Assembly (NCBI RefSeq): GCF_001548035.1
Contig: NZ_AP014723.1
Coordinates: forward strand, 1,736,001 to 1,800,000
Origin: Sulfurospirillum sp. UCH001
GTDB lineage: Bacteria; Campylobacterota; Campylobacteria; Campylobacterales; Sulfurospirillaceae
DNA length: 64,000 nt
Reading direction: 5' to 3'
Positions 1-64,000 of the stretch are shown here, in pieces. The position numbers and the translations under genes were made by a program. The notes beneath the pieces were generated by a model that did not search any database, was not told the origin of the DNA, and saw only the letters and a list, made by a program, of their open reading frames with translations. Numbering within the stretch: the stretch's first letter is position 1; each line of letters opens with the position of its first letter.

Positions 1-225
1 GCTAGAGACACCTTTAACAGTAGCATCTGTATCCGCTGCAATATCACGTCTCACGATCAATGATGAAATTTCAGATAGCATACTTTCAGAAAGCATATCA
101 CCGCTAATCATTTGAGTACCTAAAGTAATAGCTCCTGCTGTACCTGCTGTAAATGCCTCTACATTCTGCATAATGGTTTCAGTTGCTGTTGTATGAACAA
201 TTACGTTGTCAATTTTTAATGCCAT
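1..225 (-). CDS. Phage major capsid protein candidate (N-terminal 75 residues)
   Basis: The open frame starts at an ATG whose first base is 225 and runs off the left edge of the window. The visible part begins MALKIDNVIVHTTATETI and is rich in Ala, Thr and Ser with no obvious motif. It is the next gene after the scaffold-like gene in a terminase, portal, MuF, scaffold series. That is where tailed phages usually place the major capsid gene. The call rests on this position and not on a recognised sequence motif; another head protein is possible. Confidence 0.5.
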   Translation of the reverse strand, partial: MALKIDNVIVHTTATETIMQNVEAFTAGTAGAITLGTQMISGDMLSESMLSEISSLIVRRDIAADTDATVKGVSS

Positions 226-235
226 TTTTTATCCT

Positions 236-970
236 TTATTTTGGTAATTTTAAATAAGCTTCTTCACCATGCTCTTTGATATATTTACCTTTTTCAGCAT
301 GACTCATTTCGCTTCTTTTCTTTGATCCGTTTCCACCATTCCCACCAGTAGGTGTACCGCCGCCGCCGTTACTAGTTGCTTTAAATAAGAACGAGTTGTT
401 AACATCAGCTTTAAACTGCGCCATTTTTTCAGAAATAGACAAAGGTTGACCGCTACCGTTTCTAATAGTAGTACCGTTAGCATCACGATACACTATATTG
501 CCATTGTCAATAGTTGCACCATCTTTTAATGACTCGATTACAAGCTGTAACGCTCTATCGTTTACAACGTCATTACCTGCACCTAGTTTTGCGATCTCAA
601 CCTCAATCAATTTGTCTCTAAAGCGTGACTCTGATTGTGTTAATTTATCGCTATACTCTGCTTCTTTGTCTGCTAAAAGCTTTTGAAGATTTGCAATTTC
701 AGCCTTTGAGTAATCATCAGCTTTCAATTTAAACACTTCTTTTATTTGCTCGATAGTTAAGTCATCCGCCTCAACACCAAGACCATTAGAAATGCTTTTA
801 ATCCTCTCTTTTGCCTTGTCTCTTGTTTGCACAGCCTCGTTAAATTTTCCCTCATATGCTTTTAAGTCATCGACAGTCTTTTGGAACTGTGGCTTAAACT
901 CATTGAGAACGTTTTTAACGTCGTCAATCTTTCCCTCGTCTAAGAGTGATACTACTTTTTCGAAATCCAT
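236..970 (-). CDS. Phage scaffolding-like / minor structural protein
   Basis: A 244-residue acidic protein. Residues of about 1-130 are charged and heptad-like, predicting a long coiled coil. A Gly/Thr/Asn linker follows (GGGGTPTGGNGGNG), and the tail is short and basic-acidic. A helical rod with a flexible C-terminal segment is typical of phage scaffolding proteins (gp20-like), which act as a core for procapsid assembly. Its place between the MuF-like gene and the capsid candidate agrees with this. No protease signature is visible. The exact family is not established from sequence alone. Confidence 0.6.
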   Translation of the reverse strand: MDFEKVVSLLDEGKIDDVKNVLNEFKPQFQKTVDDLKAYEGKFNEAVQTRDKAKERIKSISNGLGVEADDLTIEQIKEVFKLKADDYSKAEIANLQKLLADKEAEYSDKLTQSESRFRDKLIEVEIAKLGAGNDVVNDRALQLVIESLKDGATIDNGNIVYRDANGTTIRNGSGQPLSISEKMAQFKADVNNSFLFKATSNGGGGTPTGGNGGNGSKKRSEMSHAEKGKYIKEHGEEAYLKLPK

Positions 971-1051
971 CGAATATCTCCTTTTTTATCGTATCCACGA
1001 TTTAGGAGAAGATTACAAAAGTGTATTAAGTGGTTTGCGGTTATGTGGAGG

Positions 1052-2050
1052 TTAAAACTTTTCGTTTAGTTCTTTGATCGTAAATCTTCTACCATCTTTA
1101 ACATCGACAAAGCTTTTTATGCTGAGGCGTTCTTCTTTGTATAGCTTATAGCGTGCATCGCCAAGATATTCATTTTGGAATTGTGCGGACTGAGTAGAAA
1201 ACCAATCTTGGAACTTCACATTACTTTTTACTTGCCCTGTTTCGTCTCCGTTTTCAGGTCGTTCTGTTACGGTGTCAAATGTTGTTAATGGCTTTAGTAT
1301 GCTTCTACAATGGAAATGTCTTTTTGGTCTATTTGGTATCGTAGAATAAGAGTATTTAGGCTTCATGTATTTTACTCCATCAAGCGCTGCACATTGTAGC
1401 GATGTTCTACTATCAAGAACTGCGACACTTTTCCATCCAATAATGACATCAGCGAACACATTGTCATACGTGTAAATGTTAGCCCTATCTCTCGCCTCTC
1501 CTACTGCCGTTTGTACTAAAGTACGCATATTTAACGTAGCTTCTGCGCCAGCTTCTTTCAAGCTCTTGGCAATATTGGTATAACCATCGTTGGCAGCTAA
1601 ACCACCGCTTATTATCTGTTTATACTTCTCAACTTGTGCGTGTCCTGCGTTGTTGAACAGCTCGTTAAGCGTGTATCCTTTGCCATTAAGCACCATAACA
1701 TCATCGAAACTCAATATTTTCTTAATGGTATCTTTTGGAATAGCAGCGAACGTATAACCTAACTTGGCGGTATCATTGATGTAATTGAATTGTGTTTTAT
1801 AGTCGAACTGTGCAAAGCCTTCCATATCGTCTTTAATGTATGGCTTAATATCTTCATAAATTCCGCCTATTTCTTTCTCTATGAGTGATTTAAGAGCATT
1901 TAATCTCCTTGCTTCATCTACGCTATCAATCTTGGCTAACTTTCCTAAAATGATCGTTAGAGCGTTGTCTAACGAGGAGATATAAGCTTTCTCTGCTGAG
2001 GATTGGAAACGCTCCTCTAGCATTTGAAGCTTTACGGCAATGTCGGTCAT
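1052..2050 (-). CDS. Phage head morphogenesis protein (SPP1 gp7 / MuF-like)
   Basis: A 332-residue minor head protein. The C-terminal third carries the family hallmark: LDSRTSLQC (residues 212-220) followed by RHFHCRS (244-250). The paired Cys/His cluster is conserved in the MuF and SPP1 gp7 domain. The N-terminal part is helical. Such proteins bind the portal and enter the procapsid, and some are ejected with the DNA. The start overlaps the end of the upstream 118-codon gene by 4 bases, so translation is probably coupled. No toxin domain is fused to the C terminus, unlike some MuF proteins. Confidence 0.85.
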   Translation of the reverse strand: MTDIAVKLQMLEERFQSSAEKAYISSLDNALTIILGKLAKIDSVDEARRLNALKSLIEKEIGGIYEDIKPYIKDDMEGFAQFDYKTQFNYINDTAKLGYTFAAIPKDTIKKILSFDDVMVLNGKGYTLNELFNNAGHAQVEKYKQIISGGLAANDGYTNIAKSLKEAGAEATLNMRTLVQTAVGEARDRANIYTYDNVFADVIIGWKSVAVLDSRTSLQCAALDGVKYMKPKYSYSTIPNRPKRHFHCRSILKPLTTFDTVTERPENGDETGQVKSNVKFQDWFSTQSAQFQNEYLGDARYKLYKEERLSIKSFVDVKDGRRFTIKELNEKF

Positions 2051-2403
2051 TTATCTTTCCATTTTTCAATACATTTCATATAAATAAGCTCTGTAAGATA
2101 TGGCAAACATTCATCTTTATAGTTTAAATCTTGGTTTACTGCTTCCATAATTCTAAGGGCACAATGAACACTCTCATGAACTAAAATAGATTTGTCATTT
2201 TCAAATACACCAATAAAACACCTATTGTCTCTTTCATCTTTCCACATTAACCCTTGGTAATTTTCTAAGTCTATTTCCCATCCGAAAGATAATAGTAGTT
2301 CTTTATAGCTCTCTTTGTCCTGGCAAAAATGAACATTTTTACCAAACATATCAATGTAAAAATGAGTATCTTTCCTTAGTTTGATAATTTCTTTTTTAGT
2401 CAT
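2047..2403 (-). CDS. Small putative zincin (HExxH) protein of the head module
   Basis: 118 residues. HESVH at residues 76-80 fits the HExxH zinc-protease signature. It is followed about 18 residues later by an acidic patch (DECLPY) that could supply the third ligand. Uncharacterised proteins of this build occur next to portal genes in other phages. This gene likewise overlaps both the portal stop and the MuF start by 4 bases. It may process a head protein, or it may be a catalytically dead structural remnant. No function is shown. The zincin fold is inferred only from the motif. Confidence 0.55.
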   Translation of the reverse strand: MTKKEIIKLRKDTHFYIDMFGKNVHFCQDKESYKELLLSFGWEIDLENYQGLMWKDERDNRCFIGVFENDKSILVHESVHCALRIMEAVNQDLNYKDECLPYLTELIYMKCIEKWKDK

Positions 2404-3737
2404 ACAATACCTGCCATGCTTTGATTTCTAGCTTCTATTTCAGCCTTTGCATTTTCTCTATCAAACTCTTGGATAAACTCTCTGCGCTCTAACTCGGTCC
2501 ATAACTGATCTAATGTAATCTGATTGTCTTTTTGCATTTGTAGATACACTTTTGCTTGTTCTGCACTCAATGCTCCAACAAAGTCACGGTTACTTGTGAT
2601 CTCCCCTTTTGCTTCTTGGTTCATCATCTGACACCAAATTCTATAAGCTTGATTAATAGCCCATTGAATTGATGTCGCAATAGAAGATAAGTCTGACGTT
2701 TCAGAAGATGATACTATTGCTGCTTCTGTTGCTGTACGATCTTTGTTATCAGAAGTTAAGAAAGATAAACCGATTGAAGTCATACGAGTTTCAATGTTCT
2801 TAATCTCCTCTTGGAGCTTGTCGATAGAAGTTCCTGCAAACTCTACCCACTCAAAACCGCTATTTTCTTTATCCGTAAATGTGATAGCCGTATCAACACC
2901 TATAACTACTTGTCCACCTTCTTCTTTGTTTGGCATACCGTAAATTACTGGAATTGGGTTTGCAGCAACAAAAAGAGATTTATCGAGCTGTGATAAAAAG
3001 TTATAGTGCTTTAAATTTAGTTTTGCAAGTGGTAAGAACTTTGGTGTTCCTTGTAAAAATCCTGTCTTATTGCTGTAAACTGGAATGATAGGGATATAAT
3101 CTAAGTTATTATTCCATTCATAACAAACTTCATTTTCTCGGTATATTTTACCGCCACCAATGAATAAAACTCGTTGTTGATTTACTGTTTTTTCTCCAAA
3201 CTCTCCATCTTCTTCAACAATGTTTTCATCGATAGTTATTTGTGTAAGTTTTTCTCCGCTCATTCTTCGATTGAGTATTTGTGAATATTTTACGTGTGAA
3301 AAGTAAGGAGTTAGTTTTGAGTCTAATTGTTGTTGAAAGCTTACAATAGCTTCTCCGTTTTCGATCTTTGGAAAGTCAACGATAATAAAGCTAATACCAT
3401 CCCAAAGAGAGTTAACCGTTGCTTCTTTTGCAAATTCACTTAATGATGTGCTGTTTCTATCAACGTCCTCAGAAGCGATTTTAACAAATAGACTGTTTAG
3501 ATCATCTGACCAGTTCAAAGGCTTACGAAATAGCATACCTTTAGCTGTATTGATCGTCTTTTCAACGACATTGTAAAGGACTGAATTGAGTTGACGTGAT
3601 TTATAGCTATCTTCTGTCTCTCTTTCCCACTTTATTAAATGATCTTTGACATCATTATTTCTAAAAGAGTTCATTATTGCTAAATTTTTAGCGTTATTAC
3701 TATGCAAAGAGTCCGTGAATTTTGGTGAATTTGACAT
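2400..3737 (-). CDS. Phage portal protein (DUF4055 type)
   Basis: A 445-residue protein. Its N terminus resembles DUF4055 portal proteins: a WERETEDSYKSR stretch, then KGMLFRKPL, where family members commonly have a 'GLVFRKP' segment. Portals form the dodecameric ring at the capsid vertex through which the terminase pumps DNA. It lies directly downstream of the large terminase gene and upstream of the MuF gene, the usual packaging-head order. There is a 57-bp gap to the terminase and a 4-base overlap with the next gene. The length suits the family. Confidence 0.85.
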   Translation of the reverse strand: MSNSPKFTDSLHSNNAKNLAIMNSFRNNDVKDHLIKWERETEDSYKSRQLNSVLYNVVEKTINTAKGMLFRKPLNWSDDLNSLFVKIASEDVDRNSTSLSEFAKEATVNSLWDGISFIIVDFPKIENGEAIVSFQQQLDSKLTPYFSHVKYSQILNRRMSGEKLTQITIDENIVEEDGEFGEKTVNQQRVLFIGGGKIYRENEVCYEWNNNLDYIPIIPVYSNKTGFLQGTPKFLPLAKLNLKHYNFLSQLDKSLFVAANPIPVIYGMPNKEEGGQVVIGVDTAITFTDKENSGFEWVEFAGTSIDKLQEEIKNIETRMTSIGLSFLTSDNKDRTATEAAIVSSSETSDLSSIATSIQWAINQAYRIWCQMMNQEAKGEITSNRDFVGALSAEQAKVYLQMQKDNQITLDQLWTELERREFIQEFDRENAKAEIEARNQSMAGIV

Positions 3738-3794
3738 AATTCCCCCTGTTTGATATTAAGTGGAGTATAGTCAAACGATGTATCTATTTTGTGG

Positions 3795-5030
3795 TTATCT
3801 CATAATAAATGATGTTGGTGTGAAAGTATTTTTAGTAAGAGGGAAGCGCCTTACGATGAAATAACCCATACTATCGTTATAATCGTCAATCGTCCCTGCT
3901 CCTGAAAACTTCTCAGGCTCTCCATTCTTGTCGAATACTTGCTGTTCTAAAGCTTCTGTACCTTTAGGGCATTTATTGGTGTTGATAAGATAACGTCCGT
4001 GAGACAAAAGACCATTGACTGAATTAACTCTATCAATAATACGTCCATTTGCTTGTGGTGCTTCAATTATAAACCCTGCATCACGTAGTATTTGAATATC
4101 TGACTTGGTAGCATTTGAATGTCCACTATTTCCGCTTGCATCTGGGAACATTACTACTTTATTCGTTGGATATATTTTGCGGATATTCGTTGGTATTGTG
4201 AACGTGTCTTTACTCTCTATTTCGTCCACTCTTATGACTACATTGCCTCTTATAACGTGAATTGTAGATACACACCCACCAACGTTAAAGTCTTGACCTA
4301 TAAGTAACGTATCGTTCTCTTTGGCTTCTTCATTGCTGTGATGTTTGTGTCTATCAAAATAGCTATAAACTGTGCCACTTGTTAGATTTACAAATCTTCC
4401 TTCCATATACGCTTCAAGAAGATTAGGAGGATAGCTGTTTTGTAAATCTTGGATAAAGTCTTGTGGCAAAAACGGATTATCTAAAGTTTTTGCACGAATA
4501 ATCCTACCCATTTGCATTTTTTCAAATAACTCATAAGCTCCTGCAAAACCTTCGGGGGTTGTCGTGTTAAACATTTGGCGTACATTACCTTTACGCAAAC
4601 GACCTTGGAGCTTTTTATATGCCATTAACACTATTTCTTTTTTGACTGTATCCATTTCATCTGTTCCAATGAACGCAGCATTAACACCGATTAGTCTTTG
4701 CCAGTTTTCCAAAGAGCGCATGAGTATTTTTGTTTCGCCATTTTCAAAACGTATTCTAAGATTCGGTTGTGGAGATTTAACAAGCGTATGTTCTATGTCG
4801 TTATCTTCTAAAAACGATGTCATATCAGGGATAAGAATGTCGTGCAATAGTGGAGCGGTAGGCTCTAGTAATATGCCTGTATGCCCTACGTTCTTTGAGG
4901 CTAAATCGTAGGCTTTACATACAAAAGAAAAAGTTTTTCCTGCTCCATACCCTGCTAAAAGTAGTAAGTGGCGAGTAGTATCATCTAAAAGGAATTCTTC
5001 TTGATGGGGCAATAATTCAATCACGCCCAT
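3795..5030 (-). CDS. Phage terminase large subunit
   Basis: A 411-residue packaging motor with both expected domains. The ATPase has a Walker A variant GYGAGKT (residues 27-33), Walker B IGTDEMD (121-127) and a coupling motif NTTTPEG (155-161). The C-terminal RNase H-like nuclease shows LLIGQDFNVG with candidate metal ligand Asp247, and later VVMFPDASG. It cleaves concatemeric phage DNA and translocates it into the procapsid through the portal. The start overlaps the small-subunit gene by 14 bases. All key motifs appear intact, so the gene is probably functional. Confidence 0.93.
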   Translation of the reverse strand: MGVIELLPHQEEFLLDDTTRHLLLLAGYGAGKTFSFVCKAYDLASKNVGHTGILLEPTAPLLHDILIPDMTSFLEDNDIEHTLVKSPQPNLRIRFENGETKILMRSLENWQRLIGVNAAFIGTDEMDTVKKEIVLMAYKKLQGRLRKGNVRQMFNTTTPEGFAGAYELFEKMQMGRIIRAKTLDNPFLPQDFIQDLQNSYPPNLLEAYMEGRFVNLTSGTVYSYFDRHKHHSNEEAKENDTLLIGQDFNVGGCVSTIHVIRGNVVIRVDEIESKDTFTIPTNIRKIYPTNKVVMFPDASGNSGHSNATKSDIQILRDAGFIIEAPQANGRIIDRVNSVNGLLSHGRYLINTNKCPKGTEALEQQVFDKNGEPEKFSGAGTIDDYNDSMGYFIVRRFPLTKNTFTPTSFIMR

Positions 5031-5583
5031 TCTCTTTTAAAATCTGTTTTTTCTTTTCTTCACTCATTGAAACAAAGCCAACGTATTTTGTTTTTGTATT
5101 ATTGTCTGATGGATCATCATTTTCTTTTGCGAATATTCCAAAATGTCGCGCGAGCATTTCCAAAGCTCTAAGCTTGTCGTTTGCTCTGTATTCTTTAATC
5201 TCTGCCCAATCTTCTTTATCTGGCCCACTCTTTTCAATACGTGTCTTAATGGAAGCTATCGCACACGCTACTTCATCTTCTAAATCATGTGGGCTTCTTA
5301 GGTTTCCGTTATCATCAAATATCTTTCTAATATCAAAAAATGCTATCTTTGCAAGTTCAATAATGACTTTATCGGCTGTAATATCTGTTCTTTTTTGTCT
5401 TTTTTGCTGTAATTCTTGAATTCTTTCTGAAACCTTAACATTGCTTAACAATCTGCTTGCTTGCTCCACAGCTGTTTTTGCACTAAACCCAGCTCTTATT
5501 GCTGCTTGTTTTCCATTTAAGTCAATAAGATACTCGTTGCAAAATCTCTCTTGCTTTGCAGTTAAAGCCATCACTCCATCCAA
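5017..5583 (-). CDS. Phage terminase small subunit (Terminase_2 family)
   Basis: 188 residues. The N terminus, LTAKQERFCNEYLIDLNG then KQAAIRAGFSAKTA, is the classic helix-turn-helix of the Terminase_2/XtmA family, followed by ASRLLSNVKVSERI. The small subunit recognises the pac or cos site and loads the large subunit. It precedes and overlaps the large subunit gene. The ORF could begin at codon 1 (MDGVMAL) or at the ATG of MALTAKQ four codons later. The second fits the family N terminus better, but the longer form is given. Confidence 0.9.
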   Translation of the reverse strand: MDGVMALTAKQERFCNEYLIDLNGKQAAIRAGFSAKTAVEQASRLLSNVKVSERIQELQQKRQKRTDITADKVIIELAKIAFFDIRKIFDDNGNLRSPHDLEDEVACAIASIKTRIEKSGPDKEDWAEIKEYRANDKLRALEMLARHFGIFAKENDDPSDNNTKTKYVGFVSMSEEKKKQILKENGRD

Positions 5584-6044
5584 TCAAACAAGTTTTTACC
5601 AATAATGCTCTTGTTTTTCTTTTTCTCTTTCTTCTTCTTTGGTCTTAGTATGTTAGCTATTCTTTGGAATAGGTTTGAGGCTTTGCGAGCTTGTGCTGCT
5701 TGCTTTATAGCCTCTCTTTCGTCCATGGTCGCATCTTTAATCTTTCTGAACAGATCGTTAACGTGTCTTAGGTCATCTGTGAGATCGATTGATGAAGCAA
5801 TAAGTGAAGCTAGTGCATCGTCTGATAGCTTAGATATGGTGTTTAGTTCTCTTTCATACTTGTCAAGACCTCGAGTTATAGTAAAATCTTCTCTTACTCT
5901 ATCACGGTCTGCCCTACCTTGGTATCTTCTTCTTAGTAGAGTTACACAACCAATGAGATAAACTTCTGCAGTTTCAATATCATCGTCTATTTTTGCTATG
6001 CACTTATTGTATAAACCATCTATTTTTTCACTCATACATTCCAC
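5571..6044 (-). CDS. Hypothetical phage protein, helical with basic tail
   Basis: 157 residues with no recognised domain. The protein is almost entirely alpha-helical and charged. It ends in a lysine-rich segment (KKKKEKKKNKS) before a short IIGKNLFDWME terminus. It overlaps both the upstream phosphoesterase gene and the terminase small subunit by about 13 bases, so it belongs to the packaging operon. The basic tail suggests nucleic-acid contact, possibly as an accessory to DNA packaging. That is inference from position and charge only. Confidence 0.6.
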   Translation of the reverse strand: MECMSEKIDGLYNKCIAKIDDDIETAEVYLIGCVTLLRRRYQGRADRDRVREDFTITRGLDKYERELNTISKLSDDALASLIASSIDLTDDLRHVNDLFRKIKDATMDEREAIKQAAQARKASNLFQRIANILRPKKKKEKKKNKSIIGKNLFDWME

Positions 6045-6814
6045 CTTGCTTTCATGGCTTTAAAGTTTGCTTTTTTGTTCTTTGGGCTTTCTAGCGTTAC
6101 GATTGCATTTCCTTTTCGTGATGGTTTTAACATCATTCCTTCTGCGTATCCATCTCTGTACCCAAGCATTGATCCAGTATTGACTAAAAGTTGATTGTGT
6201 TTTTTCATTTTGTAGTGTTTTTTATCAATGAAGTAGCAACTATCCCATGCTAACATACTTTGATGAGTGTGCCCCATTAATACAAGATCAGCATTTGGAA
6301 TAATATCGCTGAGTCGTTGCATCTTGTTCATTGCTCCGCCTTTTGTAGCTCCTCCGCCTGCTCCATGATGTATCATAATCCAATATGTGAAGCTATCAAA
6401 CTTTAAATCGATGATACACATACCTTTGTGGTAAATATCTTCAATACCTAGTCTATAAGCTAAAAACTCATTGATGTCTATTCCTGCTTCTTTTGCTGTT
6501 CTTACCTCATGATTACCAGTTGTCATTGCCAACCATCTTGACGTTGGTATTTTTGAAAGTATTTCAACAGCCATTTCGAGTTCTTTTTGAGGTGCAACAG
6601 CGTTATACACGTCTGTTTTACTGAGTTTTAGAGCATTGTTTAGATAATCACCTATTCCGATAACATAAACATTCTCTTTTGAGTTAATGTAATCGATGTA
6701 ACTTTTTAAAAGTTTAACATCACACGCATTGTCACCTATGTGTAAATCTCCTAGCGCCACTATCTCAATTTCATCAAAATTACAATGGTTAAGATTTTGT
6801 TTGATGTACTTCAA
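6032..6814 (-). CDS. Calcineurin-like metallophosphoesterase
   Basis: 260 residues with the full metallophosphoesterase signature in order: GDLHIGD (22-28), GIGDYLN (53-58), TGNHE, IMIHHGAGG and GHTHQ. These supply the two-metal site. Phages often carry such enzymes. Proposed substrates are cyclic nucleotides, nucleic-acid ends or host signalling nucleotides, and sequence alone cannot decide between them. The gene overlaps the upstream dGTPase-like gene by 4 bases and the downstream 157-codon gene by 13. It might act against a host cyclic-nucleotide defence signal, but nothing here proves that. Confidence 0.85.
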   Translation of the reverse strand: MKYIKQNLNHCNFDEIEIVALGDLHIGDNACDVKLLKSYIDYINSKENVYVIGIGDYLNNALKLSKTDVYNAVAPQKELEMAVEILSKIPTSRWLAMTTGNHEVRTAKEAGIDINEFLAYRLGIEDIYHKGMCIIDLKFDSFTYWIMIHHGAGGGATKGGAMNKMQRLSDIIPNADLVLMGHTHQSMLAWDSCYFIDKKHYKMKKHNQLLVNTGSMLGYRDGYAEGMMLKPSRKGNAIVTLESPKNKKANFKAMKARWNV

Positions 6815-7164
6815 TTATTTCCTTTTTGCTCAAAATGTAGTAAAAACATTGCATTACAAGCCAAGTGTTTTAAATGGCTTAATCCACTCTCTTTATCTGT
6901 TTTTTCTCCTTTAAGGTATGCGTTCCAATGTCTGTATAGTGCATCTTCATATCTTCTTTTAGCATCTGGTACTGATTGCCATGAGTTAGGCTCGTATTTT
7001 TCTGCACCAAATGTCAAAACCTCTGCTACTCCATCCACAAATTGAGGAGAAACTAAAGTCATTAATAATTTTCCGTTGTCGTATTTCATTCCAGTACCAT
7101 TTGCGCTATTTAATGGCTCATTTTTCGAAGAATTATTGTTAGACATACATTTCCTTTGACTCAA
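6811..7164 (-). CDS. dATP/dGTP diphosphohydrolase-like protein (DUF5664 N-terminal family)
   Basis: 117 residues. The segment GMKYDNGKLLMTLVSP, then LTFGAEKYEPNSWQSV, RYEDALYRHWNAYLKGEKTD and SGLSHLKHLACNAMFL, matches the all-alpha NTP-pyrophosphohydrolase family annotated as dATP/dGTP diphosphohydrolase N-terminal. In phages with 2-aminoadenine genomes a related all-alpha enzyme (MazZ) makes dGMP for PurZ. No PurZ or DatZ is visible here, so the simplest role is nucleotide-pool adjustment. The start overlaps the upstream NinG-like gene. Family assignment is from memory of the motif pattern. Confidence 0.7.
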   Translation of the reverse strand: MSQRKCMSNNNSSKNEPLNSANGTGMKYDNGKLLMTLVSPQFVDGVAEVLTFGAEKYEPNSWQSVPDAKRRYEDALYRHWNAYLKGEKTDKESGLSHLKHLACNAMFLLHFEQKGNN

Positions 7165-7699
7165 TGTCTTTTGCTTTAATTTTGTGCGTTTTTATGATTT
7201 CTTTCAATTCTTCTATTGTCCACTTCTTTGTGACACCTCTTTGACTCTCTAACCACTCTACTTTTTCGGCGCCTATTTTTTTAATTAAATTGATACGGTA
7301 CATTGCCAAGTTACCTGATAAGTGGTTGTTGCAGATAGAGCATTGAGCGTGTATGTTATCCTTGTTGTATCGTAGGAATGAGTTATTACCCTTTGGTAGA
7401 TAGTGACCTGCATGAAATTGTCTTGAATTACCTTTGTATCCGCATGAGATACATACCTTGCCATCTCGCTCTCTGATGTATTTGTTTACTACGGTTTCGG
7501 CTAATCTCTTAAGTGTAGCTAGGTCGCTATCTTTGAATTGTTTGATGGCTTTGCGCTTGTCTTTTCCTTGCTGCGTTTTTGCTTTCTCTTTGGCGTGTTC
7601 TAAGGCGCATAAATAACCGCACGTTGTTTGCATTGGTCGTGTTGGAATAAAGCTGTTTTTACAATGCTTGCAGGTTTTTAGTCTTGGTGGTTTAGTCAT
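7139..7699 (-). CDS. NinG-like recombination protein / HNH-type nuclease
   Basis: 186 residues. An N-terminal zinc-binding CKHCKNSF...CGYLC cluster is followed by a helical basic region. Then come CISCGYKGNSRQFHAGHYLPKG and NIHAQCSICNNHLSGN. This is the lambda NinG (Rap) pattern, with HNH-like His and Asn residues and paired Cys. Lambda Rap is a structure-specific endonuclease that cuts Holliday and D-loop intermediates. A phage recombination role suits the annealase-exonuclease-SSB set in the rightward operon. It overlaps both neighbours by a few bases. Confidence 0.85.
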   Translation of the reverse strand: MTKPPRLKTCKHCKNSFIPTRPMQTTCGYLCALEHAKEKAKTQQGKDKRKAIKQFKDSDLATLKRLAETVVNKYIRERDGKVCISCGYKGNSRQFHAGHYLPKGNNSFLRYNKDNIHAQCSICNNHLSGNLAMYRINLIKKIGAEKVEWLESQRGVTKKWTIEELKEIIKTHKIKAKDIESKEMYV

Positions 7700-7908
7700 T
7701 CAGATTCCTTTTTATTAAAATATCTTCTAACTACATAAGACCTCAAAATACTAATCACGGTAAACCATAAGCCAATCATCAAATTATCAATCAATGCCAC
7801 ATAAATATCAAACATTGGAAAAATAATTATTTGACTTAAAAAAGCCACAACGTAACCAATAATTACGTTGCTAAGGCTTTCCATAAGTGAATGTGTTTTA
7901 GTTTGCAT
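7696..7908 (-). CDS. Small membrane protein (DUF7220-like)
   Basis: 70 residues. It has an N-terminal QTKTHSLMESLSNVIIGY segment and two hydrophobic stretches (about residues 15-33 and 38-55), ending RSYVVRRYFNKKESE. This layout resembles a family of small two-helix phage and plasmid membrane proteins (DUF7220). Its role is unknown. It is tightly coupled: the start codon abuts the methyltransferase stop and the end overlaps the NinG-like start by 4 bases. Confidence 0.65.
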   Translation of the reverse strand: MQTKTHSLMESLSNVIIGYVVAFLSQIIIFPMFDIYVALIDNLMIGLWFTVISILRSYVVRRYFNKKESE

Positions 7909-8582
7909 TAAAATAAACTTCCTTGTACTTGTTCTAATCGTTTGTTTGCTATGGCTACATAGTCAGGTTCTAATTCTGTGCAAACCCATTGAAGTTTTAG
8001 ATGCGTAAGACATTCACAAGCCAAAGCGGTTGTTCCACTTCCTAAAAATGGGTCATATATTTTAAATCCCTCTTTTGCGTAATATCTAAGTATTAGTTTA
8101 AAAAGTTCGACTGGTTTTTGTGTAGGATGATAACGAGTTTCTTTGTTTGCCATATCTTGCTGAATAAAGCCGTCCCATTGAAAACTGTAAACCTTTGAAT
8201 TTTTATCAAAGCTTGTCCAAGCATGTTCGCAATTTGCAAAAGTCCTTTCTGGTAAATTTTCGTGTTTGTACCAAGTAAGCATACATCGTGTGTTTTTTAA
8301 ATATTCGATAAAATAGTTACCTCCAAAAATAATTTGGTCTTTGCTAATTCTAAATAACTGCTCGAAAATATCCTTGCTAGGTATTTTAGAATCCCAATCT
8401 TTTGCCCCAAAGTCTTTAGCCTTACCCCTAAAACTGCCACCTCCTACACTCCCTTTGGATGCGGCATTTATCCCATAAGGTGGGTCAGTAAGCACCAAGT
8501 CAAAATATTTATCAGGTACTTGTTTCATAAACTCCAAACAATCGCAGTTGTAAATTTTGTTTAATTCAAATGGCATACTCAT
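7908..8582 (-). CDS. DNA methyltransferase (N6-adenine/N4-cytosine, DPPY type)
   Basis: 224 residues. The catalytic motif TDPPYGI (residues 32-38) comes first. HPTQKPV (152-158) and the SAM-binding motif DPFLGSGTT (177-185) are near the C terminus. That order is beta-class, typical of N6-adenine or N4-cytosine methylases. There is no restriction-enzyme partner next to it, so it probably acts as a phage orphan methylase, protecting phage DNA or timing replication and packaging. It overlaps the upstream zinc-ribbon gene by 4 bases. Target sequence cannot be inferred. Confidence 0.92.
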   Translation of the reverse strand: MSMPFELNKIYNCDCLEFMKQVPDKYFDLVLTDPPYGINAASKGSVGGGSFRGKAKDFGAKDWDSKIPSKDIFEQLFRISKDQIIFGGNYFIEYLKNTRCMLTWYKHENLPERTFANCEHAWTSFDKNSKVYSFQWDGFIQQDMANKETRYHPTQKPVELFKLILRYYAKEGFKIYDPFLGSGTTALACECLTHLKLQWVCTELEPDYVAIANKRLEQVQGSLF

Positions 8583-8791
8583 CTTCTAACACCTTCCACA
8601 AAATATCCACTTTTCAATGTATCCCTATCGCTTACCGTTAACCATGCACACCCACATTTACACTCATGTAATATTTCTGAACTGTCAAATTTTTCTTTAC
8701 AGTTGTGGCAGAAATAGTGATAACGTAGTGCTATTGGTTGTTCTTTTTGCTTAGCCATTAGATACTCGGAACATAGATTTTTTCTTCGCAT
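8579..8791 (-). CDS. Small zinc-ribbon protein
   Basis: 70 residues. YFCHNCKEKFDSSEI then HECKCGCAWLTV provides two Cys pairs that would bind one zinc. It overlaps the ATPase end by 34 bases. The listed frame starts MRRKNLCSEYLMAKQKEQ; a later ATG (MAKQKEQPIAL, first base 8758) would abut the ATPase stop exactly and is a credible alternative. The function is unknown. It may be a DNA- or protein-binding accessory of the neighbouring methylase or helicase. Confidence 0.6.
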   Translation of the reverse strand: MRRKNLCSEYLMAKQKEQPIALRYHYFCHNCKEKFDSSEILHECKCGCAWLTVSDRDTLKSGYFVEGVRR

Positions 8792-9588
8792 GGAATACTT
8801 TTAGATATAAATGAGTTTTCCTGCATTTCATACTTCCACTTTTTGCCGTTGTATCTATCTTTTGTACACATAAACGTACGCTTTGTTATTCCAGTTTTTT
8901 CATCTTCTTTCACAGTTAGGAAGAAAATAAAATCGCTATCGTAAACTTGATCCCCACTACCTTTAAGCGCAAATCTTCCGTTTCTTAGATCAGCCTCGCT
9001 AATTTGGTTAATAAGCATGATAATCACACCAGTTTCTTGGCATAACTTTGCAAGTGTTGAAGAAATTAAAGAAGCTTTTTGGTGGTCCTCTCCATTTCCT
9101 GATACTTTTATCTTCATTTTTGAGTCAATAGCTACAAATTTAACGCCTTTTGAAGCGTAAAGTTTTATAAGACCTACAACATCATCAAGATCATTTCTGT
9201 ATTGCTCAATAAGTAAATTTTTATCCTGGTATTGATTGAGGTTTTCTATCTTGTGAGATAAAAGATTTTCGTACATTTCAAAGCTAAAGAAAAGACATTT
9301 GTTATACTCCGCAATGTTTGCCAAAATATTCAACACCATTGTTGACTTACCGCTAAAGCTCTCTCCAGCTATATTGATGAAACTACCCTCTTGAAAGCCA
9401 CCGTTTAGCTTTTCATCTAGCCAAGTGATACCAGTTGCATACTTTGGTGTCTTTGGTTTGCTTTTAACTCTTGCGCGTAAATTTCCTGCACTCTCAATTT
9501 CGTATGTTTTACCCTCTAGCGTATCAAGCTCTGTTAGTGTTGCTTGTAGTTCTGCTATTTGAGCTTTTACTTTATCCCTAAGCGACAT
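8758..9588 (-). CDS. RecA-fold ATPase, DnaB-like helicase C-terminal domain
   Basis: 276 residues. After a short coiled N terminus comes TGITWLDEKLNGGFQEGS. Walker A GESFSGKST is at residues 75-83. Later features are SFEMYENLLSHKI, a Walker B-like VKFVAIDSK, and MLINQISE followed by LKGSGDQVYDSDFIFFL. That is the DnaB/RadA-type RecA fold, as in phage replicative helicases. The N-terminal DnaB domain is absent from this polypeptide. A 115-residue protein encoded just upstream may supply it. It most likely unwinds DNA at the phage replication fork. Confidence 0.8.
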   Translation of the reverse strand: MSLRDKVKAQIAELQATLTELDTLEGKTYEIESAGNLRARVKSKPKTPKYATGITWLDEKLNGGFQEGSFINIAGESFSGKSTMVLNILANIAEYNKCLFFSFEMYENLLSHKIENLNQYQDKNLLIEQYRNDLDDVVGLIKLYASKGVKFVAIDSKMKIKVSGNGEDHQKASLISSTLAKLCQETGVIIMLINQISEADLRNGRFALKGSGDQVYDSDFIFFLTVKEDEKTGITKRTFMCTKDRYNGKKWKYEMQENSFISKSIPCEEKIYVPSI

Positions 9589-9925
9589 TTAGCGACCTTT
9601 CAATACGTTTTTTTGCTAAGTATGAGTGATAATCTCTTGCTATTTCAATCGGTAATGCGCTTTGAGCAGTTATCATTAGCATTTCTTGCTCATGGCTACC
9701 TTTGCACTTCTCTGCAATTTCATAAGCCAACAATGAGATACTTCCGTTATCTGACAATCTCTCGTTAATTCTTTCAACAATTCTTTTTTTGAAGTGGCTT
9801 TGAAAATTACGTTCATCAAGTTTAAAGAGCTGTTCATGTTTTACGCCCATGAGTTCAGCTTCAAAGAATGTGTTTATGATCGCATCCTCTATGTTTGCTT
9901 GAACGCTACCGTTAAAAAATTCCAT
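9578..9925 (-). CDS. Hypothetical protein resembling a DnaB N-terminal domain
   Basis: 115 residues. The segment NIEDAIINTFFEAEL, then DERNFQSHFKKRIVERIN, and late IARDYHSYLAKKRIERSL, follows the helical pattern of the DnaB N-terminal primase-contact domain. The equivalent positions in DnaB read like EDFYRPAHRLIFEAI and an ending EIVREKALLREL. It overlaps the RecA-fold ATPase gene by 11 bases, so the two may form a split helicase. The similarity is weak and judged by eye; a helicase loader is an alternative. Confidence 0.5.
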   Translation of the reverse strand: MEFFNGSVQANIEDAIINTFFEAELMGVKHEQLFKLDERNFQSHFKKRIVERINERLSDNGSISLLAYEIAEKCKGSHEQEMLMITAQSALPIEIARDYHSYLAKKRIERSLNVA

Positions 9926-10703
9926 TTTCTTTCTCCCACTTGTCTATGTTCGCTTGACGTCTGCGCTCTGCTTCTGCCATTCGTTCGTCTAAGTCTTTGA
10001 TTTGGTCTAACGGAATTGTTGATAGGTCTTGTTGTGCTTGCTGTTTATTTCCTTTGCCTGTATCCCACGTAATGAGTTTTAGTTTCCAGTTTTTAACCTG
10101 CTTACCCTTGTTGTCTTTCCAGTTTGAAGCGGTGTAGTATTTAATAAACTTCTCAATGTCAACACAAAGTTTATTCTCTAAAACGTAGTTTGTAATTTCT
10201 TCTCTTTTAGGAGGGATAAACTCAGATTTTTTTGAGTTTACAAGGTCTTTTTTTGGAGTATCTTTAGATACTCTTTTTTTAGTATTCTCTGTCAAAAGAT
10301 TTTTACTTATATCTAAAGGCGCATTTGCTCTATACGTAAAGTCGCTTTTCGTATTTACGTAAAGTACAGAAAATAACTCATTGAAAAGTTCTCTATCAAT
10401 GCTGTAATAAGTCAATCTTGACATAGTCATTTTTGTTTTAACGATGCCTAAATTTTTAAGCGCAGATAGTGCATAATCAAACTCTCTACGAGTAAATCCT
10501 AGTTCCTCGCACCAACTATACCCCTCTTGGTATAATTCGTGGCTGCAAGGCTCTTTAAACTTGAAAAAACTATCATTATCTTGTAATCTGTAAATGATCT
10601 GTTGAAGCAAAATAGTAGCTGTAACGCTTCCAGTTATTTTGTTAAACTCTGGTCGGTAAATGAGTATATTTTTATCACTCTGCACGAAGTCATAAGGTGT
10701 CAT
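9912..10703 (-). CDS. Phage replication initiation-like protein (winged helix)
   Basis: 263 residues. The N-terminal half (ITGSVTATILLQQIIYRL, then GFTRREFDYALSALKNLGIV) looks like the winged-helix domain of phage replisome organisers. The C-terminal segment, VDIEKFIKYYTASNWKDNKG then KQVKNWKLKLITWD, matches the DnaD-like tail common to Gram-positive and Gram-negative phage initiators. The last residues are acidic-basic helical (DERMAEAERRRQANIDKWEKE). It precedes the helicase-like genes, so it probably binds the phage origin and recruits the helicase. The start overlaps the preceding small gene as ATGA. Confidence 0.75.
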   Translation of the reverse strand: MTPYDFVQSDKNILIYRPEFNKITGSVTATILLQQIIYRLQDNDSFFKFKEPCSHELYQEGYSWCEELGFTRREFDYALSALKNLGIVKTKMTMSRLTYYSIDRELFNELFSVLYVNTKSDFTYRANAPLDISKNLLTENTKKRVSKDTPKKDLVNSKKSEFIPPKREEITNYVLENKLCVDIEKFIKYYTASNWKDNKGKQVKNWKLKLITWDTGKGNKQQAQQDLSTIPLDQIKDLDERMAEAERRRQANIDKWEKENGIF

Positions 10704-10807
10704 TTTGCCACCTTTCTAAGCCATACAATCGCTTTAAATTTTGCATTATTTGATAAAGGTATGGCATTAATAAATTTTATGATCGCAAAAATAATATTTA
10801 CTTTCAT
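10700..10807 (-). CDS. 35-residue hydrophobic peptide gene
   Basis: A short frame beginning MKVNIIFAIIKFINAIPLSN and ending WLRKVAK. Its ATG overlaps the stop of the winged-helix gene upstream, and its TGA overlaps the ATG of the initiator gene downstream, both as ATGA. This double coupling makes it credible despite its length. The first 18 residues could span a membrane or act as a signal; the tail is basic. It may also serve only to couple translation of its neighbours. Confidence 0.5.
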   Translation of the reverse strand: MKVNIIFAIIKFINAIPLSNNAKFKAIVWLRKVAK

Positions 10808-11058
10808 GCCACTACCGCCATATGAGCAACTAGCTTATAGTGGTTTCCAACTTTTCCACTCTCTAAGATCATTTTTGAGTCTATAAGCTCTTTAACTCTT
10901 GGAGTGACTACGTTGATAGGAATATCTGTATTGTCTGCTATATCTTGACGTGTACAGTTTGGATGATCTACGATGTAGTTGTAAACTTTAAATCGTTTGT
11001 GTTGTGCGCTACCGCTTGCGTATGTGTTGCAGTAAGCTATAAGTGAAGTATCTCGCAT
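10804..11058 (-). CDS. Winged helix-turn-helix DNA-binding protein
   Basis: 84 residues from the ATG with first base 11058 (MRDTSLIAYCNTYASGSAQ). This start has an AAAAAAGG ribosome site; an upstream in-frame start would add 24 residues through structured leader sequence and is less likely. The segment FKVYNYIVDHPNCTRQDIAD then NTDIPINVVTPRVKELID is a clear MarR/IclR-style winged helix. It may regulate the leftward operon or be part of replication initiation. The leader upstream forms several stem-loops, one ending 14 bases before the start codon, so its translation may be controlled. Confidence 0.7.
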   Translation of the reverse strand: MRDTSLIAYCNTYASGSAQHKRFKVYNYIVDHPNCTRQDIADNTDIPINVVTPRVKELIDSKMILESGKVGNHYKLVAHMAVVA

Positions 11059-11071
11059 AGTTAACCTTTTT

Positions 11072-11108
11072 TGGAACTTATGCTTACAAAGAGGGTGCGG
11101 AAGTTCCA
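11072..11108 (-). promoter_or_regulatory. Leader hairpin before the winged-helix gene
   Basis: An 8-bp perfect stem (11072-11079 with 11101-11108) lies 14 bases upstream of the ATG at 11058 in the leftward transcript. It covers the area just before the ribosome site and may modulate translation. It is one of three stems in this 200-bp leader. Confidence 0.45.
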
Positions 11109-11162
11109 CCAGACCGCCCCTTGTAAACATTCTATAAGCCCATCAAAGTTAAACTTTCAGGG

Positions 11163-11215
11163 CAACGCTGACGTTGTAGCCACCCTGTTCTTGGTCGGAC
11201 TCTGGGTGGCTTTTA
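11163..11215 (+). ncRNA. Candidate small RNA 3' end: hairpin plus terminator with antisense loop
   Basis: On the plus strand a CAACG/CGTTG hairpin (11163-11176) is followed by an 8-bp stem AGCCACCC (11178-11185) / GGGTGGCT (11204-11211). TTT continues the run after the stem, a terminator shape. The 18-nt loop contains TTGGTCGGACTC (11191-11202). This is perfectly complementary to GAGTCCGACCAA in the ribosome sites at 16194-16205 and 24726-24737, and nine bases of it to a hairpin loop at 15002-15010. A weak -10-like TATAAG lies near 11133. If transcribed rightward it could act as a trans antisense RNA. Read on the other strand, the same hairpin displays AGTCCGACC itself, so orientation is uncertain. 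Confidence 0.4.
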
Positions 11216-11261
11216 CACTAAAGGATTTTGACGTGAGCTATTAAGCTCCATCGAACGCAAA

Positions 11262-11516
11262 TTAATTGCGCTCTGTGGAAGTTATTAGGTCAAATGCTAC
11301 TAATTTAGGGTTTATTGTAATAAGTTCTTCTTGCTCTGCGATTCTTGATAACGTAGGTCTTATAAGCCTACACACAACCTCAGATCGTGTTATATTCTTC
11401 TCAAAAGCTATCTTTTCAATTAATTCAAAATCATCAGAATTAAGCGAAATAGTTATCCTGTTTAACTTTTTATCTTGGTCTTCTTCACTAGCACCAAATA
11501 GTGTATTAGTGCACAC
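11262..11516 (-). CDS. Ribbon-helix-helix regulator (CopG/Arc-like)
   Basis: 84 residues. LNRITISLNSDDFELIEKIA then FEKNITRSEVVCRLIRPTL is a standard ribbon-helix-helix: a beta strand, then two helices with an N-x-T-R-S-E turn. The start is GTG at 11516 with a GAGGAG ribosome site seven bases upstream. It is the second gene of the leftward early operon, just downstream of the operator region. It may be a Cro-like or delayed-early repressor. An opposite-strand frame of similar length lacks any motif and is a shadow. Confidence 0.75.
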   Translation of the reverse strand: MCTNTLFGASEEDQDKKLNRITISLNSDDFELIEKIAFEKNITRSEVVCRLIRPTLSRIAEQEELITINPKLVAFDLITSTERN

Positions 11517-11533
11517 TTAGTAACTCCTCATAA

Positions 11534-11755
11534 CTATTGACCACACTTTTTTGATGGTGTATGATTAATGCATAAAAGAAGATCATCATATGACTTCTTA
11601 GCCTTTTTGACGTAAGACTTAAATTCAGACTTTGAAACTTGATTTGGAACTAGCGTTGCTAATTTTTTCAAGTGTTCAATTTTTGGAGTTTTAGCCTTAT
11701 GAACCCTATGTTTTAGAACTTTTAAATAGTTTTCTGTAATAGTTTGTGTTTCCAT
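11534..11755 (-). CDS. Small basic early protein, first gene of the leftward operon
   Basis: 73 residues, strongly basic (many Lys, His), METQTITENYLKVLKHRVHK onward, with no recognised domain. It is the first gene read leftward from the operator cluster, in the position of cro or an antirepressor. No clear ribosome-binding site precedes the ATG: operator O1 ends eight bases upstream. The message could be leaderless if a TAATAT next to O1 serves as the -10 element. Function unknown; a DNA-binding regulator is plausible from position and charge. Confidence 0.6.
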   Translation of the reverse strand: METQTITENYLKVLKHRVHKAKTPKIEHLKKLATLVPNQVSKSEFKSYVKKAKKSYDDLLLCINHTPSKKCGQ

Positions 11756-11763
11756 GCGTGAAT

Positions 11764-11780
11764 ATTACAGTAACTGTAAT
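11764..11780. promoter_or_regulatory. Repressor operator O1
   Basis: ATTACAGTAACTGTAAT is a perfect 17-bp palindrome around one central base. It is the consensus of five related sites in the prophage. It lies eight bases before the first leftward gene and would block that promoter or its early elongation. Confidence 0.8.
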
Positions 11781-11798
11781 AAAAAGTTTCTTAAATAT

Positions 11799-11815
11799 AT
11801 TTCAGTAACTGTACT
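11799..11815. promoter_or_regulatory. Repressor operator O2
   Basis: ATTTCAGTAACTGTACT keeps the CAGTAACTG core of O1 with two arm mismatches. Its centre is 35 bp from that of O1. A leftward -10-like TATATT (plus-strand 11794-11799) abuts it, so binding here should stop leftward transcription. Confidence 0.75.
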
Positions 11816-11824
11816 TTTACATTT

Positions 11825-11841
11825 GTTACAATTTCTGTAAC
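11825..11841. promoter_or_regulatory. Repressor operator O3, overlapping the repressor promoter
   Basis: GTTACAATTTCTGTAAC keeps the arms but has a divergent centre, so it is probably the weakest site. It contains TACAAT (11827-11832), the likely -10 of the repressor gene. This suggests autorepression at high repressor level. Centre spacing from O2 is 26 bp. Confidence 0.65.
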
Positions 11842-11856
11842 TTTAAAGGATAAAAA

Positions 11857-12513
11857 ATGACATTAAAAGAAAAGCTTAGATTCTTACTTGATGGATACGG
11901 CAGAGGTGGAAAGGCTAAACTGGCTGAGTATTTAGAGGTAAGTCCAAACTATATTACTCGCTATGCAGAAGAACAGTATAATGATACATTTTTACCTTCA
12001 AAGTATTTCAAAAAAACGGCTGATTTTTTTGGTGTAGAACCCACATATTTTTTAGATGATGAAATTACGACAAAGCCTGTTAGAACTGTTAAAGTTATTG
12101 GAACTGCATCATGTGGTGGTTTAGATTTAAACCATTTTCAATGTAATAGATTTGCATTATTTAATGGAGATGACTATAACGAAAGATACTATTGTGTAAT
12201 TGCAAATGGAGATAGTATGTCTCCAGAGATTGATGATGGTGACGAAGTAATATGTGATCCGCAGGCAGAAATTATTAATGGTGATATGGTTCATTACACA
12301 ATAGGAAATGAAAGCGCTTTAAAGGTGTATTTTAAAGATGAAGATGCATATATAGTTCAATTTGTACCTTATAACCCTAGTGATACGTTTAAAACTAGAA
12401 CTGTTAGATTAGATGACGATTCAGTAGAGATAAAAATGGCTAAGGTAATATCCGTAAATAAAAGAAAGACAAATAATAGATTGGCAAGATTAAAACTTAT
12501 AGGGAGAGCGTAA
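11857..12513 (+). CDS. Phage CI-like repressor (HTH plus S24 peptidase)
   Basis: 218 residues. The N-terminal helix-turn-helix covers about residues 15-38 (GGKAKLAEYLEVSPNYITRY). The C-terminal LexA-like S24 domain has nucleophile Ser120 in GDSMSP and general-base Lys156 in ESALKVY. The cleavage site is probably TASCGG, Cys86-Gly87, in place of the usual Ala-Gly. It should dimerise on the 17-bp palindromes around it and be cleaved upon RecA activation, inducing the phage. An AAAGGA ribosome site precedes the ATG. It heads the lysogeny operon. Confidence 0.93.
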   Translation: MTLKEKLRFLLDGYGRGGKAKLAEYLEVSPNYITRYAEEQYNDTFLPSKYFKKTADFFGVEPTYFLDDEITTKPVRTVKVIGTASCGGLDLNHFQCNRFALFNGDDYNERYYCVIANGDSMSPEIDDGDEVICDPQAEIINGDMVHYTIGNESALKVYFKDEDAYIVQFVPYNPSDTFKTRTVRLDDDSVEIKMAKVISVNKRKTNNRLARLKLIGRA

Positions 12514-13071
12514 ATGGAAGTTTTATTATTTTTGGTACTTTTTTCTGTTTTATGTGGAATGTATGCAAACAAATTAAATCGTAATGGTTTTGGTTATTTT
12601 ATTTTATCTCTTTTTTTAACACCTCTATTTGGTTTTGTTTTACTTTTTATACTTGGTGAAAATAAAGAAAACATAGTAAAGAATTCTAAGTCATATGATA
12701 TTGCAAGAAATGATGAGGATGATGACATAGTATATGAAAGATACAGAATGGAGTTTGAATCTGACATTAACACTATTTTAAGAAAAGTTATAAATTTTTA
12801 TAGTAAATATGATTTAGAAGAATACGAGCATAACACAGATATTGAAAAAATGTACACAAATGGTAAAAATTACTTCATTCTAAAAAAAATAAATAATAGT
12901 GTTGTCCTTGAATTGTACAATTTACCAAAATTTAGAGATATTAAACCAGTAACAAACAATTCTGAAAAATTAAATATCGATGATCTAGTAAAGCTTGGAG
13001 AACTTTTAGATAAAGGCGTTTTAACAAAAGAAGAATTTGAAGCACAAAAGGCAAAATTACTTAATGCATAA
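12514..13071 (+). CDS. Membrane protein with C-terminal SHOCT domain
   Basis: 185 residues, starting directly after the repressor stop. The N terminus has two hydrophobic segments (about 1-17 and 22-45). The middle is acidic and helical. The C terminus, DLVKLGELLDKGVLTKEEFE and onward, is a textbook SHOCT motif, often an oligomerisation or targeting element. Co-transcription with the repressor means it is made in the lysogen. Superinfection exclusion or another host-altering role is likely but not shown. Confidence 0.75.
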   Translation: MEVLLFLVLFSVLCGMYANKLNRNGFGYFILSLFLTPLFGFVLLFILGENKENIVKNSKSYDIARNDEDDDIVYERYRMEFESDINTILRKVINFYSKYDLEEYEHNTDIEKMYTNGKNYFILKKINNSVVLELYNLPKFRDIKPVTNNSEKLNIDDLVKLGELLDKGVLTKEEFEAQKAKLLNA

Positions 13072-13561
13072 ACTAGCCATACTCTCGCTCATATCCACGC
13101 TATCTTTTGCCACCGAAGCAATCGTAACAAAGATAGTGGATGGCGATACTATCCACGTTAAAATGAACGGAAAAGAAGAAAAAATCCGTATTCTCTACAT
13201 CGATACACCTGAAAAGTACGGTGGATCTAAACTAGAAAAAGATGCAAAGAAAGCAGGAATATCAGCCGAAAAAGAACAAGAGCTAGGAAAGCTATCAAGC
13301 GGTTACGCTGCGAAGTTCTTCCAAAAAGGCGATAAAGTAAACGTCATATCGGATAAAAAAGATCAATACGGCCGTATGCTTGGAACAGTAAGCAAAAATA
13401 GTGTTGACTATTCAACTCAGATCATCAAAGATGGTTACTCCTGCATCTATAAAAAGGAGAAATACCCTAAAGAGCTTGATAATGTACTCCAAGAAGCTAA
13501 AGAGTCAAAAAAAGGGTTATGGAGCGTTGATTTTGAGGTTATGAATAGGTTGTGTAGGTAA
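13064..13561 (+). CDS. Secreted thermonuclease (SNase-like)
   Basis: 165 residues from the ATG at 13064, which gives a clean signal peptide (MHKLAILSLISTLSFA). A longer upstream frame would ruin it. The staphylococcal nuclease fold is clear. VDGDT (25-29) and IDT (46-48) carry the metal ligands; Arg42, Glu50 and Arg104 (in QYGRMLG) match the catalytic Arg-Glu-Arg. All are present, so it should be active and exported. It overlaps the upstream SHOCT gene by 8 bases. Made in lysogens, it could destroy DNA entering the periplasm, from phages or by transformation. Confidence 0.9.
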   Translation: MHKLAILSLISTLSFATEAIVTKIVDGDTIHVKMNGKEEKIRILYIDTPEKYGGSKLEKDAKKAGISAEKEQELGKLSSGYAAKFFQKGDKVNVISDKKDQYGRMLGTVSKNSVDYSTQIIKDGYSCIYKKEKYPKELDNVLQEAKESKKGLWSVDFEVMNRLCR

Positions 13562-13583
13562 AAATTTTAAAAAAGGAGTCTTT

Positions 13584-14525
13584 GTGCCAGAGTCTAATGT
13601 GGAATTGATTAATATAAATAATTTTCAAGATATTGAGCTTTATTTTGATAAACTTACAAAAGGTGAAAATGTTGCTATTGGTGATATAGCAGAAACAATA
13701 ACAGTTGCTATAAAACTAGATGGTGGACGCTTTACAAACTATGAAGCTCCTTATGTAGATGCTGTTATCGCCAATATGATTATAGCTCACCAAGATGCTT
13801 ATAAAAAAATTGTAAAACAATTGAAAAAAGATTACGGTGTAACCGATCTTGATGAAGAAATTTTGTTACAATTCAAATTGGAAGCTGGTTGTTTAGAAGC
13901 AAAATTAAAAGAAATAAATAGATTGATGGAGCATATAAAAAGTATGACACCAAAAATGCAAGTATTCGTTTTATCAACAATTGTATTAGGCGTATTTGGA
14001 GTAGCTTCGTACAATTTAATATCTCAGCATATGAGAGATAATCAAGAAATAGCAAGATCTAAAGCTCAAACTGAAAATGTTATACAAATCATAGAAGCAG
14101 TAGATAAAGTAAGGTCAAATGCAAAACTTGAAAAAGCTGTTAATGAGCCTAAAGAAAAAACTTTAAAGAAATTAAATGTAGATGAAAATTTATCATATCA
14201 GCGAGATAGTGGAAGAACAGCACAGGTTACTAAAAATGAAATTACGAATTATGATTCTACAATACAAGAACCTCCTGTACAAGAAATTGAAACAATAGAA
14301 ACAATTACAATAAAAGTTGCTGCTATAAATTATGGGGATGACCAAAAAATGGTTAAAATTGTAGGAAATTCTCAGTTATTTAGTAGAGATTTTCTTTCAG
14401 TTCCTGATAGAATAAAGCTGGCTGGTAAAGCAGATAATAATGAACAGATTAATGTTAGTGTTAAATTCTTTAAAGACCAAAAAGGCAAAGTTTTAAGGGC
14501 ATATTTACTTAGTATTGTAGAATAA
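13584..14525 (+). CDS. Hypothetical single-pass membrane protein of the lysogeny operon
   Basis: 313 residues from a GTG with AAAGGAG seven bases upstream. No domain is recognised. The N-terminal 130 residues are acidic and helical. One membrane span lies near residues 133-153 (MQVFVLSTIVLGVFGVASYN). A coiled, low-complexity linker (about 154-235) follows, then a small beta-rich C-terminal domain. It is the last gene of the repressor operon and is followed by a strong terminator. The expression class points to host-altering function such as immunity or exclusion. Confidence 0.65.
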   Translation: MPESNVELININNFQDIELYFDKLTKGENVAIGDIAETITVAIKLDGGRFTNYEAPYVDAVIANMIIAHQDAYKKIVKQLKKDYGVTDLDEEILLQFKLEAGCLEAKLKEINRLMEHIKSMTPKMQVFVLSTIVLGVFGVASYNLISQHMRDNQEIARSKAQTENVIQIIEAVDKVRSNAKLEKAVNEPKEKTLKKLNVDENLSYQRDSGRTAQVTKNEITNYDSTIQEPPVQEIETIETITIKVAAINYGDDQKMVKIVGNSQLFSRDFLSVPDRIKLAGKADNNEQINVSVKFFKDQKGKVLRAYLLSIVE

Positions 14526-14556
14526 GATAGAGCGCTTTTGCGCTCTATCTTCTTTA
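14524..14556. terminator. Bidirectional terminator between convergent phage units
   Basis: A perfect 12-bp stem, AAGATAGAGCGC (14524-14535) / GCGCTCTATCTT (14540-14551), with a TTTT loop and T-rich flank. It ends the lysogeny operon and could also stop leftward transcripts from the second operator cluster. Confidence 0.85.
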
Positions 14557-14593
14557 TGCTATTTATTCATGTCAGTGTAGTAAGTATACCACA

Positions 14594-14737
14594 TTATCTA
14601 TTTCTCATCTCCACCCACAATCTTCTAAGAGATAAAATACCGGCTCTTATTTTTTCATATATATAAAATGCTATTTCAAATAAAAACAATAATATTGCAA
14701 ACATCAACATAAAAAACAAAATTATAATATCTTCCAT
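14594..14737 (-). CDS. 47-residue membrane peptide under operator control
   Basis: The frame begins MEDIIILFFMLMFAILLFLF and ends in a basic tail (RRLWVEMRNR). One strong membrane span covers about residues 3-28. An AGGAG ribosome site lies 6 bases before the ATG. A near-consensus -10 TATAAT (plus-strand 14761-14766) and operator O4 at its -35 region lie upstream. The gene should be silent in the lysogen and switched on at induction. A holin-like or host-takeover role is possible. No homologue is recognised. Confidence 0.7.
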   Translation of the reverse strand: MEDIIILFFMLMFAILLFLFEIAFYIYEKIRAGILSLRRLWVEMRNR

Positions 14738-14760
14738 ACTAACTCCTATTCCTTTTTGAC

Positions 14761-14766
14761 ATTATA
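14761..14766 (-). promoter_or_regulatory. -10 element of the 47-residue peptide gene
   Basis: TATAAT on the minus strand (GTGTATAATGTC) lies 24 bases before the ATG at 14737. The -35 position falls inside operator O4, so repressor binding should exclude RNA polymerase. Confidence 0.7.
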
Positions 14767-14783
14767 CACTTTTATTTTGGAAA

Positions 14784-14800
14784 ATTACAGTAACTGTATC
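14784..14800. promoter_or_regulatory. Repressor operator O4
   Basis: ATTACAGTAACTGTATC shares 15 of 17 bases with O1. It sits over the -35 region of the leftward promoter of the 47-codon gene, 3 kb from the repressor-proximal operators. Confidence 0.8.
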
Positions 14801-14818
14801 TTTTTTAAGTTTTATTTA

Positions 14819-14835
14819 ATTACAGTTACTGTAAC
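14819..14835. promoter_or_regulatory. Repressor operator O5
   Basis: ATTACAGTTACTGTAAC is the O1 palindrome read from the other strand, with one change at the last base. Its centre is 35 bp from that of O4, the same spacing as O1-O2. A rightward -10-like TCTAAT follows at 14838-14843, so it probably controls the recombination operon. Confidence 0.8.
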
Positions 14836-15041
14836 ATTCTAATCAGCGAAACAAAAAAGCTAGTCCAACCACTTGGAAGCGATAGGACTTAAAAATAAAA
14901 TGCGCCAAATGAGTGAAAGCAGATTGAAAAGGGTCTGCGCCATACATGCCCACTTCGCTTATGTGGGGTTGTAGATGATAAGCGATTTATAAAGCCTATT
15001 TAGTCCGACCGTAGGCTTTATAAAGTTTAAAAGGAGAGACG
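14836..15041 (+). promoter_or_regulatory. Structured 5' leader of the rightward early operon
   Basis: 206 bases between operator O5 and the first gene hold at least four stems. They are AGTCC (14862) with GGACT (14885), a GCAGA/TCTGC hairpin, CCCAC (14949) with GTGGG (14963), and a 13-bp perfect inverted repeat TTTATAAAGCCTA (14986-14998) / TAGGCTTTATAAA (15012-15024). The loop of the last exposes AGTCCGACC (15002-15010); AGTCCAACCA at 14862 is a near match. The arrangement suggests attenuation or protein/RNA control of the operon. Confidence 0.55.
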
Positions 15042-15194
15042 ATGAAAAGACGTATCAAAAGTAAGATAAAAAAAAGAGACATTTATATTTTATTGCACCA
15101 TAATCTAAAACAAATGCTTAGGATGCAACGACTTATAGAATTTACTTTTATATTACCTAATAAGTCAGATTTTACAATTAAGGAGAAAAGATGA
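15042..15194 (+). CDS. 50-residue basic protein, first gene of the recombination operon
   Basis: The frame begins MKRRIKSKIKKRDIYILLHH and has an AAGGAG site six bases upstream. It is highly basic at its N terminus. Its TGA overlaps the next ATG as ATGA. No family is recognised. As the first gene after the structured leader it could be an early regulator or nucleic-acid-binding peptide. Confidence 0.55.
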   Translation: MKRRIKSKIKKRDIYILLHHNLKQMLRMQRLIEFTFILPNKSDFTIKEKR

Positions 15195-15436
15195 GAGATG
15201 GCGTAAAGGCACAAGTAGATCAAGCAGTAGAATCTGGTTATCTAAGAGGTGACGAGCTAGAAAGTGTTAAAGAAAATTTATTTCACAACGACGAAGTAAA
15301 AATATTGATCATCCCAAAAGGAACGACTATTAAAATAAATGGTATCCCCTTTACATTAAAAGAGGATACGGAGGTTTATGGGTTAGTGTCTAATTTAGAG
15401 TTGGCATTCAGAGAGCATGAGGTTAGTTCATCCTAA
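15191..15436 (+). CDS. Hypothetical early phage protein (81 aa)
   Basis: 81 residues. The N terminus is acidic and helical (GVKAQVDQAVESGYLRGDEL). The C-terminal half is beta-rich (VKILIIPKGTTIKINGIPFT). No family is recognised. The start is coupled to the 50-codon gene upstream. Its 3' end overlaps the opposite-strand Cas2-like gene by 9 bases. Confidence 0.55.
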   Translation: MRDGVKAQVDQAVESGYLRGDELESVKENLFHNDEVKILIIPKGTTIKINGIPFTLKEDTEVYGLVSNLELAFREHEVSSS

Positions 15437-15730
15437 ATGCTTTCCTAGCCAAGTAGCACAATCACCTTTAAAACCTTGCCAATGATAAGATTTATTAGTT
15501 ATGTCTACTACTAAAATTACATCATTGCTATCAATAGCTGTTTGAAGATGGTCTCTTGCTTGTTGTGTATTATATTTAGATTTTATTATCCAAGTAGAAT
15601 CTGCACAATGCCAAGTAGAACCATCACTTAATCCACGTATACGGTCGTATAAACCAGAGTAGTTTTGCCCTTTATCTTTACCAACAGCACCACCTTTATT
15701 CAAATCATACGTAATCAACAAAGCATTCAT
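15428..15730 (-). CDS. SinR-family Cas2-like fold protein
   Basis: 100 residues from the ATG at 15730, which has AAGGAG upstream; a longer frame exists without support. MNALLITYDLNKGG, then YSGLYDRIRGLSDG, STWHCADSTWIIKS and SNDVILVVDIT follow the small ferredoxin-like family annotated 'SinR family'. Those proteins resemble Cas2/VapD-type folds. It is the only leftward gene inside a rightward operon and has its own promoter. That is typical of a moron or cargo gene expressed in the lysogen. Nuclease activity is not established; no cas1 is present. Confidence 0.7.
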   Translation of the reverse strand: MNALLITYDLNKGGAVGKDKGQNYSGLYDRIRGLSDGSTWHCADSTWIIKSKYNTQQARDHLQTAIDSNDVILVVDITNKSYHWQGFKGDCATWLGKHLG

Positions 15731-15769
15731 TCTAAAAACTCCTTGTGTGTATTTTGTATAGGCAAAACC

Positions 15770-15775
15770 ATTATA
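15770..15775 (-). promoter_or_regulatory. -10 element for the SinR-like gene
   Basis: Minus-strand TATAAT (GGTATAATGG), with TTCACT 17 bases upstream as a -35-like hexamer. It lies about 40 bases before the ATG at 15730. No phage operator overlaps it, so the gene is probably expressed in the lysogen. Confidence 0.65.
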
Positions 15776-15806
15776 CCACGAGGAGCTTCTAGAGTGAAAA
15801 CTCAAT

Positions 15807-15880
15807 AAAACACACTATGAATACAGCGCAGACACTGATCATCGGTCACTAGGCATAACGGGGTGACGGTAGTGTGTTTT
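15807..15880. ncRNA. Stem-bounded element A (74 nt)
   Basis: Ends form a perfect 11-bp stem, AAAACACACTA with TAGTGTGTTTT. An inner GTCAC (15845) / GTGAC (15863) stem lies inside. It is the first of three elements of 73-74 nt with 86-nt start-to-start spacing. It is not a tRNA (no TPsiC loop). Confidence 0.5.
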
Positions 15881-15892
15881 AACCTTCCACTG

Positions 15893-15966
15893 AGAACATG
15901 ACACATTCAACAACAATATATTAAGTAGTGTTTATTTGATGAAAACAATGGTTTTGTGCGTGTTCT
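15893..15966. ncRNA. Stem-bounded element B (74 nt)
   Basis: Ends form a 12-bp stem with one bulged A and one G-T pair (15893-15905 with 15955-15966). It shares CATTCAACAA (15904-15913) and GGTTTTG (15950-15956) with element C. Confidence 0.5.
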
Positions 15967-15978
15967 GATAGAGGGTTT

Positions 15979-16051
15979 ATTTGATGGCATTAAGCATTCA
16001 ACAATAGCACATGTTAATTCGAGAAAAAAGGTTTTGCACGTGCCATCAAGT
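15979..16051. ncRNA. Stem-bounded element C (73 nt)
   Basis: Ends form an 11-bp stem (15979-15989 with 16041-16051), perfect over TTGATGGCA/TGCCATCAA. It contains CATTCAACAA (15995-16004) and GGTTTTG (16030-16036) as in element B, which points to a duplicated origin. Confidence 0.5.
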
Positions 16052-16060
16052 TTTTAAATG

Positions 16061-16176
16061 GTGAGTAGTCAAGTGGACAAAGGACGTAAGGGTGCAGTCC
16101 AGCGTAGCAAATAAAAACCCAAGTCGAGTGTCGTAATGCGCCAGCAAAGCCAAAAGGCAATGGGCTACTCACTTTT
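16061..16176 (+). ncRNA. Stem-bounded element D (112 nt) with T-run
   Basis: GTGAGTAGTC (16061-16070) pairs with the 10 bases 16163-16172, one of them G-T. Inner stems include GGAC (16082) / GTCC (16097) and GCC/GGC around 16148-16157. TTTTT follows the outer stem, so this could end an RNA transcript covering A-D. No gene is seen in 15806-16204 other than these structures. Confidence 0.45.
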
Positions 16177-16192
16177 TAAGAACTTACACAAA

Positions 16193-16207
16193 GGAGTCCG
16201 ACCAATG
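16193..16207 (+). promoter_or_regulatory. Ribosome site with the AGTCCGACC motif (copy 1)
   Basis: AAAGGAGTCCGACCAATG joins the Shine-Dalgarno, the recurrent 9-mer and the start codon. The identical 18 bases precede the gene at 24737. The element could be blocked by the antisense loop at 11191-11202. Confidence 0.55.
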
Positions 16208-16321
16208 AGTACACAAAGAATTTTAAAAACTAGAGCATGGGTTATGCGTTTCAACAAATTTAAGAAACAAACAACAAGACACACTATTTTAGTGTTAATG
16301 ACTATGGGGGGTTTAGCATGA
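16205..16321 (+). CDS. 38-residue basic peptide
   Basis: The frame starts MSTQRILKTRAWVMRFNKFK after the AAAGGAGTCCGACCA site. An in-frame ATG at 16136 lies within element D and has no ribosome site, so the shorter form is chosen. It is Arg/Lys-rich with a hydrophobic end (TILVLMTMGGLA). The stop overlaps the next ATG. Unknown function. Confidence 0.5.
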   Translation: MSTQRILKTRAWVMRFNKFKKQTTRHTILVLMTMGGLA

Positions 16322-16578
16322 GCCGATCAGATGCAGAAGTTATCCAGCGTATGAATGAAGATAGAGAATTTGAATACTATCAAGAAAATATGCAGTATAT
16401 GCAAAGTGGAGAGGAGCAGTATCAATCTTGCTTAGATGAAGCAGATGCAGAACTGCAAGAATGTTATACAACAATTTCACAAACAATTAAACAATTACAT
16501 AAACAATATGGCTTTAGTATTGTAGAGATACTAAATAATATGGTTGTTCCATCTATTGAAGCGGAGGTTACAAAATGA
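16318..16578 (+). CDS. Hypothetical helical phage protein (86 aa)
   Basis: 86 residues, acidic and Gln/Glu-rich, predicted almost fully helical (coiled coil around 30-70). It is coupled by 4-base overlaps to its neighbours. It directly precedes the annealase gene, which suggests a recombination accessory, but no family is recognised. Confidence 0.6.
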   Translation: MSRSDAEVIQRMNEDREFEYYQENMQYMQSGEEQYQSCLDEADAELQECYTTISQTIKQLHKQYGFSIVEILNNMVVPSIEAEVTK

Positions 16579-17315
16579 GCGATTTTAAAAAATTATCCGC
16601 ACCACTAAGCGCAGATGAAATAGAAATGAGAATTGGTAGTGGTGTTTCGGATGGTAGAGGATTTCCTTTGTTGGCTTATAAAACAGCTAGAGTTGATGCA
16701 AAAAGGCTAGATGATGCTTTCGGTGTACTTTGGAAAAATAATTTTTTTTACGACAAAGATGGTCTTTTGTGTTGTGAAATTTCAATTTATGACAAAGACA
16801 CGCAACAATGGATTGGGCGATGCGATGTAGGCACAGAAAGTAAAACAGAAAAAGAAAAAGGTCTTTATTCTGATGCTTTTAAACGTGCAGGTTTTAAGTG
16901 GGGAATTGGTGCAGAGCTTTACAACTTCCCAAGCATTTGGATTGAGTGGGATAACTGGGATAACAAAAATGGTAAAAAATATCCAAAATTTTATACAGAT
17001 AAAATCGTTATTAGTGAATATGAAAACGAAAATGGCTTTGTTAAAAAGTTAAAGCTCGAATACGATGGAAAAGTCATTTATGAGTTTGGAAAACGTCAGC
17101 AATCAAAACAAAAACAAAAAGAAAAAGAAGATGTTGCTATAGATAAAAGATTTGATTTAATCATGGATATTGAAAAGCTAATTATAGATACTGGAACAAG
17201 TAAAGAAGAAATGCTTAACTTTTACAGAATTGATAGCTTAGATGTACTGGACGAAGAAAATCTTTTAAAAGTAAAAGCGATACTTATTAAAAAGAAAACT
17301 CCAAAGGCTGCATGA
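16575..17315 (+). CDS. Rad52/22-type single-strand annealing protein
   Basis: 246 residues. Family-typical segments are LLAYKTARVDAKRLDDAFG, GRCDVGTESKTEKEKG and YSDAFKRAGFKWGIGAELY; Rad52-family phage annealases share the GTES...EKEKG..SDAFKRA..KWGIG pattern. It should coat ssDNA and anneal complementary strands. With the YqaJ exonuclease and SSB encoded next it makes a Red-like recombination set. The C-terminal quarter is charged and helical, a probable SSB or exonuclease contact. The stop overlaps the exonuclease start. Confidence 0.88.
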   Translation: MSDFKKLSAPLSADEIEMRIGSGVSDGRGFPLLAYKTARVDAKRLDDAFGVLWKNNFFYDKDGLLCCEISIYDKDTQQWIGRCDVGTESKTEKEKGLYSDAFKRAGFKWGIGAELYNFPSIWIEWDNWDNKNGKKYPKFYTDKIVISEYENENGFVKKLKLEYDGKVIYEFGKRQQSKQKQKEKEDVAIDKRFDLIMDIEKLIIDTGTSKEEMLNFYRIDSLDVLDEENLLKVKAILIKKKTPKAA

Positions 17316-18148
17316 TGGAAAGATTACTATTAGAGCAAGGATCACAAGAATGGCACGATTTAAGAGCTAAATATCATCGCACAGCTTCAAGAACTCCTAT
17401 AGTTCTTGGGCTTTCACCATTTCAAAAAAAAGATAATTTAGCAAGAGAGTTAAAGTTTGGAATAAAGCCTTATTACAATAACGCTATGAAGCGTGGAAAT
17501 GAATTAGAGCCTTATGTTAGAGAGTTAGCAAATAAGTATTTTAATGACATTTTTGAGCCTGCAGTAGGTATTAATGCTGATTTTTTAGCTTCGCTTGATG
17601 GTATTAATTTTGATGCAGACACAATTATCGAAATTAAAGTAAGCGAGCATACATATAACGAAGTAAAAAATGGTCGGATACCTGAACACTACAAAGCGCA
17701 AATGCTTCATCAACTTTATGTATTTGAAGCAAAAAAAGCATACTTAGTGGCTTACAGCGAGAAGAACGATGAAATAGCAGTAAGCGATGCTGTACTTGAT
17801 GACCCAGTATGGTTTTGGAATATGCTTACATCATGGAAAGAGTTCGAAAACTTTATGAGCACATACGAGCTTGAAGAAGAAATTGAACATACAGATACAG
17901 AGTGGGAAATGTTGGCTTGTAAGCTAAAAGATATTAGCGATCGTAAAAAAGAGCTTGAAGCAGAAGAAGCCGAATATAAAGAGGCACTTTTATCAATGGC
18001 TAACGGTGTAAAGTCTAAAGGATTTGGAGTTTCTGTTTACCCTACTAAGAAAAAAAGTGTTGATTATAAAACTCTTTTGGCTGAAAACAAAATAGATGCT
18101 ACTCCATATACTAAAGAAAGTATATCTTGGTCGGTAAAAGTGTCGTGA
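17312..18148 (+). CDS. YqaJ-type viral exonuclease (lambda exo fold)
   Basis: 278 residues; it may start at 17312 or at the adjacent ATG at 17315. GSQEWHDLRAKYHRTASRTP with VLGLSPFQKKD opens the YqaJ domain. MKRGNELEPYVRELA gives the Glu; ASLDGINFDADTIIEIKVS carries the D...ExK catalytic core. HYKAQMLHQLYVF completes the pattern. It digests one strand of dsDNA 5' to 3' to load the annealase. The C-terminal tail (190-278) is a charged coiled coil. All catalytic residues are present. Confidence 0.9.
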   Translation: MMERLLLEQGSQEWHDLRAKYHRTASRTPIVLGLSPFQKKDNLARELKFGIKPYYNNAMKRGNELEPYVRELANKYFNDIFEPAVGINADFLASLDGINFDADTIIEIKVSEHTYNEVKNGRIPEHYKAQMLHQLYVFEAKKAYLVAYSEKNDEIAVSDAVLDDPVWFWNMLTSWKEFENFMSTYELEEEIEHTDTEWEMLACKLKDISDRKKELEAEEAEYKEALLSMANGVKSKGFGVSVYPTKKKSVDYKTLLAENKIDATPYTKESISWSVKVS

Positions 18149-18555
18149 AAATCCAATTTAAAAAAGAACGAGGACAACTTATCCCCTACTCTGACGAAGA
18201 CGAGCGCAAACTAAAGAAAATGCAAGATGGAGCATGTTACGTTGTTGAAATCAAGAACTTAGACACTCGGACACTTCAACAGAACAAAGCACTTCACAAG
18301 TATTTTTCTTTAGTTGCTGAGGCTTTAAACGATAGACAACTCACAGTTAAAACAATCATCAAGGCAGACATTGAATGGAATCCATTAAGCGTTAAAGAAA
18401 TGCTTTGGAAGCCTATACAAGAAGCCGTATTGCACAAGAAATCAACAACGGAGCTAAAACGCAAAGAGATAGACGATGTTTACGACACTATCAACTTAGC
18501 GTTAGGTCAAAAATTCGGTATTCACGTACCGTTTCCAACGATAGAAAAAGGGTAG
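18145..18555 (+). CDS. Conserved phage protein, NinB-like position
   Basis: 136 residues from a GTG that overlaps the exonuclease TGA as GTGA; a TTG 18 bases earlier is less likely. DTRTLQQNKALHKYFSLVAE, then WNPLSVKEMLWKPIQE, STTELKRKEIDDVYDTINLA and FGIHVPFP are a pattern seen in many phage recombination clusters. Its role is unproven. The QQNKALH..F segment recalls NinB/Orf-type recombination mediators, but I cannot confirm the relationship. It probably works with the annealase. Confidence 0.6.
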   Translation: MKIQFKKERGQLIPYSDEDERKLKKMQDGACYVVEIKNLDTRTLQQNKALHKYFSLVAEALNDRQLTVKTIIKADIEWNPLSVKEMLWKPIQEAVLHKKSTTELKRKEIDDVYDTINLALGQKFGIHVPFPTIEKG

Positions 18556-18557
18556 TA

Positions 18558-18689
18558 ATGCCTGACGAAATTCAATACGAAGCATTACAGCTAATGCTAT
18601 GCAATAAAGAACGTGTGAGCGTAAAAGATGCGCTTAGAGCTATGGAAACAATATCAAAAATGAAAGGCGAAAAATGTTTAACCGTGTAA
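18558..18689 (+). CDS. 43-residue acidic-helical peptide
   Basis: The frame [20 protein letters not shown] and onward starts two bases after the preceding stop. It ends inside the first codons of ssb (16-base overlap). A longer in-frame frame starting at 18405 overlaps the upstream gene and is unlikely. It may mainly couple ssb translation. Confidence 0.45.
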
Positions 18690-19075
18690 TCATGCTCGGC
18701 AACCTAACCAGAGATTGTGAACTACGCTACCTACCAAGCGGTGGCGCAGTTTGTACAACAGGGTTAGCTACAAATAGAAGATTTAAAAAGCAAGACGGTA
18801 ATCAAGGCGAAGAAGTATGCTTTATCGACATCACCTTTTTTGGACGTACTGCAGAGATCGCTAATCAATACCTAAGCCGTGGAAAAAAAGTATTGGTTGA
18901 AGGTCGTTTAAAACTCGATCAATGGACAGATCAACAAGGTGTAAAGCGCTCAAAGCACTCTATCACTGTTGAGTCATTGCAGATGATGGATAGCAAAGGT
19001 CAACCAGAAGGCGAAAGACATGAAGATGGTGGAGTTCCTGACATTGACATTAACGATGACGAGATACCATTTTAG
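18674..19075 (+). CDS. ssb: Phage single-stranded DNA-binding protein
   Basis: 133 residues. The OB fold begins [20 protein letters not shown] and contains [21 protein letters not shown] and [14 protein letters not shown], hallmark SSB strands. A short linker leads to the acidic tip DINDDEIPF that recruits partner proteins. It protects ssDNA during phage replication and annealing. It lies at the end of the annealase-exonuclease group. Confidence 0.95.
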
Positions 19076-19086
19076 CCTTTACAGCT

Positions 19087-19174
19087 CACTACACGTAGTG
19101 GGCGATAAATACTAAAACGCATTTAAACACTCGTTTCCATTTTGGAAACTACTCAACTATTCGGGATTACCGAA
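19087..19174 (+). repeat. Three consecutive perfect hairpins
   Basis: CACTAC/GTAGTG (19087-19100), GTTTCC/GGAAAC (19133-19149) and TTCGG/CCGAA (19160-19174) lie one after another between ssb and the methyltransferase. None has a T-run. They could stabilise the ssb message or act as a processing region. Confidence 0.5.
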
Positions 19175-19196
19175 CAACTCAAACAAAGGTACAGAT

Positions 19197-20846
19197 ATGA
19201 GCATTTTTAAAAATCCTGATTTATACCCAACACCGCCAATGTTAGCTATAAAAATGCTAAGCAAGGTTAAGCACTGGGGAAAAATCAAAAGCATTTTAGA
19301 GCCATCGGCAGGCATGGGCGATCTTGTTGAATCAATAAAAGACAAATGCAGACACAACAATGTAGACATTTCAGCGATTGAAATAGACACACATTGTGCT
19401 GATATGTTGAGAGGGAAAGGGATTCAGGTAATAGATTCAGACTTCTTGCAATACAACGGCTTAGAACAGTTTGATCTTATTGTTGCAAACTTTCCATTTA
19501 GCGATGGAGACAAGCACCTGCACAAAGCGATTGACATTTTATTCAGTGGTGAAATTGTATGCCTTTTAAACGCTGAAACACTTAAAAATCCTTATTCAAA
19601 CAGCCGAAAAGACTTAGTCGCAAAGCTCAATAAGTTGGGCGCACACGTTGAGTACATTCAGAACGCTTTTAGTAATGCTGAACGCAAGACAGATGTTGAA
19701 GTTGCGCTGATCTACATTGAGAAAATTAGAGAAGTAGAAACGGAACTTTTTGAGGGCATGAATGAGGACGTGACAGAGTTTGAAAGCATTGAAGAAAAGC
19801 ACGAAGTAGCAACGCATAACCAAATAGGCAACATCGTCAAACGCTACAACAAGGACAAAGAAGCCGTCACAAATCAGATCATGGACTTTTACAAAAATTA
19901 TAAATCGTTATCTAAGTATCTAAGCCTCGCAGTCGTAGGAGAAAATATCCAACAGTACAACAAGCAAGTTGAAGAGGAAAAAGGCGATCTTACGGAGATT
20001 ATGAAGAAAAAGCTTAACTACTTTTCAACACTTTTGAAAAAGACATACTGGTTGGAGACTATGAAACTTGATGAAGTCAAAAGACGTCTAACGTCTAAAA
20101 AGAGAGAAGAATTAGTCAAGGAATTAGACAAGTTTAGACATATGGACTTCACGGAAAGCAACATAAGACAGCTAATTATCAACCTTCTTGCAAAGTTTCC
20201 AATGATGATCGATGAAGCGATAGACTACCTTTTTGAGGAACTTACAAAACACGCTTTAAGAGATACCCGTTGGGGGTCAAACGAGTATGCGGCAAACATT
20301 CATTACTACAACGCTTGGAAAACTAACACGGCTTTTAAGATCAATAAAAAAGTCATCATGCCTTTCTATACTGGGTGGAGTGGCATTTACTCTTTGAGCT
20401 GGGAGCAAGAGAAGTTTTTCGATGATATGGACTTGGTAATGGGCTATTTAGACGGAGGATTGACACAAAAACAAAAGAAGATTGTAAGCGGCGAAGATGT
20501 TGAAGAAAAAAGCGAACCATCAACTGGGAAAGTCGTTAAATACTATCTTCAAGACTTAAAAATCACCCGTGATATTGATACAAAATATTTCAAGGTGAGT
20601 GTGTTTAAAAAAGGCACGATGCACATCACTTTTAAAGATGAGGATTTGCTAAGACGTTTCAACATTCACGTTGGGAAAAAGCGTAATTTCTTACCTATGG
20701 ATTACAGCAATAAAGATTACAAAGACTTAACACCAAAAGAAAAAGAGATGGTGAAAGATTTTGACGGTGGCGAAAAATCATACAAAACGATAGAGAGACA
20801 TTTAGTCTTGAATCACTTTAATGAACAGCTTTTATTAGGAGCTTAA
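19197..20846 (+). CDS. SAM-dependent DNA methyltransferase with DUF4942-like C terminus
   Basis: 549 residues. The N-terminal Rossmann part shows LEPSAGMGDL (motif I, 34-43), IEIDTHCADML, and VANFPFSDG. The last stands where N6-adenine methylases have NPPF/NPPY, so the first Pro is Phe. The central and C-terminal parts (about 200-549) resemble the DUF4942 region attached to phage methylases, with FHxx-like YYNAWKTNTAFKINKKVIMP. The NFPF core may weaken or alter catalysis. It stands alone without a nuclease partner. Confidence 0.75.
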   Translation: MSIFKNPDLYPTPPMLAIKMLSKVKHWGKIKSILEPSAGMGDLVESIKDKCRHNNVDISAIEIDTHCADMLRGKGIQVIDSDFLQYNGLEQFDLIVANFPFSDGDKHLHKAIDILFSGEIVCLLNAETLKNPYSNSRKDLVAKLNKLGAHVEYIQNAFSNAERKTDVEVALIYIEKIREVETELFEGMNEDVTEFESIEEKHEVATHNQIGNIVKRYNKDKEAVTNQIMDFYKNYKSLSKYLSLAVVGENIQQYNKQVEEEKGDLTEIMKKKLNYFSTLLKKTYWLETMKLDEVKRRLTSKKREELVKELDKFRHMDFTESNIRQLIINLLAKFPMMIDEAIDYLFEELTKHALRDTRWGSNEYAANIHYYNAWKTNTAFKINKKVIMPFYTGWSGIYSLSWEQEKFFDDMDLVMGYLDGGLTQKQKKIVSGEDVEEKSEPSTGKVVKYYLQDLKITRDIDTKYFKVSVFKKGTMHITFKDEDLLRRFNIHVGKKRNFLPMDYSNKDYKDLTPKEKEMVKDFDGGEKSYKTIERHLVLNHFNEQLLLGA

Positions 20847-20848
20847 TA

Positions 20849-20971
20849 ATGGAATACCTAACACTATTTTCCATCGCTTTCATTCTATGCCTCATTCCTT
20901 TTGTAGGTGGTAAGCCAAAGAAGAAAGGCTCTATTGACCCGATAAAAAGCGTGAAAGGGTTGAAGTTATGA
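20849..20971 (+). CDS. 40-residue membrane peptide
   Basis: The frame MEYLTLFSIAFILCLIPFVG then a basic tail (KPKKKGS) starts two bases after the methyltransferase stop, with AGGAG at 20837-20841. Its TGA overlaps the next ATG. It has one membrane span. Function unknown. Confidence 0.5.
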   Translation: MEYLTLFSIAFILCLIPFVGGKPKKKGSIDPIKSVKGLKL

Positions 20972-21771
20972 AATACATAGCAACAATAAGCGGAGGTAAG
21001 GACAGCGTAACAATGTGTGACTTGCTTTTAAAGAATGGGTATCCAGTTGATTACATCATTTTTCAAGACACGCTAATGGAATTCGATTTGATGTATCACT
21101 ATATTGAAAAATTAAAAAGTTACTTTAAAAATAGATATAAAAAAGAAATTATCGTTACTAAACCTAGAACCACTTTTGAGCATTGGTGTTATGGTGTTAT
21201 AAATGATAAAACTTCTAAATTTGATGGATGCATAAGAGGTATCCCAATGGTTTGGTCTGAGCCTTGTTATTGGAGAAGAGAGGCAAAAGTAAAACCATCA
21301 GAAGAGTTAATAGAAAGCCTTATAGGCTGTTATGGTGAACGTAAAATTTATATTGGTTATACACTTGATGAGAGAACCAGAATACAAAAAGATGAAAAAC
21401 TCCTATATCCACTTATAACAGAATTTAAAATGACTGAACGTGACTGCAAGCATTATTTAATTAATGAAGAAATGGAAAATCCTCTTTATAAATTTTTTAA
21501 CAGAACTGGTTGCGGTATGTGCCCAGGGCAAAGTGAAAAAGCTTGGTATCAAGTATGGAAGAATTTTAAAGACATGTGGACTTATATGGTATTAGTTGAA
21601 AATAGATTAGATCAGCTTGAAAAAAGTGGTATTGGCATTAAAAACAAATATTGGTTCACAAAGTTTAGAACGTGTGCTGACATGGAAAAACTATTCAAAA
21701 AGATGGAAAAGCAAGGAAGCTTATTTGAACTATCAGATGAGCCACTAAAAGACTGCTTTTGCAAGATTTGA
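20968..21771 (+). CDS. PAPS reductase-family (PP-loop) phage protein
   Basis: 267 residues. The PP-loop SGGKDS (8-13) near the N terminus and a Cys cluster (GCGMCPG around 190, CFCKI at the C terminus) place it in the PAPS reductase / adenine-nucleotide alpha-hydrolase group common in phages. The enzymes activate substrates with ATP. Here no sulfate-assimilation neighbour exists, so a role in nucleotide or DNA/RNA modification is more likely. It is flanked by two methyltransferases. It is too short and different for full DndC. Confidence 0.8.
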   Translation: MKYIATISGGKDSVTMCDLLLKNGYPVDYIIFQDTLMEFDLMYHYIEKLKSYFKNRYKKEIIVTKPRTTFEHWCYGVINDKTSKFDGCIRGIPMVWSEPCYWRREAKVKPSEELIESLIGCYGERKIYIGYTLDERTRIQKDEKLLYPLITEFKMTERDCKHYLINEEMENPLYKFFNRTGCGMCPGQSEKAWYQVWKNFKDMWTYMVLVENRLDQLEKSGIGIKNKYWFTKFRTCADMEKLFKKMEKQGSLFELSDEPLKDCFCKI

Positions 21772-21779
21772 GGTGATAC

Positions 21780-22067
21780 ATGACCCACGAAAAGTTCCTA
21801 GAAAAGCAATGGCAAAACTATCAAACTATATGCAATATGAAAGGGATGGATGCAGGTACAAAAGAGGACTATATCAAAAGGCAAACTCCTACATACTATA
21901 AGCCTGACGTATTGCTAGAAAAAACACCAAAATCACCATGTCTTAGTGTTAAAACACCTATTTTAAAAGCAGAAGAAAACATCACCCTATCACGTAGAGA
22001 ATTAAAACGTATGCTTGAAGAAGTAGCGTTAAGAGCTTATGAACTTGGTATTAAGGAAAGTGCATGA
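21780..22067 (+). CDS. Hypothetical phage protein (95 aa)
   Basis: 95 residues, basic, no recognised domain. The C-terminal part (LSRRELKRMLEEVALRAYEL) is an amphipathic helix. It sits between the PP-loop gene and the cytosine methyltransferase, overlapping the latter's start by 4 bases. Confidence 0.55.
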   Translation: MTHEKFLEKQWQNYQTICNMKGMDAGTKEDYIKRQTPTYYKPDVLLEKTPKSPCLSVKTPILKAEENITLSRRELKRMLEEVALRAYELGIKESA

Positions 22068-23785
22068 AAAAACAATCAACTATGACAGAAATTCTAAACA
22101 ACTTTGATCCTGAATTTGGTTTAATTGTTGACCTATTTGCGGGTGGAGGTGGTGCAAGTGAAGGCATTAAAAGTGTATTTGGTCGTGACCCTGATGTTGC
22201 GGTAAATCATGACCCCGATGCTATTGCAATGCACCAGGTAAACCATAGAGATACACTACACTTCACAGCCGATGTTTTTGAGGTTGACCCTAAAAGTATT
22301 TTCCCTGAGTACCCTGTTGGGTTACTATGGGCTTCACCATCTTGCACACACTTTTCAAAAGCACGAGGGTCTAAGCCAGTATGTAAACAGTTGCGCTCCC
22401 TTGCGTGGGTTGTTGTGAAATGGGCAAAACTTAGAAAACCTAGACTTATCTTTTTAGAAAATGTTGAAGAGTTTGAAAGTTGGGGACCAGTTGATAAAGA
22501 TGGTTTTCCTGTAAAAGAAAAAGCAGGACAGACATTTACTTCTTTTGTGAACTCTCTTAAAACGCTTGGCTATGATGTTGAGTGGCGTACGATGCAAGCG
22601 CATGAGTACGGAGCACCGACTATTCGCAAACGTCTTTTTATGGTTGCACGTTGTGATGGCTTGCCTATAGTATGGCCGCAAGCAACACACGGTGACCCTG
22701 AAAGCTCACAAGTAAAAAAAGGGAAGTTGAAACCGTATCGATGTGCAGCTGAAATTATCAATTTTAACAATCCTAGCTATTCTATTTTTATGTCAAAAGA
22801 TGCCATCAAGGAACAAAAGCTCAGAATCAAACGCCCTTTACAAGAAACCTCTTTAAGACGTATTGGCAAAGGACTTGAAAAATTTGTGCTCTTTAATCCT
22901 GCACCGTTCTTAGTCACCTCAAATATGATAAACCAAGATGGATACATCGATGCTTCATGGATTGTGAAATACTACAACAACAAGAACAATCCAAAGCAAG
23001 TTATGGGGAGTAGTTTAAAAAGCCCATTGCCTGCAATTACAACGGTTGATCACAACGCTTTAGCATCGGTGACATTTGCACCGTTTGTTTCTAATTACTT
23101 TGGAGAAAGGCAAAAAGACGGTCAAAAGGTAGCTGATGGTAGAGGTACTTTATTTACGGCTCCCATTACAACCATCACAAGCGGAGGAATGAGGCATGCC
23201 CTGGTATCTCCTTTACTCATAGCGATTGACAATAAAAGCTCACAAGGCTCAAATTGGAGTGCCTTAGCACCTATAACGACCATTACCACAGAAAACAGAC
23301 ATGCGCTTATTGAAGCGAGTTTTTTGAGTGTTTATTACGGTACTCCTAATGAAATCGGACAGCATCTTTGCAGACCTACTCGAACAATTACAACAAAAGA
23401 CCGTTTCTCAAAAGTGGATGTAGTGTTTGATAGAGCAACAAATACATCATGGGATAAAGCAACCATGAAGAAAATCGAAGCGGTGCGTGATTTCTTAGCA
23501 GAGTACACCGACATAAATGATGAAGAAATGCGCATGGGGATTGTCACCATAAATGGCATGAAGTACCAAATGGTAGATATTAAACTTCGTATGCTGACTG
23601 CTCGTGAGCTTTATTGTGCTCAAGGGTTTAAAAAGTCATACATCATTGATTATGCACTCAATAAAAAGGCACTCTCAAAAGAACAACAAGTAAAGATGTG
23701 CGGTAACAGTGTATCACCTATTCATGCACAAGCCGTTGTATCAGCAAATTACAATGTGATTGTTGAAAATAGAGAAGTAGCTTAA
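22064..23785 (+). CDS. C5-cytosine DNA methyltransferase
   Basis: 573 residues. Motif I DLFAGGGGASEG is at residues 23-34. Motif IV is SPSCTHFSKA with catalytic Cys94 (PSC in place of the commoner PPC). Motif VI is ENV (132-134). The late motifs LTARELYCAQGF and GNSVSP are IX-X. The protein is longer than a minimal enzyme; the extra 200 residues before motif IX form the target-recognition region with repeated PITTITT-like strands. It probably protects phage DNA from host restriction. No cognate nuclease lies nearby. Confidence 0.93.
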   Translation: MKKQSTMTEILNNFDPEFGLIVDLFAGGGGASEGIKSVFGRDPDVAVNHDPDAIAMHQVNHRDTLHFTADVFEVDPKSIFPEYPVGLLWASPSCTHFSKARGSKPVCKQLRSLAWVVVKWAKLRKPRLIFLENVEEFESWGPVDKDGFPVKEKAGQTFTSFVNSLKTLGYDVEWRTMQAHEYGAPTIRKRLFMVARCDGLPIVWPQATHGDPESSQVKKGKLKPYRCAAEIINFNNPSYSIFMSKDAIKEQKLRIKRPLQETSLRRIGKGLEKFVLFNPAPFLVTSNMINQDGYIDASWIVKYYNNKNNPKQVMGSSLKSPLPAITTVDHNALASVTFAPFVSNYFGERQKDGQKVADGRGTLFTAPITTITSGGMRHALVSPLLIAIDNKSSQGSNWSALAPITTITTENRHALIEASFLSVYYGTPNEIGQHLCRPTRTITTKDRFSKVDVVFDRATNTSWDKATMKKIEAVRDFLAEYTDINDEEMRMGIVTINGMKYQMVDIKLRMLTARELYCAQGFKKSYIIDYALNKKALSKEQQVKMCGNSVSPIHAQAVVSANYNVIVENREVA

Positions 23786-23794
23786 CGAATTTGG

Positions 23795-24340
23795 GTGGGG
23801 ACACACTCTTTCAAGCACCCCACAGATGAAAGTATAACATAAAGGATTAAAAGTAAAAAACATGTAAGCGGTCCACAACAAGTATTCATTGAGCCAAACA
23901 AATTGGTTATTCAATGAGTTTGATACATGGAGTATCGCTTACAAGCCCTAGATTCCAAATAGTTTGTATACTAGATGGCAATGAGTTTTGTAATTTTATA
24001 GTGCCGACCAAGAAACACAAGTAAAGCAACAACTCGCATTACTAGGGAAAATGCCAAATTACTCCCAGTTTCATGTCTCAGTACTCTAACTAGCTTGGTC
24101 TAACGTAGTGTTGAGGAATATTAGACTGTTACGGAGCAATTCAAATCACCACAGACAAGTATACATTCGACAAAACTTGTCAGAACGCACCTCCTAAGAG
24201 TAAATTTGAATTCATATCATAAGCATTTAAAACTTAATTGATTCTGAGACTCATAAGAGCTAAATAGTTAGCGTTATTTGACATACGTTTAGATGTTAGC
24301 AATAAAAAAAAATGAAATTTTAATGTAAAAAGGCAATACA
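23795..24340. ncRNA. 545-bp structured non-coding region
   Basis: No gene is seen. Perfect stems are GTGGGG/CCCCAC (23795-23823), TGTAAGCG/CGCTTACA (23863-23943, enclosing CATTGA/TCAATG and GCCAA/TTGGT), CCCTAG/CTAGGG (23946-24047), GTCTAA/TTAGAC (24098-24126), GACAAGT/ACTTGTC (24154-24181) and GCTAA/TTAGC near 24260-24274. AGTGCCGACCAAGAAACA (24000-24017) resembles the minus-strand element at 11188-11203. CATTCGACAA (24164-24173) resembles CATTCAACAA in elements B and C. This could hold several phage RNAs. Confidence 0.5.
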
Positions 24341-24511
24341 ATGATATGCAAAAAATGTAAAACACAAAATGCACCGCACATGCACAAATGCTTTGCGTGT
24401 GGATACACAAAGTTCGAGGATGAACCAGTTTCCATAGATCATGAAAACAGTCAAACAGAGCGCAACAACAAAGCGTTCTACGATGGATATAAAGGAGAAG
24501 TACACGAATGA
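24341..24511 (+). CDS. Small zinc-ribbon protein (56 aa)
   Basis: The frame begins MICKKCKTQNAPHMHKCFAC. Two CxxC knuckles (Cys3/Cys6 and Cys17/Cys20) would bind one zinc. The rest is polar. An AAAAAGG site lies upstream and the stop overlaps the next ATG. It is probably a nucleic-acid- or protein-binding accessory; the family is unknown. Confidence 0.6.
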   Translation: MICKKCKTQNAPHMHKCFACGYTKFEDEPVSIDHENSQTERNNKAFYDGYKGEVHE

Positions 24512-24723
24512 AGCTTGAAGAAATTGAAACACAAGAAGATTTCGACGAACAAATGGAAATCTACAAAACAAGTAACGCTCCACTTGAAATGAGACAAGAG
24601 TACATTAAAAAACTCAGAGCGATGTATCCTGAGTTTGACAACAGCAACCGCTTGCCAAGTAAAGAAATCTTCCAAATGATGAAAGATGGTGAAGCGGATA
24701 TTAGTGATATAGGTTTTAATTAA
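24508..24723 (+). CDS. Hypothetical acidic protein (71 aa)
   Basis: 71 residues, helical and acidic, coupled to the zinc-ribbon gene. No domain is recognised. An opposite-strand frame over the same bases looks like a shadow. Confidence 0.5.
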   Translation: MKLEEIETQEDFDEQMEIYKTSNAPLEMRQEYIKKLRAMYPEFDNSNRLPSKEIFQMMKDGEADISDIGFN

Positions 24724-24739
24724 AGGAGTCCGACCAATG
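24724..24739 (+). promoter_or_regulatory. Ribosome site with the AGTCCGACC motif (copy 2)
   Basis: AAAGGAGTCCGACCAATG, identical over 18 bases to the site before the gene at 16205. Identity through the spacer exceeds what ribosome binding needs and suggests shared translational control. Confidence 0.55.
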
Positions 24740-25021
24740 TTGACAATAGAAGTAGATGCTAAAACAATAGCTAAACAAGTAGCTGTTGAAGTTGTAAAAA
24801 TGATGCAACTAGAAATCAAAAGACAAATATATCCTTTTCAAATAAAAGGAGATGCAAACGCTGGCTCTATGATTGGAGTAACTGGAGAAGCTATGAAGCA
24901 AAGGAGACATAATGGATTTTATAGAGATGGTTATCATTTTGATAAAAAATCCGATAAAATTATCATGTGGAATAGAGATGCCTTGCTAGAGGAGTCGCTA
25001 AATGATAAAAGTTTGCACTAG
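24737..25021 (+). CDS. Hypothetical protein preceding the integrase (94 aa)
   Basis: 94 residues, MLTIEVDAKTIAKQVAVEVV and onward, with an N-terminal helical part and a polar C terminus. It overlaps the integrase start by 20 bases and is thus made from the same message. The position suits an excisionase or integration regulator, but no helix-turn-helix is evident. Confidence 0.55.
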   Translation: MLTIEVDAKTIAKQVAVEVVKMMQLEIKRQIYPFQIKGDANAGSMIGVTGEAMKQRRHNGFYRDGYHFDKKSDKIIMWNRDALLEESLNDKSLH

Positions 25022-26027
25022 AAAAAGCAAGGATGGAAATCGACTTTATGTCGAATATTATGAAGGTGGAGAAAGAGTGCGTAAATCACTCAATCTCTTA
25101 GAAACAAAAGCTAATATCGCATATGTTAATAGAAATATTATACCTGAAATCGAACGAAAACTAAAGTATGGTTTACGATTTGATGACTATAAAATATCAG
25201 AATTTACATGTAAGGTATTAGAGCAGACAAAGAAAAAAAGAAAGTTAAATACTTACGAGACATATGAGTCTGCTATTCGTAAGTTTTTTAGCATAATGGG
25301 CGATGTAAGCGTTAATAAGCTAAGAACTAAAGACATAGATAGATATGTTGAACTCTTAGAAAAACAAGGCATGTCAAGCGCAACTATTACAATGTACTTA
25401 GCTCCAATAAGCTTAGCGTGTAAGGAAGCAATACGAATAGATGTTATTGACAAAAATCCAGTTACTTATGCGCTTAAGCCACCAGTAAAAAATAAAGAGA
25501 AGAAAGTATTTAACCTTATGCAAATGCACAATTTGTTAAACAATGCAGAAGGTGAATTAAAAACATTTCTTTATTTTGCATTTTTTACTGGAGCAAGACC
25601 AAATGAAGTCTTAGCTTTAAGATGGGAAGATATAAAAGAGGAATGTATCAACATTAGAAGAACTAGGGTACAGAGAAAACAAGAGAATTTACCAAAAGGT
25701 GGAAAAGAGAGACAAATAACCCTCTTGAAACCTTTAAAAGATTTTATTTCAAAAATAGAAAACAAAAATGGTAAAGTTTTTAAAAGTTCTTACTCTCGAA
25801 TATCATATCATTTTTACAGGCTTCAAAAAGAAGTAGGATATGAAAGAAGGGTTATGCATACAATAAGGCATACATTCGCTAGTTTGCTACTACAAGCTAG
25901 AGAAAACCCAACTCTAATACAATACTTTTTAGGTCATGCATCTCTCAAAATGTTAAATAATGTTTATGCGCACTATATCGAAGATGAAAAAGATACTGAA
26001 CGCATAGAAAAAATATTTGCATTGTAG
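25002..26027 (+). CDS. Phage tyrosine integrase
   Basis: 341 residues. The N-terminal AP2-like arm-binding part precedes a core-binding SAM-like domain (about 60-160). The catalytic domain has Arg199 (TGARPNEVLALRW), His286 and Arg289 (HTIRHTFAS), His312 (GHAS) and nucleophile Tyr322 (NNVYAHY). All residues are present. AGGAG lies seven bases before the ATG. It is the last phage gene, next to the attachment region. It catalyses integration and, with an excisionase, excision. Confidence 0.95.
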   Translation: MIKVCTRKSKDGNRLYVEYYEGGERVRKSLNLLETKANIAYVNRNIIPEIERKLKYGLRFDDYKISEFTCKVLEQTKKKRKLNTYETYESAIRKFFSIMGDVSVNKLRTKDIDRYVELLEKQGMSSATITMYLAPISLACKEAIRIDVIDKNPVTYALKPPVKNKEKKVFNLMQMHNLLNNAEGELKTFLYFAFFTGARPNEVLALRWEDIKEECINIRRTRVQRKQENLPKGGKERQITLLKPLKDFISKIENKNGKVFKSSYSRISYHFYRLQKEVGYERRVMHTIRHTFASLLLQARENPTLIQYFLGHASLKMLNNVYAHYIEDEKDTERIEKIFAL

Positions 26028-26110
26028 CAATTTGGCACAAATTTGGCACAATTTCAAAACCTTAAACACAAAACTTCGCATTTAAGGCACTTTTTGAAAA
26101 ATCCAAATTA
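26028..26110. other. Prophage right attachment region with arm-type direct repeats
   Basis: ATTTGGCACAA occurs twice in tandem (26030-26040 and 26041-26051, period 11 bp), one helical turn apart, directly after the integrase. Such repeats are typical integrase or excisionase arm sites. The crossover core lies somewhere before the aguB promoter at 26125; it cannot be fixed without the left end. No tRNA gene is present here. Confidence 0.5.
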
Positions 26111-26124
26111 AAAGCTCATTAAGG

Positions 26125-26130
26125 TACAAT
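26125..26130 (+). promoter_or_regulatory. -10 element for aguB
   Basis: TACAAT 38 bases before the aguB ATG, first host promoter after the prophage. A GATTATT/AATAATC stem lies between it and the gene. Confidence 0.5.
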
Positions 26131-26167
26131 ACAGATTATTAAAATAATCATACTGTAGGTGGATTTT

Positions 26168-27040
26168 ATGAAAGTCGGACTCATCCAACATGCCATTGAA
26201 AGCACACAAGAAAAAACCATAGCAAAAACTGCTTCACTTATCGAAAATGCTGCAAAACAAGGCGCACAGCTCGTTGTTCTTCAAGAACTCCACCAAGATC
26301 GCTATTTTTGCATTAACGAAGATGTGGAGTGTTTTGACCTCGCAACTAACTGGGAAAAAGACATCACTTTTTGGTCGGGCATCGCAAAAGCCAACAACGT
26401 CGTTTTAGTTACATCACTTTTTGAAAAACGCTCCGCTGGTCTTTACCACAACACGGCCGTTGTCTTTGAAAAAGACGGTACAGTAGCAGGCAAATACCGC
26501 AAAATGCACATCCCTGATGATCCAGGATTTTATGAGAAATTCTACTTTACCCCAGGAGATCTTGGCTACAACCCGATCCAAACCAGTGTGGGCAAACTTG
26601 GTCTTTTAGTCTGTTGGGACCAATGGTACCCAGAAGCTGCACGTTTGATGGCACTGAAGGGTGCAGAAATGCTTATCTACCCAACTGCTATTGGCTGGTT
26701 TGACGCTGACAGTGAAGATGAGAAAAAACGCCAATGTGACGCATGGGAAACCGTACAACGAGGTCATGCCATCGCCAACGGCTTACCTGTCATCAGCGTA
26801 AACCGTATCGGCAAAGAAGCGGACAATCATGGTGTACTAGATGGCATTCGCTTTTGGGGTAATTCCTTTGTTGCAGGTCCTCAAGGGGAAATTATCGTAA
26901 GAGCAAGCCACGACAAAGAGGAAGTGCTCATCGTCAATGTGGACTTAGAACGCGGAGAACACGTACGACGCATTTGGCCATTTTTACGTGATAGACGCAT
27001 TGAGACGTATGGAGATTTAACGAAACGTTTTATAGACTAA
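26168..27040 (+). CDS. aguB: N-carbamoylputrescine amidase
   Basis: 290 residues from the ATG at 26168 (MKVGLIQHAI); an upstream GTG in frame adds MDF and is less likely. It is a nitrilase-superfamily enzyme with Glu40 (QELHQDRYF), Lys112 (RKMHIPDD) and nucleophile Cys149 (LVCWDQWYPEAARLMA). The CWDQWYPEAAR motif is typical of N-carbamoylputrescine amidases, which hydrolyse N-carbamoylputrescine to putrescine, CO2 and ammonia in the agmatine polyamine route. It is the first chromosomal gene after the prophage and appears intact. It is followed by a strong terminator. Confidence 0.92.
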   Translation: MKVGLIQHAIESTQEKTIAKTASLIENAAKQGAQLVVLQELHQDRYFCINEDVECFDLATNWEKDITFWSGIAKANNVVLVTSLFEKRSAGLYHNTAVVFEKDGTVAGKYRKMHIPDDPGFYEKFYFTPGDLGYNPIQTSVGKLGLLVCWDQWYPEAARLMALKGAEMLIYPTAIGWFDADSEDEKKRQCDAWETVQRGHAIANGLPVISVNRIGKEADNHGVLDGIRFWGNSFVAGPQGEIIVRASHDKEEVLIVNVDLERGEHVRRIWPFLRDRRIETYGDLTKRFID

Positions 27041-27050
27041 TATAGAGAGG

Positions 27051-27083
27051 ATGTAACGGTTGAAATCAACCGTTACATTTTTA
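27051..27083. terminator. Bidirectional terminator aguB / nudix gene
   Basis: A 13-bp perfect inverted repeat ATGTAACGGTTGA / TCAACCGTTACAT (27051-27063 and 27066-27078) is followed by TTTTTAT. It separates two convergent genes and overlaps the nudix stop region. Confidence 0.9.
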
Positions 27084-27647
27084 TTCAAACTTTTTGAAAT
27101 ACCACATCAATGCAAACATCAAGCCCGATGTCGTTGCAATATTTTCATCAAACATAAATGCTAAAGTATCCTCACGTTTGAGGTAAATGACTTCAATGTT
27201 TTCATCTTCAATGCCACCGCCCTCATTGACTTTCATACTATCATCCAATACGGCATAGTAAAGCGTTTGTCTGCCACCTGCAAAACCAACTGCCGTATAA
27301 AATGAAGATATTTTTTCTAATTTCTCAAGCGGTACATCATACCCTGTCTCTTCTAAGACCTCTTCTTTGGCGATTTCAATAAGGCTTTTGTCTTTATCGA
27401 CAATACCCGCACAAAGCTCGTACGTAAAGCCATCTCTATTTTTGACATAGATTGAAGGACGAAACTGTTTTACAAATACAAAAGAGTCTAGCTCTTTATG
27501 ATAGAGCAAAATGGCGACACTGTTATGTGTATCGACAATATCCCAGCGTTTTTCAACACTGTTATGTAAATAGTACATACTCTTAGGTTTTATGTATTCT
27601 GAGTGAACGCACTCTTCAATTTTAAGCACTTCAATCGTGTGTTTCAT
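27081..27647 (-). CDS. Nudix hydrolase, NDP-sugar pyrophosphatase-like
   Basis: 188 residues. A Nudix box spans about 81-103 (GIVDKDKSLIEIAKEEVLEE and TGY). Glu96, Glu99 and Glu100 of the EExxEE core are kept. Consensus Glu at box position 7 is Lys87 and Arg at position 15 is Glu95. The N-terminal region (AILLYHKELDSFVFVKQFRP) and SSFYTAVGFAGGRQTLYYAVL suit the ADP-ribose/UDP-sugar pyrophosphatase group, where NUDT14-like members have similar box changes. It probably cleaves nucleoside diphosphate sugars. Confidence 0.8.
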   Translation of the reverse strand: MKHTIEVLKIEECVHSEYIKPKSMYYLHNSVEKRWDIVDTHNSVAILLYHKELDSFVFVKQFRPSIYVKNRDGFTYELCAGIVDKDKSLIEIAKEEVLEETGYDVPLEKLEKISSFYTAVGFAGGRQTLYYAVLDDSMKVNEGGGIEDENIEVIYLKREDTLAFMFDENIATTSGLMFALMWYFKKFE

Positions 27648-27651
27648 GTGC

Positions 27652-28611
27652 TTAAATCCAGCCTTTTTTCTTGAAATAAAGGATAGGTGATACCGCTGAA
27701 ATAACCATAAGCGCTAACGAGAAGGCATAGCCATAATCCCAACGAAGCTCTGGCAAAATATCGAAGTTCATACCGTAAATGCTTGCAATGAGCGTTGGCG
27801 GAAGGAAGATAACGTTCATAATGGTAAAGATCTTGATGACCTTATTTTGCTCAATGTTCAAAACACCAAGGAAGATGTTTTGTAAGTAGTCTAGACGCTC
27901 AAAATTAAACTCCGTATAGTCAATCAAAGACTTAATATCTTTAAGCATGATAACGATGTCATTGCGAAGCGATGCATCAAACTTAGTAGATTTGATAAAT
28001 GAGGTTAAGATACGTTGTTTATCCATCAAGTTTTCACGAATATTCATGTTCAAATCTTCAAATGAGGAGATTTTTTCCAACATCTCTTCGTCATCATTTG
28101 TATAGTCAGTAAAGACGTGTTTACGTAAGCGAGTAATGTCTTTTGAAAGCTTTTCAATGATATCCGCATCGGCGTCAATTCTGATGTCTAGAAGCTGACA
28201 AAAAATGTAGTAACCGTTTTTAAATTCGCGAGGAGCATAGTAAAAACGCTTACTAAACTCTTCAAAGGTTTTGAGTTCTTTATAACGAATAGATATCAGA
28301 AGATTGCCTTGAAGAATGAACGAAACAGTCTCGTTGTGAGCGCTCTCTTCATTGGTAATCAAGAAGAAACTGTTGATCTCAATCTTTTTATCTTCTTCCC
28401 AGTAACGAGAACTTATCTCAATCTCTTCTGACTCTTGTTTTGTCGGGAAATCTATCCCAAAGGTCTTTTCGACAAATACAATCTCTTCAGTAGTAGGAAG
28501 AAGCATGTCAAGCCAAACAACTTTGCTCTTTTTATCTTCATTGTCATCAAATTCACTCAAATCTGTGATTACTTCAAGTTTGTTACTATTTCTAAAAAAA
28601 CATCGTATCAT
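27652..28611 (-). CDS. corA: Magnesium/cobalt transporter CorA
   Basis: 319 residues with a long acidic-helical cytoplasmic domain and two C-terminal membrane spans. The selectivity signature YGMNF sits between them, and the C terminus is FKKKGWI. It should form a pentameric Mg2+ channel in the inner membrane. It is 4 bases from the nudix gene downstream and probably co-transcribed with it. Confidence 0.95.
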   Translation of the reverse strand: MIRCFFRNSNKLEVITDLSEFDDNEDKKSKVVWLDMLLPTTEEIVFVEKTFGIDFPTKQESEEIEISSRYWEEDKKIEINSFFLITNEESAHNETVSFILQGNLLISIRYKELKTFEEFSKRFYYAPREFKNGYYIFCQLLDIRIDADADIIEKLSKDITRLRKHVFTDYTNDDEEMLEKISSFEDLNMNIRENLMDKQRILTSFIKSTKFDASLRNDIVIMLKDIKSLIDYTEFNFERLDYLQNIFLGVLNIEQNKVIKIFTIMNVIFLPPTLIASIYGMNFDILPELRWDYGYAFSLALMVISAVSPILYFKKKGWI

Positions 28612-28672
28612 GGCAAACTCTTTTTCTTTAAATTCTATCGCAAAACCGTTTCATTTTGTTTACAGAGAAAAA

Positions 28673-29845
28673 TCAACCTTGTTTTTGTTCAAAAGGATAA
28701 GCAAGATTAAAATTTTCTTCTTTAAACGGTGGTGTATCACTTTCTAAGGCATTTTCTACTTTTTGTTTCAATTCATTAGTATAATTAATAAAGGCTTTAA
28801 GTTCATTTCCACCTAAAGCACTTTTTGCAATTTTAACAACACTTGCAGGGTTGATCGCAACATTGCTACGATACAATCCAAAATGTAAATGGGGGCCACT
28901 GCTAAGTCCTGTATTGCCGACATAGCCAATAACTTGACCTTGTTTGACACCTTGACCACCACGAAGCCCTTTAGCAAAGCCGTTAAGATGGGCATATAGG
29001 GTTTTATAACTACTGTCATGGCTTACTTCAATGGTATTGCCATATCCACCTTTTTCACCCACAAAAAGCACTTTTCCATTACCAGCCGCTTTAACAGGCG
29101 TACCAACGCTTGCAGCATAGTCAATGCCTAAATGTGCGCGGTATTTTTGTAAGATAGGATGCCATCTGTTTTGAGTAAAAGGAGACGATACACGTGTATA
29201 ATTCACAGGATTTGCAAGTAGAAAACTAGTAAGTTCTTGTCCTTTTGCATCGTAATAATTTTCTTTATAGTAGTAGATGTAATTTCTCTTTTTTGCTGTT
29301 TCTATCATAGAAACGTCTATTTTAATAGAACCAAATGGTTTTCCAAGACGTCGTTTTTGTTGATAAAGAAGGACTAATTTATCGCCTTTTTGAAGGTTTC
29401 GAAGGTTAATTTCGCCTTTAAATGATTGGGCAAATTCATTGGCTAAGCCATAGCTATTGGTTGCATTTAAAATATCAACGTATGGGGAATTACGAATTTC
29501 AATCGCTAGTGCGCGTTTTTCTGATTGTAAAATAATAGGAGTAATTTCCATCACAAACTTGTCATCTTTTTTCTTAAGATGCATTTGAAGCTCTTCGCCG
29601 ATGGGAATTAAGACTTGTTCTAATTGATTATCTTCACTTTTGAGTACTTGGTACTTAACACCTGCTACAATCTCTGCAGCAAGTTCTTGTTCTTCTTTGT
29701 CTAACGTATAATAAATTGATGATGGTAAATGATTTTTTTCTAAAAATGTGAGAAACGTTTCACCCTTTGGCCACTTTAGTTCTTCAACATATGAAGCGGA
29801 TGCAATCGATAAAAAAAGAAATAATAACGCTATGATTTTTGCCAT
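28673..29845 (-). CDS. M23 peptidoglycan endopeptidase (Csd3/Pgp3-like)
   Basis: 390 residues from the ATG at 29845, preceded by AGGGGG; a GTG two codons upstream is a weaker start. A signal peptide covers about 1-17. An N-terminal regulatory region precedes the LytM domain, which has HLGIDYAASVGTPV (zinc His and Asp) and SSGPHLHFGL (HxH). Length and build fit Helicobacter Csd3 / Campylobacter Pgp3, periplasmic D,D-endo/carboxypeptidases that shape the cell. The neighbouring PGBA_N-glcD-yihY-comEC order is also seen in Campylobacter. Confidence 0.85.
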   Translation of the reverse strand: MAKIIALLFLFLSIASASYVEELKWPKGETFLTFLEKNHLPSSIYYTLDKEEQELAAEIVAGVKYQVLKSEDNQLEQVLIPIGEELQMHLKKKDDKFVMEITPIILQSEKRALAIEIRNSPYVDILNATNSYGLANEFAQSFKGEINLRNLQKGDKLVLLYQQKRRLGKPFGSIKIDVSMIETAKKRNYIYYYKENYYDAKGQELTSFLLANPVNYTRVSSPFTQNRWHPILQKYRAHLGIDYAASVGTPVKAAGNGKVLFVGEKGGYGNTIEVSHDSSYKTLYAHLNGFAKGLRGGQGVKQGQVIGYVGNTGLSSGPHLHFGLYRSNVAINPASVVKIAKSALGGNELKAFINYTNELKQKVENALESDTPPFKEENFNLAYPFEQKQG

Positions 29846-29945
29846 TTGCACCCCCTAGTTCTTTTTCGATTTTATCTGAACAAATCTTACAAAATGCCTA
29901 AAACACTTTGTTTTGAAAAAAGAAGTTTTTTTAAAACAGTTATAG

Positions 29946-29951
29946 TATAAT
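29946..29951 (+). promoter_or_regulatory. -10 element for the PGBA_N-glcD-yihY operon
   Basis: TATAAT (TAGTATAATCTC) lies 50 bases before the TTG start at 30001 in the divergent intergenic region. A T-rich stretch upstream is normal for sigma-70 promoters of this phylum, which lack a -35 box. Confidence 0.65.
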
Positions 29952-30000
29952 CTCTCTCATAAAAATAAAAGGGTAACATGTGCCCTTCAAGGAGTTCCCG

Positions 30001-30813
30001 TTGAACAAGCTATTTTTGGTTATATGTCTGTTTTTGTTTGGCTCATTTGCAGAGGCTCAATCTTTTTTTAAAGAGTTCAAAACAACCGTTTTGGAGTCTG
30101 GTGAAAAACAGATTGTGATCGCTGATTCACCAGAATTTGTAGTCGGTGCAAGTGGTGTTGTAAGCCATAAATTTGACGATAAACATACTACGATTATCGC
30201 ACGTGTAGATGTTATAAGCAAGAATGGAACAAAAGCTGTTTTAAAAGTTGAAAAATTTGAAATGCTTGCTCAAGGTGCATTTCCAGATACTGGTATCAAA
30301 CCTGTGGTTGGCGATGAAGTTACTATCAACTATCTTTATGACCGTGCACTTATAGTTGCCCCAAATCAAGCTGTTTTTAATGAAGTTACTAAAAAATATA
30401 ACACTATCACATGGATTCACCCTGATGTTGTAGCTGCGTATTTAGCAAAGCTGTATCGTCCAAATCCAGATAAAGAAATTTTCCAACAAGCATGTTATCA
30501 AAATGCTGCATCGATTATTTTTATTGCTATTGAGAACAAAGGCTTTTTTGTTGATTGTCATAATTTCAATATTATACAAAGTATTGATGTCGCAAATAAC
30601 GGTACAGAACCTGAACTTCCTTTTTATTCACGTGTAAACAAACAAATAGAATCTTCATGGTTCAATTGGAGCAGTTCAAGAATTGTTGATTATAACAACT
30701 ACTATGCTTATCTTTTAAAACAAACAAACACACTTAAAGGTTCAGGCATAGATGGTATTATCTTAAATTTACCATTTGATATTGTAGAAAGAAAAGACAC
30801 ATTATGGAAATAA
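30001..30813 (+). CDS. Exported protein with PgbA N-terminal-like domain
   Basis: 270 residues from a TTG with AAGGAG eight bases upstream; this gives a normal signal peptide (MNKLFLVICLFLFGSFAEAQ). A longer GTG-started frame at 29980 spoils it. The conserved segment (SGVVSHKFDDKHTTIIARVD, then VGDEVTINYLYDRALIVAPN) matches the Campylobacterota family named after Helicobacter PgbA. The plasminogen-binding name need not apply to this organism. It is periplasmic or surface-exposed, function unknown. The stop overlaps glcD by 10 bases. Confidence 0.75.
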   Translation: MNKLFLVICLFLFGSFAEAQSFFKEFKTTVLESGEKQIVIADSPEFVVGASGVVSHKFDDKHTTIIARVDVISKNGTKAVLKVEKFEMLAQGAFPDTGIKPVVGDEVTINYLYDRALIVAPNQAVFNEVTKKYNTITWIHPDVVAAYLAKLYRPNPDKEIFQQACYQNAASIIFIAIENKGFFVDCHNFNIIQSIDVANNGTEPELPFYSRVNKQIESSWFNWSSSRIVDYNNYYAYLLKQTNTLKGSGIDGIILNLPFDIVERKDTLWK

Positions 30814-32183
30814 AACATATTGATTATTTTAAAAACCTTTTAGGTGATGACAACGTCTATAATGACAAAGCGCATCTTATTGCGTATTGCTACGATGCAA
30901 CACGTACACGCTATCAGCCTGATGCCGTTTTGTTTCCAAGAGACGAAAACGATGTCAGTAATATTTTAAAATACTGTAACGAAAATCGCATCATTATCAC
31001 CCCTCGTGGTGCAGGGAGTGGTTTTACAGGAGGCGCTTTACCTGCCAATGGTGGAATTATTTTAGCCTTTGAAAAACACATGAATAAGATTTTAGAAATC
31101 GACATGGAAAACATGGTTGCGGTTGTTCAGCCTGGTGTTATCAACATGGCTTTACAAAAAGCGGTTGAAGCTAAAGGTCTTTTTTATCCACCAGATCCTG
31201 CAAGTGAAGAGTACTCAACCATCGGTGGCAATGTCAGCGAAAATGCTGGTGGTATGCGTGCTGCGAAGTATGGTATCACAAAAGATTATGTTATGGCATT
31301 GCGTGCTGTTCTGCCTAATGGCGAAATTATTCGTGCTGGAAAGCGTACTATCAAAGATGTTGCAGGCTATAACATTGCTGGTATTATCATTGCCAGTGAA
31401 GGTACACTTGCCGTCATTACAGAAATTACGCTCAAACTTATCGCTAAGCCTAAAATGGCGCAAACAGCGATGGGTATTTTTCCAACCGTTGATGATGCTA
31501 TGAACGCTGTTTATAAAACAATGGCAGCAGGTGTTACACCGGTAGCGATGGAATTTTTAGATAATTACTCCATTAGAGCGGTTGAGCAAAAATTCAACAA
31601 AGGCTTACCTGTAGATGCAGGCGCTATTTTGATTACTGATGTAGATGGCAATACGCAGGATGAACTCACGCAACAACTCAATGTCATCGAAAAAGCATTT
31701 AGTGAGAATGGATGCAGTGGCTTTAAGAGAGCAGAAACACCGGAAGAGTCTAAAAATCTCTGGTTTGCAAGACGTAATGCGAGCCAATCCATCACCATTT
31801 ACGGTAGCAAAAAACTCAATGAAGACATCACTGTGCCACGCAGTAAACTTCCTGCACTCTTAAGTGAAATTGATAAAATCGCTAAAAAATACAATGTTAC
31901 CGTACCGTGCTTTGGACATACTGGCGATGGTAATGTTCATACGAATGTTATGGTAGATGGAAGCGATCCTAAACAACTAGAAATTGGGCATCATGCGATT
32001 GAAGAGATCTTTAAAGCCACTGTTGCTTTGGGTGGAACACTCAGTGGTGAACATGGCATAGGACTTAGTAAAGCACCATTTATGCACTTAGCATTTTCTG
32101 ATGGTGAGATGGAACTTTTCCGCTCTATCAAAAAAGCATTCGATCCAAACAATATACTAAACCCTTCAAAAATGGGACTATAA
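30804..32183 (+). CDS. glcD: FAD-linked glycolate/lactate oxidase subunit GlcD
   Basis: 459 residues. The PCMH-type FAD domain has PRGAGSGFTGGALP and DPASEEYSTIGGNVSENAGG. The C-terminal oxidase domain contains PCFGHTGDGNVHTNV and ends FDPNNILNPSKMGL. It oxidises a 2-hydroxy acid (glycolate or D-lactate) and passes electrons to the respiratory chain. No glcE or glcF lies next to it; in related genomes the gene also stands alone with yihY. Substrate specificity is not visible. Confidence 0.93.
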   Translation: MEIKHIDYFKNLLGDDNVYNDKAHLIAYCYDATRTRYQPDAVLFPRDENDVSNILKYCNENRIIITPRGAGSGFTGGALPANGGIILAFEKHMNKILEIDMENMVAVVQPGVINMALQKAVEAKGLFYPPDPASEEYSTIGGNVSENAGGMRAAKYGITKDYVMALRAVLPNGEIIRAGKRTIKDVAGYNIAGIIIASEGTLAVITEITLKLIAKPKMAQTAMGIFPTVDDAMNAVYKTMAAGVTPVAMEFLDNYSIRAVEQKFNKGLPVDAGAILITDVDGNTQDELTQQLNVIEKAFSENGCSGFKRAETPEESKNLWFARRNASQSITIYGSKKLNEDITVPRSKLPALLSEIDKIAKKYNVTVPCFGHTGDGNVHTNVMVDGSDPKQLEIGHHAIEEIFKATVALGGTLSGEHGIGLSKAPFMHLAFSDGEMELFRSIKKAFDPNNILNPSKMGL

Positions 32184-32186
32184 TAG

Positions 32187-32990
32187 GTGTTAAGCGCTAA
32201 AAATTGTGTCGAATTTTTCAAAAAGCTTAGAGACGTAGAACTTGCACACTACGCCTCTTCGCTTAGTTTTCACACGATTTTAGCGCTAATTCCTATTCTA
32301 CTTATTACCTTTAGCATTTTCACGAAAATGCCTCTTTTTGAAGTTTATTATGAAAAACTTCAAAGCTTTATTTTTAGCTCTCTTATACCAACACAACAAG
32401 ATGTGATGATCCACTATCTGCGTGATTTTATGGCAAATACAGGCAATATGGGCATTGTAGGAATCATTTTTGTACTTTACATTTCCATCATGTTCTTTTT
32501 AGATTATGAAAAAATTGTTAGTAAAATTTTCGAAATTCCATCACGTAGCTTTTGGGAAGCGCTCTCAACCTATTGGACGATGGTCACCCTTATGCCATTA
32601 GGACTTATTATCTTCTTTTACAGCTCATCTTTGGTTCAAGAAATCTTAGAAAGCAGTGAAGTCACTAGTTCTATTAACCTTGTTCGATTTACCCCTTATT
32701 TTATCGTGTGGGGATTGTATTTCATCATGTACAGTGTTTCTGCTAAAATAAAAATTCATCTCAAAAGTGCCCTACTTTCTTCTTTTGTAGCTTCACTGTT
32801 TTGGTATATTTCCAAAATTCTTTTTGTTTATTATGTAACGTACAATAAAACCTATTTAAGTATTTATGGCTCTTTTAGTATTTTACTTTTCTTCTTTTTA
32901 TGGATCTATTTTTCGTGGTTTATTTATTTGTACGGATTGAAATTTTGCTTTTTATTGAATGAAAAAGAGACTGAAAAAAGCAAAGCCTAA
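32187..32990 (+). CDS. YihY/BrkB-family inner-membrane protein
   Basis: 267 residues from a GTG. Six membrane segments are evident, with family motifs in LRDVELAHYASSLSFHTILA and LFFFLWIYFSWFIYLYG. Formerly called RNase BN, the family is not a nuclease; its role is unknown, perhaps envelope-related. It follows glcD by 3 bases, so the two share a message. Its last 39 bases overlap the opposite comEC gene. Confidence 0.9.
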   Translation: MLSAKNCVEFFKKLRDVELAHYASSLSFHTILALIPILLITFSIFTKMPLFEVYYEKLQSFIFSSLIPTQQDVMIHYLRDFMANTGNMGIVGIIFVLYISIMFFLDYEKIVSKIFEIPSRSFWEALSTYWTMVTLMPLGLIIFFYSSSLVQEILESSEVTSSINLVRFTPYFIVWGLYFIMYSVSAKIKIHLKSALLSSFVASLFWYISKILFVYYVTYNKTYLSIYGSFSILLFFFLWIYFSWFIYLYGLKFCFLLNEKETEKSKA

Positions 32991-34214
32991 ACACGCATAA
33001 AGCGCTAATCTATAGCGTATGGCAACGAGAGAAACTCCCACATATACAACCAAAATCCACCATGGAAAGCTAAGATCATACGTATGCGCATCAACGGCTA
33101 AAAACGACAACAAATACGTATCTAAAATTCCACCACAATTGATAAGATGTAAAAATAGACCTAACGGGTAAAAAACAATAAATACCACACTCGTTAAAGG
33201 TGTCGTGAGCTGTAAAAATGTAAAAACAGAAAAAAATGTATGCACAATAGGAAGCATGAGAAAAAATACACCTAAATCAATTAGACCGAGTAATATCCAA
33301 CGATTAAGATGAGAAAAATGGTGTAAAAAAAGAAAAAGATAAAACACTCCTGCCACTGAAAACCAAAATGAAAGTGAGAATGCAAGGCTTTGGAAAAGTG
33401 CTAAAAGTCCTAACGTTGTAAGTCCTAGTGTTTCAAAAGAGATTACTTTGATACCTCTTGAATAGAAGAAAAACCCTAAAACACTCATCGCAAACGCCCT
33501 TAAAAACGAGGGTACAAAATCTATAATCATCATGTAAACAAACAAGACGCTTAGTACAACTATCGTCAAATCTGCTGTGGCATTACGATAGGGAAAATAA
33601 CGACTTTGAAAAAATTGATAAAGTGGCTTTAAAAAAAAGAAAAGTAAAAATGAAATCACACCTACATTGTATCCACTAATAGCAATAAGATGCGAAATGC
33701 CCCATTTTTGGACCTCATCGCGGAGCTCTTTTGATATAGGCGTCGCAAAAAGAAGTGTTTTATAAAGCTCTGCTATTTTTTCATTTTCGTGTTGATTGTC
33801 GATCCAGCGATAAAGTGGTTTTACATCAAGTGGTGGATCATCTTCATAAATTTCATACAAAGCAGTAGAAGGCGCATAAAAGCCTTTAAGATAGTCATAA
33901 AACATCACTTTATCTACTTTGAGTTTGACTTTCACACGACTCTTCAGTGGTATAGATGTTTGATGCCATAATGTCGTATATACCTCTACGCCACCATCAT
34001 CTAATCTCAGTTTGAACACATCATACGATTTCCCTTTTTCATTCGTTTTCGTATAATGATTGAGAACAGTTGCTTTATCCATATAAATGGATGATTGAGT
34101 AAGTTTTTTAAAGTGGTAGAATTCAATACTAAGAGAAATAGATGCTATACACACAAAGACCACCAATGCCAGAAAAAATTCCTTTTTGCTGACAAAGAGT
34201 GGTGTGTGTAACAT
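32952..34214 (-). CDS. comEC: ComEC/Rec2 competence channel
   Basis: 420 residues. It has an N-terminal membrane anchor, an OB-like periplasmic segment (about 45-110), and the competence domain with WGISHLIAISGYNVGVISFL and about eight membrane spans. It is the short form typical of Campylobacterota, lacking the C-terminal lactamase-like domain. It carries transforming DNA across the inner membrane. Its ATG directly abuts the dnaB stop, and its 3' end overlaps yihY. Two pseudopilins 4.5 kb away may belong to the same uptake system. Confidence 0.9.
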   Translation of the reverse strand: MLHTPLFVSKKEFFLALVVFVCIASISLSIEFYHFKKLTQSSIYMDKATVLNHYTKTNEKGKSYDVFKLRLDDGGVEVYTTLWHQTSIPLKSRVKVKLKVDKVMFYDYLKGFYAPSTALYEIYEDDPPLDVKPLYRWIDNQHENEKIAELYKTLLFATPISKELRDEVQKWGISHLIAISGYNVGVISFLLFFFLKPLYQFFQSRYFPYRNATADLTIVVLSVLFVYMMIIDFVPSFLRAFAMSVLGFFFYSRGIKVISFETLGLTTLGLLALFQSLAFSLSFWFSVAGVFYLFLFLHHFSHLNRWILLGLIDLGVFFLMLPIVHTFFSVFTFLQLTTPLTSVVFIVFYPLGLFLHLINCGGILDTYLLSFLAVDAHTYDLSFPWWILVVYVGVSLVAIRYRLALYACLGFAFFSLFFIQ

Positions 34215-35645
34215 TTACAGTGGAGGCAAACTTATTTTTGCTTCTTTGACATCTAAACTAGCATCGCTATAGACGATTTCAACAGGGATTTTATTGCCAC
34301 CATCTACGAAGCGCGTACATGCTTTTTGAAAGACTAGATTGGCAACACCAACAGGTCCATTTCTGTTTTTGCCGACAATAACCTCAGCAAGCTCTTCGGG
34401 TTTTTCAAAGAAATTACTTTTGTACTCTTTACCTTCGGTTCTTGCTTTTTGCTCTTTCTCTTTTTCTTCACGAATACGATAAACATCATCACGGTAAACA
34501 AACAAAATCATATCGGCATCTTGTTCAATAGCCCCTGACTCTCTAAGGTCGCTGAGCATTGGACGTTTATCACCACGACTCTCAAGTCCACGGTTAAGCT
34601 GAGAAAGCGCAATGATCGGTATATTGAGTTCTCTGGCTAAAAGTTTTAGCCCACGGCTGATCTCACTCACTTCTAAGTGACGGTCTTTATTGCCAGCAGA
34701 GTTCATCAACTGCAAGTAGTCGATAATCGCTAATGAAATTTCAGGATGCAGTGATTTAAGCTTACGTAGTTTTGCACGCACTTTATGGATATCCACGGAA
34801 CCATTATCATCCACAAAAAATTTCTTTTTTGACATCTCATCAGCAGCGCTTGTAAGTCTTCCCCACTGCTCATCACTCATATCACCTACTTTGAGCTTTT
34901 GAAGAGGAATGGACGTTTTAGCACTGAGCATCCTTAACATTAACTGTTCAGCTGGCATCTCAAGAGAAAAGATAGCAACGCCACCACTACGATCAAGTGC
35001 ATTTTGTGCCAAGTTAAGACAAAAAGCAGTTTTACCCATCGCAGGACGTGCCGCTACGATAATGAGATCGCCTTCGCCAAAACCTGTGGTAAGACGGTTA
35101 AGTTCTGCAAAGCCCGTATCAACACCAACAACGCCTGAATTACCACGTTTTTTCATCTCATGGATATGCGCTATGGTTGCATGCGTCATTTCCGGAGATT
35201 CACGAAACTCTTTACTACCACTTTCTTGGGTAATTTGATACAGTTTTTGTTGCACCAAATCTACCACTTCAGTCGAAGGCAAATCTTTTTCAACAGCTAT
35301 CTCTTTGATATCACCTGTTAATTGTACCAACTCACGTTTAATTGCTTTTTCACGAATCTCTTCAACATATGCTTTAGTTGCAGGCAATGGATTGGTCGAG
35401 AGAATCTCCAACATTGCATCTTCATCAAAACGCCCTTGTTGGTTTAGCTTTTTCTTGATGAACTCTTCATCAATGGGCAGGTCTTCTCTCTCACATGCTT
35501 CCATTGCTTCATAAATATAACGATGACTTGGTAGATAAAAATCTTTCGCAGAAATGACTGCCGCAACATCTTCAAACGTCGCAGGATTGAATAAAATGGA
35601 GCTTAAAACCGAGCGCTCAATATTGACATTGTGCAGATTGCTCAT
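34215..35645 (-). CDS. dnaB: Replicative DNA helicase DnaB
   Basis: 476 residues. The N-terminal domain ([20 protein letters not shown]) leads by a linker to the RecA-fold C-terminal domain with Walker [39 protein letters not shown] and the [13 protein letters not shown] signature. This is the chromosomal hexameric helicase that unwinds DNA at the fork. Its full length contrasts with the split-looking helicase of the prophage. It overlaps ispG by 4 bases. Confidence 0.97.
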
Positions 35646-36706
35646 GCCTTATACTCCTTAGCCGCAAGCTCAACAGCTTCTAAAAATTTATCAACAAGGT
35701 CTTCTTCTTTGAGTTTTGCAACCACTTCACCTTTGACCATCACGAGTCCTTGCCCTTTTCCAAAAGCGATAGCGACATCTGCATGTTTTGCCTCACCAAT
35801 AGCATTGACTACACATCCCATAACAGAGATATTAAGAGGTGCTTTGATATGTTTTGTACGACGTTCAACTTCAGCAACGGCATTGACAAGATTAGCCTCT
35901 AAACGCCCACATGTCGGACATGAGATGATGTTAAGCCCTTCAGCTTCTACACCACTGTCTTTTAAAATAGCACGACCTACTTTGATCTCTTCTTCGAGTT
36001 CTCCGGTTATGGAAACTCTCATCGTATCACCAATGCCTTCAAGTAACAGTGTTCCTAATGCGATGGAAGATTTAATGGTCGAATGAAACAAGGTTCCTGC
36101 TTCTGTTACCCCTAAATGAAATGGATACTCCACAAGAGGACGCAGCATACGGTACGCCTCAACAGTGCGTTCTACATCGCTAGCCTTTAGGGAGACTTTC
36201 ATATTGGTAAAACCAAGATCTTCAAGGTACTTGATATTATAAAGAGCTGATTCCACCATACCTTTTGCCGTTGGTCCATACTTCTCGTCAAACTCTTTTT
36301 CTAAGCTTCCACTGTTTACGCCAATGCGAATAGGAATATTGCGTTCATTACACGCTTTAACGACCTCTTTCACACGCTCTTTATTGCCAATATTGCCAGG
36401 ATTGATACGAATACAATCTACAACTTCAGCCGCAATCAGTGCCAAACGATAGTTAAAATGAATATCTGCCACTATAGGCAAACTTGATTGCTCTTTAATG
36501 GCTTTAAGTGCGTTTGCATCTTCATAATCAGGCACGGCCACACGCACAATATCGCAACCTGCAAAATGAAGCCTTCTGATTTGCTCAACCGTAGCTTCTA
36601 CATTGTGTGTTTTAGAAAATGTCATAGACTGTACAGGGATTTTAGCATTGCCACCCACAGGGACATTGCCAACAAAAATTTGTTTAGTTGGGTATCGTTT
36701 TATCAT
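35642..36706 (-). CDS. ispG: 4-hydroxy-3-methylbut-2-enyl diphosphate synthase
   Basis: 354 residues. An N-terminal TIM barrel ([20 protein letters not shown]) and a C-terminal 4Fe-4S domain (ISCPTCGR and [16 protein letters not shown]) identify IspG/GcpE, which reduces MEcPP to HMBPP in the MEP isoprenoid pathway. The Cys ligands are all present. It starts downstream of priA after a 135-bp gap that contains hairpins. Confidence 0.97.
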
Positions 36707-36726
36707 TGTTTATCCTAAACTTTATA

Positions 36727-36841
36727 CTACAAATACATTCTGCCAACATCGTTGGCAAGCTTTAGTGCCACAGCGGCTAGCGTAGCCAAAAAAAGCTTTG
36801 CTTCGTTGGCGTTGTAAAAATAAATTATATCTTTTTTGATT
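36727..36841 (-). repeat. Hairpin-rich intergenic sequence, possible dispersed repeat
   Basis: On the plus strand GCCAAC/GTTGGC (around 36753-36767) and GGCTA/TAGCC (around 36773-36787) form perfect short stems beside an A7 run. The minus strand reads three related GCCAACGA-like blocks, and an open frame there ends ALKLANDVGRMYL. The self-similar look resembles a small intergenic repeat; no second copy is seen in the window. Confidence 0.35.
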
Positions 36842-38677
36842 TTAAGAAAAAGACAAAGGATCCATATCAGCTTCAACATGTAACATTTTGACAGCATGCG
36901 CCAATTCAAGGAGCGCTTTACTAGAATCACTGCGCGCTAAAAGTTCATAACGATATTTATTTGCTATTTTTGCGATGTTGGCTTTACCATGCCCTACAAC
37001 TTCAACGTGAGGAAAGTGTTGAGCCATAAGAGCTACTTTTTCTATCAACTCTTTAGCTTTTTCATCTTTGACATGTGAGCTCATGAGCCTGAGCATCTTT
37101 TTAAATGGAGGATAAAGTCCTTTTCTAAACACTAACTCGTCATTGATGAATTGCTCAAAATCACTGAGGTACTGTTTAAAAAAGTCACTATTTTTACTTT
37201 GTATCAAGACTTCACCATATCCTTTTCGTCCTGCTCGTCCTGCAATTTGTTGTACCAATGCAAGCGTTTTTTCACGTGAACGAAAATCACTCATCCCTAA
37301 AAGTGCATCTACTCCTAAAATAACAGCCAGTCCTACACCATGGTAATCATGACCTTTTGAGAGCATTTGTGTACCCACCATAATGTCAATTTTATGCTCA
37401 TTAAAATCACTTAAAATAGAGGAGAGCTGTTTTTCTGTTCGAACTTCATCTCTATCGAACTGTTGTACCACATATTCTTTAAAATGTTCACTCAGTTTTT
37501 GGCTCACTTCTGCGGTACCCATACGAGTTGCGATGATCTCATCATGCCCACATTTAGGGCATACTTTAGGAATCACTTCAGTGTAATTGCAATAATGACA
37601 TTTTAGAGCATTCATATTGTGGTGAATACTCATGCCGACACTACAAAATGGGCACTCAACATGCGCACCACAACTTTTACACGTAATGTACTTAAAGTTT
37701 GCGCGTGTGGGTAAAAAGACAATAACTTGTTTTTTTCCGCGGAGTGCTTTTTCGATTGCTTGCGTCATTACAAAGCTAATGCCATGCTCACTCTCATCGT
37801 ACATAATGTGACTTTTAGAGTCAAAGAATGTTCCCCTTAACCTAAATGTAGGAAGTTTTTGAAAACTACTGAGTGTTGGGGTTGCAGAACCTAAAACAAC
37901 GTGGCATCCAAGCTTTTGTCCAAAAAGAAGGGCTAAATCTTTAGCATTATAACGAGGGCGATTACCTGATTTATAACTCTCATCATGCTCTTCATCCACG
38001 ACAATTAAACCAAGACGAGAAAGTGGCAAAAACAGTGCTGAGCGCGTTCCTGCAATAATGGAAACTTTTCCATCGGCAAGGTCATTTAAAATCTGTTCTT
38101 TTTTCTTTGCACTAATCTTTGAGTGCCAAATAGCAACGTGTGTTCCAAAATGGTGTTTCAAACGATTTTTCATCTGAGGAGTAAGTCCAATTTCTGGCAA
38201 CAAAAAGATAACTTGCTTGCCTTCATTGATGCTTTTTTCAAACAGTTTCATATAGATTTCTGTTTTTCCACTTCCTGTGTCGCCAAATAACAATGACGCA
38301 GCATGGGCATTTATATAGTCATATGCCTTTTGCTGTTCATGAGAGAGATGAATATCAGTAGAAATAGTTTCTTTTATATGTACAGTATTTTGTTGATAAG
38401 GCACAAAAAGGCTAAGTGCTTCACCAAGAGAACAAACATAATACTCTGCAATAAAACGAGCGAGTTCTAATGTTTTTGTTGGATAAAATGCTTTATACGT
38501 AGATGAAATCAATTCACATGCAAAAGAAGGTTTTTCAACTTCAGCGATAACAACACCTTCAATAGTACGTTTAGAAAGTGGTACTTCGACAATAGTCCCT
38601 ATCTCGAGCATCTGCTCAGACTGATAGGTTAAAGGCGAAAGTGGAGATTTTAAAAGAGCGATGTGATAGTAAAGCAC
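36842..38677 (-). CDS. priA: Primosomal helicase PriA
   Basis: 611 residues, short for PriA as is usual in this phylum. Helicase motifs GDTGSGKTE (Walker A) and VVDEEHDESYK (DEEH box) are clear. The zinc module CKSCGAHVECPFC...CHYC...CPKCG is inserted before motif V. QQIAGRAGRKGYGEV is motif VI. It restarts stalled replication forks. It starts 5 bases after a pseudopilin stop region, so the genes are co-oriented and close. Confidence 0.95.
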   Translation of the reverse strand: MLYYHIALLKSPLSPLTYQSEQMLEIGTIVEVPLSKRTIEGVVIAEVEKPSFACELISSTYKAFYPTKTLELARFIAEYYVCSLGEALSLFVPYQQNTVHIKETISTDIHLSHEQQKAYDYINAHAASLLFGDTGSGKTEIYMKLFEKSINEGKQVIFLLPEIGLTPQMKNRLKHHFGTHVAIWHSKISAKKKEQILNDLADGKVSIIAGTRSALFLPLSRLGLIVVDEEHDESYKSGNRPRYNAKDLALLFGQKLGCHVVLGSATPTLSSFQKLPTFRLRGTFFDSKSHIMYDESEHGISFVMTQAIEKALRGKKQVIVFLPTRANFKYITCKSCGAHVECPFCSVGMSIHHNMNALKCHYCNYTEVIPKVCPKCGHDEIIATRMGTAEVSQKLSEHFKEYVVQQFDRDEVRTEKQLSSILSDFNEHKIDIMVGTQMLSKGHDYHGVGLAVILGVDALLGMSDFRSREKTLALVQQIAGRAGRKGYGEVLIQSKNSDFFKQYLSDFEQFINDELVFRKGLYPPFKKMLRLMSSHVKDEKAKELIEKVALMAQHFPHVEVVGHGKANIAKIANKYRYELLARSDSSKALLELAHAVKMLHVEADMDPLSFS

Positions 38678-38682
38678 ATTAA

Positions 38683-39150
38683 CTAGCGAGTAAGGTCATT
38701 ACAATTTGCAGTATTTGCATCACAAGTAAATATACCATTTGTATTTGTGTATGTAAAAGCCGTTGCTACACCATCTACTCTAAATGCATACGCATTTGCT
38801 CCTGTTTTAACCCAGCCTCCATCACGATTAGCTTGTGAAAAAATAGGATACTCTAAAATGTTAGAAACATTACCATCGGAAAAATTAAAGAGACGTTGAT
38901 CACTATTTCCATAATTTGCAGTAATAGCATCAAGATTAGCAGGAAAAGAATTATTTCCTTCAAGTATCATACGGGAGCGTTGCAATGCAATGCCACTTCG
39001 GATTGCACTTACATCTGAACGTCCTTTAGTAATATATGCATCGCCACGTGTTGCTGCAAGTCTTGGTATTGCAATTGCTGAAAGAATCCCAAGTACCACA
39101 ATAACAAAAATAAGTTCAATCATTGTAAAAGCAGAATGATTATTTTTCAA
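38683..39150 (-). CDS. Type II/IV pseudopilin
   Basis: 155 residues. The prepilin signal SAFTMIELIFVIVVLG has Ala in place of Gly at the -1 position, with the +5 Glu retained. The C-terminal globular part is Asn/Thr-rich with two Cys (CDANTANC) that may bridge. It should be processed by the prepilin peptidase and join a pseudopilus, probably for DNA uptake or secretion. It is the second of two adjacent paralogues. Confidence 0.88.
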   Translation of the reverse strand: MKNNHSAFTMIELIFVIVVLGILSAIAIPRLAATRGDAYITKGRSDVSAIRSGIALQRSRMILEGNNSFPANLDAITANYGNSDQRLFNFSDGNVSNILEYPIFSQANRDGGWVKTGANAYAFRVDGVATAFTYTNTNGIFTCDANTANCNDLTR

Positions 39151-39210
39151 AGTAACCCTTTGGAAGAAGAAGGAAAGCCAAACAACTTTCCTTCAAATAA
39201 AATTAGAATA

Positions 39211-39678
39211 TTATCGTGTAATTCTTGTTCCACCAAAAGATTGAACAGCATTTATCATTGTACTTACTGATGGTAGAGCAATTACTTGTGTACAAATGTT
39301 CCCTGCAGGGTTATTTGTTCCTACCGTTGTAACATTTCCATCAACAGTTAAAGTTAAAGTCAAACATACTGTTGCATTATTATCAGTTCTAAATGTTATT
39401 GTACTTGCTGTAGGAGAATATGCATTTGTAACATTTGTCATTAATCTAGCTGAAGTGGCTGTTAAAGCCATATTACCAGTAGTATTTGTATCTGCCCAAT
39501 GACCACTTGCTGTATAGAAAGATCCTAAGTCAGAATAGAGTGTTGCAATATCTTGCGCTGCTGCTGAAATAGAAGCATCATCTCTTGTCGCTGCTAATCT
39601 TGGGATAGCCACTGCTGCCAAGATACCTAAAATAACGATAACGAAGATAAGTTCGATCATCGTGAAACCTTTTTTCAT
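39211..39678 (-). CDS. Type II/IV pseudopilin
   Basis: 155 residues. A canonical signal KKGFTMIELIFVIVILG is followed by the helix AAVAIPRLAATRDDASI. Two Cys in the C-terminal part may pair. Preceded by AAAAGGAG. With its paralogue it likely forms minor pseudopilins of the competence or type II-like machine; a similar pseudopilin gene lies near uvrB and priA in Campylobacter. Confidence 0.9.
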   Translation of the reverse strand: MKKGFTMIELIFVIVILGILAAVAIPRLAATRDDASISAAAQDIATLYSDLGSFYTASGHWADTNTTGNMALTATSARLMTNVTNAYSPTASTITFRTDNNATVCLTLTLTVDGNVTTVGTNNPAGNICTQVIALPSVSTMINAVQSFGGTRITR

Positions 39679-39758
39679 GTTAACTCCTTTTATGAATTAG
39701 CCTATACACTTATAGACCATTTAGAAATCATTCTAGTACAATGTTTTTAAAGCAGTGC

Positions 39759-39977
39759 TTAAATCTCTTCTATTTTCTTAACAAGTGTTTTTATCTCTTG
39801 TTCTAACACAAAATTATCATAACATTTACCAACATAAGCAAATAGAAGCTCTTTAGGATCAATGGTACTTTTACCTTTGAATTTCTCTTTAAAATCTGCT
39901 TCAAACTTTACGGCAAAATCACCTTCTAACTTGATATCAAAATCTTTGCCACCAAGACTGATTGTTATTTTACTCAT
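39759..39977 (-). CDS. Small conserved protein near uvrB (72 aa)
   Basis: 72 residues. It alternates beta-like (KITISLGGKDFDIKLEGD) and helical charged segments. It overlaps the 77-codon coiled-coil gene by 4 bases. The pair next to uvrB is conserved in Campylobacterota gene order. Function is unknown; the pattern hints at a ZapA-like partner of a coiled-coil protein. Confidence 0.65.
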   Translation of the reverse strand: MSKITISLGGKDFDIKLEGDFAVKFEADFKEKFKGKSTIDPKELLFAYVGKCYDNFVLEQEIKTLVKKIEEI

Positions 39978-40207
39978 TTGTTTAGCACAGCTTCAATTTT
40001 ACTCAATAAATCATCTGCATTAACATCTTTGTTAATAAGATCTTGCTCTAACTTTGCAATCTGTACATTTTTCGCTTCAGCAAGAGCTTTAGCCTTTACT
40101 ACTTCTTGACGAAGGGCTTCATTTTGAGCGAGAAGGTCTTTGTATTTTTCCAAAAGTTCTGTGATCTTTTGGCTTAATGTGCTAATGTTTCTCTCTTCTT
40201 CAAACAT
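39974..40207 (-). CDS. Coiled-coil protein (77 aa)
   Basis: 77 residues, nearly all one heptad-repeat helix (TLSQKITELLEKYKDLLAQN, then LRQEVVKAKALAEAKN). It resembles ZapB-like or small cell-division coiled coils in size and build, but identity is not shown. It is divergent from uvrB and coupled to the 72-codon gene. Confidence 0.65.
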   Translation of the reverse strand: MFEEERNISTLSQKITELLEKYKDLLAQNEALRQEVVKAKALAEAKNVQIAKLEQDLINKDVNADDLLSKIEAVLNK

Positions 40208-40233
40208 TTAGAACTCCATTGTGGTCTGTTTGG

Positions 40234-40239
40234 TATAAT
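40234..40239 (+). promoter_or_regulatory. -10 element for uvrB
   Basis: TATAAT (GGTATAATTG) 40 bases before the uvrB ATG in the divergent gap. No SOS box is recognised near it. Confidence 0.65.
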
Positions 40240-40278
40240 TGTAACAAAAAAATTTAAAAAGTATATACAAAGGCTTTT

Positions 40279-42255
40279 ATGAGCGATTTTAAACTTGAAA
40301 GTCCCTATCAACCATCAGGCGATCAACCTCAAGCGATAGAGAAGTTAGTAGCATCTATTCAAAAGGGAAACCGTTACCAAACCCTCATTGGTGTTACAGG
40401 CAGTGGAAAAACCTATACGATGGCACAAATCATTCAAAAACTGAAGATGCCAACACTGATTATGACACATAATAAAACCCTTGCAGCGCAACTTTACAGT
40501 GAATTTAAGGGTTTTTTTCCTAAAAATCATGTGGAGTATTTTATCAGTTACTACGATTACTATCAGCCTGAAGCGTATATTCCACGCAGTGATTTATTTA
40601 TTGAAAAAGACAGCTCCATTAATGAAGAATTAGAGCGTTTACGTCTTAGTGCGACAGCATCACTCCTCAGCTTTGATGACGTCATTTGTGTTGCTTCCGT
40701 TTCTGCAAACTACGGATTGGGTGATCCAAGTGAATATAAAGAGATGGTACAAGTCATTGAAAAGGGTGAAAGCATCAACCAAAAAAAGCTTCTTTTACGC
40801 CTTGTTGATATGGGTTATAAACGCAATGATGCATTTTTTGATCGAGGATGTTTTCGTGTCAGCGGCGATGTCATCGACATCTATCCTGCTTACAGTGAAG
40901 AAGAAGCCATCCGTGTCGAATTTTTTGGTGATGAAGTCGAGAGCATTAATTACTTTGAAGTTTTTCTCAACAAAAAGTTGCAAAACCTGAACAAAGTTGT
41001 CATTTATGCTGCCAATCAATTTATCGTTGGTCATGAGAGGCTTCAAAAAGCGATTAAACTGATTGAGCAAGAACTAGATGAACGCCTAGAATACTTCAAA
41101 AAAGAGGACAAACTGGTCGAGTACCAACGCCTCAAACAACGCGTTGAGTTTGATCTAGAAATGCTTCAAAGCACAGGAGCCTGCAAAGGTGTAGAGAACT
41201 ACGCTCGTTATCTTACAGGTATTGAACCTGGTGGTACGCCCTACTCACTCTTTGACTACTTTGAAGCAATGAATAAAGAGTATCTGGTCATTGTTGATGA
41301 ATCCCATGTCAGCCTTCCTCAATTTAGAGGAATGTTTGCAGGAGATCGTAGTCGTAAAGAAGTACTTGTTGAGTATGGTTTTCGTCTTCCTAGTGCCCTA
41401 GATAACCGTCCTTTGATGTTTGATGAATTCATTCATAAAGCTCCACGTTATCTTTTCGTCAGTGCGACACCAAAAGAGCTTGAACTTGAACTTAGTGGTG
41501 AAAATACTGCAGAACAAATCATCCGCCCTACAGGACTACTTGATCCAGAAGTAGAAATTTTAAGCAGCCAAAATCAAGTCGAAACACTTTTTGACAAAAT
41601 CAAAGAGGTCATCGCAAAAGATGAAAAAGTGCTGGTCACAGTACTTACAAAAAAAATGGCGGAAGAGCTTACACGCTATTACGCAGATTTAGGCATCAAG
41701 ATCAAATACATGCACTCTGACATCGATGCGATTGAGCGCAATCAGATCATCCGCTCTTTGCGTGTTGGTGAATTTGATGTGCTTGTGGGCATTAACCTTC
41801 TTCGTGAAGGATTAGACTTACCAGAAGTGTCTTTGGTTGCTATTTTAGATGCCGATAAAGAGGGATTTCTACGTTCAGAAACCAGCCTCATCCAAACCAT
41901 GGGGCGTGCAGCACGTAACCTAAACGGTAAAGTGCTTATGTTTGCGGAGAAGATTACCGACTCTATGCAAAAAGCCATTGAAACGACAATGCGAAGGCGT
42001 GCTCTTCAAGAAGCATTCAATAAAGAACATGGCATCACACCAACCAGCACCACTCGCAAAATGGATGAAAATCTCAAACTTGAAGAACATGCAGATATTT
42101 ATAACACCTTTGATAAAAAAGATAAAATTCCGCCAAGTGAGAAAAAGAAAATTATTGCTGAACTTACAAAAGCAATGCATGAAGCTGCAAAGATTTTAGA
42201 GTTCGAAAAAGCAGCAAAATTACGCGATCAAATTGAAAAATTAAAGAAGATGTAA
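40279..42255 (+). CDS. uvrB: Excinuclease ABC subunit B
   Basis: 658 residues. Motifs in order: [12 protein letters not shown] (Walker A), the beta-hairpin [19 protein letters not shown] (Walker B), MGRAARN (motif VI), and a C-terminal UVR coiled coil ([20 protein letters not shown]). It verifies DNA damage delivered by UvrA and loads UvrC. Full-length and typical. Confidence 0.98.
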
Positions 42256-42313
42256 CTTTTTTTGCATAATAAAGAATTTTTGGAGTAAAATAGAGTCGTT
42301 TTAGGAGAATACT

Positions 42314-42853
42314 ATGCAAATAGATAGCTTTTTAAACGCCTCTTATTTACACATCAACAACACTCACCTTTCTTCTAACAATACAACACAAACTTCTTCG
42401 TCCCAAAAAAAAGAGAAAAATAGCGAAGAACTGACCGCTTCACAAAAAGCTTTAGTTGCTGAACTTCAAGCAACAGATACCGCTGTACGTGCACATGAGA
42501 GCGCTCATATCGCCGCTGGTGGTGGAGTCATTCGCAGTAGCGCCGTTTTTACGTATGTACAAGCACCCGACAAAAGGCTATATGCCGTTGGAGGTGAAGT
42601 TGGTATTGATACGTCAGAAGGTAGTACGCCTGAAAATACGGTTACAAAAATGCAAACCGTGCGTGCCGCAGCACTCGCACCAGCTGATCCAAGTGCTACA
42701 GACTATCAAGTGGCTTCAACTGCCTCCATGCTTCAAATGATGGCTCGATTAGAAATGTCACGTCTGCAACAAGCTGAACTTTCAGCCAAACAAAAAAGCT
42801 ATTCATCTGCCAATAATGACAACTCAACTCCTCTTTTTTCAAATTATGCTTAA
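42314..42853 (+). CDS. SprA-related putative metalloprotease
   Basis: 179 residues. After a Ser/Thr/Asn-rich N terminus come DTAVRAHESAHIAAGGGVIR with zinc motif HESAH, and YAVGGEVGIDTSEGSTPE. This is the SprA-related (catalase-neighbour/CJM1_0395) family. Members are conserved in Campylobacterota and some have been linked to surface or cell-envelope functions. The substrate is unknown. No signal peptide is obvious. AGGAG lies ahead of the ATG. Confidence 0.8.
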   Translation: MQIDSFLNASYLHINNTHLSSNNTTQTSSSQKKEKNSEELTASQKALVAELQATDTAVRAHESAHIAAGGGVIRSSAVFTYVQAPDKRLYAVGGEVGIDTSEGSTPENTVTKMQTVRAAALAPADPSATDYQVASTASMLQMMARLEMSRLQQAELSAKQKSYSSANNDNSTPLFSNYA

Positions 42854-42931
42854 ATTAATCACAACGCGTTACCTTTTTATAACTTTTTTCTGATAAAATA
42901 ATTAGATTTATTTCGTAATGAAGGATAAAAT

Positions 42932-45043
42932 GTGCCTGATTTAACCGACTCTAGTCTATACCTCAATCGTGAGCTTTCATGGCTCAAATTTAACACCAGA
43001 GTCCTTACTCAATCTCTTAAAAAAGAGTTACCTCTTTTTGAACGACTCAAATTTTTAGCCATCTATGCAACCAACCTTGATGAATTTTATATGATTCGTG
43101 TTGCAGGACTTAAACAACTCTTTAGTGCTGGTGTTATTGAAACTGGCGCCGATCAAAAAACACCCCTTGATCAATTAAGAGAAATCAGAGCCTACCTTGC
43201 AAGTGAAAAAGAGGTTATCCAAAGCAGTTACGAAGAGATCGTTAAAGACCTTGAAAAAGAGAATCTTTTTATCACGGATTATGATGATCTAAGCCCCGCT
43301 TTGGCAAAACTTTCTGATGATTATTTCTTTTCTAATATTTTGCCAGTGATTGTTCCGATTGCGGTCAATGCGACGCATCCTTTCCCACATCTTAACAATT
43401 TAAGTTTTTCTCTAGCAGTTAAACTTCAAGACAGTGAGAGTGAAGAAGAAAGTAATTATAAGTACGGAATGATTCGTATTCCACGTGTGCTTCCACGCTT
43501 TTTTCAAGCAGGTGACAACACTTATGTGCCTATTGAAACTATTGTAAGAAAACATGCGGAAGAGATTTTCCCTGGCTATAAACTCGTCGCTTCTGCTGCC
43601 TTTAGAGTTACCAGAAATGCCGATATGGTCATCGAAGAAGAAGAAGCAGATGATTTTATGATGATTATGGAGCAAGGCTTAAAACTACGCCGTAAAGGAG
43701 CATTTGTACGCCTAAATATTCAAGAAGGAACCGACCCAGATCTGCTTAATTTCTTGAATTCTCATATGCAGATTTTCTTTAAAGACATTTATACTTATAA
43801 AATTCCACTTAACCTTGGAGCCTTATGGCAAATCGTAGGCAATAAAGACTTTTCGCACCTTGCCTTACCACCGTATAATTCAAAAGTCTTACCTCCGTTT
43901 GATACCAATGAATCTGTCTTTAAAGTGATCGACAAAGGCGATGTACTGCTCTTTCATCCATACGAGAGTTTTGACCCTGTTCTTAGACTCATTCGTGAAG
44001 CATCAAAAGATCCAAAAGTTGTCTCTATCCGTATGACACTTTACCGTGTTGAGAAAAACTCACAGATTGTTCAAGCCCTCATTGACGCTGCAAACGATGG
44101 TAAACAAGTCACCGCTGTTGTAGAGCTTAAAGCACGTTTTGATGAGGAAAACAACCTACACTGGGCAAAAGCGCTAGAACAAGCGGGTGCACATGTGGTT
44201 TATGGTATCACTGGTTTTAAAGTTCACGCAAAAATCGCTCAAGTCATTCGTCAAGAAGAAGACGGCAAGCTTAAATTTTACATGCACTTTAGTACAGGTA
44301 ATTACAATGGAGCAACTGCACGTGTCTATACCGATACAAGCTTTTTTACCTGCAAAGAAGATTTTGCCAAAGATGGTACGATGTTCTTTCACATTTTATC
44401 AGGCTTTTCAAAGCATAAAAAGCTTGACACGCTTTCAATGTCACCAACGCAAATTAAACCTAAAGTTATCAGCCTAATCAACAATGAAGCGAAACATGGC
44501 ACGGAAGGTCGTATTATCGTTAAGATGAACTCTCTGGTAGACTCTGATGTTATTCAAGCACTTTACAATGCTTCCATGCAAGGAGTTCAAATCGATATTA
44601 TCGCTCGAGGTATCTGTTGTTTACGACCTGGTGTTGAGGGTATTAGTGAAAACATTCGCGTAAAATCTATCATCGGTAAGTACTTAGAACATGCTCGTAT
44701 TTTCTACTTTAAACATGGTGATCCAACCACAACGTTTATCTCAAGTGCAGATTGGATGCCTCGTAATTTAGAGCGAAGATTAGAGCTTATGACACCTATT
44801 TTTGATAAAGCGCTACAGCAAAAACTCTTTGAGATTTTACAGCTACAGCTTAATGACAATGTCCTTAGCTGGACACTTGGAAGTGATGGCGAATACACAG
44901 AAGTTATACCGACTGATGAGCGTGCCATCAACAACCATACGGTTTTAGAAGATTATATGAATAAAATCTATAAAGCACAAAAGAAAGATACCAGCTCTCA
45001 TAAAGCAGAAAAACTCGCACGTCGTCTTTTCAAGGAGAGTTGA
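42932..45043 (+). CDS. ppk: Polyphosphate kinase 1
   Basis: 703 residues from a GTG with AAGGA upstream. It has the PPK N domain ([17 protein letters not shown]), the head domain and two PLD-like catalytic domains. The autophosphorylated His lies in [14 protein letters not shown], and later [12 protein letters not shown] gives the second His. It makes polyphosphate from ATP. The stop overlaps the next start as TGATG. Confidence 0.97.
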
Positions 45044-45567
45044 TGATTATGGAGTTTCAAGGCGTACAGCCTTCTATCGCTTCTGATGTATTTATTGCTC
45101 CAAGTGCAGATATCATCGGCGATGTTAACATCGGCGAACAGAGTTCTGTCTGGTTTGGATGCGTCATCAGAGGCGATGTAAACTCCATTACAATTGGTAA
45201 ACGAACCTCTATCCAAGACCTTAGCATGATTCATGTCACACACTTTAAAAAAGAAGACCGTAGCGATGGCTTTGCCACAACCATTGGTGATGATGTGACT
45301 ATAGCACATCGTGTTATGCTTCATGGATGCACGATCGAAGATGCGTGTTTGATTGGGATGAGTGCTACGATACTTGATGGTGCAGTGATTGGTAAGGAGT
45401 CCATCGTTGGAGCAAATTCACTCGTCACAAAAAACAAAATCTTTCCACCGCGTTCACTTATTATGGGAAACCCTGCTAAAGTAGTACGAGAGCTTAGCGA
45501 TGAAGAAGTAACATCGCTTTATGCATCAGCTGCTAATTATGTAAAATTTAAAGCGATGTACCAGTAG
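45043..45567 (+). CDS. Gamma-carbonic anhydrase-family protein
   Basis: 174 residues. The start is chosen at the ATG at 45043, five bases after AAGGAG. It is a left-handed beta-helix of hexapeptide repeats (IGDVNIGEQSSVWFGCVIRG). Candidate zinc His are in MIHVTHF and IAHRVMLHGCTI. It resembles YrdA/CaiE proteins, whose activity is often unproven. The 3' end overlaps the opposing exonuclease gene by 20 bases. Confidence 0.85.
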   Translation: MIMEFQGVQPSIASDVFIAPSADIIGDVNIGEQSSVWFGCVIRGDVNSITIGKRTSIQDLSMIHVTHFKKEDRSDGFATTIGDDVTIAHRVMLHGCTIEDACLIGMSATILDGAVIGKESIVGANSLVTKNKIFPPRSLIMGNPAKVVRELSDEEVTSLYASAANYVKFKAMYQ

Positions 45568-46354
45568 TCGTAGATCTGTTAGTTTTCTCTTTCTTTTTTC
45601 TCTGATTTTGAGGCTTGGTAAAAGCGATCAATTGCTCAACACTCTGTACCTCTTCAGGTATATTTTCCAATGCTTTAAAAAAAACCTGTGCTGTTGCTTT
45701 GGCGTCATACAATGCACGGTGATGATTTTCAAATGCGATGCCTAAATGTTCAGTTAATGAGCTAAGCCCATATTTGGGGGCTTCTATACATTTACGCGCC
45801 AAATCTATCGTATCGAGTCTTCGATTGAGCAGTGGACCAAAGCCTGCTTCTTCTAAATTGTGAGAAATAAAGTAGTAGTCAAAATTGACATTATGCGCAA
45901 CAAAAACAGCATCTTTGATAAAAAGGCGGAAACCTTCTAAAACGGAATTAAGAGAAGGTGCATGTTGAAGCTCAGAGAGTGTTATGCCCGTAAGCTGTTC
46001 GATGCTATCTGGCAAAATATCGGTTTTGACTAAAGATGAAAACTCACCTACTTCTTTGCCATTTTCAATCATTACAGCGCCAATTTCGATGATTTGATTT
46101 AAGAGTGGCTTACTGCCGTTTGTTTCGATATCAACAATACAAAATTTACCCTGCATAATCGGTGTTGTCAGTGTTTCTAGCGTAAACGCATAATTGTTAT
46201 ATTTTGTAATGGGAAGTCCTAAAAGCTTCAGCATAGAAAGATCTTCAACATCAACATGTTCAAGCTCTTTAAACATGTGCATCTTCGCAAAAAACTCTTT
46301 ATGGAAAATAGGCTTTTGAGTCATTTTAAAAATGTAGCTATCAAGGGCTCTCAC
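45548..46354 (-). CDS. DnaQ-like 3'-5' exonuclease (DNA polymerase III epsilon type)
   Basis: 268 residues. A Campylobacterota-specific N-terminal extension of about 65 residues precedes the DEDDh domain. FCIVDIETNG gives Asp/Glu, FVAHNVNFDYYF the second Asp, and HHRALYDAKAT the final His/Asp. The tail is basic. It probably proofreads for the replicative polymerase. It overlaps trpF by 4 bases. Confidence 0.88.
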   Translation of the reverse strand: MRALDSYIFKMTQKPIFHKEFFAKMHMFKELEHVDVEDLSMLKLLGLPITKYNNYAFTLETLTTPIMQGKFCIVDIETNGSKPLLNQIIEIGAVMIENGKEVGEFSSLVKTDILPDSIEQLTGITLSELQHAPSLNSVLEGFRLFIKDAVFVAHNVNFDYYFISHNLEEAGFGPLLNRRLDTIDLARKCIEAPKYGLSSLTEHLGIAFENHHRALYDAKATAQVFFKALENIPEEVQSVEQLIAFTKPQNQRKKKEKTNRSTTTGTSL

Positions 46355-46938
46355 GCTTTTGCTCTCTTTAAAAACATCTCCACTTTCTCGTGATCTTTAA
46401 GACCTTTTGCCCTCTCAACACCACTACTCACATCTACACCATAAAAACCTAAAGGCTTGACCTGTTCAACATTTTCAGGACTGAGCCCTCCTGCTAAAAT
46501 AATATTTTCGCAATCTGCATGTTCAAACCATGAAAGATCAAGTCTCTGCCCTGCTCCACCATATCCTTCAACATGAGCATCAATAAGGCGTATAAGCCCT
46601 TTATACTCTTCAATATCAGAAGTCTCTTTGGCACGAACAACTCGCAAATAAGGAACCTTTAAAGCACTCCAAAACGCATCGTCTACTTCAAAATGGATTT
46701 GTGCCATATCCATATGTGCTTCTTTACATACCGCACCAATCTCTTCTGGTGATGCTTCTACAAACAACCCTATTTTTTTGACTGTCATAGGTAATTGTTC
46801 AGCAATGTTTTTTGCATTTTCAGGCGTTATGTAACGAGGTGATTTTGGGTAAAAAACAAAACCAAGTGCATCAGCACCGGCATTAAGCGCACACAAAGCA
46901 TCTTCGAGGTTTGTAATACCGCAGATTTTAACCCACAT
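46351..46938 (-). CDS. trpF: Phosphoribosylanthranilate isomerase
   Basis: 195 residues. It begins WVKICGITNLEDA with the catalytic Cys and has the late GGLSPENVEQV and GVDVSSGVE motifs of TrpF. It converts phosphoribosylanthranilate to CdRP in tryptophan synthesis. It is placed here between rpe and the exonuclease gene, away from other trp genes within the window. Confidence 0.95.
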   Translation of the reverse strand: MWVKICGITNLEDALCALNAGADALGFVFYPKSPRYITPENAKNIAEQLPMTVKKIGLFVEASPEEIGAVCKEAHMDMAQIHFEVDDAFWSALKVPYLRVVRAKETSDIEEYKGLIRLIDAHVEGYGGAGQRLDLSWFEHADCENIILAGGLSPENVEQVKPLGFYGVDVSSGVERAKGLKDHEKVEMFLKRAKA

Positions 46939-46940
46939 TG

Positions 46941-47582
46941 TTATACTTTTAACGAATCAATAGCACTTTTATAATCGTTTGAACCAAAAACATAATTACC
47001 TGCAACGACGATATCTACACCTGCATTGGCTAAAGAGCAAATATTTTGATTGTTCACGCCTCCATCGACTTCAATAAGCGTTTTTGCATTTCGTTTTAAA
47101 ATCATCTCTTTTAAAATGGGAGCTTTTTCCAAAACACTTGGTATAAATTTCTGTCCACCAAACCCAGGGTTAACACTCATTAAAAGTACCATATCTAAAT
47201 CTTCAAGAAGATACTCAATATGAGAAGGCGGTGTGTGAGGATTGAGGACGATTGCAGGTGAAATACCTAAATCTCTGATTTTTTGAATGAGACGATGAGG
47301 ATGTTTCTCTTCTTCAATATGAAAGGAAATGTATTTTGGTTTTAAAGGAGCAAAAAGATCGACAAAAAAAGTATTGTTTTCAACCATCAAGTGTACATCT
47401 AATGGTTTAGTAGTAGCTTTGGCTACAGCACCAACCACAACAGGTCCAATCGTAAGGTTTGGAACAAAATGCCCATCCATTACATCCACATGTACAAGAT
47501 CACATCCTGCCGCGCAAATCGCTTCTATCTCTTCTTTTAACTTTCCAAAATCAGCAGAAAGGATACTTGGAGCAACTAACAT
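46941..47582 (-). CDS. rpe: Ribulose-phosphate 3-epimerase
   Basis: 213 residues. VAPSILSADFGKL, HVDVMDGHFVPN, MSVNPGFGGQKF and IEVDGGVN are the Rpe signature, with catalytic Asp residues and His ligands present. It interconverts Ru5P and Xu5P in the pentose phosphate pathway. It heads the rpe-trpF-dnaQ-like unit, divergent from rpmB. Confidence 0.97.
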   Translation of the reverse strand: MLVAPSILSADFGKLKEEIEAICAAGCDLVHVDVMDGHFVPNLTIGPVVVGAVAKATTKPLDVHLMVENNTFFVDLFAPLKPKYISFHIEEEKHPHRLIQKIRDLGISPAIVLNPHTPPSHIEYLLEDLDMVLLMSVNPGFGGQKFIPSVLEKAPILKEMILKRNAKTLIEVDGGVNNQNICSLANAGVDIVVAGNYVFGSNDYKSAIDSLKV

Positions 47583-47602
47583 AATTTAGCCTTTATACGA
47601 CG

Positions 47603-47625
47603 ATAGACTTCGTAACAGAGTCTAT
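47603..47625. promoter_or_regulatory. Hairpin in the rpe/rpmB divergent region
   Basis: ATAGACT (47603-47609) pairs perfectly with AGTCTAT (47619-47625). It lies 20 bases ahead of rpe in the leader of its message. No factor is recognised. Confidence 0.4.
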
Positions 47626-47720
47626 TTTCAAAAATTTACTGAAATTGTATCAAAATTTATAATATTTTCGATATAATCTCAGGCTGCATTGAATTAAGCG
47701 TTTCTTTTGCTTTTTTCATG

Positions 47721-47726
47721 TACAAT
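47721..47726 (+). promoter_or_regulatory. -10 element for rpmB
   Basis: TACAAT (CATGTACAATTC) is 27 bases before the rpmB ATG; AAGGA follows as ribosome site. An upstream TATAAT near 47671 is a second candidate. Confidence 0.55.
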
Positions 47727-47752
47727 TCACGAAAAATTTTAAGGATATCGAT

Positions 47753-47941
47753 ATGGCAAGAAAATGTGCTCTCACTGGAAAAGGCCCTATGGTTGGTAAC
47801 AACGTAAGCCATGCGAACAACAAAACTAAAAGAAGATTCCTTCCAAACCTTAGAACTGTCCGTGTGACACTTGAAGATGGAACGACTAAGAAAATTAGAA
47901 TTGCTGCTTCGACACTTCGTACAATGAAGAAAAACGGCTAA
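47753..47941 (+). CDS. rpmB: 50S ribosomal protein L28
   Basis: 62 residues. [20 protein letters not shown], then [12 protein letters not shown], is L28. The usual zinc ribbon is incomplete, with one Cys near the N terminus. It is followed immediately by a terminator. Confidence 0.97.
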
Positions 47942-47969
47942 AATTTCTCCTTCTACGGGGAAATTTTTG
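47940..47969 (+). terminator. rpmB terminator
   Basis: AAAATTTCTCC (47940-47950) pairs with GGGGAAATTTT (one G-T pair), and T residues follow. It overlaps the stop codon of rpmB. Confidence 0.75.
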
Positions 47970-48031
47970 CTGCTTAACTGTTTTTGCTCTAACCTCAAAA
48001 CTTTCACACTAAAATCCTAAAGGATTTACCC

Positions 48032-49222
48032 ATGTTTACTATTCTTCCACTTCAAAATGGACTTGATAATGTTGCTGGTTTTTTCTGCCAAGGCGTGTCA
48101 GCTGGCTTTAAACCCAATGGCAATAACGATGTCGCGTTTATTCGCTCTAACGAGCTATGCGATATTTCAGCTGTCTTTACATCCAATGTCTTTCAAGCTG
48201 CACCTATTAAGCATTTTTTACGCTATCCAAAAGGTTTTCAAACCAATTTTATTTTAATGAACGCTAAAAATGCAAACGCTATGACAGGAGAAAAGGGAAT
48301 TGAAGATATTGATACCCTGTTTGGAAAACTCAAAGAAAAATTCCCAAGCTTACATAACCCTATTATGAGCTCTACAGGCGTGATTGGCTATCGTCTCAAC
48401 GTTGAAAAACTCTCATCTGCATTTGATAAGTTTGATTTTAATGCTAAAGATTCACATGCGACTGCTTCTGCAATTATGACAACCGATAGCTTCAAAAAAG
48501 AGCTTTGTTTCAAAGTCATTCTAGAAGATGGCAGTTGTTTCCACATCGCAGCTATCTGTAAGGGTGCGGGTATGATTAACCCTGCGATGGCTACTATGCT
48601 TTGCTTTATCCTCACCGATGCAAATATACCAAAAGTAGATATGGATGAACTTTTATTGCCTGCAATAGAGCATTCATTCAATGCAGTCAGTGTTGATGGC
48701 GATACATCTACAAACGACACCGTTTTACTTCTAAGCTCAAAACAGAGTGGCGTTTACCATAAAGAAGCCTTCAATGAAGCGCTTCGCCTGATTACAAAAG
48801 AACTTAGCTTGATGCTAGTACGTGATGGTGAAGGCTCAACAAAAGTAGTTGCCTTTGAAGTGAGTGGTGCAAAAAGCGTGGCTGAAGCTGAGAAAGCAGC
48901 TAAAGCACTCAGTAATTCACTGTTGGTTAAAACAGCTCTTTTTGGGGAAGATCCAAACTGGGGACGTATCGCTTCTACCATTGGTGCAAGTGGTATTAAC
49001 TGCAGTGAAGAAACTCTCGTAATTCATTACGATGATGTCTTAATTTATAGCAAAGAACAGCGCTCTTTAGATGCAGAAGCTGAAAAAAAAGCAGCCGCAG
49101 TTATGAAAAAAGACTCTTTCCGTATTCACTGTGAATTGGGAATTGGAGAGGCAAGTTTCACAGCATACGGCTGTGATTTAGGGCATAAGTATGTTGAAAT
49201 AAATGCCGATTATAGGACTTAG
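48032..49222 (+). CDS. argJ: Glutamate N-acetyltransferase ArgJ
   Basis: 396 residues. The self-cleavage and nucleophile Thr lies in the AMATMLCFILTDANI segment (consensus MATML). KGAGMINPAM and EDPNWGRIASTIGAS are the other signature motifs. It splits itself into two chains and transfers acetyl from N-acetylornithine to glutamate in arginine synthesis. Full-length. Confidence 0.96.
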   Translation: MFTILPLQNGLDNVAGFFCQGVSAGFKPNGNNDVAFIRSNELCDISAVFTSNVFQAAPIKHFLRYPKGFQTNFILMNAKNANAMTGEKGIEDIDTLFGKLKEKFPSLHNPIMSSTGVIGYRLNVEKLSSAFDKFDFNAKDSHATASAIMTTDSFKKELCFKVILEDGSCFHIAAICKGAGMINPAMATMLCFILTDANIPKVDMDELLLPAIEHSFNAVSVDGDTSTNDTVLLLSSKQSGVYHKEAFNEALRLITKELSLMLVRDGEGSTKVVAFEVSGAKSVAEAEKAAKALSNSLLVKTALFGEDPNWGRIASTIGASGINCSEETLVIHYDDVLIYSKEQRSLDAEAEKKAAAVMKKDSFRIHCELGIGEASFTAYGCDLGHKYVEINADYRT

Positions 49223-49276
49223 TCGTAAAATTAAGCACTTTTTGGTAAAATAAAAACAAATATAAAAGGAGAATCA

Positions 49277-49504
49277 ATGCTACACGAATATAGAGAAGTT
49301 ATTTCAAAACTTAAAGTTGAAAATGCACACTTTGCAAAAATTTTCGAAAAACATAATGAACTTGATCAAAAAATTACTGATGCAGATGAAGGAAGAGCAC
49401 ACATCAGTGATGCAGAGCTTGAAACTATGAAAAAAGAGAAACTTAAACTTAAAGATGAAGCGTATGCACTTATTATTGCATACAAAAAAGAGCATAATCT
49501 CTAA
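49277..49504 (+). CDS. YdcH/DUF465 family small protein
   Basis: 75 residues, one long helical hairpin (MLHEYREVISKLKVENAHFA, and a C-terminal KEKLKLKDEAYALI segment). This is the DUF465/YdcH family of unknown function. AAAAGGAG lies seven bases before the ATG. It ends 14 bases before the opposing glycosylase gene. Confidence 0.85.
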   Translation: MLHEYREVISKLKVENAHFAKIFEKHNELDQKITDADEGRAHISDAELETMKKEKLKLKDEAYALIIAYKKEHNL

Positions 49505-49532
49505 AAAATTGTTTGGGCTTAAATGCCCAAAC
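49505..49532. terminator. Terminator of the mfd-ymdB-magIII unit
   Basis: GTTTGGGC (49511-49518) / GCCCAAAC (49525-49532) is a perfect 8-bp stem with the magIII stop codon in its loop. Reading leftward it is followed by AATTTTTT. Confidence 0.8.
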
Positions 49533-50184
49533 TCTCTACAAAAACTGTTTTTCCTCTACTGTTTTCTTTACAAAACTCCACAATTTTTCCATGAAACCTA
49601 GCATATAACTCATTTAGAGACATTTCTTTGCCATAAAGCACATGGATTTTGGAGAGATTGCTTAGCAAGCCTTCTTCAACCCACTCTTGAAGTTCTGCAT
49701 ACGATTCAAAGCTATAGCCAAATGAAGCGAGGAGTCTTGCAGTATAAGCATCAACAACCATTGCTTCTTGTTTACATGCATAACAAAGTATAGAATCTGC
49801 ACTCTCTGCACCAATCCCTTTTTGTGCCAACAACCATTCTCTATCCACTCTAGTGCAAAACACCTCAAAGGAGTCAAACTCTTTGAGTATGGCATGGGTT
49901 AATAAATGAAGATTTTTAGCTTTGGTATTGTAAAAGCCTGAGGGTCGGATATACTCTGAAAGTTGTTCTATAGGGAGTGCTGATAACATCTCTAAACTAT
50001 CAATGCCAGCACACTCTAAATTTTCCATGCTTTTTTCAACATTTTCCCATTTGGCTTGCTGAGTTAAAATAGCACCTATAATCACCCAAAATGTTCCAGA
50101 ACGAGGCCACCATAATGGATCTCTGGTCGTTTTTAAATAACCACTGTTTTTAAGAGCGACCAAAAGCTCAAAGCTATTTTTCAT
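49519..50184 (-). CDS. magIII: 3-methyladenine DNA glycosylase (MagIII-type)
   Basis: 221 residues from the ATG at 50184 (MKNSFELLVALKNSG); a much longer frame runs into ymdB. The HhH-GPD fold has QKGIGAESADSILCYACKQE with the helix-hairpin-helix and a Lys, then MVVDAYTARLL with the catalytic Asp. There is no C-terminal 4Fe-4S cluster. The C terminus ELYARFHGKIVEFCKEN matches Helicobacter MagIII, an endonuclease III homologue removing alkylated adenine. It overlaps ymdB by 11 bases. Confidence 0.88.
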   Translation of the reverse strand: MKNSFELLVALKNSGYLKTTRDPLWWPRSGTFWVIIGAILTQQAKWENVEKSMENLECAGIDSLEMLSALPIEQLSEYIRPSGFYNTKAKNLHLLTHAILKEFDSFEVFCTRVDREWLLAQKGIGAESADSILCYACKQEAMVVDAYTARLLASFGYSFESYAELQEWVEEGLLSNLSKIHVLYGKEMSLNELYARFHGKIVEFCKENSRGKTVFVESLGI

Positions 50185-50983
50185 GTACTGCCCTAGCAAG
50201 CAAACGTTCTTGGTCATCAAAAATGCGTAATTTATACGCCTCAATACACTTTCCCTCTTCAATCTCCATAATAACCATCTGCAAAATCTTTTTACATTTT
50301 TTAGGTATTTCAAGAGATGCTGGAAGTCCTGTAAGGAAACGTTTGAGAGGAGCGTCTTTATCCATGCCGATAACACCATCTCGCGCACCACTGAGTCCAA
50401 CATCACTGACATAACAGGTTCCAGTATCTATCAGTAAATCATCTGTTCCTACGTGTGTATGTGTTCCCAAAATGGCACTTACTTTACCTTTTAAAAGATG
50501 TAATATTGCGTATTTTTCAGATGTTACTTCAGCATGAAAGTCGATGATAATTGTCTTTACATCTTCAGCATGAAGCTCATCAACTACTTTTTGTGCTGTT
50601 AAAAAAGGATTTTCGACCATAGGCATACCATAATGCCCCATGATATTGACGATAGCAATCTTCTCGCCTTTCACATCTACGACGCTCACTCCTCGACCAG
50701 GAACGCCTATGGGATAATTAAGAGGCCTTAAAATAGGCATGACCTCTAAAAGAGGGATGATCTCTTTTTTATCCCACGAGTGATTTCCACCTGTGAGGAT
50801 ATCTGCACCATAGGAGAAAAGCTCTTTGGCGTGAAGAGTTCCAAGCCCAAAACCATGACTTGCATTTTCACCATTAGCGATGACAAAATCAAGTTCATAC
50901 TCTTTTCGTATCTTTTTAAGATACTGCTCTAACATGCTGCGACCAGGTTTTCCAACAATATCGCCGATAAAACCTACTCTCAC
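50174..50983 (-). CDS. ymdB: YmdB-family metallophosphoesterase
   Basis: 269 residues. Motifs GDIVGKPGR, NGENASHGFGL, TGGNHSWDKKE, DFHAEVTSEK and GTHTHVGTDD make up the YmdB family (TIGR00282), some members of which hydrolyse 2',3'-cyclic nucleotides and affect development in Bacillus. The role here is unknown. It overlaps the mfd end by 4 bases and is co-oriented with magIII. Confidence 0.92.
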   Translation of the reverse strand: MRVGFIGDIVGKPGRSMLEQYLKKIRKEYELDFVIANGENASHGFGLGTLHAKELFSYGADILTGGNHSWDKKEIIPLLEVMPILRPLNYPIGVPGRGVSVVDVKGEKIAIVNIMGHYGMPMVENPFLTAQKVVDELHAEDVKTIIIDFHAEVTSEKYAILHLLKGKVSAILGTHTHVGTDDLLIDTGTCYVSDVGLSGARDGVIGMDKDAPLKRFLTGLPASLEIPKKCKKILQMVIMEIEEGKCIEAYKLRIFDDQERLLARAVHEK

Positions 50984-53949
50984 ACCTTACTCCTTAAATG
51001 CAATAAGACGGTAGCAATGACATCGTCATCATCACGACTGCGCGATTGTAGCGTTATCTTCTTATCGTCTTCATATTTGATAGTAATATTTTGCCCATAG
51101 TTAGAAATGAGTACGATATTTTGACTCGTTGCTAAAATCTTAATCTCAATGAGTTGTAAAAATTGTTTGGTTGAAACATCTAGTTTTCCAAAGCGATCCA
51201 CCATTTCTTCTTCGATCTCTAAAACATCATGCACGCTTCCACAACGGCTTAAACGTCTGTAGAGCTCTAAACGTACTCTATCTTCGGTAATATAGTTATC
51301 GTTGATAAATGCGCTAATAGAAAGCTTGATATCGACCTCTTTTGAAGCCACTGGTGTTTTACCAAGAAGGGAGTTAATAGCGTCTTCAAGCATTTTAAGA
51401 TAAAGCGAATAACCAATGTTTTTAATATGCCCACTTTGCGCCTCACCGACTAAATTTCCGCCACCTCTGATCTCAAGATCATGGTATGCCAAGATAGAGC
51501 CGCTACCAAGGTAAGAGTTTGACTCTAACGCTATGAGGCGTTTTTTAGCGGATTCAGAGAGTTCTTCCTTATCTTTGACCAAGAAGTAACAAAACCCTTG
51601 GCGTTTACTACGCCCTACACGTCCACGAAGTTGGTGAAGGTCTGCCATACCAAAATGATCCGCCGCATCAATGATAATCGTATTGACATTAGGAATGTGA
51701 ATGCCTGACTCAATAATCGAAGTACTTAAGAGGACATCATAAGCTTTTTCTTCAAAATGCAACATCTCTTTTTCGGTTACTGTCGCACTAATCTCTGAGT
51801 GAAGCGTTAAGATACGAAGGTTTGGCATCATAGAAAGCAACTCTTTACGTTTTGCTTCAATGGTTGCAATACGATTGTGAACAAAAAAGACTTGCCCTCC
51901 TCGCCTCATCTCACGAACAATGGCTTCTTTTATCACCTTTTCATCATACTCTTTCACAAACGTTCTGACATCTTCTCTATCATTTGGAGGAGTCAGAAGT
52001 TGAGAATACTGCTTAATGGAGCTTAGCGCCATATTAAGACTTCTTGGAATTGGCGTCGCACTCATGGAGAGAATATGCACATTTTCACGGAAATTTTTCA
52101 ATTTTTCTTTTTGTTTTACGCCAAATTTATGCTCTTCATCCACCACAACAAGCGCAGGATTGTGCAGTTCGACTTCAAACAGAGAGTGTGTCCCAACACA
52201 CACCTGCAATGCACCACTTTTAAGCTCTTTTAATATGACCTGTTTTTGCGCTGCTGTCGTAAAGCGATCAAGTTGTGCTACTTTAATGTTGTATTTGGCA
52301 AAACGTGCTGAGAGACTTTTAAAATGTTGTGAACATAAAAGCGTTGTTGGTGCAATCAGCAGTGCTTGGAAGCCTTTGCGCACAGTTGCAAAGATGGCAT
52401 TCATGGCCACTTCGGTTTTACCAAAGCCTACGTCACCACTAAGCAATCTATCCATCATTTTGCCACTTTCAAAGTCACTTAAAATGTCATGTATCACACG
52501 CTTTTGATCGTCGGTATAGACAAAACCTGCATCGTTTTGGAAAAGAGCCATTTCATCTTTTTCCATAGAAAGGCTAAGCCCTTCGACCATCTCACGTTTG
52601 GCAGCAATAGCAATAATCTCACTCGCAATCTCCAAAAGTCGCTCTTTTGTTTTTGCTTTAAGTTTTTGAAAACTGCCTTTTCCAAGGCGATCTACGGTCA
52701 CAAGACTACCACTCTCTCCAATGTAACGATCAATCACATGAAGGTTCTCAACAGGAAGTAGTAGTTTATCGTCACCCAAATATTCAATAAGAACAAAATC
52801 TTTTGTAGCCCCTAAAACAGTCGCTTGGGTTAAACCTTTAAAGATTCCAATTCCGTAGTTTTCATGCACTACGTAATCGCCATTTTTTAACTCATCAAGG
52901 ACAATATTGGCGCGTTTTCGTTTGACTTTAGCGGATGGCTTATTGAGCGAAAGAATAATCTCGTCAGCGCTCATAATATTGATTATGCGCTCACTTTGAA
53001 CCCATTTTACAGAAGACGCCTCAATATCAACCATACGAAGGAGTACTTCATTTTTAGCCAAGAGAGTGATTTTCTTTTTTTGGTGGAGCTCTATAAATGT
53101 TTTAACATTGCTCGGTGCAACTTCACGAAAACTCTTTGCTTCTGGAAGCACAGGAAGATGTTGGAGTTTTTTAACACCCTCTTCATCAAAAAGTGCAATT
53201 TCCTCAAGTTCTTCTTTGGCATCTGCACTCAAATAGGTTTTAAAACTTTCTATATAATCAGCGCCATTTTCACCCAAAACCCAAAGACCAAGAGAGTGAA
53301 TATCTTTGGTAAAGCTATCACTTTTAAGTGTATCGATACGCTTTTGCATCAGCGTATGGCGCTCTTCATCTAATGCAAACAGTGCAGGGAAAAGCGTGAA
53401 GCTTTCAAGCTCATCTTTACTACTCTTTTGGCTTTCACAGTCAAAAAAGCGGATACTCTCTACTTCATCATCAAAAAGACCTATACGAACGGCTTTTTCA
53501 CTATCGGGAGGAAAAATATCGATGATATCACCACGTATCGATATTTCACCTTTACCTTGCACCACATCTACAGCTAGATATCCCCAATAATACATTTGCT
53601 CGCGAAAACGCTCTAAATGCAAACGCATTCCAAATTCGATAGCATATGTACTAAAAAGTTCGGCTTTTGGCTGTGGTGTTAAAAGGGTACGCAGTGGAGA
53701 AATTAAAATCTTTTTAGTGGAATGATCTTGATAAAAAGCATGAAGGACTCGTAAAAGCTCTACCATTTCCTCATGAAAAGAGAGCAGATCATCGCCCATA
53801 TTGGCTCTAAGATCAGGTAAGACATAGCTTTTTTTACCAAGAAAAAGGGCTACTTCAGAAGCTAAAAAAGCTTCCTTTTCACCTTTAACACCTAAAAGTT
53901 GGAGGCCATTTTTTGTTTGTAAAAATTCATAACACGCGGCTTGTAACAA
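50980..53949 (-). CDS. mfd: Transcription-repair coupling factor Mfd
   Basis: 989 residues, short like other Campylobacterota Mfd. It has a UvrB-like N-terminal part, the RNA polymerase-interacting region (NGDYVVHENYGIGIFKGL), and the translocase with Walker A GDVGFGKTE, DEEHKFGVKQ and LRGRVGRSKRQGFCYF. It removes stalled RNA polymerase and recruits UvrA. The C-terminal TRCF domain ends the protein. It is immediately preceded by the bactofilin gene. Confidence 0.97.
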   Translation of the reverse strand: MLQAACYEFLQTKNGLQLLGVKGEKEAFLASEVALFLGKKSYVLPDLRANMGDDLLSFHEEMVELLRVLHAFYQDHSTKKILISPLRTLLTPQPKAELFSTYAIEFGMRLHLERFREQMYYWGYLAVDVVQGKGEISIRGDIIDIFPPDSEKAVRIGLFDDEVESIRFFDCESQKSSKDELESFTLFPALFALDEERHTLMQKRIDTLKSDSFTKDIHSLGLWVLGENGADYIESFKTYLSADAKEELEEIALFDEEGVKKLQHLPVLPEAKSFREVAPSNVKTFIELHQKKKITLLAKNEVLLRMVDIEASSVKWVQSERIINIMSADEIILSLNKPSAKVKRKRANIVLDELKNGDYVVHENYGIGIFKGLTQATVLGATKDFVLIEYLGDDKLLLPVENLHVIDRYIGESGSLVTVDRLGKGSFQKLKAKTKERLLEIASEIIAIAAKREMVEGLSLSMEKDEMALFQNDAGFVYTDDQKRVIHDILSDFESGKMMDRLLSGDVGFGKTEVAMNAIFATVRKGFQALLIAPTTLLCSQHFKSLSARFAKYNIKVAQLDRFTTAAQKQVILKELKSGALQVCVGTHSLFEVELHNPALVVVDEEHKFGVKQKEKLKNFRENVHILSMSATPIPRSLNMALSSIKQYSQLLTPPNDREDVRTFVKEYDEKVIKEAIVREMRRGGQVFFVHNRIATIEAKRKELLSMMPNLRILTLHSEISATVTEKEMLHFEEKAYDVLLSTSIIESGIHIPNVNTIIIDAADHFGMADLHQLRGRVGRSKRQGFCYFLVKDKEELSESAKKRLIALESNSYLGSGSILAYHDLEIRGGGNLVGEAQSGHIKNIGYSLYLKMLEDAINSLLGKTPVASKEVDIKLSISAFINDNYITEDRVRLELYRRLSRCGSVHDVLEIEEEMVDRFGKLDVSTKQFLQLIEIKILATSQNIVLISNYGQNITIKYEDDKKITLQSRSRDDDDVIATVLLHLRSKV

Positions 53950-54351
53950 TCAATCCCTTTGCTCTTCATATGAAGGTGCTTCTGCACTCTCCATTTTTAT
54001 TTTACTTTCGCCTTCAAAAATGGCTTTGGCTTCAATGACAAGTTCTTTAGAAATAACTTTGCCTAAAAATTTGCCACCCTCTAAAACTTCTACATTATCA
54101 CAATTTGCATTTCCCTCAAAAAGACCATTGATAATCAAGCGACTTGCATTGATTTCACCGCTAATCTTTCCTTGTTTTCCTATGATTACAATGCTATCAG
54201 AGAGCACTTTTCCGATAATTTCACCATCAACATGTAAACGTGTTTGACAGTTAAAAATACCCTCAATTTTAGCTCCGCTAGCTACTATTGTTGTCTCAGA
54301 AGCGGGTACTGTTGTTGTTGAGTATTGATCAGCTTTATTAAAGATTCCCAT
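53950..54351 (-). CDS. Bactofilin (CcmA-like)
   Basis: 133 residues. A bactofilin beta-helix core (VASGAKIEGIFNCQTRLHVD, then GEIIGKVLSDSIVIIGK, GKISGEINASRLII) lies between short flexible ends. Bactofilins polymerise without nucleotide and scaffold peptidoglycan enzymes; Helicobacter CcmA with Csd peptidases sets helical shape. The start lies inside the M23 gene (67-base overlap), which is strong coupling with the probable partner. Confidence 0.92.
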   Translation of the reverse strand: MGIFNKADQYSTTTVPASETTIVASGAKIEGIFNCQTRLHVDGEIIGKVLSDSIVIIGKQGKISGEINASRLIINGLFEGNANCDNVEVLEGGKFLGKVISKELVIEAKAIFEGESKIKMESAEAPSYEEQRD

Positions 54352-55190
54352 GTGACTCTCTTCTCCTTTTGAAAGATTTCTTTAAAGTTAGAACCCTTCC
54401 ACCTTAAAAAAGGTTCGGGATCTAAAAGGCGTCCGATAAATTTAAGTTCATAATGCAAATGAGGACCTGTGGACATACCACTATTGCCAGAATAAGCAAT
54501 GAGGTCACCTTTTCTAACAAATTGTCCCTCTTTCACAACAGGTTTATTGAGTAAGTGCGCATAGTAACTCTCAAAACCATAGTTATGATCTAACGAAACC
54601 ACATTTCCATAGCCACTATTTTGATTATACTGAGTAAACTTGACAACGCCATCTGCTGGTGCTAAAACCGGTGTTCCAATAGGTGCACGTAAATCTGTGC
54701 CTGCATGAAATTCTTTACGTTTTAAAATCGGGTTTTCTCTCCAACCAAAACGCGATGAAAATTCACTATACGCCATCACATCACCACTTGGGATATTATC
54801 AAAAAACGTCTTTTGTTGCAGAGCAGCGATATCGATCTCTTCAAGTCTGGTGTCCAGATTCTCATCTTCATTCACACGTAGACCAATAAGCTCTTCAACA
54901 TTACTTATTTTATCACGAATATTCTCATACTCTTGAGCTTTCTCAGAAATTTTTGCTTGAAGTTCTTCATTTTGTACAATCAACTCATTTCGTTCAGCAA
55001 CAGCTCTCTCTTTTTTCGCTTCTAAAGAAGAGACCTCTTTCATTAAAAATAAAATAACAAAACTACCAATAAGAATAGATAAGGCAACAAACAACGTAAA
55101 ATAAAGCAAAAACTTCTTAATAATCTGATGCAATAAAAAATGTCTTGAACCATGCACATCGGAGATCGTGACGGTAAATTTATTTTTCAC
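54285..55190 (-). CDS. M23 endopeptidase, Csd1-like shape protein
   Basis: 301 residues. It has an N-terminal membrane anchor (about 25-50), a coiled coil (55-110), and a LytM domain with HAGTDLRAPIGTPV and STGPHLHYEL (zinc His/Asp/HxH all present). In Helicobacter two such genes (csd1, csd2) sit between folC and ccmA; here only one does, and it has the complete active site, so it is closer to Csd1. It should cut peptide crosslinks and interact with the bactofilin. It overlaps folC by 11 bases. Confidence 0.88.
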   Translation of the reverse strand: MKNKFTVTISDVHGSRHFLLHQIIKKFLLYFTLFVALSILIGSFVILFLMKEVSSLEAKKERAVAERNELIVQNEELQAKISEKAQEYENIRDKISNVEELIGLRVNEDENLDTRLEEIDIAALQQKTFFDNIPSGDVMAYSEFSSRFGWRENPILKRKEFHAGTDLRAPIGTPVLAPADGVVKFTQYNQNSGYGNVVSLDHNYGFESYYAHLLNKPVVKEGQFVRKGDLIAYSGNSGMSTGPHLHYELKFIGRLLDPEPFLRWKGSNFKEIFQKEKRVTWESLIKLINTQQQQYPLLRQQ

Positions 55191-56334
55191 GTATACCCTT
55201 TAAAAATGCTTCGATGACAGAAAAAGAGCCAAATACTAAATACTCTTTATCATTTTTAATAGATGAAAAAGAAGAGATGGGAAGCTCTAAAGAATGTGCA
55301 ACCGTGTACAAGTCGGCCTGATTAGCAGCTCGTGGACTCTCAATTTCAATCACTAAAATCTCTTCAATAATCGGTTTTAAAATACTCAAGATTGTTTTAA
55401 AATCTTTATCTTTGTAACTATTATAGACCAACATAACCTTTTTTTTGCCTAAACTCTTCACCAAGGCTTCTGCAGCCATGACATTATGGCCTACATCAAT
55501 TGTCACATTAGAAAATATTTTTTGAAAACGCCCTTGTAAAACAGTAGGTAAAAAGGTTTTTAGATCAATATCATACCCAAGTACTTTTAATGCACAAAGG
55601 GCTGTTTTAAAATTTTCTTGCAAATAGCCTGCCAATTCATGTTTTTCGCCATATGCACGTAATGTTTGACTCATCGCCTCATCAAAAAAAGTTTCAACGC
55701 TATAAAGCTTGCTGTGAAGCCTTTTGGTTTGTTGTAAAGCGATAGGATAAACCTTTGCATCATACTGTTTTGCTAAAATGAGATCATGTGTGACACTATT
55801 TATTTTTGTTTGAGCAATCTCTTCAATACTTTCACCTAAAAACGCTTGATGATCTAATCCAATAGGAGTTATCACAGAGAGACATTTTGGGAAAACATTC
55901 GTAGCATCAAATTCTCCACCAAGCCCTGCTTCAAGAACAACATAATCACATTTTTGAGAAAAAATAACCATAGCTAAAAGCGTTGTGTATTCAAAATAAG
56001 AGAGCGATTCTGCCATTAAAGGCTCAAGCCAAGCGAGTAAAGTTTCGTGTGTTTGCTCTAATATTTTATCATCTACATTTGCATCATCCAGCCAGATACG
56101 CTCATTAAAGTGAAGGATGTGAGGAGATGTGTAGTGCCCAACATGTAGTCCATTGGCACGTAACATGTTCGCTAAAAAACGTCCTGTAGTACCTTTTCCA
56201 TTTGTACCAACAACGTGAATGATTTTTGGAAGTTGAAAATGTGTTGCTATACTGTGATATGCTTTTGGCATACGTGCATAATCAATCTCATCATAAAAAA
56301 GCGGTTTTGTCTCTAAAAAAGCTTGCAGTTGCAT
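55180..56334 (-). CDS. folC: Folylpolyglutamate / dihydrofolate synthase
   Basis: 384 residues. The Mur-ligase-like P loop HVVGTNGKGTTGRFLA, HYTSPHILHFNERIWL and LEAGLGGEFDATNV identify FolC. It adds glutamate to folates and in this phylum probably also makes dihydrofolate. The start overlaps the stop of the GGDEF gene by one base. Confidence 0.95.
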   Translation of the reverse strand: MQLQAFLETKPLFYDEIDYARMPKAYHSIATHFQLPKIIHVVGTNGKGTTGRFLANMLRANGLHVGHYTSPHILHFNERIWLDDANVDDKILEQTHETLLAWLEPLMAESLSYFEYTTLLAMVIFSQKCDYVVLEAGLGGEFDATNVFPKCLSVITPIGLDHQAFLGESIEEIAQTKINSVTHDLILAKQYDAKVYPIALQQTKRLHSKLYSVETFFDEAMSQTLRAYGEKHELAGYLQENFKTALCALKVLGYDIDLKTFLPTVLQGRFQKIFSNVTIDVGHNVMAAEALVKSLGKKKVMLVYNSYKDKDFKTILSILKPIIEEILVIEIESPRAANQADLYTVAHSLELPISSFSSIKNDKEYLVFGSFSVIEAFLKGIREK

Positions 56335-57878
56335 TACAACACTGGCATCACTTGATTACGTCCTGCTTCTTTCGCTTTGTATAAGAAGCTATCTGCAGAA
56401 CTGAGTGTTTCATCTTTTGTTTTATGTTGTGATCGTTGAGAAACACCACAACTTACCGTTACATTAATGCGTTCATTTTTATAAAGGAATTTAAATTGCT
56501 CAACAATGGAGCGAATTTTATCAGCAAAATGAATGGCGTGTGCAAGATCTGTACTTGGTAATATAACCAAAAATTCTTCACCACCATAACGTCCTACAAA
56601 ATCGACTTGGCGTACATATTTGCGTAAAATCTTTCCAACGGTAGAAAGAATGACATCGCCTGCTTCGTGCCCATAAGTATCATTAACCATTTTAAAGTGA
56701 TCGATGTCAATAAAGCAGAGTGTGTAATCAATTTTATAACGCATGAAAGCGTCTTCAACACGTCCAAGTTCGTTTGCAAGCGCACGTTTTGTTGCAACAT
56801 GCGTTAAATAATCCTCTTTCACTTCTTGTTTTGCAACCAGTAATGCAGACTCAAGTTTGGATACACGGTTTTGTAGCTTTGTAATTGTTTCTTGATTGCT
56901 CATCATCTTTTCACTTAAAGAACGCGTCTCATTTTCCAAAGACGACGCAATATTAAGCAATTTGAGTTGAACATTTTCAAAGCTATCATGTTCAAAATTA
57001 ATATTTTGTAAATCTTTTTTAATAACTTTTACTTGCTCATGACTAATGTTACTACTTTGAATAAGTTCAAAAAGTTTTTTATTGATCTCATCAAGAATTT
57101 TATCGAGCGCCGAAATTTTCTTTTGAACTTCGGTTTTATCAAGTTCAATACGTTTAGAAATAAGCTTTTTAATCTCTTGCTGAAGCGCTGGTGTGCCTAG
57201 GGCATCAGGAGAATTACGTAATTCATGGCTAATGGTTGCAAGTTCATCATTCATGCCAGAGGCAATAGAAGGTACAAGTGTCGCAATAATGAGCGGAACA
57301 ATTGCCTTATAGAGTTCAGTACTATTGTCTTTACTCAAAATTTTGATAAGATCTCGAACCATTGCTTCAAGGTCATCTTTACTTACATGCCCAAAAGCAT
57401 CTAATTTTTTTAGATAACTATCATCATAGTTTGAGATAAAATCAAACCATTTCTCTTTAACAAGATCAATAGATTGCAAATTCTGATGAAAATCAAGGCG
57501 CTCTAATGATGCATTGGCAAGGTTTGTCGCTTTTGTATCATGAAGCAAGGTAATAGCTTGAAGGACACGCTTGGTTAATGTGGCAAGGGTGTTGACCATT
57601 TTTAGGGCATCACCCTCATTGGCACGATTAAGTTTCGCAACTAAAAAAGCAAGCAATTCATCAACATTACTGATATTAAAACGCTTCATGTCCGTAACAA
57701 TATTTGGATCAAGTTTTTTAGTGTATTTGTCTACTTTTTGACAATCTTCAACAATAACACCTTTTTGCTTAGCAACCTTACAAAAGACTTTTGCATAGTT
57801 ATCAGGTGTTAAATTAAGGTGTTCAGCTTTGATAAGTTCTAATGAATCCTTGATGATCTCATTAATTGTTGTTGCCAT
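56334..57878 (-). CDS. Diguanylate cyclase (GGDEF) with long helical N terminus
   Basis: 514 residues from the ATG at 57878 with AAAGGA upstream; a longer frame reaches into lptE. About 340 helical residues, including a coiled coil at 230-330, lack a recognised sensor domain. The C-terminal GGDEF domain has the active loop RYGGEEF. An RQVD I-site precedes it at the canonical distance, so product inhibition is expected. It makes c-di-GMP in the cytoplasm. Its position between lptE and folC differs from Helicobacter, where those genes adjoin. Confidence 0.93.
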   Translation of the reverse strand: MATTINEIIKDSLELIKAEHLNLTPDNYAKVFCKVAKQKGVIVEDCQKVDKYTKKLDPNIVTDMKRFNISNVDELLAFLVAKLNRANEGDALKMVNTLATLTKRVLQAITLLHDTKATNLANASLERLDFHQNLQSIDLVKEKWFDFISNYDDSYLKKLDAFGHVSKDDLEAMVRDLIKILSKDNSTELYKAIVPLIIATLVPSIASGMNDELATISHELRNSPDALGTPALQQEIKKLISKRIELDKTEVQKKISALDKILDEINKKLFELIQSSNISHEQVKVIKKDLQNINFEHDSFENVQLKLLNIASSLENETRSLSEKMMSNQETITKLQNRVSKLESALLVAKQEVKEDYLTHVATKRALANELGRVEDAFMRYKIDYTLCFIDIDHFKMVNDTYGHEAGDVILSTVGKILRKYVRQVDFVGRYGGEEFLVILPSTDLAHAIHFADKIRSIVEQFKFLYKNERINVTVSCGVSQRSQHKTKDETLSSADSFLYKAKEAGRNQVMPVL

Positions 57879-58377
57879 TGCGCAATCCTTTAATCGCAAT
57901 TTTAGAGACAAACTCATCTAAAGCATCGTTTGCTGCATAACGGATAGCTTCAAAGCGATTTGTGTCGGAGATAACACTATTGGCTTCAATAGAGAAGTCA
58001 TACTCTCCTGTGGCTGTTAATTTTTCAATTTTTTTGTCGGCATTTTCATACTGCATTGCTAAGACAACTGTTGTTTTGTAAGCAATAACATAACCATATG
58101 TATCATACACTGTTGGAGAAAAAGAGATACTTTGAATATTGACGCGTAAAATACTATCCGCTTGTTCTTTTGTAACCAACTTACCACCGAAACGACTTAC
58201 AATGGCTTCATTGACAGCATCTTTAATAAGAACACTGTTTCTTGGATCTTGCCTTGAAATGGTTACTTCCGCATAAAGCCTATCTCCCAATGCTTGTTTT
58301 GCATAATAAGAAGACGGTTTATACCCGCATCCACTAATCACTACTGCTATTAAGAATCCAAGAAAAAGTTGTTTCAT
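57862..58377 (-). CDS. lptE: LPS assembly lipoprotein LptE
   Basis: 171 residues with a lipoprotein signal MKQLFLGFLIAVVISGCGYK: lipobox ISGC, lipidated Cys17. The mature part is the small alpha/beta LptE fold judged by build and gene position next to leuS. It would plug the LptD barrel in the outer membrane. It overlaps the GGDEF gene by 17 bases and starts one base after leuS ends. Confidence 0.85.
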   Translation of the reverse strand: MKQLFLGFLIAVVISGCGYKPSSYYAKQALGDRLYAEVTISRQDPRNSVLIKDAVNEAIVSRFGGKLVTKEQADSILRVNIQSISFSPTVYDTYGYVIAYKTTVVLAMQYENADKKIEKLTATGEYDFSIEANSVISDTNRFEAIRYAANDALDEFVSKIAIKGLRNGNNN

Positions 58378-58378
58378 A

Positions 58379-60826
58379 TTACTTTACCACCAAGTTAATC
58401 AATTTATTGGGGACATAAATCTCTTTAATGAGTTCACATCCTTCTAACCATTTTGTAACACTCTCTTTTCCAAGGCGCAGTGCTTCTTCTTTTGAGATAG
58501 AAGTTTCCACTTCAATTTCTGAGCGTTTTTTACCATTGACAGTCACTGCTAAAATCATACTCTCTTCCACAAAAACTTCTTCTTTAATTTCAAGAGGTAC
58601 TAAATTTTTACATCCGAAAAGTGCTTCACTCATTTCCCAACAAACATGTGGAACAATCGGTTCTAAGAGGTTCAGAAGAATAAAATACCCTTCACTCCAA
58701 ACGGCTGAATCATTTTGATCACTCAAAGCATTTAATGCTTCCATACATGCTGCGATCAAAGTATTGAAGGTGTAACTTCCTTCATAAATTTCATTAGACT
58801 TTTTAAGAGCTTCATACACTTTTTTACGTGCATACTTAGATTCTTTAGAAAGTGAAGCATGGTTGATACTAGGAATAGACGTACATGCCAATGCATTTTC
58901 ACTTTTCTGTGCAAAACGTTTTAAGAATCTAAATGCGCCTTCCACAGCACTATCATTCCACTCAAGCTCTTTTTGAGGAGGCGCTGCGAAGAGAATAAAA
59001 AGACGCGCCGTATCAGCTCCATAGGTTTTAATAATCGCATCAGGATCAACGGTATTGCCTTTGCTTTTGCTCATTTTAGAACCATCTTTAAGCACCATAC
59101 CTTGGGTTAAAAGATTGGCAAACGGTTCATCACAACTTACATAACCTAAATCACGCAATACTTTCGTAAAGAAACGTGAATAAAGAAGATGTAAAATGGC
59201 ATGTTCAATACCACCAATATACTGATCGACATTCATCCAATAATTCGCGCTTGCTTTATCAAATGGAGCATCATTCCACAAAGATGGATCAGTTGTATAG
59301 CGTAAGAAGTACCAACTGGATTGGAAAAACGTATCCATGGTATCGGTTTCACGAATTGCATCCTCACCACAACAAGGGCATTTTGTAAATTTCCACGTTG
59401 GATGTTTATCGAGAGGATTTCCTTCGCCTTTGATCTCTACATCATCAGGAAGTGCAACAGGAAGATTTTCAAATTTTTCAGGTACCAGTCCACATTTTGG
59501 GCAGTGGATCATCGGAATCGGTGCACCCCAATAGCGTTGTCGGCTAATACCCCAATCGCGAAGTTTATAATTAATAACTTTTGTACCCATTTTTTTAGCT
59601 TCAAAATGAGCAATAATCGCTTTTTGAGCGCTTTTAGAATCAAGTCCGCTAAATTCACCCGAATTAACCAGTGTACCGTATTCAGTGGTCGCGGTATTTC
59701 CATCAAAGAGTGTACCATTTTCAATACTCTGAATAATTGCTAAGTCATACTTCGTTGCAAACTCAAAATCACGTTCATCGTGTGCAGGAACTGCCATAAC
59801 AGCGCCTCCACCGTATTCGATTAAGACAAAGTTCGCAACCCAAACAGGTACATTTTTACCAGTCAGTGGGTGAATAACATCTATTTCTAGACTCACACCC
59901 TCTTTTGGGGCTTGTGCACGATCTCTCGCTCCAACACTTTGCATTTTTTTAATCTGAGCAATTTTATCTTCACTGAGCAATTTATGCGTTATCAAATGGT
60001 TGACAATAGGATGCTCAGGTGCTAAGGCTGAATAACTAACACCATAGATGGTATCTGGTCGCGTCGTAAACACTTTATAGTTTTCAAATTGATGGTTAAG
60101 TTTAGCTTTAGAAGAATCAGTAAGTTCAAATGAAAACTCTAAACCTTCACTTCTACCAATCCAATTTTCTTGCATTGTTAAAACTTGATTTGGCCAACCA
60201 GCACGGAGTTTTTCACAATCATCTAAAAGTTCTTGTGCATATTGAGTAATTTTGAGGTAATAGCCAGGAAGAAGACGTTGTTCTACGGGATTATCACATC
60301 TCCAGCAGCATCCTTCTTCGACTTGCTCGTTTGCTAAAACGGTTTGACACGTATTACACCAATTAAGCGTTGCGCTTTTTTGATAGACCAATCCTTTATT
60401 AAACATCTCAATGAAAATGCGTTGTTCATGTTTAGTATACAGTACATCACTTGCCGCAAATTCTCTTTTTTTCGAGAAAGAAAGTCCCAATGATGCGAGT
60501 TCTTTACGCATGTAATCTATGTTCTCATAGGTCCATTTTTTAGGATGAACACCATGTTTGATCGCTGCATTTTCAGCGGGCATACCAAAACTATCCCAAC
60601 CAATAGGATGAAGGACATTGAAGCCATTTTTACGGTGATGACGCGCAATTGCATCACCAATCGTATAGTTACGAACATGCCCCATGTGAATACGCCCACT
60701 AGGATATGGGAACATACTTAAAATATATTTTTTCTTTTTATTCATATCAGCAAGGGGTTCAAACGCATTGGTTTGATCCCATGTTTGCTGCCATTTTTTT
60801 TCGAGTTCTAAAGGATTGTATTGCAT
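58379..60826 (-). CDS. leuS: Leucyl-tRNA synthetase
   Basis: 815 residues, class I. HIGH variant [14 protein letters not shown] is near the N terminus. The editing domain is inserted ([11 protein letters not shown], with AVPAHDERD). The KMSKS motif [15 protein letters not shown] is late, and a zinc-binding CPKCG...CPCCG is present. Normal length. Confidence 0.98.
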
Positions 60827-60841
60827 CTTCTCTCCATCAAA

Positions 60842-61813
60842 TTAAACGGTACCTTTTTCATACTGTGAACGCATTTTTTCTTTTTCTATTCTATTTTTCT
60901 CTTTCAACGCAATCTTCGCTTTATATTTTTCAACATTAAAACCAATGAGTGTCAAGAATGGAGCTGAGATAAAGATAGAACTGTATGTACCGATGATAAC
61001 ACCTAGTAACATTGTAAAGCTAAAGCCGTGAATAATCTCTCCACCAAACACATAGAGGGTTAATACAACAAAGAAAACAAGCAACGAGGTAATCGTCGTA
61101 CGTGAAAGTGTCTTTGAAACACAAATATCAATAATTTGAGAGAAATTCGTATTTTTCGTCTCTTCAAGCTCTTCACGAATACGGTCAAAAATGATAATAG
61201 TATCATTCAAAGAATAACCAATCAGCGTTAAAACAGCGGCTAAAACATCAAGACTAAATTCTATGTCAAATAAAATAATAGCGCCAAGTGTAATGGTGAT
61301 ATCATGTGCTAATGTTATGATGGAAGCAATTGCAAATTTCCATTCAAAACGAACCGCAACATAAATCAAAATACCAATCATCGCTAACACTGCAGATATA
61401 ATACCTTTTGTTCGTAACTCACTTCCGATTTTTGGACCAACGATATCTACTTTTCGGATATCAAAAGAACCTGTATCTTTTAAAGCAGATTTAATATGAT
61501 CACCAACATCTTGACCTACACTATCACTGACTGCAGAAAAGCGGATAACGATCTCTTCTGGTGATCCAAACTCGGTAATAAGCGCGCCAGCGAACATTTT
61601 ATCTTTTGCGAGATCTTCTCTGATTTTATCGAGTGGAGCTGCTTGTTCATATTTGAGTTGAACAACTGTTCCGCCTACAAAATCAACACCGTAATTAAAT
61701 CCTTTTGTAAAAACAAGAACAATAGAAACAAAAGCTAAAAAAAGTGTTGATAGGACAAAGAGACGTCCATACTTCATAAAATTATAAATTTTACCTTTTG
61801 AAAAAAATTCCAT
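60842..61813 (-). CDS. secF: Protein translocase subunit SecF
   Basis: 323 residues from the ATG at 61813, which overlaps the secD stop as TAATG; a longer frame has no support. Six membrane spans, with GVDFVGGTVVQLKYE (first periplasmic domain) and GYSLNDTIIIFDRIREELEE signature. It works with SecD to pull proteins through SecYEG using the proton gradient. Confidence 0.96.
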   Translation of the reverse strand: MEFFSKGKIYNFMKYGRLFVLSTLFLAFVSIVLVFTKGFNYGVDFVGGTVVQLKYEQAAPLDKIREDLAKDKMFAGALITEFGSPEEIVIRFSAVSDSVGQDVGDHIKSALKDTGSFDIRKVDIVGPKIGSELRTKGIISAVLAMIGILIYVAVRFEWKFAIASIITLAHDITITLGAIILFDIEFSLDVLAAVLTLIGYSLNDTIIIFDRIREELEETKNTNFSQIIDICVSKTLSRTTITSLLVFFVVLTLYVFGGEIIHGFSFTMLLGVIIGTYSSIFISAPFLTLIGFNVEKYKAKIALKEKNRIEKEKMRSQYEKGTV

Positions 61814-63396
61814 TAGTGACCTCTCTTTTTCATACCAAACCAAAAATTGATACTATGGTTTTTCTCAATGTAAGACATCAACGCCACATACATACCATGT
61901 GTTCCAAGAATTGCTGTAAGCATTGAAATCAAGTTACCAATGAGCATACTGATCGCAAAGCCTTTAATAGGACCTGTACCATAGACATAAAGAATAACTG
62001 AAGAAACGGCTAGGGTTAAGTTACCATCAACAATAGCACTCATCGCGTTTTCATACCCTTTTTCAACCGATTGTCTAATGGTCACACCTTGCCGTAAAAG
62101 CTCGCGAATACGTTCCGTAATAATAACGTTTGCATCAACCGCCATACCCAGACTTAAAACAATACCCGCCATACCAGGCAATGTCAGTGTTGCCCCAAAA
62201 AGAGCCATAATGGCAATCAATAAAAGGAAGTTTACGAACAATGCAATACTCGCAAATACACCCGCCATATGGTAGTACATAATCAAAAATCCGACAATGA
62301 GGAAAAAGCCAGAAACCAATGCGATAGAACTTGCTTTGATACTATCTGCACCCAAAGATGGTCCTACACTTCGTTTTTCAAGAAGCGTTACAGGGGCTAA
62401 AAGAGCTCCACTTCTAAGAGCGATTGCTACGTCGTGTGCTTCTTTAACACTAAAGCCACCACTGATTTGACCACTTCCTCCACCAATACGCTCACGAATA
62501 ACAGGATCAGAATAGACTTTGTTATCCAAAACAATCGCTAAACGATTACCGACATTGTTGGCTGTAAAATCACCAAAGATTTTTGCACCCTCAGAATTGA
62601 GCGTAAAATTGATGACAGGTTGATGCATATCGCTAAATGCTACTTTCGCATCAGTCAACATACTACCATCAATAATAGGGATTTCTTTAAGAACGTGACG
62701 AATGTTGTCACCTCTCGCATCACTTAAAATAACATCACCATACTGTGCAGCTTCTGTTGGACTCATGTTATTTGCACGATCACGTCGTTTTTCATCCACT
62801 GCCATAAGTTGTAAGTGTGCTGCTTTAGCGATTAATTCACGTGCACGTTGTTCTTCTTCTGCTGTTTTAATACCAGGCAGTTCCACAACAATTTTATCCA
62901 TACCTTGCTTTGCAACATTTGGTTCAGCCAAACCAAATTGGTCCAAACGGTTACGAATTGTCTCTACTGCTTGAGAAATAGCATACTCTTTAATGAGAGT
63001 TTTCTCTTTCTCTTCTAAGTTAAGTGTGTATTTAAGAGCTTCTTTGTTGATATGCAAACCACTAACGGTTTTGAGCATCTCATCCAATTTTTTCTCTTCA
63101 TCTTTGTCAAGAAGTGTAAAAGAGAGCACCTCTTCATCAAGACGAAAGTCATCAATAATAATGTCATTGGTTTGCGCAAAAAATTTAATACTTGATGCAA
63201 TAGACTTTACTTTGGATTTGATAGCTTCTTCCGTTTTGACACCTAAAACCATATGAAGACCGCCCTGAAGATCAAGGCCTAACGCAATTTTAGCCCCTTT
63301 TTCACTTTGCAAGAAAGTAGGCATTGACATGCCTACTCCAAAAATTACTGAAATAATGAAAATGACTAAACGGTAGTTAAATACACCACTAGGCAT
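61813..63396 (-). CDS. secD: Protein translocase subunit SecD
   Basis: 527 residues from the ATG at 63396 (MPSGVFNYRLVIFIIS); a TTG ten codons upstream is possible but badly spaced from its ribosome site. LGLDLQGGLHMVLGV is the SecD signature, and GMAVDANVIITERIRE is in the membrane part. It has a large periplasmic P1 domain and six spans. The start overlaps yajC by 8 bases. Confidence 0.95.
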   Translation of the reverse strand: MPSGVFNYRLVIFIISVIFGVGMSMPTFLQSEKGAKIALGLDLQGGLHMVLGVKTEEAIKSKVKSIASSIKFFAQTNDIIIDDFRLDEEVLSFTLLDKDEEKKLDEMLKTVSGLHINKEALKYTLNLEEKEKTLIKEYAISQAVETIRNRLDQFGLAEPNVAKQGMDKIVVELPGIKTAEEEQRARELIAKAAHLQLMAVDEKRRDRANNMSPTEAAQYGDVILSDARGDNIRHVLKEIPIIDGSMLTDAKVAFSDMHQPVINFTLNSEGAKIFGDFTANNVGNRLAIVLDNKVYSDPVIRERIGGGSGQISGGFSVKEAHDVAIALRSGALLAPVTLLEKRSVGPSLGADSIKASSIALVSGFFLIVGFLIMYYHMAGVFASIALFVNFLLLIAIMALFGATLTLPGMAGIVLSLGMAVDANVIITERIRELLRQGVTIRQSVEKGYENAMSAIVDGNLTLAVSSVILYVYGTGPIKGFAISMLIGNLISMLTAILGTHGMYVALMSYIEKNHSINFWFGMKKRGH

Positions 63397-63664
63397 CGAT
63401 TTTCTTTGCGATGTATTCTCTTGCAACCTTCACTATGACGCCATCATCATTAAGCTTAACTTTGATAGAATCTTCTTCAGGTTTCACAACTTCACAGATC
63501 AAACCACCACTGGTAATGACTTTGTCTCCCTTTTGAAGAGCGTCAAGCATTTCTTTGTGTTTTTTTACCTGTTTTTGCTGAGGCCTAATCACAAGAAAAT
63601 AAAAAATTGCGAAAAGAACAACGAGTGGAAGTAAAGAAGAGAGTAAACTTGCAGAACCTTGCAT
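63389..63664 (-). CDS. yajC: Preprotein translocase accessory subunit YajC
   Basis: 91 residues. One N-terminal membrane helix (LLPLVVLFAIFYFLVIRPQQ) and a small soluble part with LQKGDKVITSGGLICEV are typical YajC. It forms a complex with SecDF. It is the first gene of yajC-secD-secF, divergent from lnt by about 12 bases. Confidence 0.96.
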   Translation of the reverse strand: MQGSASLLSSLLPLVVLFAIFYFLVIRPQQKQVKKHKEMLDALQKGDKVITSGGLICEVVKPEEDSIKVKLNDDGVIVKVAREYIAKKIDA

Positions 63665-63676
63665 GGAAATCCTTTG

Positions 63677-64000
63677 TGAAAAAAAATTTAGAGATATATT
63701 TTACCCGCATTTACATAATAAAAGCCTTTGTTATAGCACTCTTGCTTTCAGCTTTTATTTATCTTGACTATTTTGGTTTGACCTTTCGTCCCCTTAATTC
63801 ACTCTTAGCCATTGCTGGGTTTTACCTTCTTTTAGGGCAAAATCGAATCGTTTGGTTTTGGAGTGGTCTTTCTATTGGGCTCTTATGGTTTTACTGGATT
63901 AGTTTTAGCTTTGTCTATTATGAGTTAAGCTTTCTTATTCCTTTCGTTATTCTAGGTATAGCTCTTGTTTATGCACTTTTATTTTGGGTTATTGGACGTT
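63677..64000 (+). CDS. lnt: Apolipoprotein N-acyltransferase (N-terminal part)
   Basis: The frame begins at a GTG (MKKNLEIYFTRIYIIKAFVI) and runs off the right edge after 108 codons. It is very hydrophobic with several spans; FWSGLSIGLLWFYWISFSF is like the N-terminal membrane domain of Lnt. The yajC-lnt divergent pair is also found in Campylobacter. Lnt adds the third acyl chain to lipoproteins. The catalytic nitrilase-like domain is outside the window. Confidence 0.8.

What the first reader, a model, noticed from the sequence alone, without database searches (positions are those of the whole stretch)
15428..15775. Cas2-like SinR-family gene inserted antisense with its own promoter
It is the only leftward gene in a rightward operon and has a near-consensus -10. 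It is placed directly beside the RNA-element array. These traits suit an independently expressed cargo gene, possibly a toxin, RNase or defence factor. A functional link to the adjacent structured RNAs, as in type III toxin-antitoxin systems where an RNA array neutralises an RNase, is a tempting but unproven idea: element A begins 32 nt upstream of its -10.
Basis: inference. Interest (0 to 1): 0.7.

Follow-up and report, generated by a model that had tools for sequence, protein, structure and literature searches.

The report
Lone Cas2/VapD-like prophage cargo gene
A small Cas2/VapD-like gene, probably for a nuclease, sits backwards with its own promoter in a prophage operon; it is part of a 780-base insert that happened to land in an RNA array, so the suspected toxin-RNA partnership is not supported, but the same gene recurs as solitary, backward-facing cargo in phages and plasmids of many bacterial phyla.

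Summary
A 100-aa gene (15428-15730, minus) with its own extended -10 (TGGTATAAT), RBS and terminator-like sites opposes the rightward early operon of a Campylobacterota prophage. It belongs to phrog_1090, a family annotated erratically as "SinR" or "Cas2". An AlphaFold model (pLDDT 85) matches Cas2 and BPSL1038, and an aspartate and a serine matching the published VapD catalytic pair are conserved in 37/37 and 36/37 homologues. The host has no cas1.

The RNA link (type III toxin-antitoxin) is not supported. A related phage carries the same array (87% identity) uninterrupted: the gene lies in a 780-bp cassette (15025-15804) flanked by ATAAA. Two further prophages have array elements without the gene, and none of about 50 other homologue loci has the array.

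Antisense placement is a family habit: in all 12 annotated phage maps read, the homologue opposes its operon (early operons, P2 Z region, next to a P2-like portal gene). dN/dS is 0.04-0.21 in 8 of 13 close pairs. Repressor operators lie at the rightward operon's start, none at this gene's promoter.

Best reading: a single-gene moron expressed in lysogeny, probably a VapD/Cas2-type nuclease for superinfection exclusion or another lysogen benefit. Activity and expression are untested.

The parts
15428..15730 (-). Cas2/VapD-like gene, 100 aa (phrog_1090 family); putative catalytic D9 and S45
15770..15798 (-). promoter: TTCACT-17-TATAAT with extended TG (-35 at 15798-15793, -10 at 15775-15770)
   Evidence: similar stretch in L042 and L073
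15739..15744 (-). ribosome-binding site AAGGAG, 8 nt before ATG
   Evidence: read directly
15342..15369 (-). terminator-like hairpin downstream of the gene (11 pairs, T-rich tail); a second at 15327-15308
   Evidence: 4 found in region, 1.1 expected
15025..15804 (.). 780-bp cassette absent from L092/L089; ATAAA on both sides (15020-15024 and 15805-15809)
15042..15194 (+). cassette ORF, 50 aa, with RBS; stop overlaps the next start (ATGA)
   Evidence: no convincing family match
15191..15436 (+). cassette ORF, 81 aa, convergent with the gene, 9-nt overlap; weak match to phrog_35189
14986..15024 (+). hairpin of the RNA array, left of the cassette; directly joined to element A in L092
15806..15881 (+). 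array element A (covarying outer stem); neighbour, not part of the gene's cassette
15890..16052 (+). two copies of array element B; not part of the cassette
16058..16180 (+). array element C; same outer stem in L092, interior differs
14785..14834 (.). two repressor-operator-like palindromes TTACAGTWACTGTAA upstream of the rightward operon
   Evidence: 5 in window, 0.24 expected
11765..11840 (.). three operator-like palindromes between the leftward early genes and the repressor gene (11857-12513, +)

Best explanation
The gene is an autonomous prophage cargo gene (a moron). Shown: it lies in a 780-bp cassette within the RNA array that a related phage lacks, carries its own promoter and RBS with terminator-like sites, opposes the early operon, and encodes a small protein predicted to have the Cas2/VapD fold, with an aspartate and a serine matching VapD's catalytic pair. 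Inferred: its promoter has no repressor operator, so it is expressed in the lysogen while the rightward operon is repressed; on induction, rightward transcription collides with it and silences it. Inferred: the product is a dimeric nuclease (metal dependence unknown) that cuts RNA or DNA and helps the lysogen, most likely by hindering competing phages. It is not coupled to the neighbouring structured RNAs.
For: Empty site in L092/L089 with the array intact. Array elements without the gene in L087 and G015; gene without the array in all other homologue loci held. In 12 of 12 annotated maps (Enterococcus, Lactococcus, Staphylococcus, Mannheimia, Pasteurella, P2-like E. coli and Klebsiella phages) the gene opposes its operon; both immediate neighbours are opposite in 10 of 12 against 14 of 100 other genes in the same maps (hand count, Fisher p 1.8e-6). 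P2-EC53 copy in the Z region between inverted repeats beside a 'putative lysogenic conversion protein'; Klebsiella P2-like copy beside the portal gene, which borders the A-Q defence hotspot of PMC9122126. dN/dS 0.04-0.21 in 8 of 13 close pairs. D9 37/37, S45 36/37, matching the VapD catalytic Asp/Ser of PMC11980593. Model pLDDT 85; Cas2 and BPSL1038 among the best PDB matches. No cas1 in the host. Operators at the rightward operon and none at this promoter.
Against: No expression, toxicity, nuclease or defence data. Fold matches are modest (Z about 8, Foldseek E no better than 0.025), and a shared fold shows no function. PADLOC gives only weak Cas2 matches, no defence-system call. BPSL1038, a relative by fold, was a DNase but was reported non-toxic to nematodes (PMC10491678). 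The five Enterococcus pairs have dN/dS 0.39-0.70. Many upstream regions of distant homologues show no clear sigma-70 promoter. The empty site comes from one phage type (L092 and L089 are near-identical there), so insertion rather than loss is inferred.
Confidence: 0.5

Rival explanations
1. Type III-like toxin-antitoxin: the protein is an RNase neutralised by the neighbouring RNA array.
For: Adjacency (element A 32 nt from the -10) and folded elements.
Against: Array intact without the gene in L092/L089, elements without the gene in L087 and G015, and no array at any other homologue locus held; the empty site shows that the adjacency follows from where the cassette lies. The upstream repeats that TRF found at a few other homologues are short, AT-rich or two-copy.
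Confidence: 0.03
2. Type II toxin with a protein antitoxin, like VapXD, VapYD or VapWD, the partner being the convergent 81-aa ORF.
For: VapD-type fold and residues; small convergent ORFs often overlap the gene's 3' end.
Against: The convergent ORFs are of several unrelated kinds; the 81-aa ORF has no relative in phages or in the genus. About half of VapD homologues lack an associated partner (PMC11980593). Known VapD antitoxins were not searched for directly.
Confidence: 0.12
3. Cas2 mimic that blocks spacer acquisition by poisoning Cas1-Cas2.
For: Cas2 fold.
Against: No cas1 in this host; the putative catalytic residues are conserved, which a decoy would not need.
Confidence: 0.05
4. Autonomous moron with a host-directed or phage-regulatory role other than exclusion (for example mRNA turnover, control of induction, plasmid or prophage maintenance).
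For: Also found on 4.9-kb ColE1-type plasmids and other small plasmids.
Against: Copies in the P2 Z region and bordering the P2 A-Q hotspot suggest competition between phages, though not exclusively.
Confidence: 0.3

Closest known systems
phrog_1090 (PHROGs, unknown function; members annotated SinR, Cas2, CRISPR-associated endoribonuclease or hypothetical)
   Same: 37 of 37 aligned homologues match; the window protein at E 2.7e-18.
   Different: The window protein has a 7-residue insertion after YDLNK; no function is recorded for the family.
VapD (HP0315, VapXD, VapYD, VapWD; PMC11980593)
   Same: Cas2-like ferredoxin fold; conserved aspartate on strand 1 and a serine before strand 3; many VapD also stand alone.
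   Different: Not retrieved as VapD by sequence; no VapX/Y/W partner identified; found as phage and plasmid cargo.
BPSL1038 (PDB 7vxr; PMC10491678)
   Same: Best profile hit in the PDB (E 0.15) and a structural match (Z 7.1); its SSTAW turn resembles DSTW.
   Different: Described mainly from Burkholderiaceae; weak E-value; its D11(X20)SST spacing differs from D9-X35-S45.
Cas2
   Same: Fold; 18 of 37 homologues match Pfam Cas2.
   Different: No cas1 in the host; stands alone, not in a cas operon.
Type III toxin-antitoxin (ToxIN)
   Same: Small putative nuclease beside folded RNAs.
   Different: Array and gene do not co-occur; the array belongs to the operon without the cassette.

Membership tests
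phrog_1090 | profile match over most of the length | tested here: met
   E 2.7e-18, residues 1-84
Cas2 (CRISPR adaptation) | encoded with cas1 in a CRISPR-Cas locus | tested here: not met
   no cas1 in the genome
Cas2/VapD superfamily | ferredoxin-like Cas2 fold | tested here: met
   model pLDDT 85; Cas2, BPSL1038 and VapD among matches; Z about 8 is modest but Cas2 fills most top rows
VapD | catalytic Asp and Ser | tested here: met
   D9 37/37, S45 36/37 (PMC11980593); equivalence judged by position and secondary structure, not by superposition on a VapD structure
VapD | nuclease activity | not testable with these tools
   needs purified protein
VapD type II toxin-antitoxin | adjacent VapX, VapY or VapW antitoxin gene | tested here: inconclusive
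   no conserved same-strand partner seen; VapX/Y/W profiles were not run
Type III toxin-antitoxin | RNA antitoxin array co-inherited with the toxin gene | tested here: not met
Prophage moron | accessory, absent from a related phage at the same site | tested here: met
   empty site
Prophage moron | own transcription signals, apart from the lytic operon's control | tested here: met
   promoter, RBS, terminator-like sites; no operator at the promoter; by sequence only
Prophage moron | expressed during lysogeny | not testable with these tools
   needs RNA-seq

The most novel reading that the evidence does not exclude
phrog_1090 is a widespread single-gene VapD/Cas2-type nuclease that prophages and small plasmids use as an exclusion system, switched off by head-on transcription from the phage's own lytic operon, without any antitoxin.
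Probability: 0.3. Interest if true: 0.65.

Novelty: new member of a known kind. Interest (0 to 1): 0.4.

Why it matters
A family that databases label as 'SinR' or 'Cas2' is shown to be solitary, antisense phage cargo found in many phyla, with VapD catalytic residues conserved. That makes it a simple candidate for a one-gene prophage defence or lysogen-benefit protein, testable in a laboratory E. coli strain. It also clears up a tempting link between this gene and a structured RNA array, which now stands as a separate finding.

Tried and rejected
Type III toxin-antitoxin link: rejected on co-occurrence and empty site. Two phylum-search hits (L020, L021) look spurious, and L019 is a Cas2-like sequence matching weakly (E 0.004). 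Tandem repeats near homologues: only a few short or two-copy ones. A first orientation count on unannotated loci was too noisy because short antisense ORFs were called. Pattern hits L088 and L091 lie inside a long ORF and are chance matches. Rfam: no match in the window at gathering scores. The phrase 'SinR family protein' with phage occurs in no paper of the library, and no experimental study of this family was found. STMMW_20121 of PMC7067206 is an analogous antisense, independently transcribed prophage gene, not shown to be a homologue. The single-sequence PDB hits to designed TIM barrels are low-complexity chance.

Full report
Observation. The gene is a 100-aa minus-strand ORF at 15428-15730 with AAGGAG 8 nt before its ATG and a TTCACT-17-TATAAT promoter with an extended TG, scoring above all 100 shuffles of its upstream region. 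Two terminator-like hairpins lie on the minus strand at 15369-15342 and 15327-15308. A length-greedy ORF call shows only rightward genes otherwise between 11857 and 23785. The window lies in a 2.6-Mb single-contig genome; the gene's surroundings are also held as a 37.5-kb IMG/VR provirus contig.

Family. The protein matches only phrog_1090 (E 2.7e-18). tblastn found 18 phage records and 67 plasmid records with it as query, and 82 phage records with a plasmid homologue as query. Profile-guided scans gave 22 viral contigs and 26 genome contigs of Pseudomonadota, Bacteroidota, Bacillota, Actinomycetota, Patescibacteria, Verrucomicrobia and Chloroflexota by their titles. In its own phylum it is sporadic: 9 of 397 genomes at E 0.001, a few of them doubtful. 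An alignment of 37 members keeps Y8, D9, L10, Q22 and D67 in all and S45 in 36. 18 members match Pfam Cas2.

Structure. With that alignment AlphaFold2 gives pLDDT 85 and a ferredoxin-like order of elements. Foldseek's best PDB matches are Cas2 proteins, with BPSL1038 in the top ten and VapD HP0315 lower, none better than E 0.025; the VIA second look gives Z up to 8.1 with Cas2 on top and BPSL1038 at 7.1. The tool warns that Z near 8 may be only a common arrangement; the agreement of fold, Cas2 sequence matches and the two top PDB profile hits, BPSL1038 and a Cas2, makes the superfamily assignment reasonable. VapD's catalytic residues are an aspartate and a serine (PMC11980593), and the family conserves one of each at the corresponding places.

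The array is not a partner. A pattern from array element B found other phage contigs. In L092 and its near-duplicate L089 the array is present at 87% identity and runs without a break from the 14986-15024 hairpin into element A. The window instead has 780 bp there (15025-15804), bounded by ATAAA on both sides, holding two small rightward ORFs and the leftward gene with its promoter. L087 and G015 carry relatives of elements A and B, in other orders, without the gene, and G015 has no phrog_1090 match in its genome as held (88% complete). Scanning all loci held, no other gene-bearing locus has element A or B. The 32-nt spacing is thus a consequence of where the cassette lies. That L092 shows the older state is inferred, since the comparison has only one empty-site lineage.

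Cargo habit. In all 12 annotated phage maps read here the homologue opposes the operon around it. Both immediate neighbours are opposite in 10 of 12 (Klebsiella phi4.1 and SpT99F3 have one same-strand neighbour), against 14 of 100 other genes in the same maps by hand count (Fisher p 1.8e-6); the records are not independent, six being Staphylococcus phages. Sites differ: beside antirepressor or recombination genes, in the replication region of phi13, the P2 Z region between inverted repeats (the R18C form of that stretch in 100 of 5426 E. coli genomes at 80% coverage or more), and next to the portal gene of a Klebsiella P2-like phage, which borders the A-Q hotspot of defence genes (PMC9122126). 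Close homologue pairs outside Enterococcus have dN/dS 0.04-0.21; five Enterococcus pairs have 0.39-0.70.

Regulation. TTACAGTWACTGTAA occurs five times in the window against 0.24 expected: three beside the repressor gene and two upstream of the rightward operon, none at the gene's promoter. No plus-strand terminator-like site was found between 14551 and 16700, so transcription of the induced operon should run across the gene. Over 49 homologues, 10 upstream regions hold a sigma-70-like site at p 0.05 or better (2.5 expected; combined p 5e-4). The expression pattern itself is inferred. A published parallel is an antisense, independently transcribed Salmonella prophage gene (PMC7067206).

Conclusion. 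The gene is an autonomous prophage cargo gene of the Cas2/VapD superfamily, new as a locus but a member of a catalogued, uncharacterised family. Its most likely role is a nuclease that serves the lysogen against other phages; this last step is inference.

Noticed in passing
14986-15024, 15806-16180; L087 9360-9990; L071 about 4390-4770: An array of structured RNA elements recurs in other phages or prophages related to this one, in different orders, with covarying outer stems (8 of 19 pairs of element A have a double change among 4 sequences); some neighbouring elements in L087 and G015 look T-arm- or tRNA-like. No Rfam match in the window.
   Followed up: partly
11765-11840 and 14785-14834: Five copies of a palindrome TTACAGTWACTGTAA mark the immunity region and the start of the rightward operon.
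   Followed up: partly
15744-15805: The stretch around the gene's promoter resembles those of L042 and L073 (TTGAGTTTTCACTCTA...TATAAT), suggesting that the gene travels with its promoter.
   Followed up: partly
L008, L035, L078, L080 upstream of the gene: Several Firmicutes homologues have a short hairpin (such as TTATCGCTACTGCGATAG) directly after the -10, which may stabilise the mRNA.
   Followed up: no
L086 (PSV3 record) and L078 (phi 13): The upstream DNA of a 'Pseudomonas phage PSV3' fragment shares its promoter and repeats with Staphylococcus phi 13, which suggests contamination of that record.
   Followed up: no
L087 9213-9288: A tRNA-Met (cat) lies close to the RNA array in this prophage.
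   Followed up: no

Follow-up and report, generated by a model that had tools for sequence, protein, structure and literature searches.

The window, that is, the whole 64-kb stretch of DNA that was analysed, lies within a closed 2.6-Mb genome of the Campylobacterota, and the array of structured elements described here is, as judged from the sequence, carried by a prophage, the same one being present in IMG/VR as L008/L010. A CI-like repressor gene (11857-12513) lies upstream of the RNA tract, and the early genes that come after the tract encode an Erf-like annealing protein, a RecE/YqaJ-like exonuclease, an SSB and methyltransferases. The phage early operon also encodes a PAPS-reductase-family protein (20968-21771), which matches the models of SspD (DNA phosphorothioation) and BrxP and is possibly the product of a DNA-modification gene of the phage. 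After an integrase-like ORF (25002-26027), the genes read like those of the host. Just 5' of the RNA tract, two palindromes of the form TTACAGT(A/T)ACTGTA(A) can be read from the sequence at 14785-14798 and 14820-14834; they are operator-like and are considered candidate operators. No toxin or reverse-transcriptase gene, of the kind found in type III toxin–antitoxin systems or retrons, was detected by PADLOC beside the array among eight early-region proteins, whose only matches were to a methyltransferase and to SspD/BrxP, and the Pfam and PHROGs searches gave the same picture.

Two elements of the tract stand apart from the main array. Element F (14858-14940, plus strand) comprises a hairpin AGUCC(17 nt)GGACU, a linker with AAUGCGCCA, and a second hairpin, GCAGAU/GUCUGC, at 14919-14938. 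Its conservation rests on one homologue, in the prophage of genome G022 (L012, minus strand, 10940-11040), with which it shares the motif AGTCCNACCNNTTGNAAGCGNNAGGACT and a AATGCGCC-like linker; as read from the alignment, the second hairpin is GUAAGC/GCUUAU there, with a similar loop. Folding of the single F sequences gave no significance (z -0.8 and -1.6). Element E (14986-15024, plus strand) is a 14-bp hairpin, UUUAUAAAGCCUA...UAGGCUUUAUAAA, with a folding z of -4.9. Between E and the array proper lies a minus-strand phrog_1090 gene of 100 aa (15428..15730), which is missing at the corresponding place in a related phage known from two contigs (L009/L011), where the E hairpin directly abuts the first array element. 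The gene is thus an insertion between the two and probably stands outside the RNA system. An imperfect inverted repeat (15726-15798, -13 kcal/mol) spans the start of this gene and encloses its TATAAT and a Shine-Dalgarno-like AAGGAG.

The array itself consists of four plus-strand elements, A to D. The closing stem of A (15806-15881) is formed by 12 perfect Watson–Crick pairs between 15806-15817 and 15870-15881; it surrounds the inner hairpins CAG/CUG and GUCAC/GUGAC, and UUUU follows. B (15893-15966) is closed by 8 pairs (one of them G-U), a bulged A and three further pairs, CAC/GUG, and contains a core, AUUCAACAA...GGUUUUG, in common with C (15979-16051), whose terminal stem has 11 pairs, 9 of them Watson–Crick and the outermost and innermost G-U. 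Direct repeats of 22 nt and 17 nt with 77-82% identity link B to C, and the two are paralogues. D (16060-16172) has a terminal stem GGUGAGUAG(U)C/(G)GGCUACUCACU of 10-11 pairs, a core CGUAAUGCGYCAG...AAUGGG, a hairpin tip GUA..UAC, and T5 at 16173-16177. U-runs are found directly 3' of A, C and D. A sequence-only reading of this region had placed A, B and C within 1-2 nt of these positions, and it was right about the sequence shared by B and C and about a fourth element with a 10-bp stem and T5. The terminal stems of 11-12 bp that it described agree with A and C; that of B is interrupted, with 8 + 3 pairs.

Single stems of this kind are not rare, since ten perfect stems with 10 bp or more and comparable spans are present in the 64-kb window. 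When stem-closed elements were chained over 15700-16300, the summed stem energy was -86.6 kcal/mol, a value that includes a fifth stem (15726-15798) not counted as a member of the array; none of 150 dinucleotide shuffles equalled it, the best reaching -71.3, and by stacking energy the tiles over the array were the best among all 600-nt tiles on both strands of the window. Chains of at least four weak stems were common, appearing in 49 of the 150 shuffles. The unusual feature of the chain is its energy and not the number of its stems. Compared with dinucleotide shuffles, the minimum free energy (MFE) of the individual elements on the plus strand gave z of -2.4 for A, -1.4 for B, -1.1 for C and -3.6 for D. 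For all four, the MFE is lower on the plus than on the minus strand (for A by just 0.3 kcal/mol), which, together with the use of G-U pairs in the stems, fits RNA over DNA.

None of the elements A-D, E or F belongs to a family that Rfam 15 recognizes in the window at its curated gathering cut-off, the best sub-threshold matches in 15700-16300 being microRNA models with E about 1. Three further viral loci with homologues of the array emerged when 150 related genomes were searched at the DNA level and IMG/VR was scanned with patterns. The contigs L009/L011 carry E-A-B-C-D*, near-identical to the window apart from the interior of D. The G022 prophage carries A'-X-Y-C' within an operon, the array starting where an SSB-like gene ends with its stop codon; genes for a terminase, a portal protein and a CI-like repressor are found on the same contig. 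The third, L067, belongs to a phage whose exonuclease is 69% identical to that of the window phage, and consists of a tRNA without anticodon arm, a module Z with a 13-bp stem, and D''. The D homologues of L009/L011 and L067 (z -4.8 for the latter) differ in hairpin sequence. The order of modules is therefore A-B-C-D in the window, A-B-C-D* in L011, A'-X-Y-C' in G022 and armless tRNA-Z-D'' in L067, and modules are gained, lost and swapped between phages. The 86-nt period noted in the sequence-only reading is present in the window and in L009/L011 and absent from G022 and L067, where the spacers range from ~4 to 35 nt; such periodicity does not characterize the system as a whole.

Beyond these loci, no further homologue was found among 399 genomes of the order, so the RNA families are narrow, and GenBank phages and plasmids gave no credible match. 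Several candidates were rejected. Weak B/C covariance-model matches in the order (the best, in G352, at 36 bits) fall in or across coding genes in G352, G084 and G251, and weak D matches in G123 and G028 are situated within coding genes or do not include the core. The DNA matches of G018 and G025 are due to chance, inside coding sequence resembling hydrogenase and molybdopterin oxidoreductase, and one in G055 is ambiguous. The B/C pattern scan of GTDB species returned 14 stretches, among which, judged by organism, G022 alone is credible, and the hits of the D pattern in L063-L066, L068 and L069 and of the A pattern in L060-L062 are attributed to chance, the element not being conserved. The examined stretch of another phage, L075, with an exonuclease 68% identical, contains no array.

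The homologues allow the stems to be compared. B, C and C' can be aligned as a single family around the invariant core and a short inner stem, and their closing stems read GAACAUG/CGUGUUC in B, GAUGGCA/UGCCAUC in C and GAUAACACC/GGUGUUAUC in C'; four pairs are altered on both sides, and 97.7% of the cells are paired, versus 29-51% in slid controls. A 20-bit B/C match at L012 10813-10887 that overlaps a gene start was excluded, and the counts of alignment A8, which contains it, are not used. Between A and A', two stem pairs are altered on both sides and the loops are nearly constant, as read from the alignment. The D homologues keep the core and the GUA..UAC tip, and vary in the other hairpin parts and the outer closing stem; their covariation was not significant in its own shuffle control. 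As B/C and D are each represented by three distinct sequences (a paralogous pair among those of B/C) and A by two, the counts of compensatory changes are good, not overwhelming. Selection on structure, for which the sequence-only reading had looked to compensatory substitutions in the terminal stems among homologues, is supported by these changes, more weakly for D. Another possibility is that the inverted repeats act as DNA, be it as replication, recombination or packaging sites or as protein-binding cruciforms. Recombination genes do adjoin the array, and such sites commonly have inverted repeats; the kept stems contain G-U pairs, the internal hairpins are constant, the MFE of A-D is lower on one strand and the sister arrays have tRNA-like members, all of which makes this explanation improbable. 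Packaging signals in particular, one of the roles offered at the outset, are not favoured, given that the early recombination region is where the array is found and that its flanking genes differ between phages.

The sister arrays change the picture with regard to tRNA. A-D lack a D, T or anticodon arm, ARAGORN calls no tRNA gene among them and Rfam gives no tRNA match, as expected from the earlier statement that they lack tRNA features; that statement does not extend to the type of array, which has tRNA-like modules in L067 and G022. Module Y of G022 (L003, minus strand, 1293-1384) is tRNA-Ser-like and scores 18.6 bits, below the tRNA model cut-off of 29; its arms are a D arm, an anticodon arm AUGAG-UUCGAUU-CUCAU and a T arm GUCGG-UUCGAGU-CCGAC, and its variable region contains a 37-nt insert. 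The first element of L067 reaches 40.4 bits with the Rfam tRNA model (RF00005), above the cut-off of 29, and has 3 nt in place of the 18-nt anticodon arm. With these two elements the system includes tRNA mimics, even if A-D themselves bear no likeness to tRNA, and the earlier suggestion of phage regulatory RNAs, sponges or tRNA mimics is strengthened, given such modules in the sister arrays. The same members, and the tRNA-sized spacing of 74 + 12 nt, would also suit a decaying phage tRNA cluster whose functionless members have lost their tRNA features. Decay would not be expected to leave unpaired cores invariant between paralogues and between phages, and compensatory change has preserved the stems, which exceed an acceptor stem in length, so that this origin is quite improbable.

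The arm-less element of L067 (minus strand, 1353-1411) has counterparts in other viral contigs. A pattern scan of IMG/VR for D and T arms 4-14 nt apart returned 64 contigs (L164-L226 and L067) with tRNA-like elements made up of acceptor, D and T arms, a lower bound, since the scan took in only tRNAs with a GCTCAG..AGAGC D arm. De-duplication left 49 distinct elements with 43 different acceptor 5' arms, in which 306 of 343 acceptor positions are paired, versus a mean of 158 (maximum 182) with shuffled 3' arms. Acceptor pairing is poor in six of the 49 (L190, L191, L193, L200, L214 and L219), which seem to represent a different class. In all, over 40 distinct anticodon-arm-less tRNA-like elements are predicted in other viral contigs. 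Nine loci (L171, L176, L188, L190, L191, L193, L200, L214 and L219) form a subgroup with AACTGGYGACRAC between the D and T arms and CCATAYGAAARTATGAGGTGTGTAGGG 3' of the T arm, and this may be another RNA class, because its acceptor arms are unpaired. In the other phages the arm-less element is solitary, with no adjoining stem-closed elements, unlike in L067. Ro60 (TROVE, PF05731) is absent from 30 genomes and records, namely the window's genome (G000), G022 and 28 virus records that are possibly fragments (L067 and L011 among them), which speaks against Y RNAs. The openly searchable literature holds no description of arm-less phage tRNA-like RNAs or of such arrays, an absence that is no proof of novelty.

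The tract is also matched by CRISPR spacers in three relatives, G015, G002 and G016. One spacer of G015 is identical to 14872-14906 (35 nt), inside element F, and two others match 12229-12260 and 13187-13218 at 94%; a spacer of G002 is identical to 14971-15000 (30 nt). In G016, a spacer-like stretch with a 29/30 match to 16024-16053, the 3' part of C, lies beside an orphan CRISPR repeat, of which 11 copies make up a nearby array. The orphan repeat (L014, 10021-10045) is ~4.4 kb from the 11-repeat array and, by eye, adjoins two ORFs, one resembling cas2 and the other a truncated cas1. It is best read as the remnant of a broken array with a spacer matching C. The tract is phage DNA under immune pressure. 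These spacers might bring to mind RNAs that imitate CRISPR RNAs or repeats and so block host CRISPR-Cas. The matches indicate phage targeting only, and no element resembles the repeats GTTTCAATCCCC..., CTCGAACCGACACAAG... and ATTATAGCAAAACCGAG... in a by-eye comparison with those of G002, G015 and G016 only, which leaves such RNA anti-CRISPRs very improbable.

The main rival explanation holds that the elements belong to the early mRNA and act in cis, for instance as antitermination sites like put of HK022, attenuators, or leader processing or stability elements, and it is unlikely, if still to be taken seriously. Where the early transcript presumably starts, F, E and A-D come after the operator-like palindromes, an RBS lies 10-30 nt 3' of the last element in all three array types, and the U-runs after A, C and D point the same way. 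A promoter-like site, TTTACA-17-TATAAT, precedes the first module of L067 by a few nt, with no intervening ORF; a promoter-proximal position is plausible there and in the window. It is not plausible in G022, where A'-X-Y-C' sits between protein genes, away from a promoter, and an array inside an operon after the SSB-like gene is awkward for a promoter-proximal cis element. An antiterminator would not be expected to have tRNA-like modules, and the enclosed loops, at 50-90 nt, exceed the size that an ordinary intrinsic terminator would have; no such terminator was called at the array.

The reading that we favour, with somewhat less than even confidence, is that of a modular array of trans-acting structured phage RNAs from an early transcript, probably protein decoys. 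Its structural side is well supported by the conserved structured elements, the compensatory stems, the modularity, the location in the early region and the tRNA-like sister members; from these we infer transcription, processing, action in trans and the decoy role. Action in trans is favoured because modules are exchanged, the position of the array varies (between genes in one phage, promoter-proximal in another), stems change in a compensatory manner around constant cores, and some members are tRNA-like. The promoter-like site just 5' of the first L067 module also fits this reading. According to this proposal, the array would be read from the plus strand within an early (lytic) transcription unit that a repressor controls, and host RNases would probably release the modules from the longer transcript as stable small RNAs that probably act in trans. 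The variable closing stem would mainly hold the module together, leaving the conserved core as the working part. Since modules are swapped and two modules of the sister arrays are tRNA-like, their most likely task would be to tie up RNA-binding proteins of the infected host, such as enzymes that handle tRNA or defence nucleases that target RNA, and a decoy role towards such proteins would be the most economical function. A wider proposal, which we regard as speculative and distinctly unlikely as a whole, is that RNA decoys acting in trans are carried by temperate phages as exchangeable cassettes, among them the widespread and apparently undescribed armless tRNA-like class, and that during infection they would occupy host tRNA-binding or RNA-targeting defence proteins.

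The RNA families A, B/C, D and F, without an Rfam match and gathered in one compact phage array, offer a concrete and testable set of RNAs. If they are decoys, RNA-based counter-defence would reach beyond CRISPR mimics, and the occurrence of the arm-less class in viral contigs from many samples raises the question of what purpose a tRNA elbow serves without an anticodon. With tRNA (RF00005) the array shares the length and the terminal stem, and in the sister arrays the D and T arms; it differs in that A-D are armless throughout, the L067 element lacks the anticodon arm and Y has its 37-nt insert. YrlA-type bacterial Y RNAs are tRNA-like partners of Ro60 known from bacteria and phages, and their tRNA-like module likewise combines D and T arms with the lack of an ordinary anticodon arm, but the arm-less elements here have free acceptor ends and no Ro60/TROVE gene accompanies them in the tested records. 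The put RNAs of HK022 are structured, cis-acting antitermination RNAs found at few sites at the start of the early transcript; they resemble the array in being structured and in its presumed placement in the window and L067, whereas the array has many exchangeable modules and in one phage lies within an operon. RNA anti-CRISPRs are likewise phage-encoded small RNAs, directed against host defence, from which the array is set apart by its lack of similarity, on inspection, to the CRISPR repeats of related hosts. Species 1 and 2 of phage T4 are stable RNAs of its tRNA cluster, of about 100 nt; like the array, they are phage-encoded structured RNAs clustered with tRNA-like genes, and unlike them the array comprises several module families that are swapped between phages in the early region of temperate phages. 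Small structured phage RNAs with tRNA-like members therefore have a precedent in T4, and the modular array with an arm-less tRNA member is, as far as the searches done can show, new.
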